The notes below the pieces were generated by a model, which worked only from the letters and a program-made list of their open reading frames with translations, did not search any database and was not told the origin of the DNA. The position numbers were made by a program, and so were the translations under genes. Positions 1 to 39,648 of a stretch of 39,648 nucleotides of DNA are shown here, piece after piece. The stretch is from assembly GCA_002712285.1 (NCBI GenBank), contig PATC01000036.1:1-39648 (forward strand), given 5' to 3'. Source of the stretch: Methanobacteriota archaeon. Lineage in GTDB: Archaea > Thermoplasmatota > Poseidoniia > Poseidoniales > Thalassarchaeaceae. Each line of letters begins with the position of its first letter. Positions within the stretch are counted from its first letter, which is position 1.

Positions 1-1
1 C

Positions 2-3000
2 AATACAGCCATCACAACAATCGTAATCACGACCGTTGGATTGGGTGAAATAACCAGTTGGGAGCTTGAAGGATCTTTACCTTCAGGCTTGACTTGGACG
101 CCAGCAAATCAGACTATTTGGGGGACACCAACTGAATTGATGACAGTCAAGGAGTACACGGTTTGGGCTAACAATTCAGGAGGATCCGTCTCAGCGAGTC
201 TCAATATCACAGTCAATGACCAGTTGCCGAATAGTCTAACGATTACTCCTGAGAATACGACAGCGACCAACAATACAGTAATCACGACAATTGCCATCAC
301 TACAGTGGGTCCAGGCGAGATAGTAACTTGGGAGCTTGAAGGAACATTACCTTCAGGCTTGACTTGGACGCCAGCAAATCAATCGATATGGGGTACGCCG
401 ACGGCCCTCATGTCTACGACTCAGTTCACAGTGTGGGCGAACAACTCAGGAGGGACAGTCTCAGCAACTCTGAACATTACAGTCAACGATCAGGTGCCTA
501 CTCTATCCTATCCGACAAACACGTTGAATCTCATAGTGAACACTACGAGTTCCGATATCCCTCTAGTTCCAATTATCACTGGACCGGGAGAGATTACCAG
601 TTGGGAAATCAATGGTAGTCAATGGCCACCAGGCCTCTACTTTGAGAGTTCGAATGGTACCATTATGGGAATGCCGAATGGGACCATGTCTTCTACAACA
701 TTCACAGTATGGGCGAACAATAGCGGTGGTTCAACATCAACCACGGTAACCATCGTCATCGTAGATCAGGTTCCAACGAGTCTCACAATTAGTCCAGAAA
801 ACACGACTGCGACAAATAACTCTGCCATTATCCCAATTGTCATTTCATCGAATGGTCCTGGCCAAATCATCACTTGGGAACTTGAAGGAACTCTCCCAGT
901 TGGGCTTACTTTCACTTCTTCAAACCAAACTATCTGGGGTGTACCGACTGAATTGATGACAAATTCACAATACACAATCTGGGCGAATAATACTGGAGGC
1001 TCCGTATCTGCGACACTAAACATCACTGTTGAAGATCAGGTGCCTGGATTGAATATCAGTCCAGTGAACACGACGGCGACCAACAACACGGCCATCACTC
1101 CGATTGTCATTACATCAAACGGGCCTGGAGAAATCGTAACTTGGGAGTTGGAGGGCACATTGCCATCTGGACTTACATGGACTTCTGCGAACCAGACCAT
1201 ATGGGGTACGCCGACTGAATTGTGGCCAATGACAAACTACACAGTGTGGGCAAACAACAGCGGCGGTTCTGTATCGGAGATTCTGAATATTACAGTCAAC
1301 GATCAGGTACCTGGATTGAATATTAGTCCAGAAAACACGACGGCAACAAACAATACCACCATTACCCCGATTATCATTACATCAACCGGGCCTGGAGATA
1401 TCGTAACCTGGGAGTTGGAGGGCACGTTGCCATCTGGACTTACATGGACATCTGCAAATCAGACCATATGGGGTACACCAGCTGAGTTAATGTCTACCGC
1501 GCAGTATACAATTTGGGCGAACAACAGTGGTGGTTCCGTATTCGCAACTCTGAATATTACAGTAAACGATCAGGTGCCAACAAGCCTAACCTTCCTGAAT
1601 AGTAGCATTGTTCTTACCAATAACACGGCGATGATTCCTGAAGAGGCCAGCCTTACAGGGCCAGGTCAGATTCTAACCTGGGAGATTGATGGAACTCTAC
1701 CGTCTGGAATCGAATTCGGTTCCAATAACGGAACGATCTGGGGTACACCGACTGAATTGTGGACTATGACGAATTACACTATTTGGGCAAACAATACGGG
1801 GGGTTCAATCTCAATCCAGATTCACCTCTCTGTAGTTGATCAGTTGCCTACTATCAACTACGATTACACTTCTTTGGTGTTGACGAATAATACTGCAGAT
1901 CCTCGTTTACCACTGAATCCAACTCTTACAGGAGCCGGCGAGATTCTAACTTGGCAAATTAGTGGAGCATTACCAAATGGTATTGCTTTCAGCTCATCTA
2001 ATGGTTCTCTATATGGCACTCCTGTAGAGCTTTGGCCATCCATTACCTACACGGTTTGGGCGAATAATACTGGAGGTTACAGAACGTTCAGTTTGACTCT
2101 GGCTGTAATTGACCAAGTACCAACCAACATTGTGTATGATGGGGGGTCAATTCTTCTTACCAATAACACGGTAATGACTCCTGAACCTCCATCGATTACC
2201 GGACCAGGTGAAATTACTAGTTGGGAGATTAATGGAACTCTGCCCTCGGGCGTGAACCTTGATTCGACCACTGGTATCATATCCGGAACACCAACTGAAC
2301 TCTGGCCGGTGCAAACTTACACTGTTTGGGCCAACAATTCGGGCGGTTCGGTTGAGTTCACTTTCGATCTCACAGTGATTGCAGAGGAGCCTGACGTCAC
2401 AATACCTGCTACTTCGCTATCATTGACTGTTGGTCAAGCGATGTCACCTCTTCTTCCATCAAGCAATGGTGGCGAAGTAGTGTCTTGGGAGATTGAGCCT
2501 GCATTACCAGATGGACTGAATATAGATTCAGTTACAGGAGAGATTAGCGGTACGCCGACGACTCCACAATCCACAGAGTCCTATACAATCTGGGCAAACA
2601 ACACAGGAGGTTCAGTGACGCAGACACTTACCATAACTATCGTCGATGTGCTGGCTACACCTTCAATATCAGTCACTGAAATCACGTTGACTATCGATGA
2701 GGTGATGGCACCATTCACAATTACGATTACGGGTGGCGAAGTTGTCGAATGGGGCCTCCATCCAGAATTACCCCTAGGTCTAACTTTCAATGAGGAGACT
2801 GGATCAATTTCAGGTATACCGACGGAGCTTTCCGAGGAACAGACATACACAATTTGGGCGAACAATAGTGGAGGCTCGCAATCTGTATCCTTTACAATCG
2901 AGGTTGTAGATAATCCACCGATTATCGAATATGTCGAAGAGGAGTTTGTATTGTATTCGAACGTTACAGAGGTTAGTATCGAGGCGATCTCTAGCGGTGG

Positions 3001-3967
3001 AGACGTTATTGGATTCAGTGTGAGCCCTGAATTAGACAATGGTCTACAATTCTCGGAGGCGAATGGCACAATTTGGGGCATTCCAGATGCTACACATGAG
3101 CGCATAACATTCACAGTTACAGCGACGAATTCTGGCGGTTCATCTGAATCTACAATCAATATCACCGTACTTCCATCATTAGGTTGTACAGATTCTCTCG
3201 CGGAGAATTATGATCCGATTGCAATTGAGGATGACGGTTCCTGTGTCTATACTGATACGGATGGCGACGGTGTTCCAGATATCGATGAGGTCTTTGGTTG
3301 TACAGACTCACATGCCTTCAATCATGATGTGTCTGCTACAGAAGATGATGATTCATGCATTGCCATCCTTGAGGTAGTGTATCCAGAAGTCAGGCTAAAT
3401 CTCACAGTCAACGAATCTGTTGTTGCAATGATTCCAACCGTATACAATCAAACGGTTGAAACTTGGACAATAGAACCCGAATTACCAGATGGACTGGAGT
3501 TCAATCGCCTAATCCAGAATGGTGTTTTGGTACTTGACAAAGGAACAATCCAAGGTGTTCCCACAGAACCAATCAATTCCTCCCTCTTCATCGTTACAGC
3601 GACAGATTCTGACACTGGACAAACATCAACTGTAGTGTTGTTAATTTCAATCATTGATCCGAACGCTATCATCGAGAATGGGACTTTGACACCAACACTC
3701 ACACCAATCACAGATGCAGATGGTGATGGTTTCGAGGACGAGTTTGAGGAATTCTGTGGAACAGATCCAGAAGATATCACATCTATTCCGCAGAGTCAGA
3801 ATCCTGAGACATGTCGGGCAGCAATCAACACGGAGAACCTCGAAGATCCTCCGGGCAACCTAATCCTTTGGTTCCTTCTCCCATTACTGATTTTGATCCT
3901 CATCGCGCTTTACACCATGGTTTTCTTAATCCGATCAAAGGAAGAAGAGAAAGAATCTGATGATTGA
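2..3967 (+). CDS. Giant Ig-like repeat surface protein, C-terminally membrane anchored (5' end missing)
   Basis: The reading frame is open from the second base of the window, so the true start lies upstream and at least 1321 residues are seen. About eleven Ig-like units of roughly 88-92 residues follow one another, each with a G-GEI-W-E--G-LP-GL core and ending in a WANN(S/T)GG strand. They resemble putative Ig (He_PIG-type) domains. Two more degenerate units follow. Near the end come two Cys-bounded GCTDS...DD-SC motifs separated by a DTDGDGVPD calcium-type loop, then a second Asp-rich loop (DADGDGFEDE). A single hydrophobic helix (LILWFLLPLLILILIALY) with a short acidic cytoplasmic tail ends the protein. 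The many N-x-S/T sites would suit archaeal N-glycosylation. I infer a cell-surface adhesin or S-layer-associated role; the exact ligand cannot be read from sequence. Confidence 0.85.
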   Translation, partial: NTAITTIVITTVGLGEITSWELEGSLPSGLTWTPANQTIWGTPTELMTVKEYTVWANNSGGSVSASLNITVNDQLPNSLTITPENTTATNNTVITTIAITTVGPGEIVTWELEGTLPSGLTWTPANQSIWGTPTALMSTTQFTVWANNSGGTVSATLNITVNDQVPTLSYPTNTLNLIVNTTSSDIPLVPIITGPGEITSWEINGSQWPPGLYFESSNGTIMGMPNGTMSSTTFTVWANNSGGSTSTTVTIVIVDQVPTSLTISPENTTATNNSAIIPIVISSNGPGQIITWELEGTLPVGLTFTSSNQTIWGVPTELMTNSQYTIWANNTGGSVSATLNITVEDQVPGLNISPVNTTATNNTAITPIVITSNGPGEIVTWELEGTLPSGLTWTSANQTIWGTPTELWPMTNYTVWANNSGGSVSEILNITVNDQVPGLNISPENTTATNNTTITPIIITSTGPGDIVTWELEGTLPSGLTWTSANQTIWGTPAELMSTAQYTIWANNSGGSVFATLNITVNDQVPTSLTFLNSSIVLTNNTAMIPEEASLTGPGQILTWEIDGTLPSGIEFGSNNGTIWGTPTELWTMTNYTIWANNTGGSISIQIHLSVVDQLPTINYDYTSLVLTNNTADPRLPLNPTLTGAGEILTWQISGALPNGIAFSSSNGSLYGTPVELWPSITYTVWANNTGGYRTFSLTLAVIDQVPTNIVYDGGSILLTNNTVMTPEPPSITGPGEITSWEINGTLPSGVNLDSTTGIISGTPTELWPVQTYTVWANNSGGSVEFTFDLTVIAEEPDVTIPATSLSLTVGQAMSPLLPSSNGGEVVSWEIEPALPDGLNIDSVTGEISGTPTTPQSTESYTIWANNTGGSVTQTLTITIVDVLATPSISVTEITLTIDEVMAPFTITITGGEVVEWGLHPELPLGLTFNEETGSISGIPTELSEEQTYTIWANNSGGSQSVSFTIEVVDNPPIIEYVEEEFVLYSNVTEVSIEAISSGGDVIGFSVSPELDNGLQFSEANGTIWGIPDATHERITFTVTATNSGGSSESTINITVLPSLGCTDSLAENYDPIAIEDDGSCVYTDTDGDGVPDIDEVFGCTDSHAFNHDVSATEDDDSCIAILEVVYPEVRLNLTVNESVVAMIPTVYNQTVETWTIEPELPDGLEFNRLIQNGVLVLDKGTIQGVPTEPINSSLFIVTATDSDTGQTSTVVLLISIIDPNAIIENGTLTPTLTPITDADGDGFEDEFEEFCGTDPEDITSIPQSQNPETCRAAINTENLEDPPGNLILWFLLPLLILILIALYTMVFLIRSKEEEKESDD
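41..2910 (+). repeat. In-frame tandem repeats of about 265-276 bp encoding Ig-like domains
   Basis: The WANN-coding block recurs near 161, 431, 707, 979, 1244, 1517, 1784, 2057, 2326, 2590 and 2855, giving a period of 264-276 bp. The first two units share long nearly identical stretches (starting near 57 and 329), as do the units starting near 1049 and 1317, which points to recent duplication. The 3' units (after about 2350) are more diverged. Confidence 0.85.
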
Positions 3968-3970
3968 CTA

Positions 3971-4522
3971 TCATCGTTGACCTGGACGCCAGAATTGCAA
4001 AGGGAGAGGATCATCTTCTCCTTGCCCACGATAGGCAAGATGATCCGCTCGCTCGTTCCATCGATGTCCAGAATGAGCTTTGACGTGTGCGCTGTTTAGG
4101 TCCACAATTTGACTTGCTTCTTGCCAGAGTTGCTGTGAGAGTAAAGCCAACTGTTTGTTGGCCTTGGCAGACCAAGATGCATCTGAAATATGGAGGGCAT
4201 ACATCGAATCAGCTCGTATAGTGACTTGCCCCTCGGGACAGTTTACGAGAATCCACCGGAGGGCGTGAATCATTGCTGAAAGTTCTCCTGTGTTGTTAGA
4301 TCCAACCTCAGCCCCTAACCAGTCACTAGATTCGGAGTCTGTAATCACCGGTCCCGATGACTCGTGTATGAGGTCACCAGTTCCACGGCCTACGCCACTG
4401 TCACCCATTACAACAACAAATCCCCAGCCGGCAGCGGTATCGGCAGTTACGTTACGATTCTCGATACAAGAACCATCGATGTAGATCGAGACCGGGCGGG
4501 CATCGACCACAGCAGAACTCAC
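3971..4522 (-). CDS. rnhA: Ribonuclease HI
   Basis: Cleaves the RNA strand of RNA-DNA hybrids. The 183-residue protein has the RNase HI layout: YIDGS with catalytic Asp16, TGELSA with Glu80, RADSMYAL with Asp105, and HVKAHSGHRWNERAD with Asp160. All four acidic residues of the active site are therefore present. A stretch of about 25 residues between the first strands (around 50-75) is longer than in the minimal family fold. The GTG start overlaps the gcvH stop by 4 bases (GTGA), so the two are probably translated from one message even though their functions are unrelated. The gene ends head-on against the repeat protein with 3 bases between stops. Confidence 0.9.
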   Translation of the reverse strand: MSSAVVDARPVSIYIDGSCIENRNVTADTAAGWGFVVVMGDSGVGRGTGDLIHESSGPVITDSESSDWLGAEVGSNNTGELSAMIHALRWILVNCPEGQVTIRADSMYALHISDASWSAKANKQLALLSQQLWQEASQIVDLNSAHVKAHSGHRWNERADHLAYRGQGEDDPLPLQFWRPGQR

Positions 4523-4908
4523 TCTCCGATGACAGCAGCATAACCGGCTGCGTCAAGGAGTCCTTCGACGTCTGCCATATCACTTGGACGGAAACGAGCA
4601 ATCCAACCATCTTCGTAGGGGGATTGGTTGATTGTTTCAGGAGCATCCTCAAGATCCATGTTTAGTGCTGTAATTGTTCCAGCAATAGGCGCGTAAATCT
4701 CACTTACAGATTTCACAGATTCTACGCTGCAGAAAGCTTCCATCTCTACAACATCAGTGCCTTCCATGTCCGGGTCCATCTCAACCCAGACAACATCTGT
4801 GAGTGCGTTTTGAGCAAAATCGGTGATACCGACAACGACTTCGTCTCCATCTACTCTTACCCATTCGTGTTCTTTTGTGTACCTCAAGTTGTCAGGGATG
4901 TCGGACAT
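4519..4908 (-). CDS. gcvH: Glycine cleavage system H protein
   Basis: Lipoyl carrier of the glycine cleavage complex. It shuttles the aminomethyl group from the P protein (decarboxylase) to the T protein and returns electrons to lipoamide dehydrogenase. The 129-residue length is typical. YTKEHEWVRVDGDEVVVGIT marks the N-terminal strand pair, and the lipoyl-attachment site is ESVKS with Lys66. The start is supported by a purine-rich GAGGAGAGG ribosome site directly upstream. P and T proteins are not in this window. It heads a two-gene unit with rnhA and is divergent from the aminotransferase, with 109 bp between starts. Confidence 0.95.
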   Translation of the reverse strand: MSDIPDNLRYTKEHEWVRVDGDEVVVGITDFAQNALTDVVWVEMDPDMEGTDVVEMEAFCSVESVKSVSEIYAPIAGTITALNMDLEDAPETINQSPYEDGWIARFRPSDMADVEGLLDAAGYAAVIGE

Positions 4909-5017
4909 GTCCTCTCCTCAATTACTAGGAGCCCGAGAAGATGGGTCAAGGTTTCGCTTGAGGTATAGGAGTAAATTCTCACATCAAAGACATAAGCAGG
5001 ACGCGACTCCGCGCGTC

Positions 5018-6148
5018 ATGCCTGAGGTACCGGAGCGATTTTCGAATCTCGCTATTGGATTCACACCGTATTTGGTTAAGCCCCCTGAAGATGTCATTCG
5101 TTGGACAGTTGGAGAACCTGGATTCGATACCCCCAAACCTGTAGTTGATGCAGCGATTGAAGCCCTTCAGGCAGGTCAAACAAAGTATACACGAGGCCCC
5201 GGGTCGATGGAGTTGTGTACTCAGATTTCAGAACAATTGAATCGAATGTGGGGCCTCAATTCCACACCCGAGACAGTAATGGTGACGCCTGGTGCTAAGC
5301 AGGCGTTGTTGTACGCAATGATGGTGACAATGGAAGCAGGTGATGAGGTACTTGTGCCAGCCCCTGCATGGCCAACCTACGAGGGTCAGACCGAACTTCT
5401 TGGTATCAATATCGTTTTCACCGAGACCAACGATATGTTCCATCCGATTGTAGAATCAATGCGCTCCTCTATCACGGATAGGACGAAAGCCATCTTGCTT
5501 AACTCTCCAAACAATCCAACTGGAGCAGTATACACGCCCGAAGAGATTCAAGCAATCGTTGAAGTTGCAATTGAGCATGATCTTTGGATTATTAGTGACG
5601 AGATTTATGCACGCCTTCTCTGGGTAGATTGGCCCCATATTTCTCCAGCAAGTATTCCTGGTGGAGCAGAGCGTACGATGGTTGTCACCGGTTTCTCAAA
5701 ATCATTCGCTATGACGGGGTGGCGTCTGGGAGTCCTCACGGGGCCTAAGGAGGCGATGAAGGCAGCATTTGCATGTCAGGCTAATGCAAATTCACACGTT
5801 CCTACATTTCTGATGCCAGCAGCCTCGGTTGCATTGACTCAAGATGAAGCAGTCGATGAGTTCTGCATTCAATATGACCGTCGCCGTTCCATATTGATGG
5901 AAGGTATTGATTCAATTCCTGGCATGCAATTGGTAGAGCCAGAGGGCGCGTTCTACGCCTTTATCGATATCACTGGTTCAGGTATGACTTCGATTGAATT
6001 TGCAGACCGTGCTCTTGCTGAAGCTCGCGTTCAACTCATCCCTGGTTCACTAATTGAAGGTGGAGAAGGGTTTGTTCGAGTTTCATATGCAACCGATGAA
6101 GCAGATATTCGAGAAGGCATAGCCCGGCTTAAGGCCTGGTTATCATGA
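5018..6148 (+). CDS. Class I/II PLP-dependent aminotransferase (aspartate aminotransferase-like)
   Basis: Transfers amino groups between an amino acid and a 2-oxo acid using pyridoxal phosphate. Visible family features in this 376-residue form are GEPGFDTP and TRGPGSMELC near the N-terminus, SPNNPTGAVYT (cofactor/substrate contacts), ISDEIYARL (Asp holding the PLP ring), GFSKSFAMTGWRLG with the Schiff-base Lys228, and the FVRVSYA arginine near the C-terminus. An upstream reading extension to 4823 would run into gcvH on the other strand and adds low-complexity sequence, so the ATG at 5018 (MPEVPERFSNLAIG) is chosen. Substrate (Asp, aromatic or other) cannot be fixed from sequence. It converges on enolase with 1 bp between stops. 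Confidence 0.9.
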   Translation: MPEVPERFSNLAIGFTPYLVKPPEDVIRWTVGEPGFDTPKPVVDAAIEALQAGQTKYTRGPGSMELCTQISEQLNRMWGLNSTPETVMVTPGAKQALLYAMMVTMEAGDEVLVPAPAWPTYEGQTELLGINIVFTETNDMFHPIVESMRSSITDRTKAILLNSPNNPTGAVYTPEEIQAIVEVAIEHDLWIISDEIYARLLWVDWPHISPASIPGGAERTMVVTGFSKSFAMTGWRLGVLTGPKEAMKAAFACQANANSHVPTFLMPAASVALTQDEAVDEFCIQYDRRRSILMEGIDSIPGMQLVEPEGAFYAFIDITGSGMTSIEFADRALAEARVQLIPGSLIEGGEGFVRVSYATDEADIREGIARLKAWLS

Positions 6149-6149
6149 T

Positions 6150-7400
6150 TTAGAACGGCGGCAGGAATTCTGTGCACGATTCTGAAATTCGTAGAAGTTG
6201 ATTGTACTTCGAGGTCCGATCCGAGCGTGCAGGAGCTCCAGTCTTGATTTGACCGGTTCGAGCACCTACCGCGAGGTCAGCAATTGTATCATCACTGGTT
6301 TCACCGGAACGATGACTCATCACCGTCCCAAAGCCATGACTCTTTGCCATCTCAATGCATTCCAGCGTTTCGGTAACGGTTCCAATTTGATTAGGCTTGA
6401 TTAGAATAGCATTAGCAGCAGATCTCTCAATCCCGTCTGATAATCGATTTACATTTGTCACGAATAGGTCATCACCAACAATTTGCACTCGATCTCCGAT
6501 TTCTGCAGTCAACGTCGTCCATGAAGTCCAGTCATCTTCACCAAATGGATCCTCGATGGACACAATCGGATGTTCATCAGCCCAAGTTGCATATGTTTCA
6601 GCGAGTTGATCTCCGTTCAGGATCTCTCCATCGATGTGGTAGCCATCATCATGGAGAAATTCCTGTGCTGCAACATCTAGCGCGATACCTAACTCATCTC
6701 CAGGTGAATACCCGGCACGCTCGATAGCTTGAGTTAACAGCCCAAGCCCTTCGGCATTGCTAGGAAGATTAGGTGCAAACCCTCCTTCATCGCCGATGCC
6801 ACCAAGCAACCCCTTCTCTTTCAGTACAGAACGAAGAGAATGGTAGGTTTCAACACCAGCACGAAGCGCCTCCGAGAATTCGTCAAAGCCATGGGGGACC
6901 ACCATGAACTCTTGAACATCGACATCACTTGCTGCATGGGCACCTCCGTTGAGGATATTCATTAGTGGAACTGGAAGGCTGCCCCCAGACAATCCTCCGA
7001 TGTAGCGCCAGAGAGGTTGTGAGTGAATGTTAGCACCTGCATGCAGACAGGCAAGTGATGCGCCTAGTGTCGCATTAGCACCAAGCCTTGCTTTGTTTGG
7101 TGAATCATCTAAATCGAGAATACACTGATCAATTGTTGTCTGATCATCAACGCGCAGTCCCACCAATGCCTCTTGAATCACTTCGACAACATTCTCAACG
7201 GCTAAATCGACACCTTTCCCCATCCATCGATCACCTCCGTCTCTCAATTCCACTGCTTCATGACTTCCTGTGCTAGCACCGGATGGAACAGCTGCACGTC
7301 CGGCCAGAGCACCATTCACGAAACATTCGACTTCGACTGTTGGGTTCCCTCTTGAATCAAGGATTGCCCGCGCCATGAGGCCGGTGATATAGGCATCCAT
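6150..7400 (-). CDS. eno: Enolase (phosphopyruvate hydratase)
   Basis: Interconverts 2-phosphoglycerate and phosphoenolpyruvate in glycolysis and gluconeogenesis. Length (416 residues) and motifs fit the family: [16 protein letters not shown] at the N-terminus, [16 protein letters not shown] (mobile loop over the active site), [20 protein letters not shown] and VGDDLFVTN (Mg2+ ligands), [14 protein letters not shown] (signature with catalytic Lys), and [15 protein letters not shown]. An in-frame ATG at 7427 would add nine residues (MNPSREGLH). The 7400 ATG lines up better with the usual enolase N-terminus. It lies downstream of the unknown gene at 7440-7892 on the same strand, a few tens of bases away, and may be co-transcribed with it. 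Confidence 0.96.
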
Positions 7401-7439
7401 GTGCAGGCCTTCGCGTGATGGGTTCATGAATCAAGCGAA

Positions 7440-7892
7440 TCAAGAATTGAGATATCTAAGCCAACGTGCAGTTAATGCTTGGAGTCGAGGGACCTCACCT
7501 TCAAGATGAGATCCAACACTCCAGTTCAACTGTTCTTCACATGGTGAGATAGAGAATAGTTCTGCGAAGAATACAGGGTCCTCAGATGTATTACTGCTCT
7601 CGGAAATTGGCTTACGGCCCGAACGATTTTCTACAAAACAGTGGATTAGATGCTTAGGATAGTGCTTGATACGCTGAGATTCTGGACAACAGTGTATGAC
7701 GCTGTTTCGTAAGAATAGAAGAGAGCAACCAGTCACATCATCAATTTCATGATCGATGATGTCGATATCCTGGATCATGGTAGAGACATCTACAGTATAC
7801 CAATCACGTGTCTTTGTGTTGAAATCAAGGTCAGATATACCATCAAGGAACTCTTGAACGTGAAGTTGACCCTCCCCCCCAGCTGGTGTCAT
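7440..7892 (-). CDS. Uncharacterised protein
   Basis: About 150 residues, not recognised. The protein is soluble (no membrane helix), acidic in its N-terminal part, and carries several cysteines and histidines in the middle (CCPESQRIKHYPKHLIHCF), which might bind metal, although no classic zinc-finger spacing is evident. The C-terminus (EVPRLQALTARWLRYLNS) looks helical. It fills the space between eno and the tRNA without overlapping anything, which is the main reason to believe it is expressed. A GTG start at 7907 is possible; the ATG at 7892 (MTPAGGEGQLHVQEF) is preferred. The enolase start lies 13-40 bases downstream, so co-transcription is likely. Confidence 0.6.
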   Translation of the reverse strand: MTPAGGEGQLHVQEFLDGISDLDFNTKTRDWYTVDVSTMIQDIDIIDHEIDDVTGCSLLFLRNSVIHCCPESQRIKHYPKHLIHCFVENRSGRKPISESSNTSEDPVFFAELFSISPCEEQLNWSVGSHLEGEVPRLQALTARWLRYLNS

Positions 7893-7995
7893 CGGGCCCA
7901 GAACCACTCGGGGCCCATATGAAGCCGATGGATTTCTCTAAATTATCCCAATGTGTGAATTTGTGGTAGATTCGGCGATTTAGGCCTGCTCGTGG

Positions 7996-8005
7996 TTTTG
8001 ATATA
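7996..8005 (+). promoter_or_regulatory. Probable TATA element of the tRNA-Cys gene
   Basis: TTTTGATATA is centred about 29 bases before the first tRNA base (8030), the spacing expected for an archaeal TATA box when transcription begins at or just before the mature 5' end. A 7-bp perfect inverted repeat, GCTCGTG (7988-7994) and CACGAGC (8016-8022), brackets it. Confidence 0.45.
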
Positions 8006-8029
8006 CGACGGGCCTCACGAGCGGTCCAC

Positions 8030-8106
8030 GCACAGGTAGCAAAGCCCGGTTACGCGTACGACTGCAGATCGTATTTACGTGGGTTCGAATCCCACCCTGT
8101 GCTCCA
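8030..8106 (+). tRNA. tRNA-Cys (anticodon GCA), CCA encoded
   Basis: A cloverleaf can be drawn. The acceptor arm is GCACAGG (8030-8036) with CCTGTGC (8096-8102). The anticodon stem TACGA (8057-8061) pairs with TCGTA (8069-8073) around loop CTGCAGA, with GCA at 8064-8066. The T arm GTGGG (8079-8083) pairs with CCCAC (8091-8095) around TTCGAAT. The discriminator is T (8103), as expected for cysteine, and CCA is encoded at 8104-8106. The D stem is short (GCA/CGC with one A-C mismatch) and keeps the GG of the D loop. No intron. Only one base separates the CCA from the stop codon of the opposite-strand gene at 8108. Confidence 0.95.
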
Positions 8107-8107
8107 T

Positions 8108-8509
8108 TTATTCTTCTTCAACACGGCTCGCAAGCATCCTTTCTTCGAGTTTCGCCCATCCTTCACCCATATCTTCGACATCATCTCTTGCATCTTCAGC
8201 ATCAAGACGTACTTCTGTCTCAGTGCGGTCATCAAAGATTCTGGAAAGCCATGTTCTTTGATTTGATGAGCGCGCGAACCATGCTTGTGTTACGAGAATC
8301 CCTAGTATAGCGGCAAGTCCGAGAAGCGCTCGACCGATATTCACAGATACAGGTTCGAGACAGGCGGTCGCAATGTCGAGATTTCCGCTACCAGCAACGA
8401 CTGTATCGTTACAAGTGGACGCTTCAAGCAATAGGAACCCAGCTCCAAAGGCTGATCCGACAGCGGCTAGAGTAAACAACCGCTCAATGGTTCGAGCAGG
8501 TGTATCCAT
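8108..8509 (-). CDS. Small two-helix membrane protein, uncharacterised
   Basis: 133 residues, family not recognised. A hydrophobic helix lies near the N-terminus (LFTLAAVGSAFGAGFLLLEA) and a second at about residues 58-78 (IGRALLGLAAILGILVTQAWF). Between them is a short probably extracytoplasmic loop with two cysteines (STCNDT and ATACLEP) that could form a disulfide. The C-terminal third is a charged Asp/Glu/Arg-rich helix, likely cytoplasmic and possibly coiled coil. Its stop lies one base from the 3' end of the convergent tRNA-Cys gene, so the two transcripts must overlap or terminate within each other. The next gene upstream (THEP1) is on the same strand 40 bp away. Confidence 0.7.
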   Translation of the reverse strand: MDTPARTIERLFTLAAVGSAFGAGFLLLEASTCNDTVVAGSGNLDIATACLEPVSVNIGRALLGLAAILGILVTQAWFARSSNQRTWLSRIFDDRTETEVRLDAEDARDDVEDMGEGWAKLEERMLASRVEEE

Positions 8510-8549
8510 GCCCCTAGACTCGCTATCTTATGCATGAAGTCAACGGCGA

Positions 8550-9134
8550 TTAGTAGGTCTCGCGCATTAGCTTGTGAATTTTGTATGGAAGCAGAGCACG
8601 ATTGACAGGAGTGACCTCAAGGATCCGAGCATCATCTCTTCTACGGATATCTTGTAGGAGGGGATGTCGAGATTTCTTGGCTAGTGTCATCACTGTCGGT
8701 TTATCCAGTTCAAGTGCTGCGCGAACAATCTCGACGAACTCATCAGATTCAACACTGAATTTTCCAATTTCATCGATAACGATAACCTCAGCCTCTTCCA
8801 TTGCAGTTCTGATTGCAGGAATAGCAACTGTGTTCATCGTTTCTTTATCTATACCAAATCCGAACACACGGGTTCGTGTGTCGATATCTTTGTGCGCCAT
8901 CACGGCCTCTTCTCCGGTAACGATGTCGATGCAACGGTATCCTTTGCGCTCACCATCTTCAATGAGCGGCTCTGTTCGCATTCCAGCAATGATTCGAATC
9001 GTAGTTGGGTTTTCTCCACGAGCCCGAATTTCGTCAGTCCGCTCGTTGACGAGCATTTCGATTACTTTCTGCATTACTGCAGATTTTCCACTACGGGGTA
9101 GTCCAGTAATTCCAATCTTCGGGTGAACTCCCAT
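8550..9134 (-). CDS. THEP1-family nucleoside-triphosphatase
   Basis: A small P-loop NTPase of the THEP1 (DUF265) family, which in characterised archaeal and bacterial members hydrolyses NTPs in vitro; the biological role is unsettled. The 194-residue protein opens with KIGITGLPRSGKSAV (Walker A, residues 11-18). AGMRTEPLIEDGERKGYRCI is the family's second block, VIVIDEIGKFSVESDEF is Walker B with the DEIG signature, and PTVMTLAKKSRHPLLQDI is the late strand. The ATG at 9134 starts four residues before the first beta strand as in relatives; a GTG at 9146 is an alternative. It lies upstream of the small membrane protein gene on the same strand. Confidence 0.85.
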   Translation of the reverse strand: MGVHPKIGITGLPRSGKSAVMQKVIEMLVNERTDEIRARGENPTTIRIIAGMRTEPLIEDGERKGYRCIDIVTGEEAVMAHKDIDTRTRVFGFGIDKETMNTVAIPAIRTAMEEAEVIVIDEIGKFSVESDEFVEIVRAALELDKPTVMTLAKKSRHPLLQDIRRRDDARILEVTPVNRALLPYKIHKLMRETY

Positions 9135-9284
9135 ACTATTGCCCACCCCGAATTACTCGTGCTAGGTGCGGTGATGTCAAGTTCTACCCTATGAAGCATC
9201 GCCTTCAATGAGGGGTTATTCAATCTCTAAGAAATGAAATTGCTTACGCGGAAACAGGAATTGAGTTAGCAAATCATGTTCAAC

Positions 9285-9764
9285 TTATGCTGTTGAATTC
9301 TCATCATCATCCTTTAGCGATTTTTTCTTGATATCCTGATTCCGGATACCAAGGAATTTTCGAGACCGTTCAATCCAGGTCCACCCTTGGTCTACCCATT
9401 TCAGGACTTTCGCCAAGGTTTCTTCATCCACATCCGCATAAACTGCAAGTCGTTTCAGAAATTCGATTTCTTCTTCTTGGAATTCACCGTCACAGGCACC
9501 GACAATTGCTGCATCTCTCAGAGATAACCGCAATGCAGGAATACCCATTCCATCGATTATGCTCGAGAGATCGACACTCTTCTTCAGTTCTTGTCGGAAC
9601 ACATTTCGACGATGTGGCGGGATTAGTGCACGTCCCATTGCGGCTTCGATTGCAGATGTCTCTTCACGTACAAGAGTTCCGTCCGCGCCGGCTAGCGAGA
9701 TAAGGATACGAACGTATCCCTCTCGATCATTCTCATCGAGTTGATCGATGACATCAGGCAGCAA
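9285..9764 (-). CDS. TerB-like helical protein, downstream copy of a tandem pair
   Basis: 159 residues. The pattern LISLAGADGTLVREE near residue 25 and ACDGEFQEEEIEFLKRLAVYADVDEETL near 95 resembles the two acidic DG-x(3)-E-E loops of the TerB/TerB-like all-helical fold, which may bind divalent metal. TerB was named from tellurite-resistance operons, but the domain is widespread and no tellurite function should be inferred here. The protein is a diverged paralogue of the gene immediately upstream (9774-10211): both begin MLPD, both have MG-AL-(S/P)P near residue 45, and both end with a W-rich helix. Its C-terminal tail adds a lysine-rich stretch then an acidic end. The gap to the upstream copy is 9 bp, so a two-gene operon is likely. 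Confidence 0.75.
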   Translation of the reverse strand: MLPDVIDQLDENDREGYVRILISLAGADGTLVREETSAIEAAMGRALIPPHRRNVFRQELKKSVDLSSIIDGMGIPALRLSLRDAAIVGACDGEFQEEEIEFLKRLAVYADVDEETLAKVLKWVDQGWTWIERSRKFLGIRNQDIKKKSLKDDDENSTA

Positions 9765-9773
9765 TCGTCCACC

Positions 9774-10211
9774 TCAAGAAGCATTCAGAATCGTAAGCCC
9801 TCGATCCATCCAATCGTAGCCTTCCATAACCCAATCAAGCAAATCGTCGACAACATTTTCCTTCATTCCAAGACCAGCGGCTATTTTTCCAAGGACTTCG
9901 AATTCGTCCTCGTCCACGGTACCATCTGCGGCAGACATCATGATTGCATCTCGAAGAGCTAGTTTACCTGCACGTCCATCTGTAGAATCCTTTAGATCAC
10001 TAATGCATTCTTTCAATGTCGGTGGATTCTTGAGATAATCTCGGATAGCTGACCGTTGATTTGGTGAGAGTAGAGCAGTGCCCATTCGCTGCTCAAACAT
10101 AGCCATCTCATCGACTGTGACCTCGTCATCGACCTTCGTGATATAGGCCAAGAGTTTGGCGTAAGCGAATCTCTCATTTTGTGGGAGAGTGTGCAGCGTG
10201 TCCGGAAGCAT
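9774..10211 (-). CDS. TerB-like helical protein, upstream copy of a tandem pair
   Basis: 145 residues. YAKLLAYITKVDDEVTVDEM near the N-terminus and SAADGTVDEDEFEVLGKIAA near residue 100 form the paired acidic loops expected of a TerB-like fold. The second loop (DGTVDEDE) is better preserved than the first, where DDE replaces the usual DG. The C-terminus carries WVMEGYDWMDRGLTIL. Together with the neighbouring paralogue it probably arose by gene duplication; the two keep similar length and motif order but differ at most positions. No membrane segment is visible. THEP1 lies further downstream on the same strand. Confidence 0.75.
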   Translation of the reverse strand: MLPDTLHTLPQNERFAYAKLLAYITKVDDEVTVDEMAMFEQRMGTALLSPNQRSAIRDYLKNPPTLKECISDLKDSTDGRAGKLALRDAIMMSAADGTVDEDEFEVLGKIAAGLGMKENVVDDLLDWVMEGYDWMDRGLTILNAS

Positions 10212-10258
10212 GCATCTGACTCAGTGTTGTTACCCATCAATCTGCCGTCGAATGTCGC

Positions 10259-11083
10259 TCAATCATCGTTGGTCGAAACATCTGATGGTTTTCCCGTGAG
10301 GATAGATCGTAAGCGGGCATTGTCCGATTGAATTGCTTCCATCCAATCATACTTCACATCGAGATTGTCAGCCAGCACACGGAGTGCATTGCTATCCTTA
10401 GGGAGACACTTACCACCGAATCCACGATTTAGCCCAAATATTGGATCCAGATGTGATGGTCCAATAGGTTGCGCTTGGGGGGCAGTAATTATCTCAGATA
10501 CCTTGTACCAATCTGCTCCGAGGCCTTGACAGATGTCATACATCTGGTTAGCAAAGATGACTTTGAGTGCATAGAATGTATTTTTTGAATATTTCACCAT
10601 CTCCGCGACAGCAGGCTCGACATGAAAGGTTTGATTTGATTTGATAACACCTGCTTCTCGATGTTGTTGGAAGACACGTTCAGCGACATCGGAGTGGTGT
10701 GTCCCACAGACAAGGATGTCTTGGTTCCCGAAATCTTCTAGATGTCGTCTTTCGACTAGAAATTCGGGCGAATAGGCAATTTTGAGGTGAGGATAATCTT
10801 CATGGAATTGTTGAGTGGTTCCAGGCACTACTGTACTCTTGATTACAGCGGTGAAACCTGCTGGCAGCTCTTCGAGGATAGAGGTTACAATCGAGAGGTC
10901 ACAAGACCCGTCAATATCGGACATTGGAGTTGGGACAGCAATGTATGCCATATCGACATGCTCTGTAACATCGGCGAGTGTTGTCCCACGGACTGGGTCA
11001 TGAATGAATAATTCATGAACTGGTCCGAACCAATGCTCGATAGCACCTCCTACAATTCCTGCACCGATAATTCCAACTTTCAT
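10259..11083 (-). CDS. Short UDP-glucose/GDP-mannose dehydrogenase-family protein
   Basis: Enzymes of this family oxidise the C6 hydroxyl of a nucleotide sugar to a carboxylate with two NAD+. Seen here are the Rossmann motif [10 protein letters not shown] (residues 4-13), [25 protein letters not shown], the central helix [20 protein letters not shown], and GGKCLPKD with the catalytic Cys226. The protein ends at 274 residues, whereas usual members reach about 400-450. The whole C-terminal UDP-binding Rossmann domain is missing, without sign of a frameshift. It may act with a separate subunit, on a different substrate, or be a distinct short subfamily. It follows the sugar nucleotidyltransferase by 26 bp on the same strand, which supports a nucleotide-sugar role for both. 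Confidence 0.85.
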
Positions 11084-11109
11084 ATGCTAATCACTACCGT
11101 TTTGTAATT

Positions 11110-11889
11110 TCATGGCTCGGGATCATTTTCTCTGAGATTGCATGGTTCAGGCGATAGTCGCCCATCCTTTGCAAGTTTAGCTGCTCTCAATAGAGCCTCA
11201 GATGTTCCACAATCAAGCCATTCTTCATCACCCAAATCCTTCATGTGAGCCGCTCCGAGTTGGATGTATTTCCGATTAAGATCTGTGATAGAGAAACCTT
11301 CCATCTCAGTACCGTAGCATTCGTCAAGTAGTTCCCAGAATCGCTCGTCGTAGAGATAGATTCCTCCAATTGCGAGATCACTTGGAGGATTTTCTGGCTT
11401 CTCGACGATATCGATGAGTTCGCCCTCTTTATCGAGCATGGCCACACCAAAGGCACGAGGGTCTTCGACCGATCTTCCGAGAAGTAAACATCCGGGTGGT
11501 TCTTCGGAGGTTTTCCAGTGATTCGTTTCTTCAGTAAGTTCCGCTGTGGTGATATTGTCAGAGAAATATACCATCAATCGACTTCCTTCAATATGGGGTC
11601 GAGCTAGATTTAGAGCATAGGCAACACCTTGTGGTTTTTCCTCAATAACATAGTGGATATTCTCTCCTGGAAGTCCTACTCCAACGTGTTGAGCAATCTG
11701 ACCAATGAATCGATTTCCAATTATCGTGATATCTTTGATTCCAGCTCTACGGATGAACCCAAGAGCGAAGTCGATTACTGGGCGACGATATAACGGAAGC
11801 ATGGCTTTGTGCATATACCGTGTGAAAGGTAGCATACGAGAACCGAGTCCACCGGCCACGAGTACGGCCTTCATTGGCGGGGGTGCCAT
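11110..11889 (-). CDS. Sugar-1-phosphate nucleotidyltransferase (RmlA-like)
   Basis: Makes a nucleotide sugar (UDP- or dTDP-glucose type) from NTP and a sugar 1-phosphate. The 259-residue form shows KAVLVAGGLGSRMLPFT (nucleotide-binding G-x-G-x-R loop), HKAMLPLYRRPVIDFAL, an IEEKPQGVAYAL block, VYFSDN (metal Asp), DIVEKPENPP and a GGIYLYDERFW strand, as in glucose-1-phosphate thymidylyltransferases. Several starts exist (11961, 11901, 11889, 11874). The ATG at 11889 is chosen because GGAG lies about six bases upstream and because the 11961 start would overlap the preceding gene. It is a probable partner of the following dehydrogenase in making an activated uronic acid or related sugar for surface glycans. 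Confidence 0.88.
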   Translation of the reverse strand: MAPPPMKAVLVAGGLGSRMLPFTRYMHKAMLPLYRRPVIDFALGFIRRAGIKDITIIGNRFIGQIAQHVGVGLPGENIHYVIEEKPQGVAYALNLARPHIEGSRLMVYFSDNITTAELTEETNHWKTSEEPPGCLLLGRSVEDPRAFGVAMLDKEGELIDIVEKPENPPSDLAIGGIYLYDERFWELLDECYGTEMEGFSITDLNRKYIQLGAAHMKDLGDEEWLDCGTSEALLRAAKLAKDGRLSPEPCNLRENDPEP

Positions 11890-11935
11890 GGAGTTCTCCA
11901 TTATACTCTGGTAAATGGTCTTTGATAGGGTTGCA

Positions 11936-12616
11936 TCAGTTTTCAGGAGTGCGTCCACCAAAATGTCCAGTGCCCACTAGATCGCCTAGACGCTCCACAC
12001 CTGCTTCGATAAGTTCAGGGTCATTCTTCTCTGCTTCTTCCCAAGATTTCTGTGCCTTTTCTGCAACGATTAGATCCGCTTCGATTTTGACTTCATGACT
12101 TTTTGTTAACCCTGCTTCTAGGCCTTCATGCTCTGGTCGGGCATCCATTCCGTCGATTTTGGGATTTCTGGGGTCGAAGGTATCAGCTCCACCACCTTTG
12201 GCGGCACCCTGGGGGTCTCGTCCACGAGTCATGTAGATGGCCCCACCTGATGGCGACGTAGTCTTTTGTAGAGGGCTGTCAGGAGCGTCTTCGATAATTC
12301 GATCGATAACAGTCTCAACTTCGGGCTCCTCTTCATCTATCATTGGTTCCATTCTGACTTGGTGGTCAGCACCTGCCCATGCGATAATGAGGAGCATTGG
12401 AAACAAGAAGCCGATAAGGAAAGCAACAGGGGCTCCAACTGCATCGATAAGTGGGCTGATGTCAAACATCAAGATGATTAGACCAACGAGTCCAATCTGG
12501 GAGATGATGCCAATAACGAGACGCCGCATCGTCCTCGCGAATTCAGCTTCCGCATTTCGGGCACCATCTTCTAAGGAGGCCAGCCCCTCATCGATGCCCT
12601 CATCGATGTCGTTCAT
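11936..12616 (-). CDS. Membrane protein with long acidic C-terminal domain, uncharacterised
   Basis: 226 residues, not recognised. An N-terminal amphipathic acidic helix is followed by two hydrophobic helices (about residues 33-50 and 60-80: LVIGIISQIGLVGLIILMF and VAFLIGFLFPMLLIIAWAG), then about 140 residues of charged, Gly/Pro-containing and probably partly disordered sequence. The C-terminal part carries a helical Glu/Lys segment (VAEKAQKSWEEAEKNDPEL). Its topology places both ends in the cytoplasm. It starts 11 bp after the coiled-coil membrane protein gene (12628-13398) and is followed by the sugar nucleotidyltransferase on the same strand, so all may be one transcript. No function is proposed. 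Confidence 0.65.
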   Translation of the reverse strand: MNDIDEGIDEGLASLEDGARNAEAEFARTMRRLVIGIISQIGLVGLIILMFDISPLIDAVGAPVAFLIGFLFPMLLIIAWAGADHQVRMEPMIDEEEPEVETVIDRIIEDAPDSPLQKTTSPSGGAIYMTRGRDPQGAAKGGGADTFDPRNPKIDGMDARPEHEGLEAGLTKSHEVKIEADLIVAEKAQKSWEEAEKNDPELIEAGVERLGDLVGTGHFGGRTPEN

Positions 12617-12627
12617 GTCCGATAAAT

Positions 12628-13398
12628 TTAGTCAAGGTCCTCTTCAAGTGCTCGGACCCATGAGTCAAGATTCTGTTTAGGTAGTTCAGGTAGGCGAATA
12701 CCGATTGCTCCTCTCTCTTCAGACATCATTACTGAATCATTCAGTTGGATTGTTTGCTCTCGAGGGATACGTGCCATCTCTGTCACGATTTCCGAAAGAA
12801 GATCTTGGATAGTTCGATTATTTCGTGATACTTCATCGTTAGAACGGCGGGCATCTGCCATTACACGTGCATGAACTGTCTCTGTCCTTCTTGCCTGGCC
12901 ATCAAGAAGCCGTTCGATGCTCGTCATCATCTGTTCCCATCGTTCCACACCGTTGTCTTGAGTGGTACTAATCTGATCAAGGAGTGATTGATTTTGTTGC
13001 ATGACTCGATGTTGTTGAGAAAGCATTCTCTTTGCTTCTCTCAGTGCTTCAGATTGGAGTGCCATAGCACGTCTTTGTTCATCCAATAGACGACGAGCTT
13101 CCGGGGCTCCGACAGCATCTCTACGTTCCAATTCCGCTTGCATTGTCTGAGCCGTATTTTCAAGATCATTGTATGCGCTCCGCCGCGATCGCAATTGTCT
13201 ATTCAATCGTTCAAGATCTTTCGATTGTATTCCAGACATTTTCCTGAAATGTCTGTGGCGACTAGCATGATGAGGTGCGTCGACTAATATCATTAGTACA
13301 ATTCCAAATGTAACTGCTGCGTAATGACCGCGAGGATATTCTTGGAGAAGTAGTCCGGCACCAACAATTCCGATTAGAAGTGCTCGAGTCCGCGGCAT
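12628..13398 (-). CDS. Membrane-anchored coiled-coil protein, uncharacterised
   Basis: 256 residues. One or two N-terminal hydrophobic helices (ALLIGIVGAGLLLQEY and YAAVTFGIVLMILVD) precede a very long predicted coiled coil (about residues 58-220), rich in Gln, Arg, Glu and Met with no proline. It includes RLLDEQRRAMALQSEALREA and MLSQQHRVMQQNQSLLDQIS. The C-terminal tail (IGIRLPELPKQNLDSWVRAL) may form a short docking element. Such an architecture suits a membrane-tethered scaffold or filament, but the family is not recognised. It sits between two other uncharacterised genes with short spacers. Confidence 0.65.
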   Translation of the reverse strand: MPRTRALLIGIVGAGLLLQEYPRGHYAAVTFGIVLMILVDAPHHASRHRHFRKMSGIQSKDLERLNRQLRSRRSAYNDLENTAQTMQAELERRDAVGAPEARRLLDEQRRAMALQSEALREAKRMLSQQHRVMQQNQSLLDQISTTQDNGVERWEQMMTSIERLLDGQARRTETVHARVMADARRSNDEVSRNNRTIQDLLSEIVTEMARIPREQTIQLNDSVMMSEERGAIGIRLPELPKQNLDSWVRALEEDLD

Positions 13399-13434
13399 AA
13401 TTCACATTCGTGCTTCATGGTATATGACCCGTCG

Positions 13435-13456
13435 ATGGGGACCCCCCGGGCCCCAT
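13435..13456 (-). other. GC-rich hairpin directly after a stop codon
   Basis: ATGGGG (13435-13440) and CCCCAT (13451-13456) are perfect arms around a 10-base CG-rich loop that itself contains CCCGGG. On the minus strand it starts inside the stop codon of the 13456-14052 gene and precedes the next gene by about 35 bases. No T-run follows, so it is not a standard terminator; it may attenuate transcription or protect the message 3' end. Confidence 0.4.
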
Positions 13457-14052
13457 TAATCTGCAAAGCCGTAGAGCCCTTCACCCAGGTGCGTAATCTG
13501 GTTCGCGACGACTAGATGTTCTATTGCTTCACGAACTTCGACTTCGTCGAATCCGACAGATGCACAGATTTCCAAGAGGTCATCTTCGTGTGCAGCACCA
13601 TCACTTGCTTCTTCCATTTCTTGAAGGATATGCTCACAACAAATATGCAGAATTGGATCATCAATCCCATCTTCGATGTCATCGATTGTCTCGACAATTG
13701 GCATCTCTTCTTTTTGGTTATCCATTGTAATCTTCACAGGCTCTTTGTATGCATCAAAGAGGTTTTTCTGATGAGGGTCAGCAATACGTTTCGGCTCACT
13801 CATTTGTCGTTCGATACGTTCGATAAGTCGCCCAACTCTATGTCGTCGGTGTTCTAGCCTCAAAGCTTCTTCATTGAGTTTTGAAACAAGTAGTTCTGAT
13901 TCTTCCTCTGCCCGGGCGATGAGCCATTCTTCAAAACTCCAATTGGGATCGACTCTGAGCATACTCTCCCAAAGATCCCGGACCACTTGGGGTAGAGATG
14001 CCGGATTAACCCCTCCCGAAGTTGAATCCTCTGAGGAACCGAGTTCATCCAT
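13456..14052 (-). CDS. Coiled-coil protein with possible C-terminal winged helix, uncharacterised
   Basis: 198 residues, no membrane segment. The N-terminal half contains WSFEEWLIARAEEESELLVS and a basic/acidic coiled coil (EALRLEHRRHRVGRLIERIE). A linker follows, then a C-terminal segment of about 65 residues. There the order helix-helix-helix-strand (DDLLEICASVGFDEVEVREA, then IEHLVVANQITHLGEGLYGF) looks like a small winged-helix module of the type used for DNA or protein binding. That fold is inference. The ATG at 14052 is preferred over the TTG two codons upstream. It heads a minus-strand series (three uncharacterised genes then two sugar-nucleotide genes) and is divergent from the dehydrogenase at 14169 (116 bp between starts). 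Confidence 0.65.
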   Translation of the reverse strand: MDELGSSEDSTSGGVNPASLPQVVRDLWESMLRVDPNWSFEEWLIARAEEESELLVSKLNEEALRLEHRRHRVGRLIERIERQMSEPKRIADPHQKNLFDAYKEPVKITMDNQKEEMPIVETIDDIEDGIDDPILHICCEHILQEMEEASDGAAHEDDLLEICASVGFDEVEVREAIEHLVVANQITHLGEGLYGFAD

Positions 14053-14168
14053 AGCCAATGGACTCGATATCCCCGTCTATGAACGATTCCCCTGTAGGGT
14101 TACATCCACTTATGTTGTTTCAAATCTCTGACAGGGGCATTCATCAAGGTGAACCGGATGCCCCATAC

Positions 14169-15362
14169 ATGGCCCATCATCGGATTACGGCTCTGCCCGG
14201 TGATGGAACCGGCCAAGAGGTCATGGCTGAAGCGATGAAATTGCTTAGAACCATTGAATCAAATTCTCCTATGGAGTTTCAAATCACAGAGATTCAGTGT
14301 GGCGGCCAGCATTATCTTGAGACGGGAGAAGAATGGCCAGAGGGTTCTTTCGAATTTTGTCGAGATGAATCGGATGCGATTCTTCTTGGAGCGATTGGAT
14401 GGCCTGGCGCGATGATGCCAAACGGCGATTTGGCTGGCGGTCAGGTTATTCTAGGGCTTCGTTCCGGCTTGGATCTTTATGCTAATGTTCGACCAATCAA
14501 ACTGTATGAAGGTATACAACACAAGATCCATGGCGGCTTCAAACAGGTCTGGTCACCGGGTCTTGTGGATATGGTAGTTGTTCGTGAGAATACCGAGGGC
14601 TTGTATCAGACGCTTCTGTCTAGGTCGTCGTATGCGGCCCAAGGTATCCCCTACCCGAGTATGCCTGAAATTGACATTCCTGGAATGGATGGTGAGTTTG
14701 CATGGGATCCGCGCCCAATTAGTCGATTGGGTTCAGAACGTGTCATTCGTTTTGCATTCGATATCGCCGAACGTCGTTCGGGAAATCCATCTGATGGAAC
14801 TTCTAGAGTGAGTTGTATTGACAAGAGCAATGTGACTCGTGGCTGTCAACTGTTCCGTTCGATCTATCAGGAGATTGCAGAGAATCACCCTAATATCGAA
14901 ACTGACATGGCCTACATCGATGCTTTCACCATGTGGCTAGTTCGTCAACCTGAGTTTTACGACGTTGTTGTGACGTCAAATATGTTCGGAGATATCGCAA
15001 CAGATCTTGCAAGCACACTTCAGGGAGGCATGGGTATGGCTGCAAGTGGAAATATCGGTGATAATCACATGATGTTTGAACCAGTTCATGGGTCAAGTCC
15101 GAAGTATTCTGGTAAAGGCGTAGTCAATCCAATTGCAATGTTGAGCAGTGTTCAAATGATGCTTGATTGGCTTGGACGGCGCAGTGATGATGCTGATGCA
15201 ACTCTTGCAGCAGAAATGGTAGAAAGGGCAATTGAAAACCAGGTCCGTGAAGGAAAAGCCCTCACCTATGATCTCGGCGGAAACGCATCGACTTCAGAGG
15301 TTTCAGACGCTATCTGCATGCGTGTCGCATCCATGTTGAAAACGCACTATGCATCGGTCTGA
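14169..15362 (+). CDS. Isocitrate/isopropylmalate dehydrogenase-family oxidoreductase
   Basis: NAD(P)-dependent oxidative decarboxylase of 2-hydroxy acids with a 3-carboxylate. In 397 residues one sees ALPGDGTGQEV at the N-terminus, AILLGAIGWPG, LGLRSGLDLYANVRPIKLY (substrate-binding Arg residues), VVVRENTEGLYQ, CIDKSNVTRG (catalytic Lys), DAFTMWLVRQPEFYDVVVTS (catalytic and metal Asp), NMFGDIATDLAS (metal Asp residues), and EPVHGSSPKYSGKGVVNP (cofactor loop). Substrate choice between isocitrate, 3-isopropylmalate and homologues cannot be settled by eye; no other leucine-pathway or TCA gene is adjacent. The ATG at 14169 (MAHHRITALPGDG) fits the family start. Its 3' end overlaps that of the convergent phosphopantothenate synthetase gene by 16 bases. 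Confidence 0.85.
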   Translation: MAHHRITALPGDGTGQEVMAEAMKLLRTIESNSPMEFQITEIQCGGQHYLETGEEWPEGSFEFCRDESDAILLGAIGWPGAMMPNGDLAGGQVILGLRSGLDLYANVRPIKLYEGIQHKIHGGFKQVWSPGLVDMVVVRENTEGLYQTLLSRSSYAAQGIPYPSMPEIDIPGMDGEFAWDPRPISRLGSERVIRFAFDIAERRSGNPSDGTSRVSCIDKSNVTRGCQLFRSIYQEIAENHPNIETDMAYIDAFTMWLVRQPEFYDVVVTSNMFGDIATDLASTLQGGMGMAASGNIGDNHMMFEPVHGSSPKYSGKGVVNPIAMLSSVQMMLDWLGRRSDDADATLAAEMVERAIENQVREGKALTYDLGGNASTSEVSDAICMRVASMLKTHYASV

Positions 15363-16099
15363 TCGCGTTCTAAAGCATCGAGCATCACTTCGAGAACTGA
15401 TCGTCTTGAAGCATCAGCATCGAATTTTGGGTCCGGAATCTTAGGATTTTTGAGACGAGAGAGGAGAGCAGAAACTGTGCGTTGAACTTCATCTACAATA
15501 CAGATAGTTGCAGTTTTTGCAGTCCTCGATAATGGATTTAAATCGATAACAAATACTTGCTTGCCCATTGCGATTAATGCTTCACATCGATCTCCATCTT
15601 CGAGTGGGACGAGGATCATATCAGCCCCAAGAATACCATCTTTACAACAGTTAGAACGTGGCCCTTCAAGGCCAGGAATCTTTCCATCGGGATTGGCACC
15701 AAGAATCTCAACATGATTCAAATCGAGTGCAGTAGCACGAGCCTTAATTCGTTCAAGAAGACCCGCCATTCGTTCCGGAGTTCTATAGTAAATATTCACT
15801 TCCAAGGGGCAACCAAGTGAATCGGCAATTTGTAGAAGTTCATCACAGGCTAGAGCGACAGTGTTGCCGTTTACTGAGATTACTGGACGCTCGGCTACAA
15901 GTAATCGTGCTGCAACTTCATCGATAGCTGCAGCCGCACCAGGCGCGGTTCGTTCACCAATTAGATAGTCGAAAGCTTCCCCGCGACCATGAGCAATGAG
16001 GGCTGAGTCTGCAAGTAATCCTTCTTTCATAGCATCGACAAGTCGCTGTCGTGACATGAGCGAGGCATATCGTGGATGAGATTCGGGTACTTCACCCAT
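15347..16099 (-). CDS. 4-phosphopantoate--beta-alanine ligase (archaeal phosphopantothenate synthetase)
   Basis: Archaea-specific coenzyme A enzyme: joins 4-phosphopantoate and beta-alanine using ATP, replacing the bacterial PanC/CoaA order. About 250 residues. Family motifs are SLMSRQRLVDAMKEGLLADS, ALIAHGRGEAFDYLIGE, AARLLVAERPVISVNGNTVA, LEVNIYYRTPERM, the block EILGANPDGKIPGLEGPRS, ILVPLEDGDRCEALIAMGK, and VIDLNPLSRTAKTATICIVD, all in expected order. The ATG at 16099 (MGEVPESHPRY) avoids overlap with nadC, 25 bp upstream; a longer form from 16195 would add 32 unlikely residues. The next gene upstream is nadC, so two cofactor-biosynthesis genes are probably co-transcribed. Confidence 0.92.
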   Translation of the reverse strand: MGEVPESHPRYASLMSRQRLVDAMKEGLLADSALIAHGRGEAFDYLIGERTAPGAAAAIDEVAARLLVAERPVISVNGNTVALACDELLQIADSLGCPLEVNIYYRTPERMAGLLERIKARATALDLNHVEILGANPDGKIPGLEGPRSNCCKDGILGADMILVPLEDGDRCEALIAMGKQVFVIDLNPLSRTAKTATICIVDEVQRTVSALLSRLKNPKIPDPKFDADASRRSVLEVMLDALERDQTDA

Positions 16100-16124
16100 G
16101 GTCGTTGGAATGTGGAGTGCTCCA

Positions 16125-17156
16125 TCAGTCTTCCGAGGGAAGTGTCCGGACTCCTGATTCATCGACAAGCATGCTGATATCGATTGATCGAACACCCATA
16201 TTCATCGAACTCGTAGATAGAACATCTACTCCCGCAGTCATCCAATCATCCAGGTCCTCAAAACGGACGTTTCCACTTGCTTCGGTACAAATCCATTTGT
16301 CATAACCGTGAGATCGAATATCGAGAACAGCCTCTTTTGTCTTGGCTGGACCCATGTTGTCTAGCATGATGACGAGGGTTCTATTCTCTTCAGTTTCCAT
16401 CATCCTATTGCACCAAGCGTTTGCAACTACATTCGCCATTGATATGGTATCTACTTCAATGACAGTAAATGCTCCATGGTTGTTGAGATCAGTCGTTGAA
16501 ATCCATTTTTTCATAGCTTCCTTCTTTGATTCTCCAAGATCCATTTTTAGAACGGTTTGGTCGTTTTCTTTAATCATCCATGCATCGCTTTTGCGAAGTC
16601 GATGTGTTAAGCCTCCACCGATATGTACTGCCCATTTATCCAAAATTCCCCAAGCAGTTTTACGAGTGCAAGCGACTCGTAATCCATTCAATCGATTCAC
16701 CCAACGTTCTGTTTCGGTTGCTATGCCTGACATTCGACCGAGGAGATTGATTATGACACGCTCGACAGATAGAATTTCTAAAGCTGCTCCGTCGAGTATC
16801 AAGAGTGTATCATCCACATTGAATTGCTCACCTTCTCGCTTATGCCAAGACATTTGCACTTCTGGAAGCCGTGTTCGTATCAAATGGTTAACAACATGAC
16901 TTCCACATAAAACACCAGCTTGTTTAGCAATTATACGAGCTCGTACTAAGACACGAGTCTGCCCAATTGGTCGGTAACCATCATCCTCTAACAAGGCCTT
17001 AGTCCAACGCTCCATACTCTCGACCAATAGTGGACTAGGAGAATTCTCTGTCCAGAGATCCGAGGCACGGTCATGAGGGAGACGAACTCGGTGAGCCGTT
17101 GTGGAGAGGTCCTCCTCCCCGGCGGCGGGGGTTTCGGAGGGTCCGAATTCCGTCAC
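16125..17156 (-). CDS. nadC: Nicotinate-nucleotide pyrophosphorylase (quinolinate phosphoribosyltransferase)
   Basis: Forms nicotinate mononucleotide from quinolinate and PRPP in de novo NAD synthesis. The 343-residue protein contains SVERVIINLLGRMSGIATET, ACTRKTAWGILDKWAVHIGG with the following GLTHR, a Lys/Glu block at WMIKENDQ, EVDTISMANVVA, LDNMGPAKTKEAV, CTEASGNVRFEDLDDWMTAG and VDVLSTSSM, in the order usual for NadC. It is about 55-60 residues longer than typical, mostly an N-terminal extension (MTEFGPSETPAAGEEDLS...) that may be a late or mispredicted start; the GTG at 17156 is the only long-frame start. Usual family sequence has a proline where this one has TAW in CTRKT-x-PG. Located between Pcc1-like and phosphopantothenate synthetase genes. 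Confidence 0.92.
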   Translation of the reverse strand: MTEFGPSETPAAGEEDLSTTAHRVRLPHDRASDLWTENSPSPLLVESMERWTKALLEDDGYRPIGQTRVLVRARIIAKQAGVLCGSHVVNHLIRTRLPEVQMSWHKREGEQFNVDDTLLILDGAALEILSVERVIINLLGRMSGIATETERWVNRLNGLRVACTRKTAWGILDKWAVHIGGGLTHRLRKSDAWMIKENDQTVLKMDLGESKKEAMKKWISTTDLNNHGAFTVIEVDTISMANVVANAWCNRMMETEENRTLVIMLDNMGPAKTKEAVLDIRSHGYDKWICTEASGNVRFEDLDDWMTAGVDVLSTSSMNMGVRSIDISMLVDESGVRTLPSED

Positions 17157-17202
17157 TAAGCCGCGGACTCACCCATTGCACTTGAAGGATTGTGGATTTT
17201 CC

Positions 17203-17439
17203 TCATTCAATATGTTCGAGGGTGACTTCTACTGCAGTGATGCACGCAAGAATATCATCCATTGTATTTCGTAGCGTTCTCATATTGTCACTTTGAACAA
17301 TAATATGCAATTCTAACTCCTCAGGCTTCATTTCGATTGAAAAGGCATCCGGGTCATCTACAGAAATTGAAGCCTTCAGTGTCGCAAGTCGCTCAATTGA
17401 GTCGCCCCTTAGAACGAGAACTGCCTCATGTGCCGCCAT
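17203..17439 (-). CDS. KEOPS complex Pcc1-like subunit
   Basis: 78 residues from the ATG at 17439 (MAAHEAVLVLRGDSIER). Length, a beta-alpha-beta-beta-alpha pattern, and the segments IEMKPEELELHIIVQSDNMR and TLRNTMDDILACITAVEVTL resemble archaeal Pcc1, the dimerising subunit of the KEOPS complex that makes t6A37 in tRNA. Pcc1 proteins are short and poorly conserved, so this is a fold-and-size judgement. A longer frame to 17625 would overlap mutY on the other strand and is not used. It is divergent from mutY with 50 bp between starts and is followed by nadC at 46 bp. Confidence 0.6.
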   Translation of the reverse strand: MAAHEAVLVLRGDSIERLATLKASISVDDPDAFSIEMKPEELELHIIVQSDNMRTLRNTMDDILACITAVEVTLEHIE

Positions 17440-17489
17440 CAGTCTCACTTTGGAGGTAATCGCTATGGATGCTCCGGCTACGAAGGTCA

Positions 17490-18479
17490 ATGATGAGCGG
17501 GCTATCCGAATCCGTTCAGGGGCGCATTCTAGAGTGGTACGATGCTGAAGCCCGAGAACTCCCATGGAGAAATAATCCATATCCATGGCCGGTACTTGTT
17601 TCTGAGTTTGTACTACAACAGACACAGATGGTAGTAGGTCTCACTCACTGGCATCGCATGATGGAACGCTTTCCTACTATCGAATCCATGGCTTCTTGCC
17701 CCGTGGAAGATGTCCTAGAGGCTTGGCAGGGTTGCGGTTACTATGCAAGAGCCCGCAATCTCCACGCTTTGGCCGTAGAAATCGCTTCTCGTAATCCTCC
17801 ATGTCTCCCATCTAACCCCCAAGGTTTGCAGGATTTACCTGGAATAGGCCCGTACACGGCAGCAGCGGTTTCCTCCATCGCATTCGATTATCCCATTGCT
17901 GCAGTCGATGGAAATATTCGACGAATTTACGCTCGAACATTAGCAGAAGAGTATCCGAAAGACCGTGATATCCAGGCATGGGCTGACGAATCCTTGTATC
18001 GAAGCCGTCCAGGAGATTGGAATCAGGCTTTGATGGAACTAGGTGCGACAATCTGTACGCCTCGGGCTCCTTCTTGTGAGAGATGCCCCGCAGAGCAGGT
18101 ATGTCTTGCATTACAAACCAATGAACCAACGAAATTTCCAGCACCTCGGAAACGGAGATCAAAGAAAATTGAGGGGCATGCTCTCGTAATACGAACTCCA
18201 TCTGGTGTTTATCTCACACAAAGAAATGGTTCGAGGCTTGGAGGATTGTGGGGTGTGCCAATTACAGAAGATCCTGAAGGGCTACGTTTGTTATGTGAAA
18301 ATCATCATGTCAGCGAACATCGTTCAGTTGGAAGAGTTCGGCATGCCTTCAGTCACAGAGATTGGAATCTTCAGGTATGGGTTGCGGAACAGAGCGATGG
18401 AGGGGTAGACCCCAATTCAGTACCTATTTCTAGATTGGATGAACGCATCCTAGAAGCAGCGGGGTGGATTCGAGCATGA
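17490..18479 (+). CDS. mutY: A/G-specific adenine DNA glycosylase
   Basis: Removes adenine paired with 8-oxoguanine. The 329-residue protein has RELPWRNNPYPWPVLVSEFV with catalytic Glu39, the helix-hairpin-helix LQDLPGIGPYTAAAV (113-127), AAVDGNIRRIYAR with catalytic Asp140, and a [4Fe-4S] motif C-x6-C-x2-C-x5-C (Cys189, 196, 199, 205). A Nudix-like C-terminal domain of MutY type follows (GVYLTQRNGSRLGGLWGVP), which recognises 8-oxoG. It begins a plus-strand unit: the stop overlaps the hflX start by 4 bases (ATGA). Start choice between adjacent ATGs at 17490 and 17493 is arbitrary. Confidence 0.94.
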   Translation: MMSGLSESVQGRILEWYDAEARELPWRNNPYPWPVLVSEFVLQQTQMVVGLTHWHRMMERFPTIESMASCPVEDVLEAWQGCGYYARARNLHALAVEIASRNPPCLPSNPQGLQDLPGIGPYTAAAVSSIAFDYPIAAVDGNIRRIYARTLAEEYPKDRDIQAWADESLYRSRPGDWNQALMELGATICTPRAPSCERCPAEQVCLALQTNEPTKFPAPRKRRSKKIEGHALVIRTPSGVYLTQRNGSRLGGLWGVPITEDPEGLRLLCENHHVSEHRSVGRVRHAFSHRDWNLQVWVAEQSDGGVDPNSVPISRLDERILEAAGWIRA

Positions 18480-19864
18480 ATGACCCCGATTGGGATACAG
18501 TCCCATTGATTGCAGGTTCTGGAGGTATTCTAACAGAGGAGTTGCGAACCTCACATGCGGGTCGCAAAGCATTGATGCTGACTCGTAATGAAAATCCGAA
18601 GGAATTTCTTGCACTTGCTGATACTATGGATATCAGGGTCATTGAAATCGTTTCTCAGCGTGGTAGATCAGATGCACGCACACATCTTGGTCGAGGTCGA
18701 CTTGAAGCAATTCGTGATGAATTACGTATGGCACCCGAAAGCCATCCATGGTTTGGGATTGATCTCGTTCTTGTAAATGCGAATCTAAGTGCCCGTCAAT
18801 TAGTCAATATGACTGATATGTTACAATGTGAGACTTGGGATCGAGTTCGTTTACTCCTAGAACTCTTCACTCAGCATGCATCATCAGTCGAAGCACGAAA
18901 TCAGGTACGAATCGCTCGTTTGAATGCCGACCGTAACGTTTTGCGTGAATTGGTAAACCGTGAAACAACTGGAGAACGACTTGGTTACGGAGCAGGTGGA
19001 CGAACAGGTTGGAATGTTGCATTGAATGCCTTGAGCAGAGAACTAACGACACTTCGTAACCGCCAGCGAAGATATAGTCGAGCAATCAAGGAAAGGCAAA
19101 GGCAACGGCAAGCAAGCGGAGCTCGTACGGTGGGGTTGGCCGGCTATACCAATGCGGGTAAATCGAGCTTATTTGCTTCCCTCTGTGGAAAACCAGTTCT
19201 TGTAGAGGACCGCTACTTCTCAACATTAGAGACTACTGTCGGTAGAATGCAGTTTAGTCCACGAGTATTACTTGTTGATACGATTGGATTCATTGATGAT
19301 ATCCCATCAGATCTTCTTGATGCGTTTTCAGCGACACTTGAAGAGAGCCTTGAGTGCGACCTCTTGCTTCTGTTGTTGGATTGTTCAGATCCAGTGGAGG
19401 AGGTGATTCGAAAGTTTGAGACCTCACGTCGCGAATTGTTCGACCGCACCGATCCAAGTGAAAATCAGTACGATTTGCTTGTGGTCCTGACCAAACATGA
19501 TTCTTGTAGCGAATCTCATGTTTTCGCTGTAACTCAAGCATTGGATGCTTTCGGTGTTTCAGATACTATTCTGACATCATCAACTTCTTCCGAGGGTATT
19601 GAGCAACTTCGTTCTAGTATCCTAACTCGTTTACATGGTCCGCCAATGTCTTTCTTGATATTGCCACCGAATAAGGAATCAGATCGCCCGATTGCTGCTA
19701 TCGAATCGGAGATTCGTCGTAATTCGATGGTTCGGGAACGAAGGATGACGGATGAAGGCTTACGTCTTGTAGCATGGATAGATTTGGCTGATTGGGGGCG
19801 ACTCACTCGTTCGTTGGGAGAGAGGATCCATCGAGATGTGGATTCATCCTCGCAAGCGGAATAA
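18476..19864 (+). CDS. hflX: GTPase HflX
   Basis: Ribosome-associated GTPase of the Obg-HflX superfamily; bacterial HflX splits stalled or hibernating ribosomes, and archaeal members bind the large subunit. 462 residues. The N-terminal HflX domain shows RGRSDARTHLGRGRLEAIRD and LLLELFTQHASSVEARNQVR. A basic helical region (NRQRRYSRAIKERQRQRQAS) leads to the G domain: GLAGYTNAGKSSL (G1, near 221-233), a TTVGR switch, DTIGFIDDIP (G3, near 267) and LTKHD (G4, near 339). The start at 18476 is fixed by the ATGA overlap with mutY. Confidence 0.94.
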   Translation: MNDPDWDTVPLIAGSGGILTEELRTSHAGRKALMLTRNENPKEFLALADTMDIRVIEIVSQRGRSDARTHLGRGRLEAIRDELRMAPESHPWFGIDLVLVNANLSARQLVNMTDMLQCETWDRVRLLLELFTQHASSVEARNQVRIARLNADRNVLRELVNRETTGERLGYGAGGRTGWNVALNALSRELTTLRNRQRRYSRAIKERQRQRQASGARTVGLAGYTNAGKSSLFASLCGKPVLVEDRYFSTLETTVGRMQFSPRVLLVDTIGFIDDIPSDLLDAFSATLEESLECDLLLLLLDCSDPVEEVIRKFETSRRELFDRTDPSENQYDLLVVLTKHDSCSESHVFAVTQALDAFGVSDTILTSSTSSEGIEQLRSSILTRLHGPPMSFLILPPNKESDRPIAAIESEIRRNSMVRERRMTDEGLRLVAWIDLADWGRLTRSLGERIHRDVDSSSQAE

Positions 19865-19886
19865 GGGACGCCTTCTATTCAGGGCC

Positions 19887-20783
19887 ATGGAGGACCGAAC
19901 CGAGGAGGCCCCAGTCGTCTCGGAATCCCAAAAAGTCATGATTCCTGAAGAGGAACCAATTTTTTCATCCACGGGAGCAACACTTCAGTTACCCAAGGAT
20001 GCACCCAGAGATCCTCGAATGCATGTTGCCCTTTTGTTCATCGTCGTTGCCGGGTTATTCGGTGCCATCAATGGCCTCGATTTTATTGATGGAGATCAAG
20101 GGTTAGTGACTGATCGGGGTTTTATCTACAGCCAAACACAGACGGCTTCTTTCATCAGCCAGTCCTCACCAGGTTCAGCAATACTCACTGGTACCTTGAC
20201 TCTGCATGATGGCAGCCCAGGATCAAATTTTACAATCGAGGTTGTAACGAAAGTTGTAGAAAATGGAACCCAGAGGATTACCCGACCATCAAACGTAACC
20301 GATGCGGAAGGTCGCTTTCGCCTTGAGGGATTGAATCCAGGTCTCATGACTATGTTTGTGGTGAACAATAGTCACGATTCAGAAGGCATGACACATCGAA
20401 TCATTTTGTCTCCTGGTGCTTTGTTTGAACCGTACGGATTTACTCATTTGGATGTAGATTACGAATCTCCTGAAACATTCGATAATGTCGAAGAAGAGAA
20501 TAATGGATTGATGCGTTGGATTGATTTATCTGAAGAGCAACGTGGTCGAGAACTGTATGATCCAACTGCTGCAGCAGTTTACGACATTGTAGGCACTATC
20601 TTTTTCGGAATTGGATTAATTGCAATTGTTCTAGGGGTCATAGGTTGGAGGGCAAAGAGTGTATTACTTCTCAGAACCGCAGGAGGACTTGTCTTTTTCA
20701 GTCAAGGCCATTTTTACTCAGCATGTTGCCTAGGCATGCTCGCGATGATTTCGACTTATGGTCTCAATATCAGTGATGGATGA
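19887..20783 (+). CDS. Membrane protein with carboxypeptidase-regulatory-like domain
   Basis: 298 residues. A hydrophilic N-terminus (about 45 residues) precedes a first membrane helix (VALLFIVVAGLFGAINGLDF). An exposed domain follows in which ILTGTLTLHDGSPGSNFTIE, RITRPSNVTDAEGRFRLEGL and NPGLMTMFVVNN form the beta-sandwich pattern of a carboxypeptidase-regulatory-like (CarboxypepD_reg) domain. The C-terminus has two or three further helices (IVGTIFFGIGLIAIVLGVIG, then LLLRTAGGLVFFSQGHFYSA and CCLGMLAMISTYGL). The 19836 start would overlap hflX; ATG 19887 begins MEDRTEEAPVVSES. It is probably the third gene of the mutY-hflX unit. Role unknown. It converges on the PTGES2-like gene with no bases between stops. 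Confidence 0.72.
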   Translation: MEDRTEEAPVVSESQKVMIPEEEPIFSSTGATLQLPKDAPRDPRMHVALLFIVVAGLFGAINGLDFIDGDQGLVTDRGFIYSQTQTASFISQSSPGSAILTGTLTLHDGSPGSNFTIEVVTKVVENGTQRITRPSNVTDAEGRFRLEGLNPGLMTMFVVNNSHDSEGMTHRIILSPGALFEPYGFTHLDVDYESPETFDNVEEENNGLMRWIDLSEEQRGRELYDPTAAAVYDIVGTIFFGIGLIAIVLGVIGWRAKSVLLLRTAGGLVFFSQGHFYSACCLGMLAMISTYGLNISDG

Positions 20784-21491
20784 TTAAGCAGCAGCGACTT
20801 TCATTCGCTGGAACCATGCCATCCCCGCTTCGTGCTCCTCAACCTGACTGAAAGCCTTCGGGTGCATCTCAACAGATTGCATGTAACCATAGACAATAAG
20901 GTCGACAAGATCCGGTTTATCCCCACCAAAAAATGAGTTTTCGCCAATTTCAACAGTCCATTGATCTAGGAGATGATGCCAAAGCTGTTTAGGATTCATT
21001 CCCGTGTTTTTGGTTCGTTTTCGGGCAATTATTCCCCACATAATTGGAAACCCTGCCCATGCGTATAATCTTCCAGTCAACAGACCAAATTTTTCGTGTC
21101 TTGAAACTGAGCGTGTAGTATTCAGAGCCGATCTAATGTTGCCGTATAGGATAGGGATAGTAGCATTCTTCATGTGGAGATCCGCCCATTCTATCCATTC
21201 ATCTCGTCGTGCCAAATCTGCTGAGTTGGAGAGTTTTCCATCATTGTAGACTTCATCGATGCGTTTCATTATGGGAGTGGAATCAACAACAACTTCTCCG
21301 TCGTGCATTTTCCATACAGGAGTCTTGCCCCAGTCCCCAGCAAACGAGACACTTTTTTTGATTTTCATTGGGTTAACTTGAACTCTCTCGTGTGGGAGAT
21401 TTAGATGATCAAGGAGAGCACGAACCTTCCAAGTGAAGGGACAGGTGTTGAGCATATACAATGTGCCAACAGTGGTTACTGCGTCGGACAT
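20784..21491 (-). CDS. Glutathione S-transferase-like protein of the PTGES2 type
   Basis: 235 residues: an N-terminal thioredoxin-fold domain (LYMLNTCPFTWKVRALLDHL, then LPHERVQVNPMKIKK, GKTPVWKMHDGEVVVDSTPI) joined to an all-helical GST C-terminal domain. The combination CPF-x-x-KVRALLD plus V-x-VNP and GKTPVW is characteristic of mitochondrial prostaglandin E synthase 2 and its bacterial relatives. The usual CPFC motif is CPFT here, so only one of the two redox cysteines remains. The reaction is unknown; a glutathione- or other thiol-dependent role, or a structural one, is possible. Helix IMWGIIARKRTKNTGMNPKQ sits in the C-terminal domain as in relatives. Such proteins are rare in archaea, suggesting transfer from bacteria. 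Confidence 0.8.
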   Translation of the reverse strand: MSDAVTTVGTLYMLNTCPFTWKVRALLDHLNLPHERVQVNPMKIKKSVSFAGDWGKTPVWKMHDGEVVVDSTPIMKRIDEVYNDGKLSNSADLARRDEWIEWADLHMKNATIPILYGNIRSALNTTRSVSRHEKFGLLTGRLYAWAGFPIMWGIIARKRTKNTGMNPKQLWHHLLDQWTVEIGENSFFGGDKPDLVDLIVYGYMQSVEMHPKAFSQVEEHEAGMAWFQRMKVAAA

Positions 21492-21533
21492 GGCTTACCG
21501 TTTGAATCATCCTTTGTGAACGATTGGTTTGTT

Positions 21534-21896
21534 TCACATAGCGTGCATCTCAAGCATTGATAAATCAATGACTTCGAGTGTTCTGATATGTGTGGCTTCG
21601 AGATCAACAGGTGGTGCACAACCTTCCTCCCAAGCTTCCTTCCATCGCATAGCGCATAGACACCATCGATCCCCAGGCTTGATTCCAGGGAATCGAAATT
21701 CGGGTCGTGGTGTTGAGAGATCATTTCCAGCATTAGCACTGAATGTCAAGAATGCTTCATCAACGACGACGCAAACGGTATGCATGCCCCTATCTGAATC
21801 ATCAGTATTGCAGCAGCCGTCGCGGAACCAGCCTGTAAGAGGGCTTTCGCTACAGGTTTTCAAAGGAGTTCCTAGGACATTGATGGATGAATGCAT
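21534..21896 (-). CDS. DUF2237 family protein
   Basis: 120 residues, full length for the family. Highly conserved blocks are NVLGTPLKTCSESPLTGWFR, DGCCNTDDSDRGMHTVCVVV, FLTFSANAGNDLSTPRPEFR, FPGIKPGDRWCLCAMRWKEA, and APPVDLEATH. Six or so conserved cysteines could bind metal or form disulfides; the family has no established function. It is common in bacteria and also occurs in eukaryotes, which makes transfer into this archaeal lineage plausible. It is followed, on the same strand at 42 bp, by the PTGES2-like GST; both have thiol-rich or thiol-related features, so a shared redox context is a weak inference. Confidence 0.88.
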   Translation of the reverse strand: MHSSINVLGTPLKTCSESPLTGWFRDGCCNTDDSDRGMHTVCVVVDEAFLTFSANAGNDLSTPRPEFRFPGIKPGDRWCLCAMRWKEAWEEGCAPPVDLEATHIRTLEVIDLSMLEMHAM

Positions 21897-21974
21897 ATCC
21901 TATGCTAGATGATTCGCATAAATGAGTGCTCGTCCATCCTCAATCCTCAAGTGAGGTGAACTAGAGTGACATCT

Positions 21975-22412
21975 ATGAGCGACGTTCCTGCATCTGTCAT
22001 CGCAGAATTGAATGCACTAGATGGGTATGAGAAAATGCTTGCAATAGACCGAGTCACAGTTGAGCATGGAGTAACTTCTGAAGAGTTAATGCGTCTAATG
22101 GAAATGGCCTCTTCTGAAACAACATTGCCTGCCAGTGAACCGGAATGGGACATGTCGATTTCTCGATCTAAAGGAGGCGTTGATCCAATGATGGAAACTA
22201 GTTCATCTCCTAGTCCAGGAGCTGAAGCACTTTCTGAAGCTCATCGATATCGAATGGGTTACGACCCTAGTAATGAGGGGCGCATGCGCCAGTCTCAAGT
22301 TGAGCAAGCCATTGTCTGCCCAGCTTGTCGTTCTCCTCTCGGTATTCCTTCTGTTCGTCCAATCAAAGTAACATGCCCTCAATGTATGACTGAGACATTG
22401 TTTGAGTCTTGA
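21975..22412 (+). CDS. Zinc-ribbon protein, uncharacterised
   Basis: 145 residues. An N-terminal acidic helical part (DVPASVIAELNALDGYEKML, EELMRLMEMASSE) and a Ser/Pro linker lead to a C-terminal zinc ribbon: CPACRSPLGIPSVRPIKVTC, then PQC, that is C-x2-C, a knuckle, and C-x2-C. The G-I-P-x-x-x-P-I-K-V-T-C-P segment is typical of small archaeal zinc-ribbon domains that sit on membrane or regulatory proteins. A GTG at 21966 is an alternative start; ATG 21975 is used. It converges on the DUF373 gene with no bases between stops. Function unknown. Confidence 0.72.
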   Translation: MSDVPASVIAELNALDGYEKMLAIDRVTVEHGVTSEELMRLMEMASSETTLPASEPEWDMSISRSKGGVDPMMETSSSPSPGAEALSEAHRYRMGYDPSNEGRMRQSQVEQAIVCPACRSPLGIPSVRPIKVTCPQCMTETLFES

Positions 22413-23525
22413 TTAGACTCCCCAGAATTTTCCTTGGATTTCTTGACGAGTCGACCAAGAGCGTACACCTGTTCGAACCATCCACCAGACGACAATGGTT
22501 ACTAGGACCAGCCCCCAATCGTTGTAGATTACACCTGGATCAAGTTCGTAGGTTTCACCTTGAGCGATTTTGCGCGCGACATCAAGGCTGGCTTCAGCAA
22601 AGGCGTAGATTACTGCACCTCCTGCAACAACTTGGAAGATTCTTCCAGATAGCGTACCACGTCGCCAACGGAGCACAACCATGGACATTGCAACAGCAAG
22701 CGAGGCAAGCACAATCCACTGTAAACCACTGTCCAAAGCTTCGATGCCAATTTCAAGTCCAGTCATTTCGGAACTTGCTTGAGCAATCTCTCGATACACT
22801 TCGAGTATAGCAAGTAGGCTTGCGAAAGAAGCAAATGCCCACAATAGAGAGGAGACAATGCCACCCATCGCACTTTCCCGCATGTCAACTATGAGACGTT
22901 CGAGTTGTGTTTCTGCGCCCAAGCCTTTGGCAAGTAGCCATAGTCCAACGAATAATGGCATAGCACCAATCAGGACCCCTCCGCCTGGAATGATCATGCC
23001 TAGACCAATAATCATCATGAATACGGAGAGTGGAACTAGTAGGCGAGCCCGCCATTTTGGGTCTTCTATTGCCTTCATGATGTAGTAAAATGTCCCTTCG
23101 ATACCCTTGCTCTGACGTACGATGATTTTCTCGACGTAATCGATTCGAACTCGGCTTTGGAGAATAGGCATTACTGCTTCATCTTCAGCTCCATCAGTAA
23201 CAAGAATCGCGCAGTCGGGTTGGAATTCTGCAATGACCTCTTCCAACTGCTTTGCAATTGCACGGTCAGATCTGGAACCGACTCTTTCGTCTCCGGTTAG
23301 AATAGCGACTTCAACGGTATCGTTTGGCTCACCAGAATCAAGGATTCGATCGTGGTGGTGAAGTGCTCCAAGGATAGCATTTGTATCGCTTTCTTCAGGG
23401 TCAGCCAGTCCCAATCGAAGTGCAGCGCTAAGGGTAGCTTTTCGACCAATTACGGGCCCTCTGAGACCCGCTTTAATGCCGAGATCATTGTCTCGGTCGA
23501 TGGTCAATACTAGCGTCCGCGTCAT
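22413..23525 (-). CDS. DUF373 family membrane protein
   Basis: 370 residues. The N-terminal cytoplasmic domain, about 150 residues, begins LVLTIDRDNDLGIKAGLRGP and continues with GDERVGSRSDRAIAKQLEEV and DCAILVTDGAEDEAVMPILQ, the hallmark of the archaeal DUF373 family. The rest carries several membrane helices (LLVPLSVFMMIIGLGMIIPG, LIGAMPLFVGLWLLAKGLG, IVSSLLWAFASFASLLAILE, and others). The repeated TDG/GDE acidic loops may bind metal or nucleotide, but no reaction is known. It is placed 33 bp downstream of priL on the same strand, a probable two-gene unit. Confidence 0.88.
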   Translation of the reverse strand: MTRTLVLTIDRDNDLGIKAGLRGPVIGRKATLSAALRLGLADPEESDTNAILGALHHHDRILDSGEPNDTVEVAILTGDERVGSRSDRAIAKQLEEVIAEFQPDCAILVTDGAEDEAVMPILQSRVRIDYVEKIIVRQSKGIEGTFYYIMKAIEDPKWRARLLVPLSVFMMIIGLGMIIPGGGVLIGAMPLFVGLWLLAKGLGAETQLERLIVDMRESAMGGIVSSLLWAFASFASLLAILEVYREIAQASSEMTGLEIGIEALDSGLQWIVLASLAVAMSMVVLRWRRGTLSGRIFQVVAGGAVIYAFAEASLDVARKIAQGETYELDPGVIYNDWGLVLVTIVVWWMVRTGVRSWSTRQEIQGKFWGV

Positions 23526-23558
23526 GTGCTTCGATGGACCCTTGTCAGCATGTCCTAA

Positions 23559-24716
23559 TCAAGGGTTGGCCGACTCCTTGGATGGCTCGGGCGATTCTTC
23601 TGACTTTTCTTCTGGTCGCTGAGCCCTGTCTCTCTGTTTCCACCAGACGTAAGATAGCGGGTGCTTCATTTTCGGTTTGTCGCATATGGGGTCATCTCCT
23701 TTGGAGACGGGACATCGTGCATCGAGTTTCAGGCGACTGCAGCCTGCAGGAGTATATTCTCGATCATAGATGTGGCCGATTTGGTAACGGGTTGTATCAG
23801 GGTCGAAATCTGGTGCTCCTGAGAAAAATCCAGCACATTGGTCAATATCGATGCCAATTGCTGAGGACATAGATGCAAGGAAGACACGACCTGCGTGGTT
23901 AACATTCTCACCCATGGCGAGTTCTGCAATTGCTGTCTCCATGCAAGGAGGCCAATCTGATCGTGTTGCATCACCTGCATTGAAATCCATCTTGGCTCGA
24001 GATTGAAGTATGGTTAGAACAGCACCAACTGGTTCACTGAGTCGTTCAGCAAAACTCTCATCGATACGCTCCATACGTTCGTCACAACGCTTCCTTAGAT
24101 CTTCTCTGATTCGTTCTTTCAGTAATCGAGCAAGCCGTTGTTTTGAACTCTCTCCAGAATGAGCATTCATCGTCACCCAACCGCTATCAAGTGGACGATT
24201 TGGTAGTCGCCAATAATCTCCGCTAATACGAGGTCCTAATTCGATAAAATCAGTCATTGGAATACTGTAGACCAATGTCCCTTCTGTTTGTTCAGAACGA
24301 AGATCTGAGATGTAGGTACGGGTAATGATATCGAAAGAGTCGTCATCTAATCCTAGAATCGTATCTGCACGACTAGCTTCACCTTCAGCCCATCGAGCAG
24401 TGACTCGTTCTTCAAAGGTTGAACATGCTACTAGCATTGCATAAAGAAAAGACAAACTTTCAGTCATACGACCAAGATCGGTACTGATATCAGATGTTGG
24501 AATTCCAATTCCATCATCATGAAGTATTGATTCCTTAACACGCAAATCCCCTCTTCTCCGAATATCACTCAACCATCCGTCCGTCAACAGACTCTCCATG
24601 GTGATATCATTATTCTCAAGGATGCCACGAGTATGCTCCACAGCCTGTGGAAGAAAAGGGTACCGAGCGAGGACACGGGGGTCCTCGATGACAGGCGGCT
24701 GTAGGGGCATCGGCAT
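23559..24716 (-). CDS. priL: DNA primase large subunit
   Basis: Regulatory subunit of the archaeal/eukaryal-type primase; it partners PriS and carries a [4Fe-4S] cluster needed for primer initiation. 385 residues. The N-terminal half is helical (YPFLPQAVEHTRGILENNDI). The C-terminal half has the four cluster cysteines in the contexts DWPPCMETAIAEL, DQCAGFFSGAPDF, PAGCSRLKLDARCPV and DDPICDKPKMKHPLSYVWW, plus the conserved NHAGRVFLASM segment and RYQIGHIYDREYTPAGC. The acidic tail (EEKSEESPEPSKES) is lineage-specific. priS is not in the window. It is followed by the DUF373 gene and is divergent from the MptE-like gene. Confidence 0.92.
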   Translation of the reverse strand: MPMPLQPPVIEDPRVLARYPFLPQAVEHTRGILENNDITMESLLTDGWLSDIRRRGDLRVKESILHDDGIGIPTSDISTDLGRMTESLSFLYAMLVACSTFEERVTARWAEGEASRADTILGLDDDSFDIITRTYISDLRSEQTEGTLVYSIPMTDFIELGPRISGDYWRLPNRPLDSGWVTMNAHSGESSKQRLARLLKERIREDLRKRCDERMERIDESFAERLSEPVGAVLTILQSRAKMDFNAGDATRSDWPPCMETAIAELAMGENVNHAGRVFLASMSSAIGIDIDQCAGFFSGAPDFDPDTTRYQIGHIYDREYTPAGCSRLKLDARCPVSKGDDPICDKPKMKHPLSYVWWKQRDRAQRPEEKSEESPEPSKESANP

Positions 24717-24775
24717 CCGGATTCAACTCATGATTGAGCACTGGGGTTCTTCAACGCGACCGGTCAAGACCCAGC

Positions 24776-25525
24776 ATGGGTCCTCATGAGGTTAGGGCCA
24801 TCGCCATGCGCGTTCAAGATCGTGTTCGGGCTCAATTTGATTGGTCTTTAGATCAAGATATTCATGTTGCTAATCTGCTCCTTAAACGAATCGAAGCGGA
24901 ATCCTCTAATCGAGAAATATGGAATCCTTCAGGTCGTGAAAGGTCTCTTGAATCGCTCATTGATAGATTTGAGGAAGGACCAGTTGCTACAGTTGGTGCG
25001 GCTGCGGAGCCGGAAGATGTTGAAATGGCCTTGTTAGAAGGCTATCGACTTGTATTTGCAGACGGCTCTATTGGCGTGATTAGTGAACTATCTGAAGATT
25101 GTCAGGATGAGGCATGGTCTAACACATTGCTTCTAGTTAGTGATGGAGATGGTGACCCACACATCGATGAAGCCGCCCAGCGTGGTATCCTGCACGCCAT
25201 TCATGCCCATGGTGATAATGAGTCCTCATTGATTGAGATGATTGACCGCTTAGTTACCATTGAAGCACCACCCGCGATTCTTCTAACACATCAGACTCCG
25301 GACAGGATTGATGGGATGCTCAATCCCGGAGGATTTACTGACGGTGACCGAGCTGTATGTTTGTGTGCTTTCCTTGGAGTACCGATTGAGGATATACGAC
25401 TGATTGGTTACACAACATCTGAGATAGGTAGGTGGACTGGGAGTACTAATCCCATACGCAAGATGAGAAAACTCACATTCATGCAGGAGGTCCTCGATGG
25501 GTTAGGTGTAGGAGGGAGGTTATGA
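24776..25525 (+). CDS. MptE-like 6-hydroxymethylpterin diphosphokinase
   Basis: 249 residues. The archaeal MptE/DUF115 family pyrophosphorylates 6-hydroxymethyl-7,8-dihydropterin in pterin cofactor synthesis. Supporting segments are VATVGAAAEPEDVEMAL (Rossmann-like loop), LVFADGSIGVI, LLLVSDGDGDPHIDEAAQRG (acidic metal site), LHAIHAHGDNESSLI, and GFTDGDRAVCLCAFLGV. The C-terminal KMRKLTFMQEVLDGLG helix is also as in relatives. The start of the frame at 24734 is a TTG running into the priL promoter; the ATG at 24776 is used (24806 also possible). Its stop overlaps the following membrane-protein start by 4 bases (ATGA). Confidence 0.8.
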   Translation: MGPHEVRAIAMRVQDRVRAQFDWSLDQDIHVANLLLKRIEAESSNREIWNPSGRERSLESLIDRFEEGPVATVGAAAEPEDVEMALLEGYRLVFADGSIGVISELSEDCQDEAWSNTLLLVSDGDGDPHIDEAAQRGILHAIHAHGDNESSLIEMIDRLVTIEAPPAILLTHQTPDRIDGMLNPGGFTDGDRAVCLCAFLGVPIEDIRLIGYTTSEIGRWTGSTNPIRKMRKLTFMQEVLDGLGVGGRL

Positions 25526-26403
25526 CCGAAGAGAAAAATCGCTCAACGGTGACTGCAATCGTCACTTTTGTCCTACTTAATCTGATATGGACAGGGGCAC
25601 TTCAAGCGACGGCAGAACAAGACATCATTGCACCAGGGAGCGATATAATCCAAGATTATCCATTCACGATTCCGGATCTCCATGGAAGAGACATACCTCT
25701 GCATGTTATGTTCACTGTTGAGGCAGTAGAAGGAGCTGCAAACAGTGATGTTGTGTTGATGCTAGAAGATTCGAGTGGTGAAAGAACGACACTCTACTCA
25801 TCCACTTCAGAAGGTAGCGTAGATCGCTGGATTACAATGCCTCCCGGTTCATCGATGTTCATTCTAATCGTGTCTAATAGCACGGGCCAAATATCACTAC
25901 CAAAACAGCATGTTGTCATCGATTTACAGACCGAAATGGATCTCTATGGCCCCATTCAGATGGAAGGATACATCGCTGCTAATATTCTCGCTATTGGGCT
26001 TCTTATCTCTGATAGGGCGATTAGAAGCTGGCTCAAATCAAGACGCAAGAAGCGTTCTTCACCATTGATGCGTAAGTTACGAGAGGATTGGAAAGCCACT
26101 GAACAGGTTCTGAGCGGTGGAGAAGCAGTAGATGTTGATGAATTCACATCAGCCAGAGTATCTGCTCAAACTAGCAATATTGGAAAGAGGCGAGCATGGT
26201 CAATAGAAGCAAAGGAAATAGACGAATCTGAGCATGAGCAGGGAGATCAAGATATCGAAGATGCAGATGCAATTGCGGATGAGCTTGATGCACTTGGTGA
26301 AGGCGACGAAAGCCGCTTACAAGGCAAGGCAGAGATTGATGAAGATCTCAAAACGGTTGGTGATCTCTGGGATCGGATGAATGATGGTAAGAAGCGTCCT
26401 TAG
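25522..26403 (+). CDS. Secreted/membrane protein with cytoplasmic acidic tail, uncharacterised
   Basis: 293 residues. An N-terminal signal-like helix (TAIVTFVLLNLIWTGALQAT) is followed by an outside domain with beta-strand pattern (about 45-145: IPLHVMFTVEAVEGAANSDV and similar). A second membrane helix (GYIAANILAIGLLISDRAIR) and a basic stop-transfer stretch (LKSRRKKRSS) come next, then about 110 residues of highly charged cytoplasmic tail with acidic runs. The order suggests a type I-like single-pass protein after signal removal. Translation is coupled to the MptE-like gene by the ATGA overlap. No family recognised. Confidence 0.7.
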   Translation: MTEEKNRSTVTAIVTFVLLNLIWTGALQATAEQDIIAPGSDIIQDYPFTIPDLHGRDIPLHVMFTVEAVEGAANSDVVLMLEDSSGERTTLYSSTSEGSVDRWITMPPGSSMFILIVSNSTGQISLPKQHVVIDLQTEMDLYGPIQMEGYIAANILAIGLLISDRAIRSWLKSRRKKRSSPLMRKLREDWKATEQVLSGGEAVDVDEFTSARVSAQTSNIGKRRAWSIEAKEIDESEHEQGDQDIEDADAIADELDALGEGDESRLQGKAEIDEDLKTVGDLWDRMNDGKKRP

Positions 26404-29400
26404 TCAGAGGAAATCATCTAGAGTGAATACAGTCACACGATCGTTTTGGAAAAGTGATTCTACACTGATAGCCATCCAGTCCACGTACTGTTGAGTGTAA
26501 TCATCTATTCCGAAGCTATCAATCACGTGATCGATTACACCTAGATACTTTCGAACAGCACCCTGGGATACGGTGAGGATGAGGTTCCCTCCACAACGGC
26601 TTTGTTCTCCTCCAGAAGATCGGTGACCATGCAAACCACCAGTTGCTCCAATCATCTGGATGCACTTGCCGGCTAAAGGCATTCGACGATAGGAGTGGTT
26701 ACAACTCCCACAACGCACTTTCTGTCGACTGAATGCGTTTAGATTGCCTCTAACGTCTGGCAGTAGGTGAGAACCAATAACGGTGGAAGCAACGACTTGG
26801 GCATCGACACCACGAAGTCTACGTCCTAAGGAGAGTTGAGCACTCATCTTGTCAGCCATACTTCCGAGTGTTTTGTACGCAGAGTTCTTCGGTCCATCGT
26901 CCAAAGATGATGCTTCATGTGTATACCCATAACCGCGCACTGCCCCAATTGTACCAATTCTTGATACAACGAGGTCCACACTATCGAGTACATCTTTCGG
27001 ATGGGGTTGATTTTTTGTAAATTCATAGAATTCCGTAGAATAACTCCATCCAGCATCCACGTGAAGTGCTTCTTTGTCTAGTTCCATTGGATTAAGTCGA
27101 GTTGTCAATGTCAGTGGCGCATCCATTCGTCCACCTCTAGAGGAGGGCAGAATTTTCTTACTGAAATTTAGCAGACCATCTAAGAGTAGCATAATGCAGT
27201 CTTCATCACCATCGCAATTTCGGCGCTTTGCAGCATGGAAAAGTGTGTGGGCGTAGCCAGCAGAGGCATCAGTCCAACCAATCAAACGACATAGAACACC
27301 ACCGGATGTGTGTGGGGCTAGAGCAATTCCCAATTGCCCTACTAGATCATCGATTGTATTTGCGTTGTAGATTGGTTCAAGTTTGTAATATCGAATCAGA
27401 AGATCATCGATGAACTGGCTTGCTTTCAGTAGATGTTCTCCACCATCTCGGCTTGGAATGAAATCTTGTGGGTAGAGTTCGAGAATTTGATCATCTAGAA
27501 TCAATTCGTTACCTCTTACATCGTGAGTATAGCCCATCTCAATCAATTTCTCGACAGAAGTTCCAATTTCCTTCGGTCGGAAATGCGTGACTGGAACATC
27601 AATCATATCATATCGAACTGTACCATCTTTGAAGGTCGTAATATCGTGAACAGCTCGAAGGATACCTTTCTCAATAGGCTCAGGCGTTTGAGCCCGGGAA
27701 GTAAGCCCCTTCATCGCCTTGATACCAGATGGTAGACGATCTAGACCCAGAGCGATTCTCTTTACTTCAAGAATATCGGCGAGAGGGATTGTTGTTAATT
27801 CTCCTTGACGATTTCTCATGTGAGATCCACGTCGATCAGCGGGCGTAGTTCGACCACCACACTCCTTTGGTTCAGAGGGAATAACTCGATGATGACATCG
27901 CAGGTGTGGTGTTTCTTTATCACAGCGTAAACAACGACGCGGGCCTACAGTGACTCGAATACTTCCTTCACGAGACACAGCGGTTTCAAGGAGACGTTGT
28001 GGTCCACCGAAGTTCATTATTGGATAGAGAGCATGTGCCCTCTGTTTCATCTCACGTGGAGCGGATTTCTCCGGCCGACCCATCCTGCATCCAATTCGAC
28101 AAGGCACTGCATCTTCCCACTTGTAGTTCGAAATTTTTCGAACCATGGATAACGAACCATCAACGTCTTCGTTATCTAGAATAATCCGTGCATCGTAGTA
28201 GGCCTTACCATCTATTGGACCAGGATCTACGATAGCATCCCAAGCCTCCTGACCTGCAGCTTCTGTTGCTGCGATATCCTCGCCACGTTGGCGAGCAGCA
28301 GTTTCAGCAGCAATCCTTGCCGTTCTTTGTTCCTCTTCAAGTTCCCTTAATCGAACTGCCTCTTCTTCTTTGATTTTGTATGCATTGACAAAGCAACTAA
28401 TTTGTTCATCGACGATTTCTTTGACATCAGGGCGCAGAATTAGACTATTTTCTGTAATTTCAAATCCAAGCCCATGGATTAGAGAATGCCAACGTTCAGT
28501 GATAACAATGTCATCCCCATCGTGATGATGCTCAATACCGAGGGCCATTAGACTAGCCTTTGTAATTCCATGCTCAGATAGAGCGAGATGCCCACTCCAT
28601 TCGCTTGTTGGGTGTTCTGGAATAATCCACATACTCCTAGATTCACTATCATCCGCATTTGTCTTCTTGCGTTTCTTCAGTTGTCGTTCTCGTCGTACTG
28701 AGGTATCTCCATTTGTCACTGAATCGATTTTTACACTAGGAGCAATCCATCCTTTCACTGCATCTGGAAGACGGATTTTTTCACCTTCAATACAAGCCCC
28801 TTTGATTGCGTCATGAATGTGTGGAATTAGGGCCACTGGAATATCAGACCAACATGGATTATGGTCAGGGTGTATAGCTACACCGAATCTCTCGGTAAAG
28901 GCCACAGCTGAATTCCAATTAGGATGTCCTCCTCGAAGAAATCGATGCCAATCACGGAGCGCCCACTCGTTTTCCAACCGCATCTCTTTACTGCGTAGTC
29001 GACGTCTTAGGACGCTAGGTGGTTCTGTATCTGGCACCCCTTCGCTTCCGAGGTGCTCGATAACGAAGTCAACATCCTCTTGCCCCTTCATTGAATCAAG
29101 AACATCACTAGCCCACCAGTCGCTGGTATAGGGGGATGGAACGAGTTTCTTGTTGTTCTCGAGAAACTCTCCGAAGCCGAGTATGAGTTCGCCGTTGTCC
29201 CATATCGCACGAACATCCGTTTCAACATCAAGCCAATCTTCTTCGGTTTGAACCCGTCGGAAAGTACCATCTGACAGCAGTACAGTGGGGCCATCAATCT
29301 CCTCAGTTGGAGTGATTGCACATGCTTTTCCTGGTCGTTCGATTTTCATTTGCGTTCCGACTGAGAGGAATTCGCCCATGGCTCGCATAGATGCCGGATT

Positions 29401-30483
29401 CATTCCTGCTGCAGCCAATCCCGATGCACGTGGACGACCGTATCGGAGACGAAATCCACCAGGTTGATTCGGCATCCCGAAAACAGGTCTGCCCGCAATA
29501 ATATCTTTCAAGAATCTTGAATCGGTTTGTATTTTCCGAGAAATGAAATCAGAGTAATCTACCCAGGTTCCATCTTCTTTCTTTTTCCGCTTCCATTCAT
29601 CCTTTCCTTTATTTGCAAAATCACTGATGAATGACCAACCATCGATCTCTAATCTTTCTACGTGTTTCTGGATTTTTGGTGCTTTGAGGCAAAGCCCTTC
29701 ACCGATTACAAGTAACACACCACCTCGTACACGCCCATCATCGATATTGCGCACTTCGCGATATCCTGCACATTCTTGTTCTTCTGTAGATTCACCATTG
29801 ATCATCACGGGACAAGCCCTGACAATCCCGTCAATTTCTTCGGGCGTTGGTCTGTATTGTAAACCACCTCGATAGAGACCAAATTCCTCTTTTACACGCT
29901 CAACTTCGGGGTCCGTCGGCACATACTTTGCTAAACCGAGTTCAGATCGAATCATATCTCCAATTAGAACAGCCATTGCTTGAGCAGTGCCACCAGCGGC
30001 TCGAATTGGGCCACAGAAATCGATGGATAGGAACGTAGTTCCGTCGGTATTACTGAGCAGTCGTACCTGGCCAATACCTTCTAGCGGTGCAACAAGAATT
30101 GCCTCAGTTAAGATAGCTAGCCCAGTCCTCAATCCGGCGTCAATAGCCTTGATTTGATCTCCAGTCCGTTCCATCATCCTCCGAGCAACGTCTTGCCCGA
30201 TTTTGATTGCCGTAATCTCCCTATCTTCCACTTTGAGCATTTCACGGATATCCTCAGCAACCTCGAGACCATCGAGATATTCGGCCAAGAGTTTCTCCGT
30301 TCGATCGGCCAGATCTTCTGCACGGGGGATCTCAACTTCAGTAGACATGTCGAGTCCTTTTGCGCGTGCTTCTGTTGCAATTCCGTAGAGACGTTCCGTC
30401 TCTTCATCTAGCGCTTGATGATAACGCTCCATCTCAGCAGAGAGGCGCTTTTCATCGATGGCTGACATGGTCTGGTTCGCCAT
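26404..30483 (-). CDS. polC: DNA polymerase II (PolD) large subunit DP2
   Basis: Catalytic subunit of the archaeal replicative D-family polymerase, which works with the DP1 exonuclease subunit (not in this window). 1359 residues, longer than the usual 1100-1300. Recognisable blocks are DFCGPIRAAGGTAQAMAVLI near residue 165, a zinc motif around CLRCDKETPHLRCHHR near 860, the catalytic loop NCDGDEDCIMLLLDGLLNFS near 1090 with the metal-binding Asp residues, RLNPMELDKEALHVD, and a C-terminal zinc module (RCGSCNHSYRR). No intein interrupts the NCDGDED site, a frequent intein position in other archaea. A Lys/Glu/Arg-rich insertion near 740 accounts for part of the extra length. The C-terminal FTLDDFL resembles a PCNA-binding tail, which is inference. 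Confidence 0.96.
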   Translation of the reverse strand: MANQTMSAIDEKRLSAEMERYHQALDEETERLYGIATEARAKGLDMSTEVEIPRAEDLADRTEKLLAEYLDGLEVAEDIREMLKVEDREITAIKIGQDVARRMMERTGDQIKAIDAGLRTGLAILTEAILVAPLEGIGQVRLLSNTDGTTFLSIDFCGPIRAAGGTAQAMAVLIGDMIRSELGLAKYVPTDPEVERVKEEFGLYRGGLQYRPTPEEIDGIVRACPVMINGESTEEQECAGYREVRNIDDGRVRGGVLLVIGEGLCLKAPKIQKHVERLEIDGWSFISDFANKGKDEWKRKKKEDGTWVDYSDFISRKIQTDSRFLKDIIAGRPVFGMPNQPGGFRLRYGRPRASGLAAAGMNPASMRAMGEFLSVGTQMKIERPGKACAITPTEEIDGPTVLLSDGTFRRVQTEEDWLDVETDVRAIWDNGELILGFGEFLENNKKLVPSPYTSDWWASDVLDSMKGQEDVDFVIEHLGSEGVPDTEPPSVLRRRLRSKEMRLENEWALRDWHRFLRGGHPNWNSAVAFTERFGVAIHPDHNPCWSDIPVALIPHIHDAIKGACIEGEKIRLPDAVKGWIAPSVKIDSVTNGDTSVRRERQLKKRKKTNADDSESRSMWIIPEHPTSEWSGHLALSEHGITKASLMALGIEHHHDGDDIVITERWHSLIHGLGFEITENSLILRPDVKEIVDEQISCFVNAYKIKEEEAVRLRELEEEQRTARIAAETAARQRGEDIAATEAAGQEAWDAIVDPGPIDGKAYYDARIILDNEDVDGSLSMVRKISNYKWEDAVPCRIGCRMGRPEKSAPREMKQRAHALYPIMNFGGPQRLLETAVSREGSIRVTVGPRRCLRCDKETPHLRCHHRVIPSEPKECGGRTTPADRRGSHMRNRQGELTTIPLADILEVKRIALGLDRLPSGIKAMKGLTSRAQTPEPIEKGILRAVHDITTFKDGTVRYDMIDVPVTHFRPKEIGTSVEKLIEMGYTHDVRGNELILDDQILELYPQDFIPSRDGGEHLLKASQFIDDLLIRYYKLEPIYNANTIDDLVGQLGIALAPHTSGGVLCRLIGWTDASAGYAHTLFHAAKRRNCDGDEDCIMLLLDGLLNFSKKILPSSRGGRMDAPLTLTTRLNPMELDKEALHVDAGWSYSTEFYEFTKNQPHPKDVLDSVDLVVSRIGTIGAVRGYGYTHEASSLDDGPKNSAYKTLGSMADKMSAQLSLGRRLRGVDAQVVASTVIGSHLLPDVRGNLNAFSRQKVRCGSCNHSYRRMPLAGKCIQMIGATGGLHGHRSSGGEQSRCGGNLILTVSQGAVRKYLGVIDHVIDSFGIDDYTQQYVDWMAISVESLFQNDRVTVFTLDDFL

Positions 30484-30489
30484 TGATGC

Positions 30490-30495
30490 CACCTC
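30490..30495 (-). promoter_or_regulatory. Ribosome binding site deciding the PolD start
   Basis: On the minus strand GAGGTG is followed by six bases and then the ATG at 30483, an ordinary spacing for a Shine-Dalgarno site. The in-frame GTG at 30492 lies within this motif, which argues against its use as the start. Confidence 0.55.
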
Positions 30496-30579
30496 GGAAA
30501 CAGTACTGATGAATGACGCTCTTTGAACAAATCGCTATGACTGACAACCTTCATGCTTCGTCGTCGTTACCTACGACCA

Positions 30580-31167
30580 ATGGCGACTCCTACGACTCCA
30601 GCAGAGGCTCGCTCCTTTCTAATCGAAAGGGTTCGTAACCTTGCTTACTTGTATCAGCCGGACGACCCATTCACTCTTGCTTCAGGTCGCATTTCGCCAC
30701 ACTTCTTCGATATGAAGCCCGTGATGTGTGATCCAGAATGCGCTCACTTGCTTGGAGTCCTTGTTCACGACACTCTAGGTAAAATCGGTGATATCGATGC
30801 AATCGGGGGTCTTGAACTCGGGGCGGTACCATTGACTGGAATCGCAATCGCGAAAGCACCATCGGGGAGCTCTCTTCGTGGATTCATTATCAGGAAAGAA
30901 CCCAAGGGCAGAGGAGGAAGAAAGACTGGAAACCCACCTGGAATTGAGGGTTCAACTTTGAAGACAGGAGATAGATGCATCATTCTAGAGGATGTCACTA
31001 CGACCGGCGGTTCAGCGCTGAAGGCCTGTGAGAGACTAGCAGAAATTGGTTGCCAAGTAGTCGGTTGTATTACCATTCTTGATCGTGAGGAGGGCGGTGA
31101 AGATGCATTTGGAGATGCAGATATCCCACTCCATCCATTGCTACGCCTTTCTGACATTCGAGCATGA
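30580..31167 (+). CDS. pyrE: Orotate phosphoribosyltransferase
   Basis: Adds ribose 5-phosphate from PRPP to orotate in UMP synthesis. About 195 residues. FTLASGRISPHFFDMKPVMC and GLELGAVPLTGIAIA are the substrate-side motifs, FIIRKEPKGRG carries the catalytic Lys/Arg residues, and CIILEDVTTTGGSALKACER is the PRPP-binding loop. The ATG at 30580 (MATPTTPAEARS) is chosen; an ATG at 30553 would add nine basic residues. It is divergent from the PolD gene with about 96 bp between starts and leads a long plus-strand series. The cyclophilin gene follows at 37 bp. Confidence 0.92.
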   Translation: MATPTTPAEARSFLIERVRNLAYLYQPDDPFTLASGRISPHFFDMKPVMCDPECAHLLGVLVHDTLGKIGDIDAIGGLELGAVPLTGIAIAKAPSGSSLRGFIIRKEPKGRGGRKTGNPPGIEGSTLKTGDRCIILEDVTTTGGSALKACERLAEIGCQVVGCITILDREEGGEDAFGDADIPLHPLLRLSDIRA

Positions 31168-31204
31168 TGCATGAGGCTAAATCCCACCCCCGTTTGGACA
31201 AGGC

Positions 31205-31765
31205 ATGGCAGGAACCAACATACTGATGAAAACAAGTGCAGGCGACATCACAATCGAGTTATACACAGATACGATGCCAATCACTGCAGGTAACTTCCTC
31301 AATCTTGCTGAGAATGGATATTACGATGGATTACATTTCCATCGGGTTATCCAAGGTTTCATGCTCCAGGGTGGCTGCCCCCATTCTTCCGATCCAAATT
31401 CTCCTCGTGCTGGAACCGGTGGGCCGAATGGTGGTGGGACCTATACTACGAGCGATGGCCAGTCCATTGTCCGTGATCGTGGGGGCAACATTCCCGATGA
31501 GTTGACACAGAAGTTTTCCAACGAGGTTGGAACACTTTCGATGGCAAACACAGGTCGACCAAATAGCGGCGGATCTCAGTTTTTCATTAACACTCAACAC
31601 AACGATTTCTTAGATTGGTTTGGGCGGGGTCCTTCCGCTCATCCAGTATTTGGAAAGGTCATCGCAGGCATGGATGTAGTGAAGGCGATTGAAACAACCC
31701 CAACAGGTGCAGGAGATAGACCTCAAACACCACAACAAATCGAATCTATTACTGTCATCAATTGA
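31205..31765 (+). CDS. Peptidyl-prolyl cis-trans isomerase, cyclophilin type
   Basis: Catalyses proline isomerisation in protein folding. 186 residues with the family blocks ITIELYTDTMPITAGNFLNL, YYDGLHFHRVIQGFMLQGG (active-site Arg/Phe), GTLSMANTGRPNSGGSQFFI (Gln/Phe pocket) and HPVFGKVIAGMDVVKAIE. It has no signal peptide, so it is cytoplasmic. A glycine-rich insert (SDPNSPRAGTGGPNGGG) and ISTTSDGQ-type loop lengthen the region after the first motif, as seen in some archaeal and bacterial short cyclophilins. The next small gene begins 6 bp downstream. Confidence 0.95.
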   Translation: MAGTNILMKTSAGDITIELYTDTMPITAGNFLNLAENGYYDGLHFHRVIQGFMLQGGCPHSSDPNSPRAGTGGPNGGGTYTTSDGQSIVRDRGGNIPDELTQKFSNEVGTLSMANTGRPNSGGSQFFINTQHNDFLDWFGRGPSAHPVFGKVIAGMDVVKAIETTPTGAGDRPQTPQQIESITVIN

Positions 31766-31770
31766 TCAGT

Positions 31771-32046
31771 ATGGTGTTACTGAATCTATGGTCAATTGGC
31801 CATTACCTCCAGTGGTTTGGGATTGGCTTTTTCACGAGGATTGGCTGGCGATTATTCTTCTTCCTATCAATCGGTTGGGAGATATTGGAAGTATTCCTAC
31901 CATACGAATTTACTGAGGAGGTTTGGGAAAACAAAATCTCAGATCTTGTGGTTAACACCATTGGCTTCCAAGCCGGTCGCTGGTGTCATCTTAGAAGGCT
32001 CCAAGCAAAGCCTGAAGACATCGTCTCAAGCACCAAGGATAAGTGA
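31771..32046 (+). CDS. Small membrane protein with VanZ-like segment
   Basis: 91 residues, starting at ATG 31771 (MVLLNLWSIGHYLQWFGIGF), 6 bp after the cyclophilin stop. Two hydrophobic stretches (GHYLQWFGIGFF and GWRLFFFLSIGWEILEVFLP) are followed by DLVVNTIGFQAGRW. The order W/G-x-x-E-I-L-x-x-FLP, a short loop, then D-x-x-x-NT-x-G resembles the core of VanZ-like membrane proteins, here reduced to a single unit. The C-terminus is basic and soluble. It ends just before the propeller gene. The assignment rests on that one motif and on its tight packing between genes. Confidence 0.55.
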   Translation: MVLLNLWSIGHYLQWFGIGFFTRIGWRLFFFLSIGWEILEVFLPYEFTEEVWENKISDLVVNTIGFQAGRWCHLRRLQAKPEDIVSSTKDK

Positions 32047-32066
32047 CCCCGTTGTATGGTGATATT

Positions 32067-33665
32067 ATGCGAAAATGGATTCCATGGGCAGCCTTCCTCG
32101 CAGTAGTCATAGCGGTGATGCTCAGTATTCCTACAACAGTCGACCCTATCGTAACTAGAACGGTAGCAGACGTACCCCTGCCTCCTTCGCCTCCATGCCC
32201 CCCAGGAAGTGACTGTGCTGAAACATACCCTTGCTCTACGCAAACGACCCCATCTGCTGAGTTTGAGACTCGATGGACAGCTGTGGGAAATAATCGGATG
32301 ATGTCGTCTCCACACGCAACCGACCTCAATGGAGATTCTGTACTTGATATCGTCGTTGGAACAGGAGCGGAAGAGTCCCATTCCGGTTCGATAATCGCGG
32401 TGGATGGCGCGACTGGAAGCTTACTTTGGGAGATGGAAACCGATGGTGAGATGTTTGCATCTGCTCAGTTCGAGGATCTTGATGGTGACAATGTCGACGA
32501 TATTGCACTTGGGGGGCGAGATCAGCAAATGTTAGCAGTAAATGGTGCAACCGGAGAAACCCTCTGGAGTTTCGATAAAACATCAACCCTCCGAGAGGCT
32601 TGGTACCAGTTTTACTCTGGCCAGTTCATTGATGATGTCAATGATGACGGAGTATCAGATTGGTTGGTGGCTAATGGAGGGGACCCGATGAAGCAGCCTG
32701 ATGAAGAGCGAGACACAGGATATCTGATGATTCTTTCAGGGGTGAATGGACAAACCTTGGGTATTGCGGACCTTCCCGATGGTCGTGAGACGTACATGTC
32801 TCCTTTACTTTACACGCCTCACCCTGACATGGCCACCGAAGTCATCTATGGAAGTGGTGGTGAAACGTGGGATGGAAGTCTATGGTCGACTAGTATAGAT
32901 GCCATTATGGACGGCGATATTAGCGCTTCAGTACAAATTGTTGCACCGACACCAGACGTGAAAAAGGGCTTCATGACTCCTCCTGCGATTGCAGACCTTA
33001 CTCTTGATGGAATTCAAGATATTGTAGTTTCATCTTTTGATGGTCGATTGATCTTAGTGGATGGCCGTAATTACACACACACATGGTCTATCGATATGCA
33101 TGCAGTTGTTGAGAATGGTTCAACTCCTGGCCTCGAATCTTGGGCCTCACCAACCGTGGGTTACTTCACTTCAGATTCAGTTCCAGATGTATTCGTCAAC
33201 TATGTGATTGGCATTTTTCCTCAGTATTCTTCATCATACTATGCATTGGTAGATGGCGCATCTGGAGAAATAATCTGGAATGAGACAACTAGTCATACAA
33301 TCTTCACAAGTCCCCTTTCTGTTGATCTTGATTCTAATGGTCGAGACGATGTCGTGATTGTTCGGGGGGTAGAAGAGTGGAGGGAAGAGGGGCCTCTTTC
33401 ATACAATACAGCTAGCATTCTTGATACGTGTGAGATGAATACTATTCCATTGTATAACAGAACAAATCTCAGTATTGGGACACCGTTGATTGCAGATCTC
33501 GATATGGATGGCGATCTGGAGATGGTGGCTACCACGACCACTGGTTATCTGAGTGAGACTGAGGGGTGGACGTTGATGCGTATGGATCTCAATGTATCTA
33601 CTCCATCGCGTATCGGTTGGGGCGCATATATGGGGTCTCAATACGATGGCGAGTTCCTCAGTTAA
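32067..33665 (+). CDS. Secreted FG-GAP/VCBS beta-propeller protein
   Basis: 532 residues. An N-terminal signal peptide or anchor (MRKWIPWAAFLAVVIAVML) precedes a Pro/Cys-rich spacer (PLPPSPPCPPGSDC). Calcium-type FG-GAP loops then recur across the propeller: DLNGDSVLDIVVG, DLDGDNVDDIALG, DVNDDGVSDW, DLTLDGIQDIVV, DLDSNGRDDVVIV and DLDMDGDLEMVAT, mixed with PQQ-like GATGETLWSFD strands. No C-terminal anchor is visible, so it may be released or held by the N-terminal helix. The ATG at 32067 has GGTGAT just upstream and begins the signal sequence, so the longer GTG form at 32043 is not used. I infer an extracellular adhesive or ligand-binding role. Confidence 0.82.
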   Translation: MRKWIPWAAFLAVVIAVMLSIPTTVDPIVTRTVADVPLPPSPPCPPGSDCAETYPCSTQTTPSAEFETRWTAVGNNRMMSSPHATDLNGDSVLDIVVGTGAEESHSGSIIAVDGATGSLLWEMETDGEMFASAQFEDLDGDNVDDIALGGRDQQMLAVNGATGETLWSFDKTSTLREAWYQFYSGQFIDDVNDDGVSDWLVANGGDPMKQPDEERDTGYLMILSGVNGQTLGIADLPDGRETYMSPLLYTPHPDMATEVIYGSGGETWDGSLWSTSIDAIMDGDISASVQIVAPTPDVKKGFMTPPAIADLTLDGIQDIVVSSFDGRLILVDGRNYTHTWSIDMHAVVENGSTPGLESWASPTVGYFTSDSVPDVFVNYVIGIFPQYSSSYYALVDGASGEIIWNETTSHTIFTSPLSVDLDSNGRDDVVIVRGVEEWREEGPLSYNTASILDTCEMNTIPLYNRTNLSIGTPLIADLDMDGDLEMVATTTTGYLSETEGWTLMRMDLNVSTPSRIGWGAYMGSQYDGEFLS

Positions 33666-33684
33666 TGGGTCCTTTGAAATCTCA

Positions 33685-33702
33685 AGGATTGGGGGGAATC
33701 CT
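33685..33702. other. Hairpin between the propeller and topoisomerase genes
   Basis: AGGATT (33685-33690) and AATCCT (33697-33702) are perfect arms around a GGGGGG loop, 20 bases after the stop at 33665 and about 30 before the GTG start at 33732. It is not followed by a T-run. It may bear on transcript boundaries between two functionally unrelated genes. Confidence 0.35.
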
Positions 33703-33731
33703 CAAGCATCGAGAAATGACCTAACGCGTTT

Positions 33732-34913
33732 GTGGACCTGAAGGCAGACGAGGCATTGGCTCGGTCTAATCTTATTCGGTCCGATCGGTCGGCCCCAGGA
33801 ATTACTAGGAAAGCAAAGCCTTCTCCAGATGAGGCCCCTATTGATTGGGAATTCATGGCCGCAGATGGTAAAGTGCTCAAGGATGCTAATAGGATTGCAG
33901 AAATCAATGCGTTGGCCATCCCTCCTGCTTGGACTGACGTATGGATATGTTCCAATGATCGAGGCCACATCCAAGCTACAGGTGTTGATGGTAAAGGACG
34001 CCTTCAGTACAGATATCATCCCAATTGGATTGCAATGAAGGCTGAAATGAAGTTTGACGGTGTCGCCGGTTTTGCTGAATCACTCCCCGCTTTACGAAAG
34101 AAAATCAATCAAGATTTGAAGCGTGATTCAATGGATCTTGAGAAGGTGAGTGCTCTTGTTGTTAGGCTCATGGACCTGTATAACATCCGAGTTGGTAGTG
34201 ACGAATATGCTCGAACTAACGAATCCTATGGTCTAACCACACTTCGTAATGGCCATATGGTTAGGAAGACAGGGGATAATGCTGAAGGTAGACACGATGC
34301 AGTATTCTCTTTCACTGGAAAGTCTGGAAAATCTTGGGAGATTTTGATTGAGGATGATGACCTCGTAGATCTTCTTCTTGAAACTCGTAAGTTGGGTTCT
34401 AAAGGAAAGGACACCGATTTATTCTATTTCGTGAATACTGAAACAGAGAACGAGAACGATTTGAAGGCCGAACACATCAACCAATATATTCAGGATGCAA
34501 CTGGAGAATCATACACGGCGAAGGATTTCCGGACATGGGCTGCGACATGGAAATGTGCATACAGACTCGCATTTATTGACAAAGATGAGAAAGGTTCTAC
34601 ACTCGTGAATTTCATTAAAAAATTGCCTGAGCCTGCGAATGAGAATCTTCAAAATCTTGTGAATGATGATGGAAGAATTAGTCTAGATTCGGATACTGCG
34701 AGGAATAAGGCAATGCTTGCTGTTATCGACACGGTTGCCTCGAATCTAGGAAACACCCGTGCAGTTTGTCGTTCATCCTACATCCATCCACTTTTCGTCG
34801 AATCATTCCTCGATGGAACTATCCAAAAAAGGTGGTCTGAAGGTCAAGAAGGAATACAGATTACCGGCCTCTCGGCAGAGGAGTCTATTACGCTCAACGT
34901 CCTTCGTCAATGA
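33732..34913 (+). CDS. DNA topoisomerase IB
   Basis: Relaxes supercoiled DNA by a transient 3'-phosphotyrosine break. 393 residues. The N-terminal domain contains APGITRKAKPSPDEAP, LAIPPAWTDVWICSNDRGHI, QATGVDGKGRLQYRYHPNW, all typical of the bacterial type. The catalytic domain has IRVGSDEYARTNESYGLTTL (Arg of the active-site set), FTGKSGKSWEI (Lys), FRTWAATWKCAYRLA (second Arg), and CRSSYIHPLFVESF with catalytic Tyr350. The form is the bacterial/poxviral-like short enzyme rather than the longer thaumarchaeal/eukaryotic one. The start is a GTG 66 bp downstream of the previous stop; fumC follows by 45 bp. Confidence 0.92.
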   Translation: MDLKADEALARSNLIRSDRSAPGITRKAKPSPDEAPIDWEFMAADGKVLKDANRIAEINALAIPPAWTDVWICSNDRGHIQATGVDGKGRLQYRYHPNWIAMKAEMKFDGVAGFAESLPALRKKINQDLKRDSMDLEKVSALVVRLMDLYNIRVGSDEYARTNESYGLTTLRNGHMVRKTGDNAEGRHDAVFSFTGKSGKSWEILIEDDDLVDLLLETRKLGSKGKDTDLFYFVNTETENENDLKAEHINQYIQDATGESYTAKDFRTWAATWKCAYRLAFIDKDEKGSTLVNFIKKLPEPANENLQNLVNDDGRISLDSDTARNKAMLAVIDTVASNLGNTRAVCRSSYIHPLFVESFLDGTIQKRWSEGQEGIQITGLSAEESITLNVLRQ

Positions 34914-34958
34914 GTATGAGGACGAAACTCCTTAGCCCGATTGTGGAATCATTGATTC

Positions 34959-36347
34959 ATGGAAGAACGGATTGAACGTGATACTATGGGCACACTTTCG
35001 GTGCCAAGTGATCGTTATTGGGGGGCACAGACAGCCCGTTCCTTGATGAATTTCGATATCGGTGAGGACGCAATGCCGCAAGGCGTCATTCGAGCATTCG
35101 GCATTCTCAAGATGGCTGCAGCTGAAACCAACAAAGCTCTCGGAACATTAGATGGCGATGTAGCAGACCTCATCACCGCTGCCGCATCCGAGGTTGCCTC
35201 CGGATCGTTGAATGATCACTTTCCACTTCGAGTATGGCAAACGGGTTCGGGTACACAATCTAACATGAATGCCAACGAAGTAATTGCAAACCGAGCAATA
35301 GAGATGGCAGGAGGCGTATTAGGTAGTAAAGATCCAATCCATCCTAATGATCACGTCAACAAGGCTCAGTCCAGTAATGACACCTTCCCCACAGCGATGC
35401 ACATTTCAGCGGCTGAAGCCATTATGCATGACGTGATTCCATCGGTCAAATCCCTCCGCGATTCTCTCCACAAGAAATCGAAGGAATGGTCTGACATTGT
35501 GAAGATTGGACGAACCCATTTGATGGATGCAGTTCCTTTGACTTTAGGCCAGGAGGTCGGTGGTTGGGTTGCTCAGATTGATGCATCTCTAACACGTATC
35601 GAGGCATCAATGGATGACCTATACGAAATTGCACTTGGAGGAACTGCGGTGGGGACTGGCCTAAACACACATCCCGATTTTGCTGCAGGAGTCGCCTCTA
35701 AGATTGCGGACCATACCGGACTTCCTTTCCGCAGCGCTCCGAACAAGTTTGCCCAACTTGCAGCTCATGATGCGATTGTTGCGGTGAGTGGATCGTTAAG
35801 CGTCCTTGCGGTATCTCTCATGAAGATCGCAAATGATGTCCGCTGGCTTGGTTCAGGTCCGAGGAGTGGTCTTGGAGAACTCGAGTTACCAGCCAATGAA
35901 CCAGGTTCCTCAATCATGCCTGGTAAAGTCAATCCAACACAATGTGAAGCATTGACAATGGTCTGTGCTCAGGTAATGGGTAACCACACAGCAGTAACTG
36001 TAGGTGGTTCACAAGGCAATTTTGAATTAAATGTGTACAAGCCGATGATGATACACAATTTATTGCACTCTGCTCGTATTTTGACTGATTCATGCCATTC
36101 ATTCAGAGAACGTTGTATCGATGGTCTTCAGCCGAATCACGAGAATATCCGTGAGCATCTCGATAATTCGTTGATGCTTGTTACAGCTTTGAATAACCAC
36201 ATTGGATATGATGCTGCGGCAAAGATTGCGAAGAATGCTCATGAGAATGGATTGACGTTGAAACAGAGCGCTCTCGCTCTCGGTCTTTTGACTGAGGCTC
36301 AATTCGATGAATGGGTTCGACCAGAAGATATGACTGGGCCAAAGTAG
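34959..36347 (+). CDS. fumC: Fumarate hydratase, class II
   Basis: Interconverts fumarate and malate in the TCA cycle. 462 residues, typical length. [60 protein letters not shown] and [20 protein letters not shown] lie in order, and [17 protein letters not shown] is the superfamily signature carrying the catalytic Ser in the preceding loop. The C-terminal domain ends [12 protein letters not shown] as in other members. The iron-independent class II form suits an aerobic lifestyle. Distances to the flanking genes (45 and 96 bp) leave co-transcription open. Confidence 0.95.
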
Positions 36348-36443
36348 AGAACTACATCATCTCGATTACAGGGGTGGATTCTAGTTTCTTTCAACTGGAT
36401 TTTGTGTCCAAAGAGGTAAAGGAGACTCGTCCATCCAAGGCAC

Positions 36444-37952
36444 ATGGACGCCTACCTAGAGTTGCTTTCAAAACAGAAAGACATTGAGACCATTGGCCAA
36501 ATCTCCGGCCTTCTTGGCTGGGATCAAGAGGTAATGATGCCACCGAAAGCAGCCCCTCTTCGTGCTGAGCAACTTGCATGGCTTTCCAAGGCACGACATG
36601 GCATGATGACCGACTCTAGGATGGGCGCTCTTCTTTCTGCTGCTGAAGCCGAAGACGATGGTAGTGATGAAACGCGTTCAGGAAATCTCCGCCTCATTCG
36701 AGATTCTTATGATAAAGCAACTAAGCAACCCACAGATTTTGTGGAGCGTTTTGCCCGTCATAAGTCTAAATCGATTGTATCGTGGACCGAAGCTCGTGCT
36801 AAGAACGATTTCTCGATTTTCCGCGATGATCTTTCAACAATGGTCGATCTTGCTCGCGAACTTGCTGACCATCTAGGATATGAAACACTTCGATATGATG
36901 CCTTACTTGACCTCTATGAGTCGGGCCTGACAGTTGCTCGCCTAGACCCACTATTTGCTGGACTTCGCGAATCTTCTGTCCCTCTAATCCAAGGAGTGAG
37001 TGTAGATGATGGAGCGCATGATTGGGTCTACCGCCATGAGTGGTCAAAAGAAGGACAAGAAAATTTGAGTCAGGCTCTATCGGAAGCCGTAGGATTCGAT
37101 TTTGGTGCCGGACGTAGAGATGAATCAACTCACCCATTCTGTGGTGGAGCTAACCCTGACGATGTTCGATGGACTACACGCTATGATTCTCGAGAACCAT
37201 GGGGGGCAATCTTTGGGACGTTACATGAAACCGGGCACGCTCTCTACGAACAGGGCCGCCCACGAAACTTGGATTTTGAACCGAGTGGTCACGCTAATGG
37301 TTTAGGCGTACACGAGAGCCAGAGCCGTCTTTGGGAGAATCAGGTTGGACGTAGCCTAGCTTTCTGTGAATGGAGTCTTCCAATGTGGAAGGAGCACTTC
37401 CCAAAGAATATGGAAGGCGTGAGCGCAGAGATGCTTTGGCGAGCAATCAACCAAGTCGAACCGAGTTTAATTCGAGTTGAAGCAGATGAAGCGACATACA
37501 ATCTTCACATCATGATTAGGTATGAGGTGGAGAAACTTCTCATCTCAGGCGAACTTGATGTAGACAGTCTCCCAGATGCCTGGGATGATATGTACGAACG
37601 CTACCTCGGAATTCGTTCTCAGGATCGGAAACAAGGTGTTCTACAGGATATCCATTGGTCTATGGGGGCATTTGGCTACTTCCCAACTTACACATTAGGC
37701 AACCTGTATGCGGCCCAACTTCTTGTCGCAGCACGCAAAGATCTCGAATCTGTCGGTCATACTTTGGAAGATGATTGGCGTGAAGGAGAATTCACTCCAC
37801 TCTTAGGGTGGATGCGAAAAAATGTCCATGGCCGTGGGTCAATACTAACCCCTGCAGGCCTCATTGAGGAGGCCACGGGAGAAGCACCGACACCAGACCC
37901 CTTTGTTGACTATCTTCGAGATAAAATTGGCACAATCTATGGTTCTGTTTGA
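36444..37952 (+). CDS. Metallocarboxypeptidase, M32 (Taq) family
   Basis: Removes C-terminal amino acids from peptides. 502 residues, family length. The zinc site is HETGH (His261, Glu262, His265) with the third ligand Glu291 in HESQSRLWENQ, both in the standard context (DDVRWTTRYDSREPWGAIFG and QGRPRNLDFEPSGHANGLGV). The N-terminal helix IGQISGLLGWDQEVMMPPKA is characteristic. IRYEVEKLLISGELDVDSLP and DIHWSMGAFGYFPTYTLGNL follow. There is no signal peptide, so the enzyme works in the cytoplasm, probably on oligopeptides taken up from outside. It is separated from fumC by 96 bp. Confidence 0.94.
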   Translation: MDAYLELLSKQKDIETIGQISGLLGWDQEVMMPPKAAPLRAEQLAWLSKARHGMMTDSRMGALLSAAEAEDDGSDETRSGNLRLIRDSYDKATKQPTDFVERFARHKSKSIVSWTEARAKNDFSIFRDDLSTMVDLARELADHLGYETLRYDALLDLYESGLTVARLDPLFAGLRESSVPLIQGVSVDDGAHDWVYRHEWSKEGQENLSQALSEAVGFDFGAGRRDESTHPFCGGANPDDVRWTTRYDSREPWGAIFGTLHETGHALYEQGRPRNLDFEPSGHANGLGVHESQSRLWENQVGRSLAFCEWSLPMWKEHFPKNMEGVSAEMLWRAINQVEPSLIRVEADEATYNLHIMIRYEVEKLLISGELDVDSLPDAWDDMYERYLGIRSQDRKQGVLQDIHWSMGAFGYFPTYTLGNLYAAQLLVAARKDLESVGHTLEDDWREGEFTPLLGWMRKNVHGRGSILTPAGLIEEATGEAPTPDPFVDYLRDKIGTIYGSV

Positions 37953-37961
37953 TTGCAATAA

Positions 37962-39107
37962 TTGAACATAGAAACGAGGCGTCCTTATGCGCCGCCGTTT
38001 CTGAAACGAATCATGGGCGGGCCGCGGACACTTGCTGCGGACTCTGTTGCTTGGATGGAGAGGCGAATGCCTCAGAGCATTTCTGCAGTTCATATCGATG
38101 ATTCGTTGATTCTTGCAGGAGATTGGAATGGACTCATTGTAGCTTGGAACTTAGAGGGAGAGGAACTTTGGTCAGCAGATGTGGGCGATCGAGTAACATC
38201 ATTCAAAATCGATCCAACTGATCAGGACATCCGTTGTATCGCAGGACGCGAAGCAATGAGAATCAACCCAATAGATGGCGAAATCCTATGGAAGACTGAA
38301 TTTGATGGTTCAACAGATATTTTGAGTTGCGCAGACGAAGGGAAGTGTTGGGTATCTTCTTCTGTTTATGATATCGAACTGAACGATTTCGTAATTTGTG
38401 CGATCACTCATATTGGCGCAGATGGGGAAATCATACACAGGCTAGAATTTGATGAGCGGCCATGGTCACTTCATATCTTGCCATCTGGGAAAATTGCTCT
38501 AGGACTCGGTCGTCCTAGAGGGGGTTTACTGTATCTCAAGCCAGACGGGAATCAATTGGTAGACAATCACTTCGATTTAGGGGATTCACCAGTATGTTGC
38601 GGAGTCGGCCAAGATGAGATTTTATTGGGACACATCAATGGCAGCATCACTAAAATCAGTACAGATGGAAAATCGGATCTCCTTCCTTCAATCACCAAGG
38701 AAACCATCGAATGTATAATCAAAAGTCCTCTAGGTCTTCTAATTGGAACCTCAAAAGGAAGCGCGATTTGCTATGATGATGAAGTAGCCTGGACAGTTGA
38801 TTTAGAAACAGAAATTGAGCACATTCGTTTTTGTAATCAGGAATGCGCTTGGTTTGGTACTTGGTCAGGAAGTAATGCGACACTCTCGCTTATAGATGTC
38901 AAAAGTGGTACGATTACTACTCACTTCACATTATCAGCACGCCTCAGAGATATTGCAGTACACGAAAATTTCACTGTAATCGGGATGGATGATGGTAGAT
39001 TACTCGTATTTGAGGAAAAAATGCTTACTCGTCGAATTGATTCAGAGTCAATAGAAACCAATGATCGATCTGATTTGAGGGATCGCCTCCGTGCTTTGCG
39101 AAAGTAA
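37962..39107 (+). CDS. Beta-propeller protein (PQQ/WD-like), cytoplasmic
   Basis: 381 residues if started at the TTG at 37962 (10 bp after the previous stop), or 364 if started at ATG 38013 (MGGPRTLAADS); no ribosome site distinguishes them. Repeated blades are visible as DDSLILAGDWNGLIVAWNLE, GEELWSADVGDRVTSFKIDP, INPIDGEILWKTEFDG, DEILLGHINGSITKISTDGK, LLIGTSKGSAICYDDEVAWT and FTVIGMDDGRLLVFEEKML, at about 40-60 residue intervals, consistent with six or seven blades. No signal peptide or membrane helix is seen, unlike the propeller at 32067. The basic tail (RSDLRDRLRALRK) may bind nucleic acid or another protein. Function unknown; likely scaffold or sensor. Confidence 0.72.
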   Translation: MNIETRRPYAPPFLKRIMGGPRTLAADSVAWMERRMPQSISAVHIDDSLILAGDWNGLIVAWNLEGEELWSADVGDRVTSFKIDPTDQDIRCIAGREAMRINPIDGEILWKTEFDGSTDILSCADEGKCWVSSSVYDIELNDFVICAITHIGADGEIIHRLEFDERPWSLHILPSGKIALGLGRPRGGLLYLKPDGNQLVDNHFDLGDSPVCCGVGQDEILLGHINGSITKISTDGKSDLLPSITKETIECIIKSPLGLLIGTSKGSAICYDDEVAWTVDLETEIEHIRFCNQECAWFGTWSGSNATLSLIDVKSGTITTHFTLSARLRDIAVHENFTVIGMDDGRLLVFEEKMLTRRIDSESIETNDRSDLRDRLRALRK

Positions 39108-39149
39108 AATTAACAATTCTGCATCGGAAATAGGGGTAGTATAGTGTTA

Positions 39150-39175
39150 ATTTCCTAAGGAAATCGCCTTTTTCT
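39150..39175 (+). terminator. Hairpin with T-rich tail after the propeller gene
   Basis: ATTTCC (39150-39155) and GGAAAT (39159-39164) form a 6-bp perfect stem with loop TAA, followed by CGCC and TTTTTCTT. It lies 42 bases after the stop codon and directly before the next promoter-like element, as expected for the end of the upstream transcript. Confidence 0.5.
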
Positions 39176-39176
39176 T

Positions 39177-39190
39177 GCAAAAGTTAATAG
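39177..39190 (+). promoter_or_regulatory. Archaeal BRE/TATA-like promoter
   Basis: GCAAAA followed by GTTAATAG matches the purine/A-rich BRE followed by an AT-rich TATA box. A start about 25 bases below the TATA centre (39187) falls at 39211-39214, just before the first predicted RNA helix (39215). No coding start lies downstream in that window, so it probably serves a non-coding transcript. Confidence 0.5.
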
Positions 39191-39319
39191 ACATCCCTTA
39201 CTTATGCTAAGTTACCGCTCCGGGGGAGTGGCGTGATGGGGCAACTCATTGCGGGGACTCCGGTCCGGAACTACAAACCTGAGTGGTTCCGACACTTGGT
39301 CAAACAAGTGGACGGAAAA

Positions 39320-39425
39320 GGTCGATCAACATGAGAGACCTGGATACGACAGCAAAGAGCAATCAATGCTGGAACAAATCGGGAAGCTTAGGCTGAACGA
39401 AGAGAACGCAAAAAACGCCTAGTGC
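39320..39425 (+). repeat. 106-nt direct repeat, copy A
   Basis: Begins GGTCGATCAACATGAG and ends CGCCTAGTGC. It matches copy B (39543-39648) at 100 of 106 positions, with one 52-nt stretch identical. The distance between equivalent positions is 223 bp. It contains a small open frame of 21 codons from ATG 39331 to TGA 39396. Confidence 0.95.
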
Positions 39426-39542
39426 GAAAACGGCTCGTACCAAATCCAGTATGCAGGAGTGAACAGAGAGGCGACTCAACGGGAACAAATGTGGGAGACA
39501 AAAAAAAAGCGCTTGCGTGGATTTTGAGTCAACTGGAAATAA

Positions 39543-39648
39543 GGTCGATCTCCATGAGAGACCTGGACACAACAGCAAAGAGCAATCAATGCTGGAACAA
39601 ATCGGGAAGCTTAGGCTGAACGAGGAGAACGCAAAAAACGCCTAGCGC
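39543..39648 (+). repeat. 106-nt direct repeat, copy B (reaches the window edge)
   Basis: Begins GGTCGATCTCCATGAG and ends CGCCTAGCGC at the last base of the window. The six differences from copy A are AA to TC near the start, T to C, G to A, A to G, and T to C at the end. Whether further copies follow cannot be seen. The same 21-codon frame lies at 39554-39619. Confidence 0.95.

Follow-up and report, generated by a model that had tools for sequence, protein, structure and literature searches.

To our knowledge, few large structured RNAs are known besides rRNA, RNase P RNA, and SRP RNA. The ornate classes that are best known (OLE, GOLLD, and ROOL) have been described from bacteria or phages. 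OLE RNA (Ornate Large Extremophilic) is ~600 nt long, is encoded by a stand-alone chromosomal gene, and has an ornate fold with conserved segments (PMC9723947, PMC12286853). GOLLD and ROOL are large ornate noncoding RNAs that contain long variable regions and form RNA-only cages (PMC12286853).

Here we analyzed a stretch of archaeal DNA (the window) that constitutes the entire contig C38 of genome G000, 39648 bp in length. A first-pass annotation had noted five abutting hairpins (P1 to P5) just below a BRE/TATA-like element near the contig end and had proposed either a new structured RNA of this lineage or the 5' part of a ribozyme retroelement such as a group II intron. We consider it likely that the hairpins form the beginning of a stand-alone gene for a large, structured noncoding RNA of Marine Group II archaea (Poseidoniales); this RNA would act in trans, most likely as a scaffold. 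Judged from its homologues, the locus is almost certainly a genuine structured noncoding RNA gene. In what follows, genomes, contigs, loci, and genera carry our own handles (G, C, L, and g); f1 denotes Thalassarchaeaceae, the window's family (148 genomes), f2 the second family (171 genomes) of the order Poseidoniales (319 genomes), and g1 the window's genus.

Like OLE, the archaeal RNA is encoded by a stand-alone chromosomal gene, falls in the same size range, and has an ornate fold with conserved segments. However, OLE is found in Gram-positive bacteria, whereas the archaeal RNA adjoins a beta-propeller protein gene and gave no match to the OLE model, with E values up to 10 admitted for g1 copies and up to 1 for the other genera. 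OLE is a membrane ribonucleoprotein with Oap proteins. With GOLLD and ROOL the archaeal RNA shares the character of a large ornate noncoding RNA with long variable regions, but those RNAs are bacterial and phage-associated, whereas the archaeal RNA is chromosomal and matched neither the GOLLD and ROOL models nor the viral contigs and phage records searched. A viral or phage origin was rejected because IMG/VR contained no exact match of four conserved patterns and a blastn search of phage records found nothing.

A scan with the 4227 models of Rfam 15, intron models included, matched no family: nothing rose above the gathering threshold in the window locus, in the complete g1 copies, or in the g2, g5, g6, g9, g11, g15, and g17 copies, and the permissive matches lay far below the cut-off. 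In the whole window, Rfam recognizes only an ordinary tRNA-Cys gene (GCA) at 8030-8106. Archaeal RNase P RNA and SRP RNA are likewise large structured archaeal RNAs, and a divergent housekeeping RNA of either kind would also be structured, single copy, and conserved in position, but both have separate standard copies in the same lineages. RNase P RNA (RF00373) lies at G000:C11:25716-26013 and was found in 19 of the 20 genomes searched, and SRP RNA (RF01857) lies elsewhere in 31 of 39 genomes, including six of the genus (such as G003, G005, and G009). The mismatch with these two RNAs, which the first-pass annotation had noted, was borne out, and we regard a housekeeping origin as extremely improbable.

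We give the same low probability to a group II intron or another retroelement, of which the hairpins would be the 5' part. Group II introns are likewise large structured RNAs, and the dense tiling of helices that had suggested one is confirmed below; nevertheless, no intron model matched at E up to 10, no reverse transcriptase was seen adjacent to the RNA, and the RNA is not mobile but vertically inherited at one site across two families. This half of the original proposal is not supported. Because none of the 4227 Rfam families matched and no description was found in the open literature searched, we rate the RNA as a new RNA class.

Neighborhood, promoter, and ends of the RNA gene

The contig end at 39648 cuts the RNA gene, leaving only its 5' part in the window (Table 1). 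The 3' part is represented on contig C8 of G000, from 39605 down to ~39250, in the orientation expected for a gene continuing there; both C38 and C8 (whose end corresponds to L003 3250-3606) terminate within the RNA gene.

Table 1. Positions of the features discussed, numbered along the window
Feature	Position	Strand	Basis or remark
Beta-propeller (PQQ/WD40-like) protein gene, upstream neighbor	37962..39107	+	Pfam PF13570 E 2.4e-5, below curated cut-off; synteny; start codon TTG assigned mechanically
Palindrome TTTCCTAAGGAAA, TTTCC-N3-GGAAA element	39151..39163	.	only such site in window, expected 0.04
BRE/TATA-like element of RNA promoter	39178..39190	+	sequence; equal position relative to P1 in other genera
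5' part of RNA gene	39211..39648	+	start (~39211) predicted from TATA spacing
Switch segment, 25 nt	39212..39236	.	identical in all g1 copies; G003/G009-like flank to G005/G007-like RNA body
P1 hairpin CCGCUCC-GGG-GGAGUGG	39215..39231	+	fold; paired in 100% of cells, 34 distinct rows
P2 hairpin, GCAA (GNRA) loop	39232..39253	+	fold; U-A to C-G in G003 and G009; G-C to A-U in G001
5' strand GCGG of long-range closing helix	39251..39254	+	CCGC partner in 3' part, outside window; consensus pairs 41-44 with 397-400
P3 hairpin GGAC-UCCG-GUCC (UNCG loop)	39255..39266	+	fold; invariant in genus
P4 hairpin	39267..39290	+	fold; A-U to G-C and U-G to C-G in genus
P5 hairpin	39293..39310	+	fold; U-A to C-G in genus
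Module copy 1	39318..39425	+	opens with hairpin P6 (39319-39341) holding GA/GA internal loop
Module copy 2	39541..39648	+	108 nt, 94% identical to copy 1, 223 nt further on; cut by contig end

The RNA stretch starts ~100 bp past the stop codon of the beta-propeller gene and lies outside credible coding sequence. The gene order in relatives is M32 carboxypeptidase, beta-propeller gene, RNA, and then, in most, a convergent fumarase; the ORFs flanking complete copies are M32 peptidase, beta-propeller, and fumarase or ferritin-like genes, the last recognized by reading the sequence rather than by a family search. In the window, the fumarase gene instead precedes that of the M32 peptidase, both on one strand (34959-37952), an arrangement that we read from gene order as a local rearrangement in the window's lineage.

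The TATA-like box, AGTTAATAG (39182-39190), is ~28 nt 5' of P1 in the window and ~28-29 nt 5' of P1 in all genera inspected. The promoter element placed above the hairpins by the first-pass annotation is thereby upheld, since its spacing to P1 recurs in homologues of other genera. Given the spacing of this box, the RNA 5' end is likely to be near 39211, in agreement with the start originally predicted. The RNA would be transcribed as a stand-alone molecule from its own archaeal promoter, with a predicted transcript running from a few nucleotides before P1 to just past CUCCCACC.

This promoter bears on whether the RNA is instead a cis element that serves the beta-propeller gene as a terminator or as a long structured 3' UTR. 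As such an element would, the RNA does follow that gene directly and on its strand in those RNA-bearing genomes that were inspected. However, the conserved TATA-like box sits between gene and RNA at a fixed distance from P1, beta-propeller genes occur without an adjacent RNA in g12, g13, g14, and g16, and 430-860 nt is excessive for a terminator. We judge a cis element to be quite improbable.

Farther upstream, one or two TTTCC-N3-GGAAA-like palindromes were present in the genera inspected, in both families, and the palindrome is likely to be a regulator site. It was discarded as a regulon marker because the single extra sites in G009 and G016 fall within coding sequence, and no regulon was inferred. 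Around position 1501 of L205 (G015:C30), an intergenic pair, CAGTGGAAA and TTTCCAGTGGAAA, lies near another gene; the factor that recognizes the region upstream of the RNA may have a second target there. A promoter of its own and a palindrome resembling a regulator site suggest that expression of this stand-alone gene is controlled, as might be expected of a regulatory RNA, whether one that acts through base pairing or one that, like 6S RNA, binds a protein such as RNA polymerase. But the size and closure of this RNA are far beyond those of typical riboregulators and no conserved unpaired antisense stretch was established, making a regulatory RNA a rather unlikely explanation.

Complete copies in relatives measure ~430 to 860 nt, extending from P1 (GCCGCUCC..GGAGUGG) through a conserved 3' domain (GCGGAG..CUCCCA), with the extremes in g1 (~430 nt) and g9 (~860 nt). 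Complete g1 copies are ~433 nt, from about GUUACCGCUCCGGGGGAG to ..CCCCCUCUGCUCGCUCCCACC, except that the G001 and G005 copies reach ~656 nt owing to an internal 223-nt tandem duplication, the same one as in the window, that the other complete g1 copies do not have. In the g9 copies L142 (G017) and L143 (G027), several repeats of a purine-rich unit like GGAGAGAACTGGACGCAAGGAAGGGGAAGG bring the RNA to ~770-860 nt; single units related to GGAGAGAACTGGACGCAAGGAAGGGGAAGG are present in g4, g7, and g8. Past the RNA 3' end by ~45-60 nt, a stretch around AATCAATCATT is conserved in g1, g4, g9, and g10 (e.g., L021 and L098) although the next gene differs; it is possibly a terminator or regulator site.

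The window copy itself changes its closest relatives within the 25-nt switch segment (Table 1). Its flank (39110-39209) is 87-88% identical to G003/G009 and 63-67% to G001/G005/G007/G008, whereas its body (39237-39425) is 97.9-99.5% identical to G001/G005/G007/G008 and 80-84% to G003/G009. On C8, the 3' piece resembles G003/G009, as the flank does. The simplest reading is that the window copy is probably a cross-strain assembly chimera; a recombination product is possible as well. The exact window sequence may be absent from any single cell. The conclusion that this is an RNA gene is unaffected, because it rests on intact copies elsewhere.

Folding and compensatory changes

The minimum-energy fold of 39211-39310 consists of precisely P1 to P5, as had been drawn, with an energy of -47.1 kcal/mol compared to a shuffle mean of -32.1 (sd 3.5; z -4.26). 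None of 200 dinucleotide shuffles was as stable, and the shuffle control that had been named as a way to refute the structure did not do so. The earlier description stands for the five hairpins but not for their extent, since structure continues past 39310 to the contig end and beyond. Similarly, P2 is found by the local fold, but its foot was probably drawn wrongly: in the genus consensus, 39251-39254 pair ~350 nt downstream.

Within the genus, double compensatory changes were seen at 15 of the 119 consensus pairs, some of which belong to P2, P4, and P5; the P2 of G001 has GAA/UUC in place of GGG/CUC. The GCGG/CCGC pairs of the closing helix do not vary within the genus, and P3 is also invariant there, so that covariation argues neither for nor against P3. 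Across genera, P1 changes from C-G to U-A and from G-U to A-U or G-C, in an alignment that is model-fitted and in which P1 is gap-free. Outside the genus, the counterparts of P2-P5 were scored in an alignment fitted to the model, so that their count leans towards it.

The 3' domain was compared in 34 distinct sequences. There, 95.0% of cells are paired, versus 41.7-61.6% when the partners are slid by 1-3 columns, and double changes occur in 15 of 20 pairs and 82 cells, versus 8.3 and 18.2 in shuffles. For the whole RNA, we used a MAFFT alignment of 26 complete f1 RNAs that was fitted to no model and is gappy. Its consensus energy is -274, versus -117.7 (sd 7.4) for column shuffles (z -21), and the consensus contains two long-range helices, the closing one (GGGCC/GGACCC) and another (GGUAGA/UCUACC), together with numerous short helices with double changes. 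The search for covariation in homologues, which could have spoken against the structure, yielded strong compensatory changes in both the 3' domain and the whole RNA. Sequence comparison shows a closed, multibranched fold in which a 5' hairpin and a 3' terminal domain are conserved and the inner modules vary in length.

A protein-coding origin was ruled out. All indels counted among the g7 copies have lengths that are not multiples of three, and the copies have no reading frame in common; we conclude for these reasons that the RNA is noncoding. A covarying fold over hundreds of nucleotides, noncoding character, and a promoter motif of its own together describe a stand-alone large structured noncoding RNA.

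Distribution and possible roles

The locus is present in 9 of the 10 genomes of the genus. Because the tenth (G006) is missing the neighboring beta-propeller gene as well, its lack of the RNA probably reflects a gap in the assembly. A covariance model of the 5' domain trained on the genus only (R1) matched 61 of the 319 order genomes, all in the window's family. The weak R1 matches that were checked are syntenic, and a tRNA or tRNA-like identity for them was rejected, as ARAGORN found none. With the beta-propeller protein as an anchor, further homologues were located in g2, g3, g5, g6, and g11 and in the second-family genera g15 and g17. A 3'-domain model that was also trained on the genus alone (R2) locates the 3' end at the correct place in other genera, including those of the second family, mostly with E values of 1e-5 to 1e-14, and we take these matches as independent confirmation of the homologues found by the anchor.

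At E <= 0.1, a broadened 3'-domain model (R3) matched 149 of the 319 order genomes, nearly all at 1e-7 to 1e-20. These comprise 122 of 148 genomes in f1 (all 11 genera) and 27 of 171 in f2 (g15, g17, and g22), for a total of 14 genera; the g17 and g22 copies, when read, contained the promoter, P1, and the 3' domain. The RNA is usually single copy at one conserved chromosomal site. A doubled 3' domain in G031 is preceded by a run of N and is probably an assembly artefact. Other genomes of the class gave no R3 match at E <= 0.01, and a phylum sample of roughly 300 genomes outside the order gave no credible match: the seven matches seen (E 0.003-0.056) are fewer than the ~30 expected by chance at E <= 0.1, and the best of them, in G553, lacks P1 on reading.

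Genomes of g12, g13, g14, and g16, when read, carry other sequence and no RNA at the beta-propeller site. We considered whether the RNA was hidden 3' of the beta-propeller gene in g13, but in G037 this stretch looks protein-coding, apart from a single internal stop, and fumarase comes next. Because these second-family lineages do without it, the RNA is not universally essential in the order. Taken together, the homologues, the compensatory changes, the conserved promoter and position, and the lack of an Rfam match strongly support the new structured RNA that the first-pass annotation had offered as one of its two readings.

As to what the RNA does, it is large, closed, and multibranched, and segments at both its 5' and its 3' end are invariant, as could also be the case for a catalytic RNA, a new ribozyme rather than a scaffold. 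Against this, no known ribozyme family matches, the length varies two-fold via module gain and repeat expansion, and there is no obvious substrate or cleavage site; we consider a ribozyme unlikely. rRNA-like expansion is a feature of structural RNAs. A scaffold is favored because a closed multibranched core whose modules expand freely is more like structural RNAs, among them the ornate folds of OLE, GOLLD, and ROOL (PMC12286853, PMC9723947), than like antisense regulators, and by this analogy the RNA would act in trans as a structural molecule. We place a scaffold ahead of a ribozyme, a regulatory RNA, and a cis element, with catalysis and cis-regulation less likely and part of the probability left unassigned, and tentatively suggest that the RNA could serve as the scaffold of a ribonucleoprotein or of an RNA-only particle. 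With similar reserve, it might be seen as the archaeal equivalent of the few giant ornate RNAs known, that is, as an RNA machine, either a ribozyme or an RNA-only particle, that belongs to the core of abundant surface-ocean archaea and is inherited vertically, is unrelated by sequence to known families, and has been lost in some sister lineages.

The carriers include many Marine Group II archaea of the surface ocean, and expression of the RNA is testable at once in existing ocean metatranscriptomes. Its presence in 14 genera, together with the failure to find it in several sister genera of one family, makes both a search for partner proteins and the consequences of its loss tractable. To have been kept at one site in two families of abundant ocean archaea, behind a conserved promoter and with strong compensatory evolution of its fold, an RNA of 0.4-0.9 kb must have an important role.
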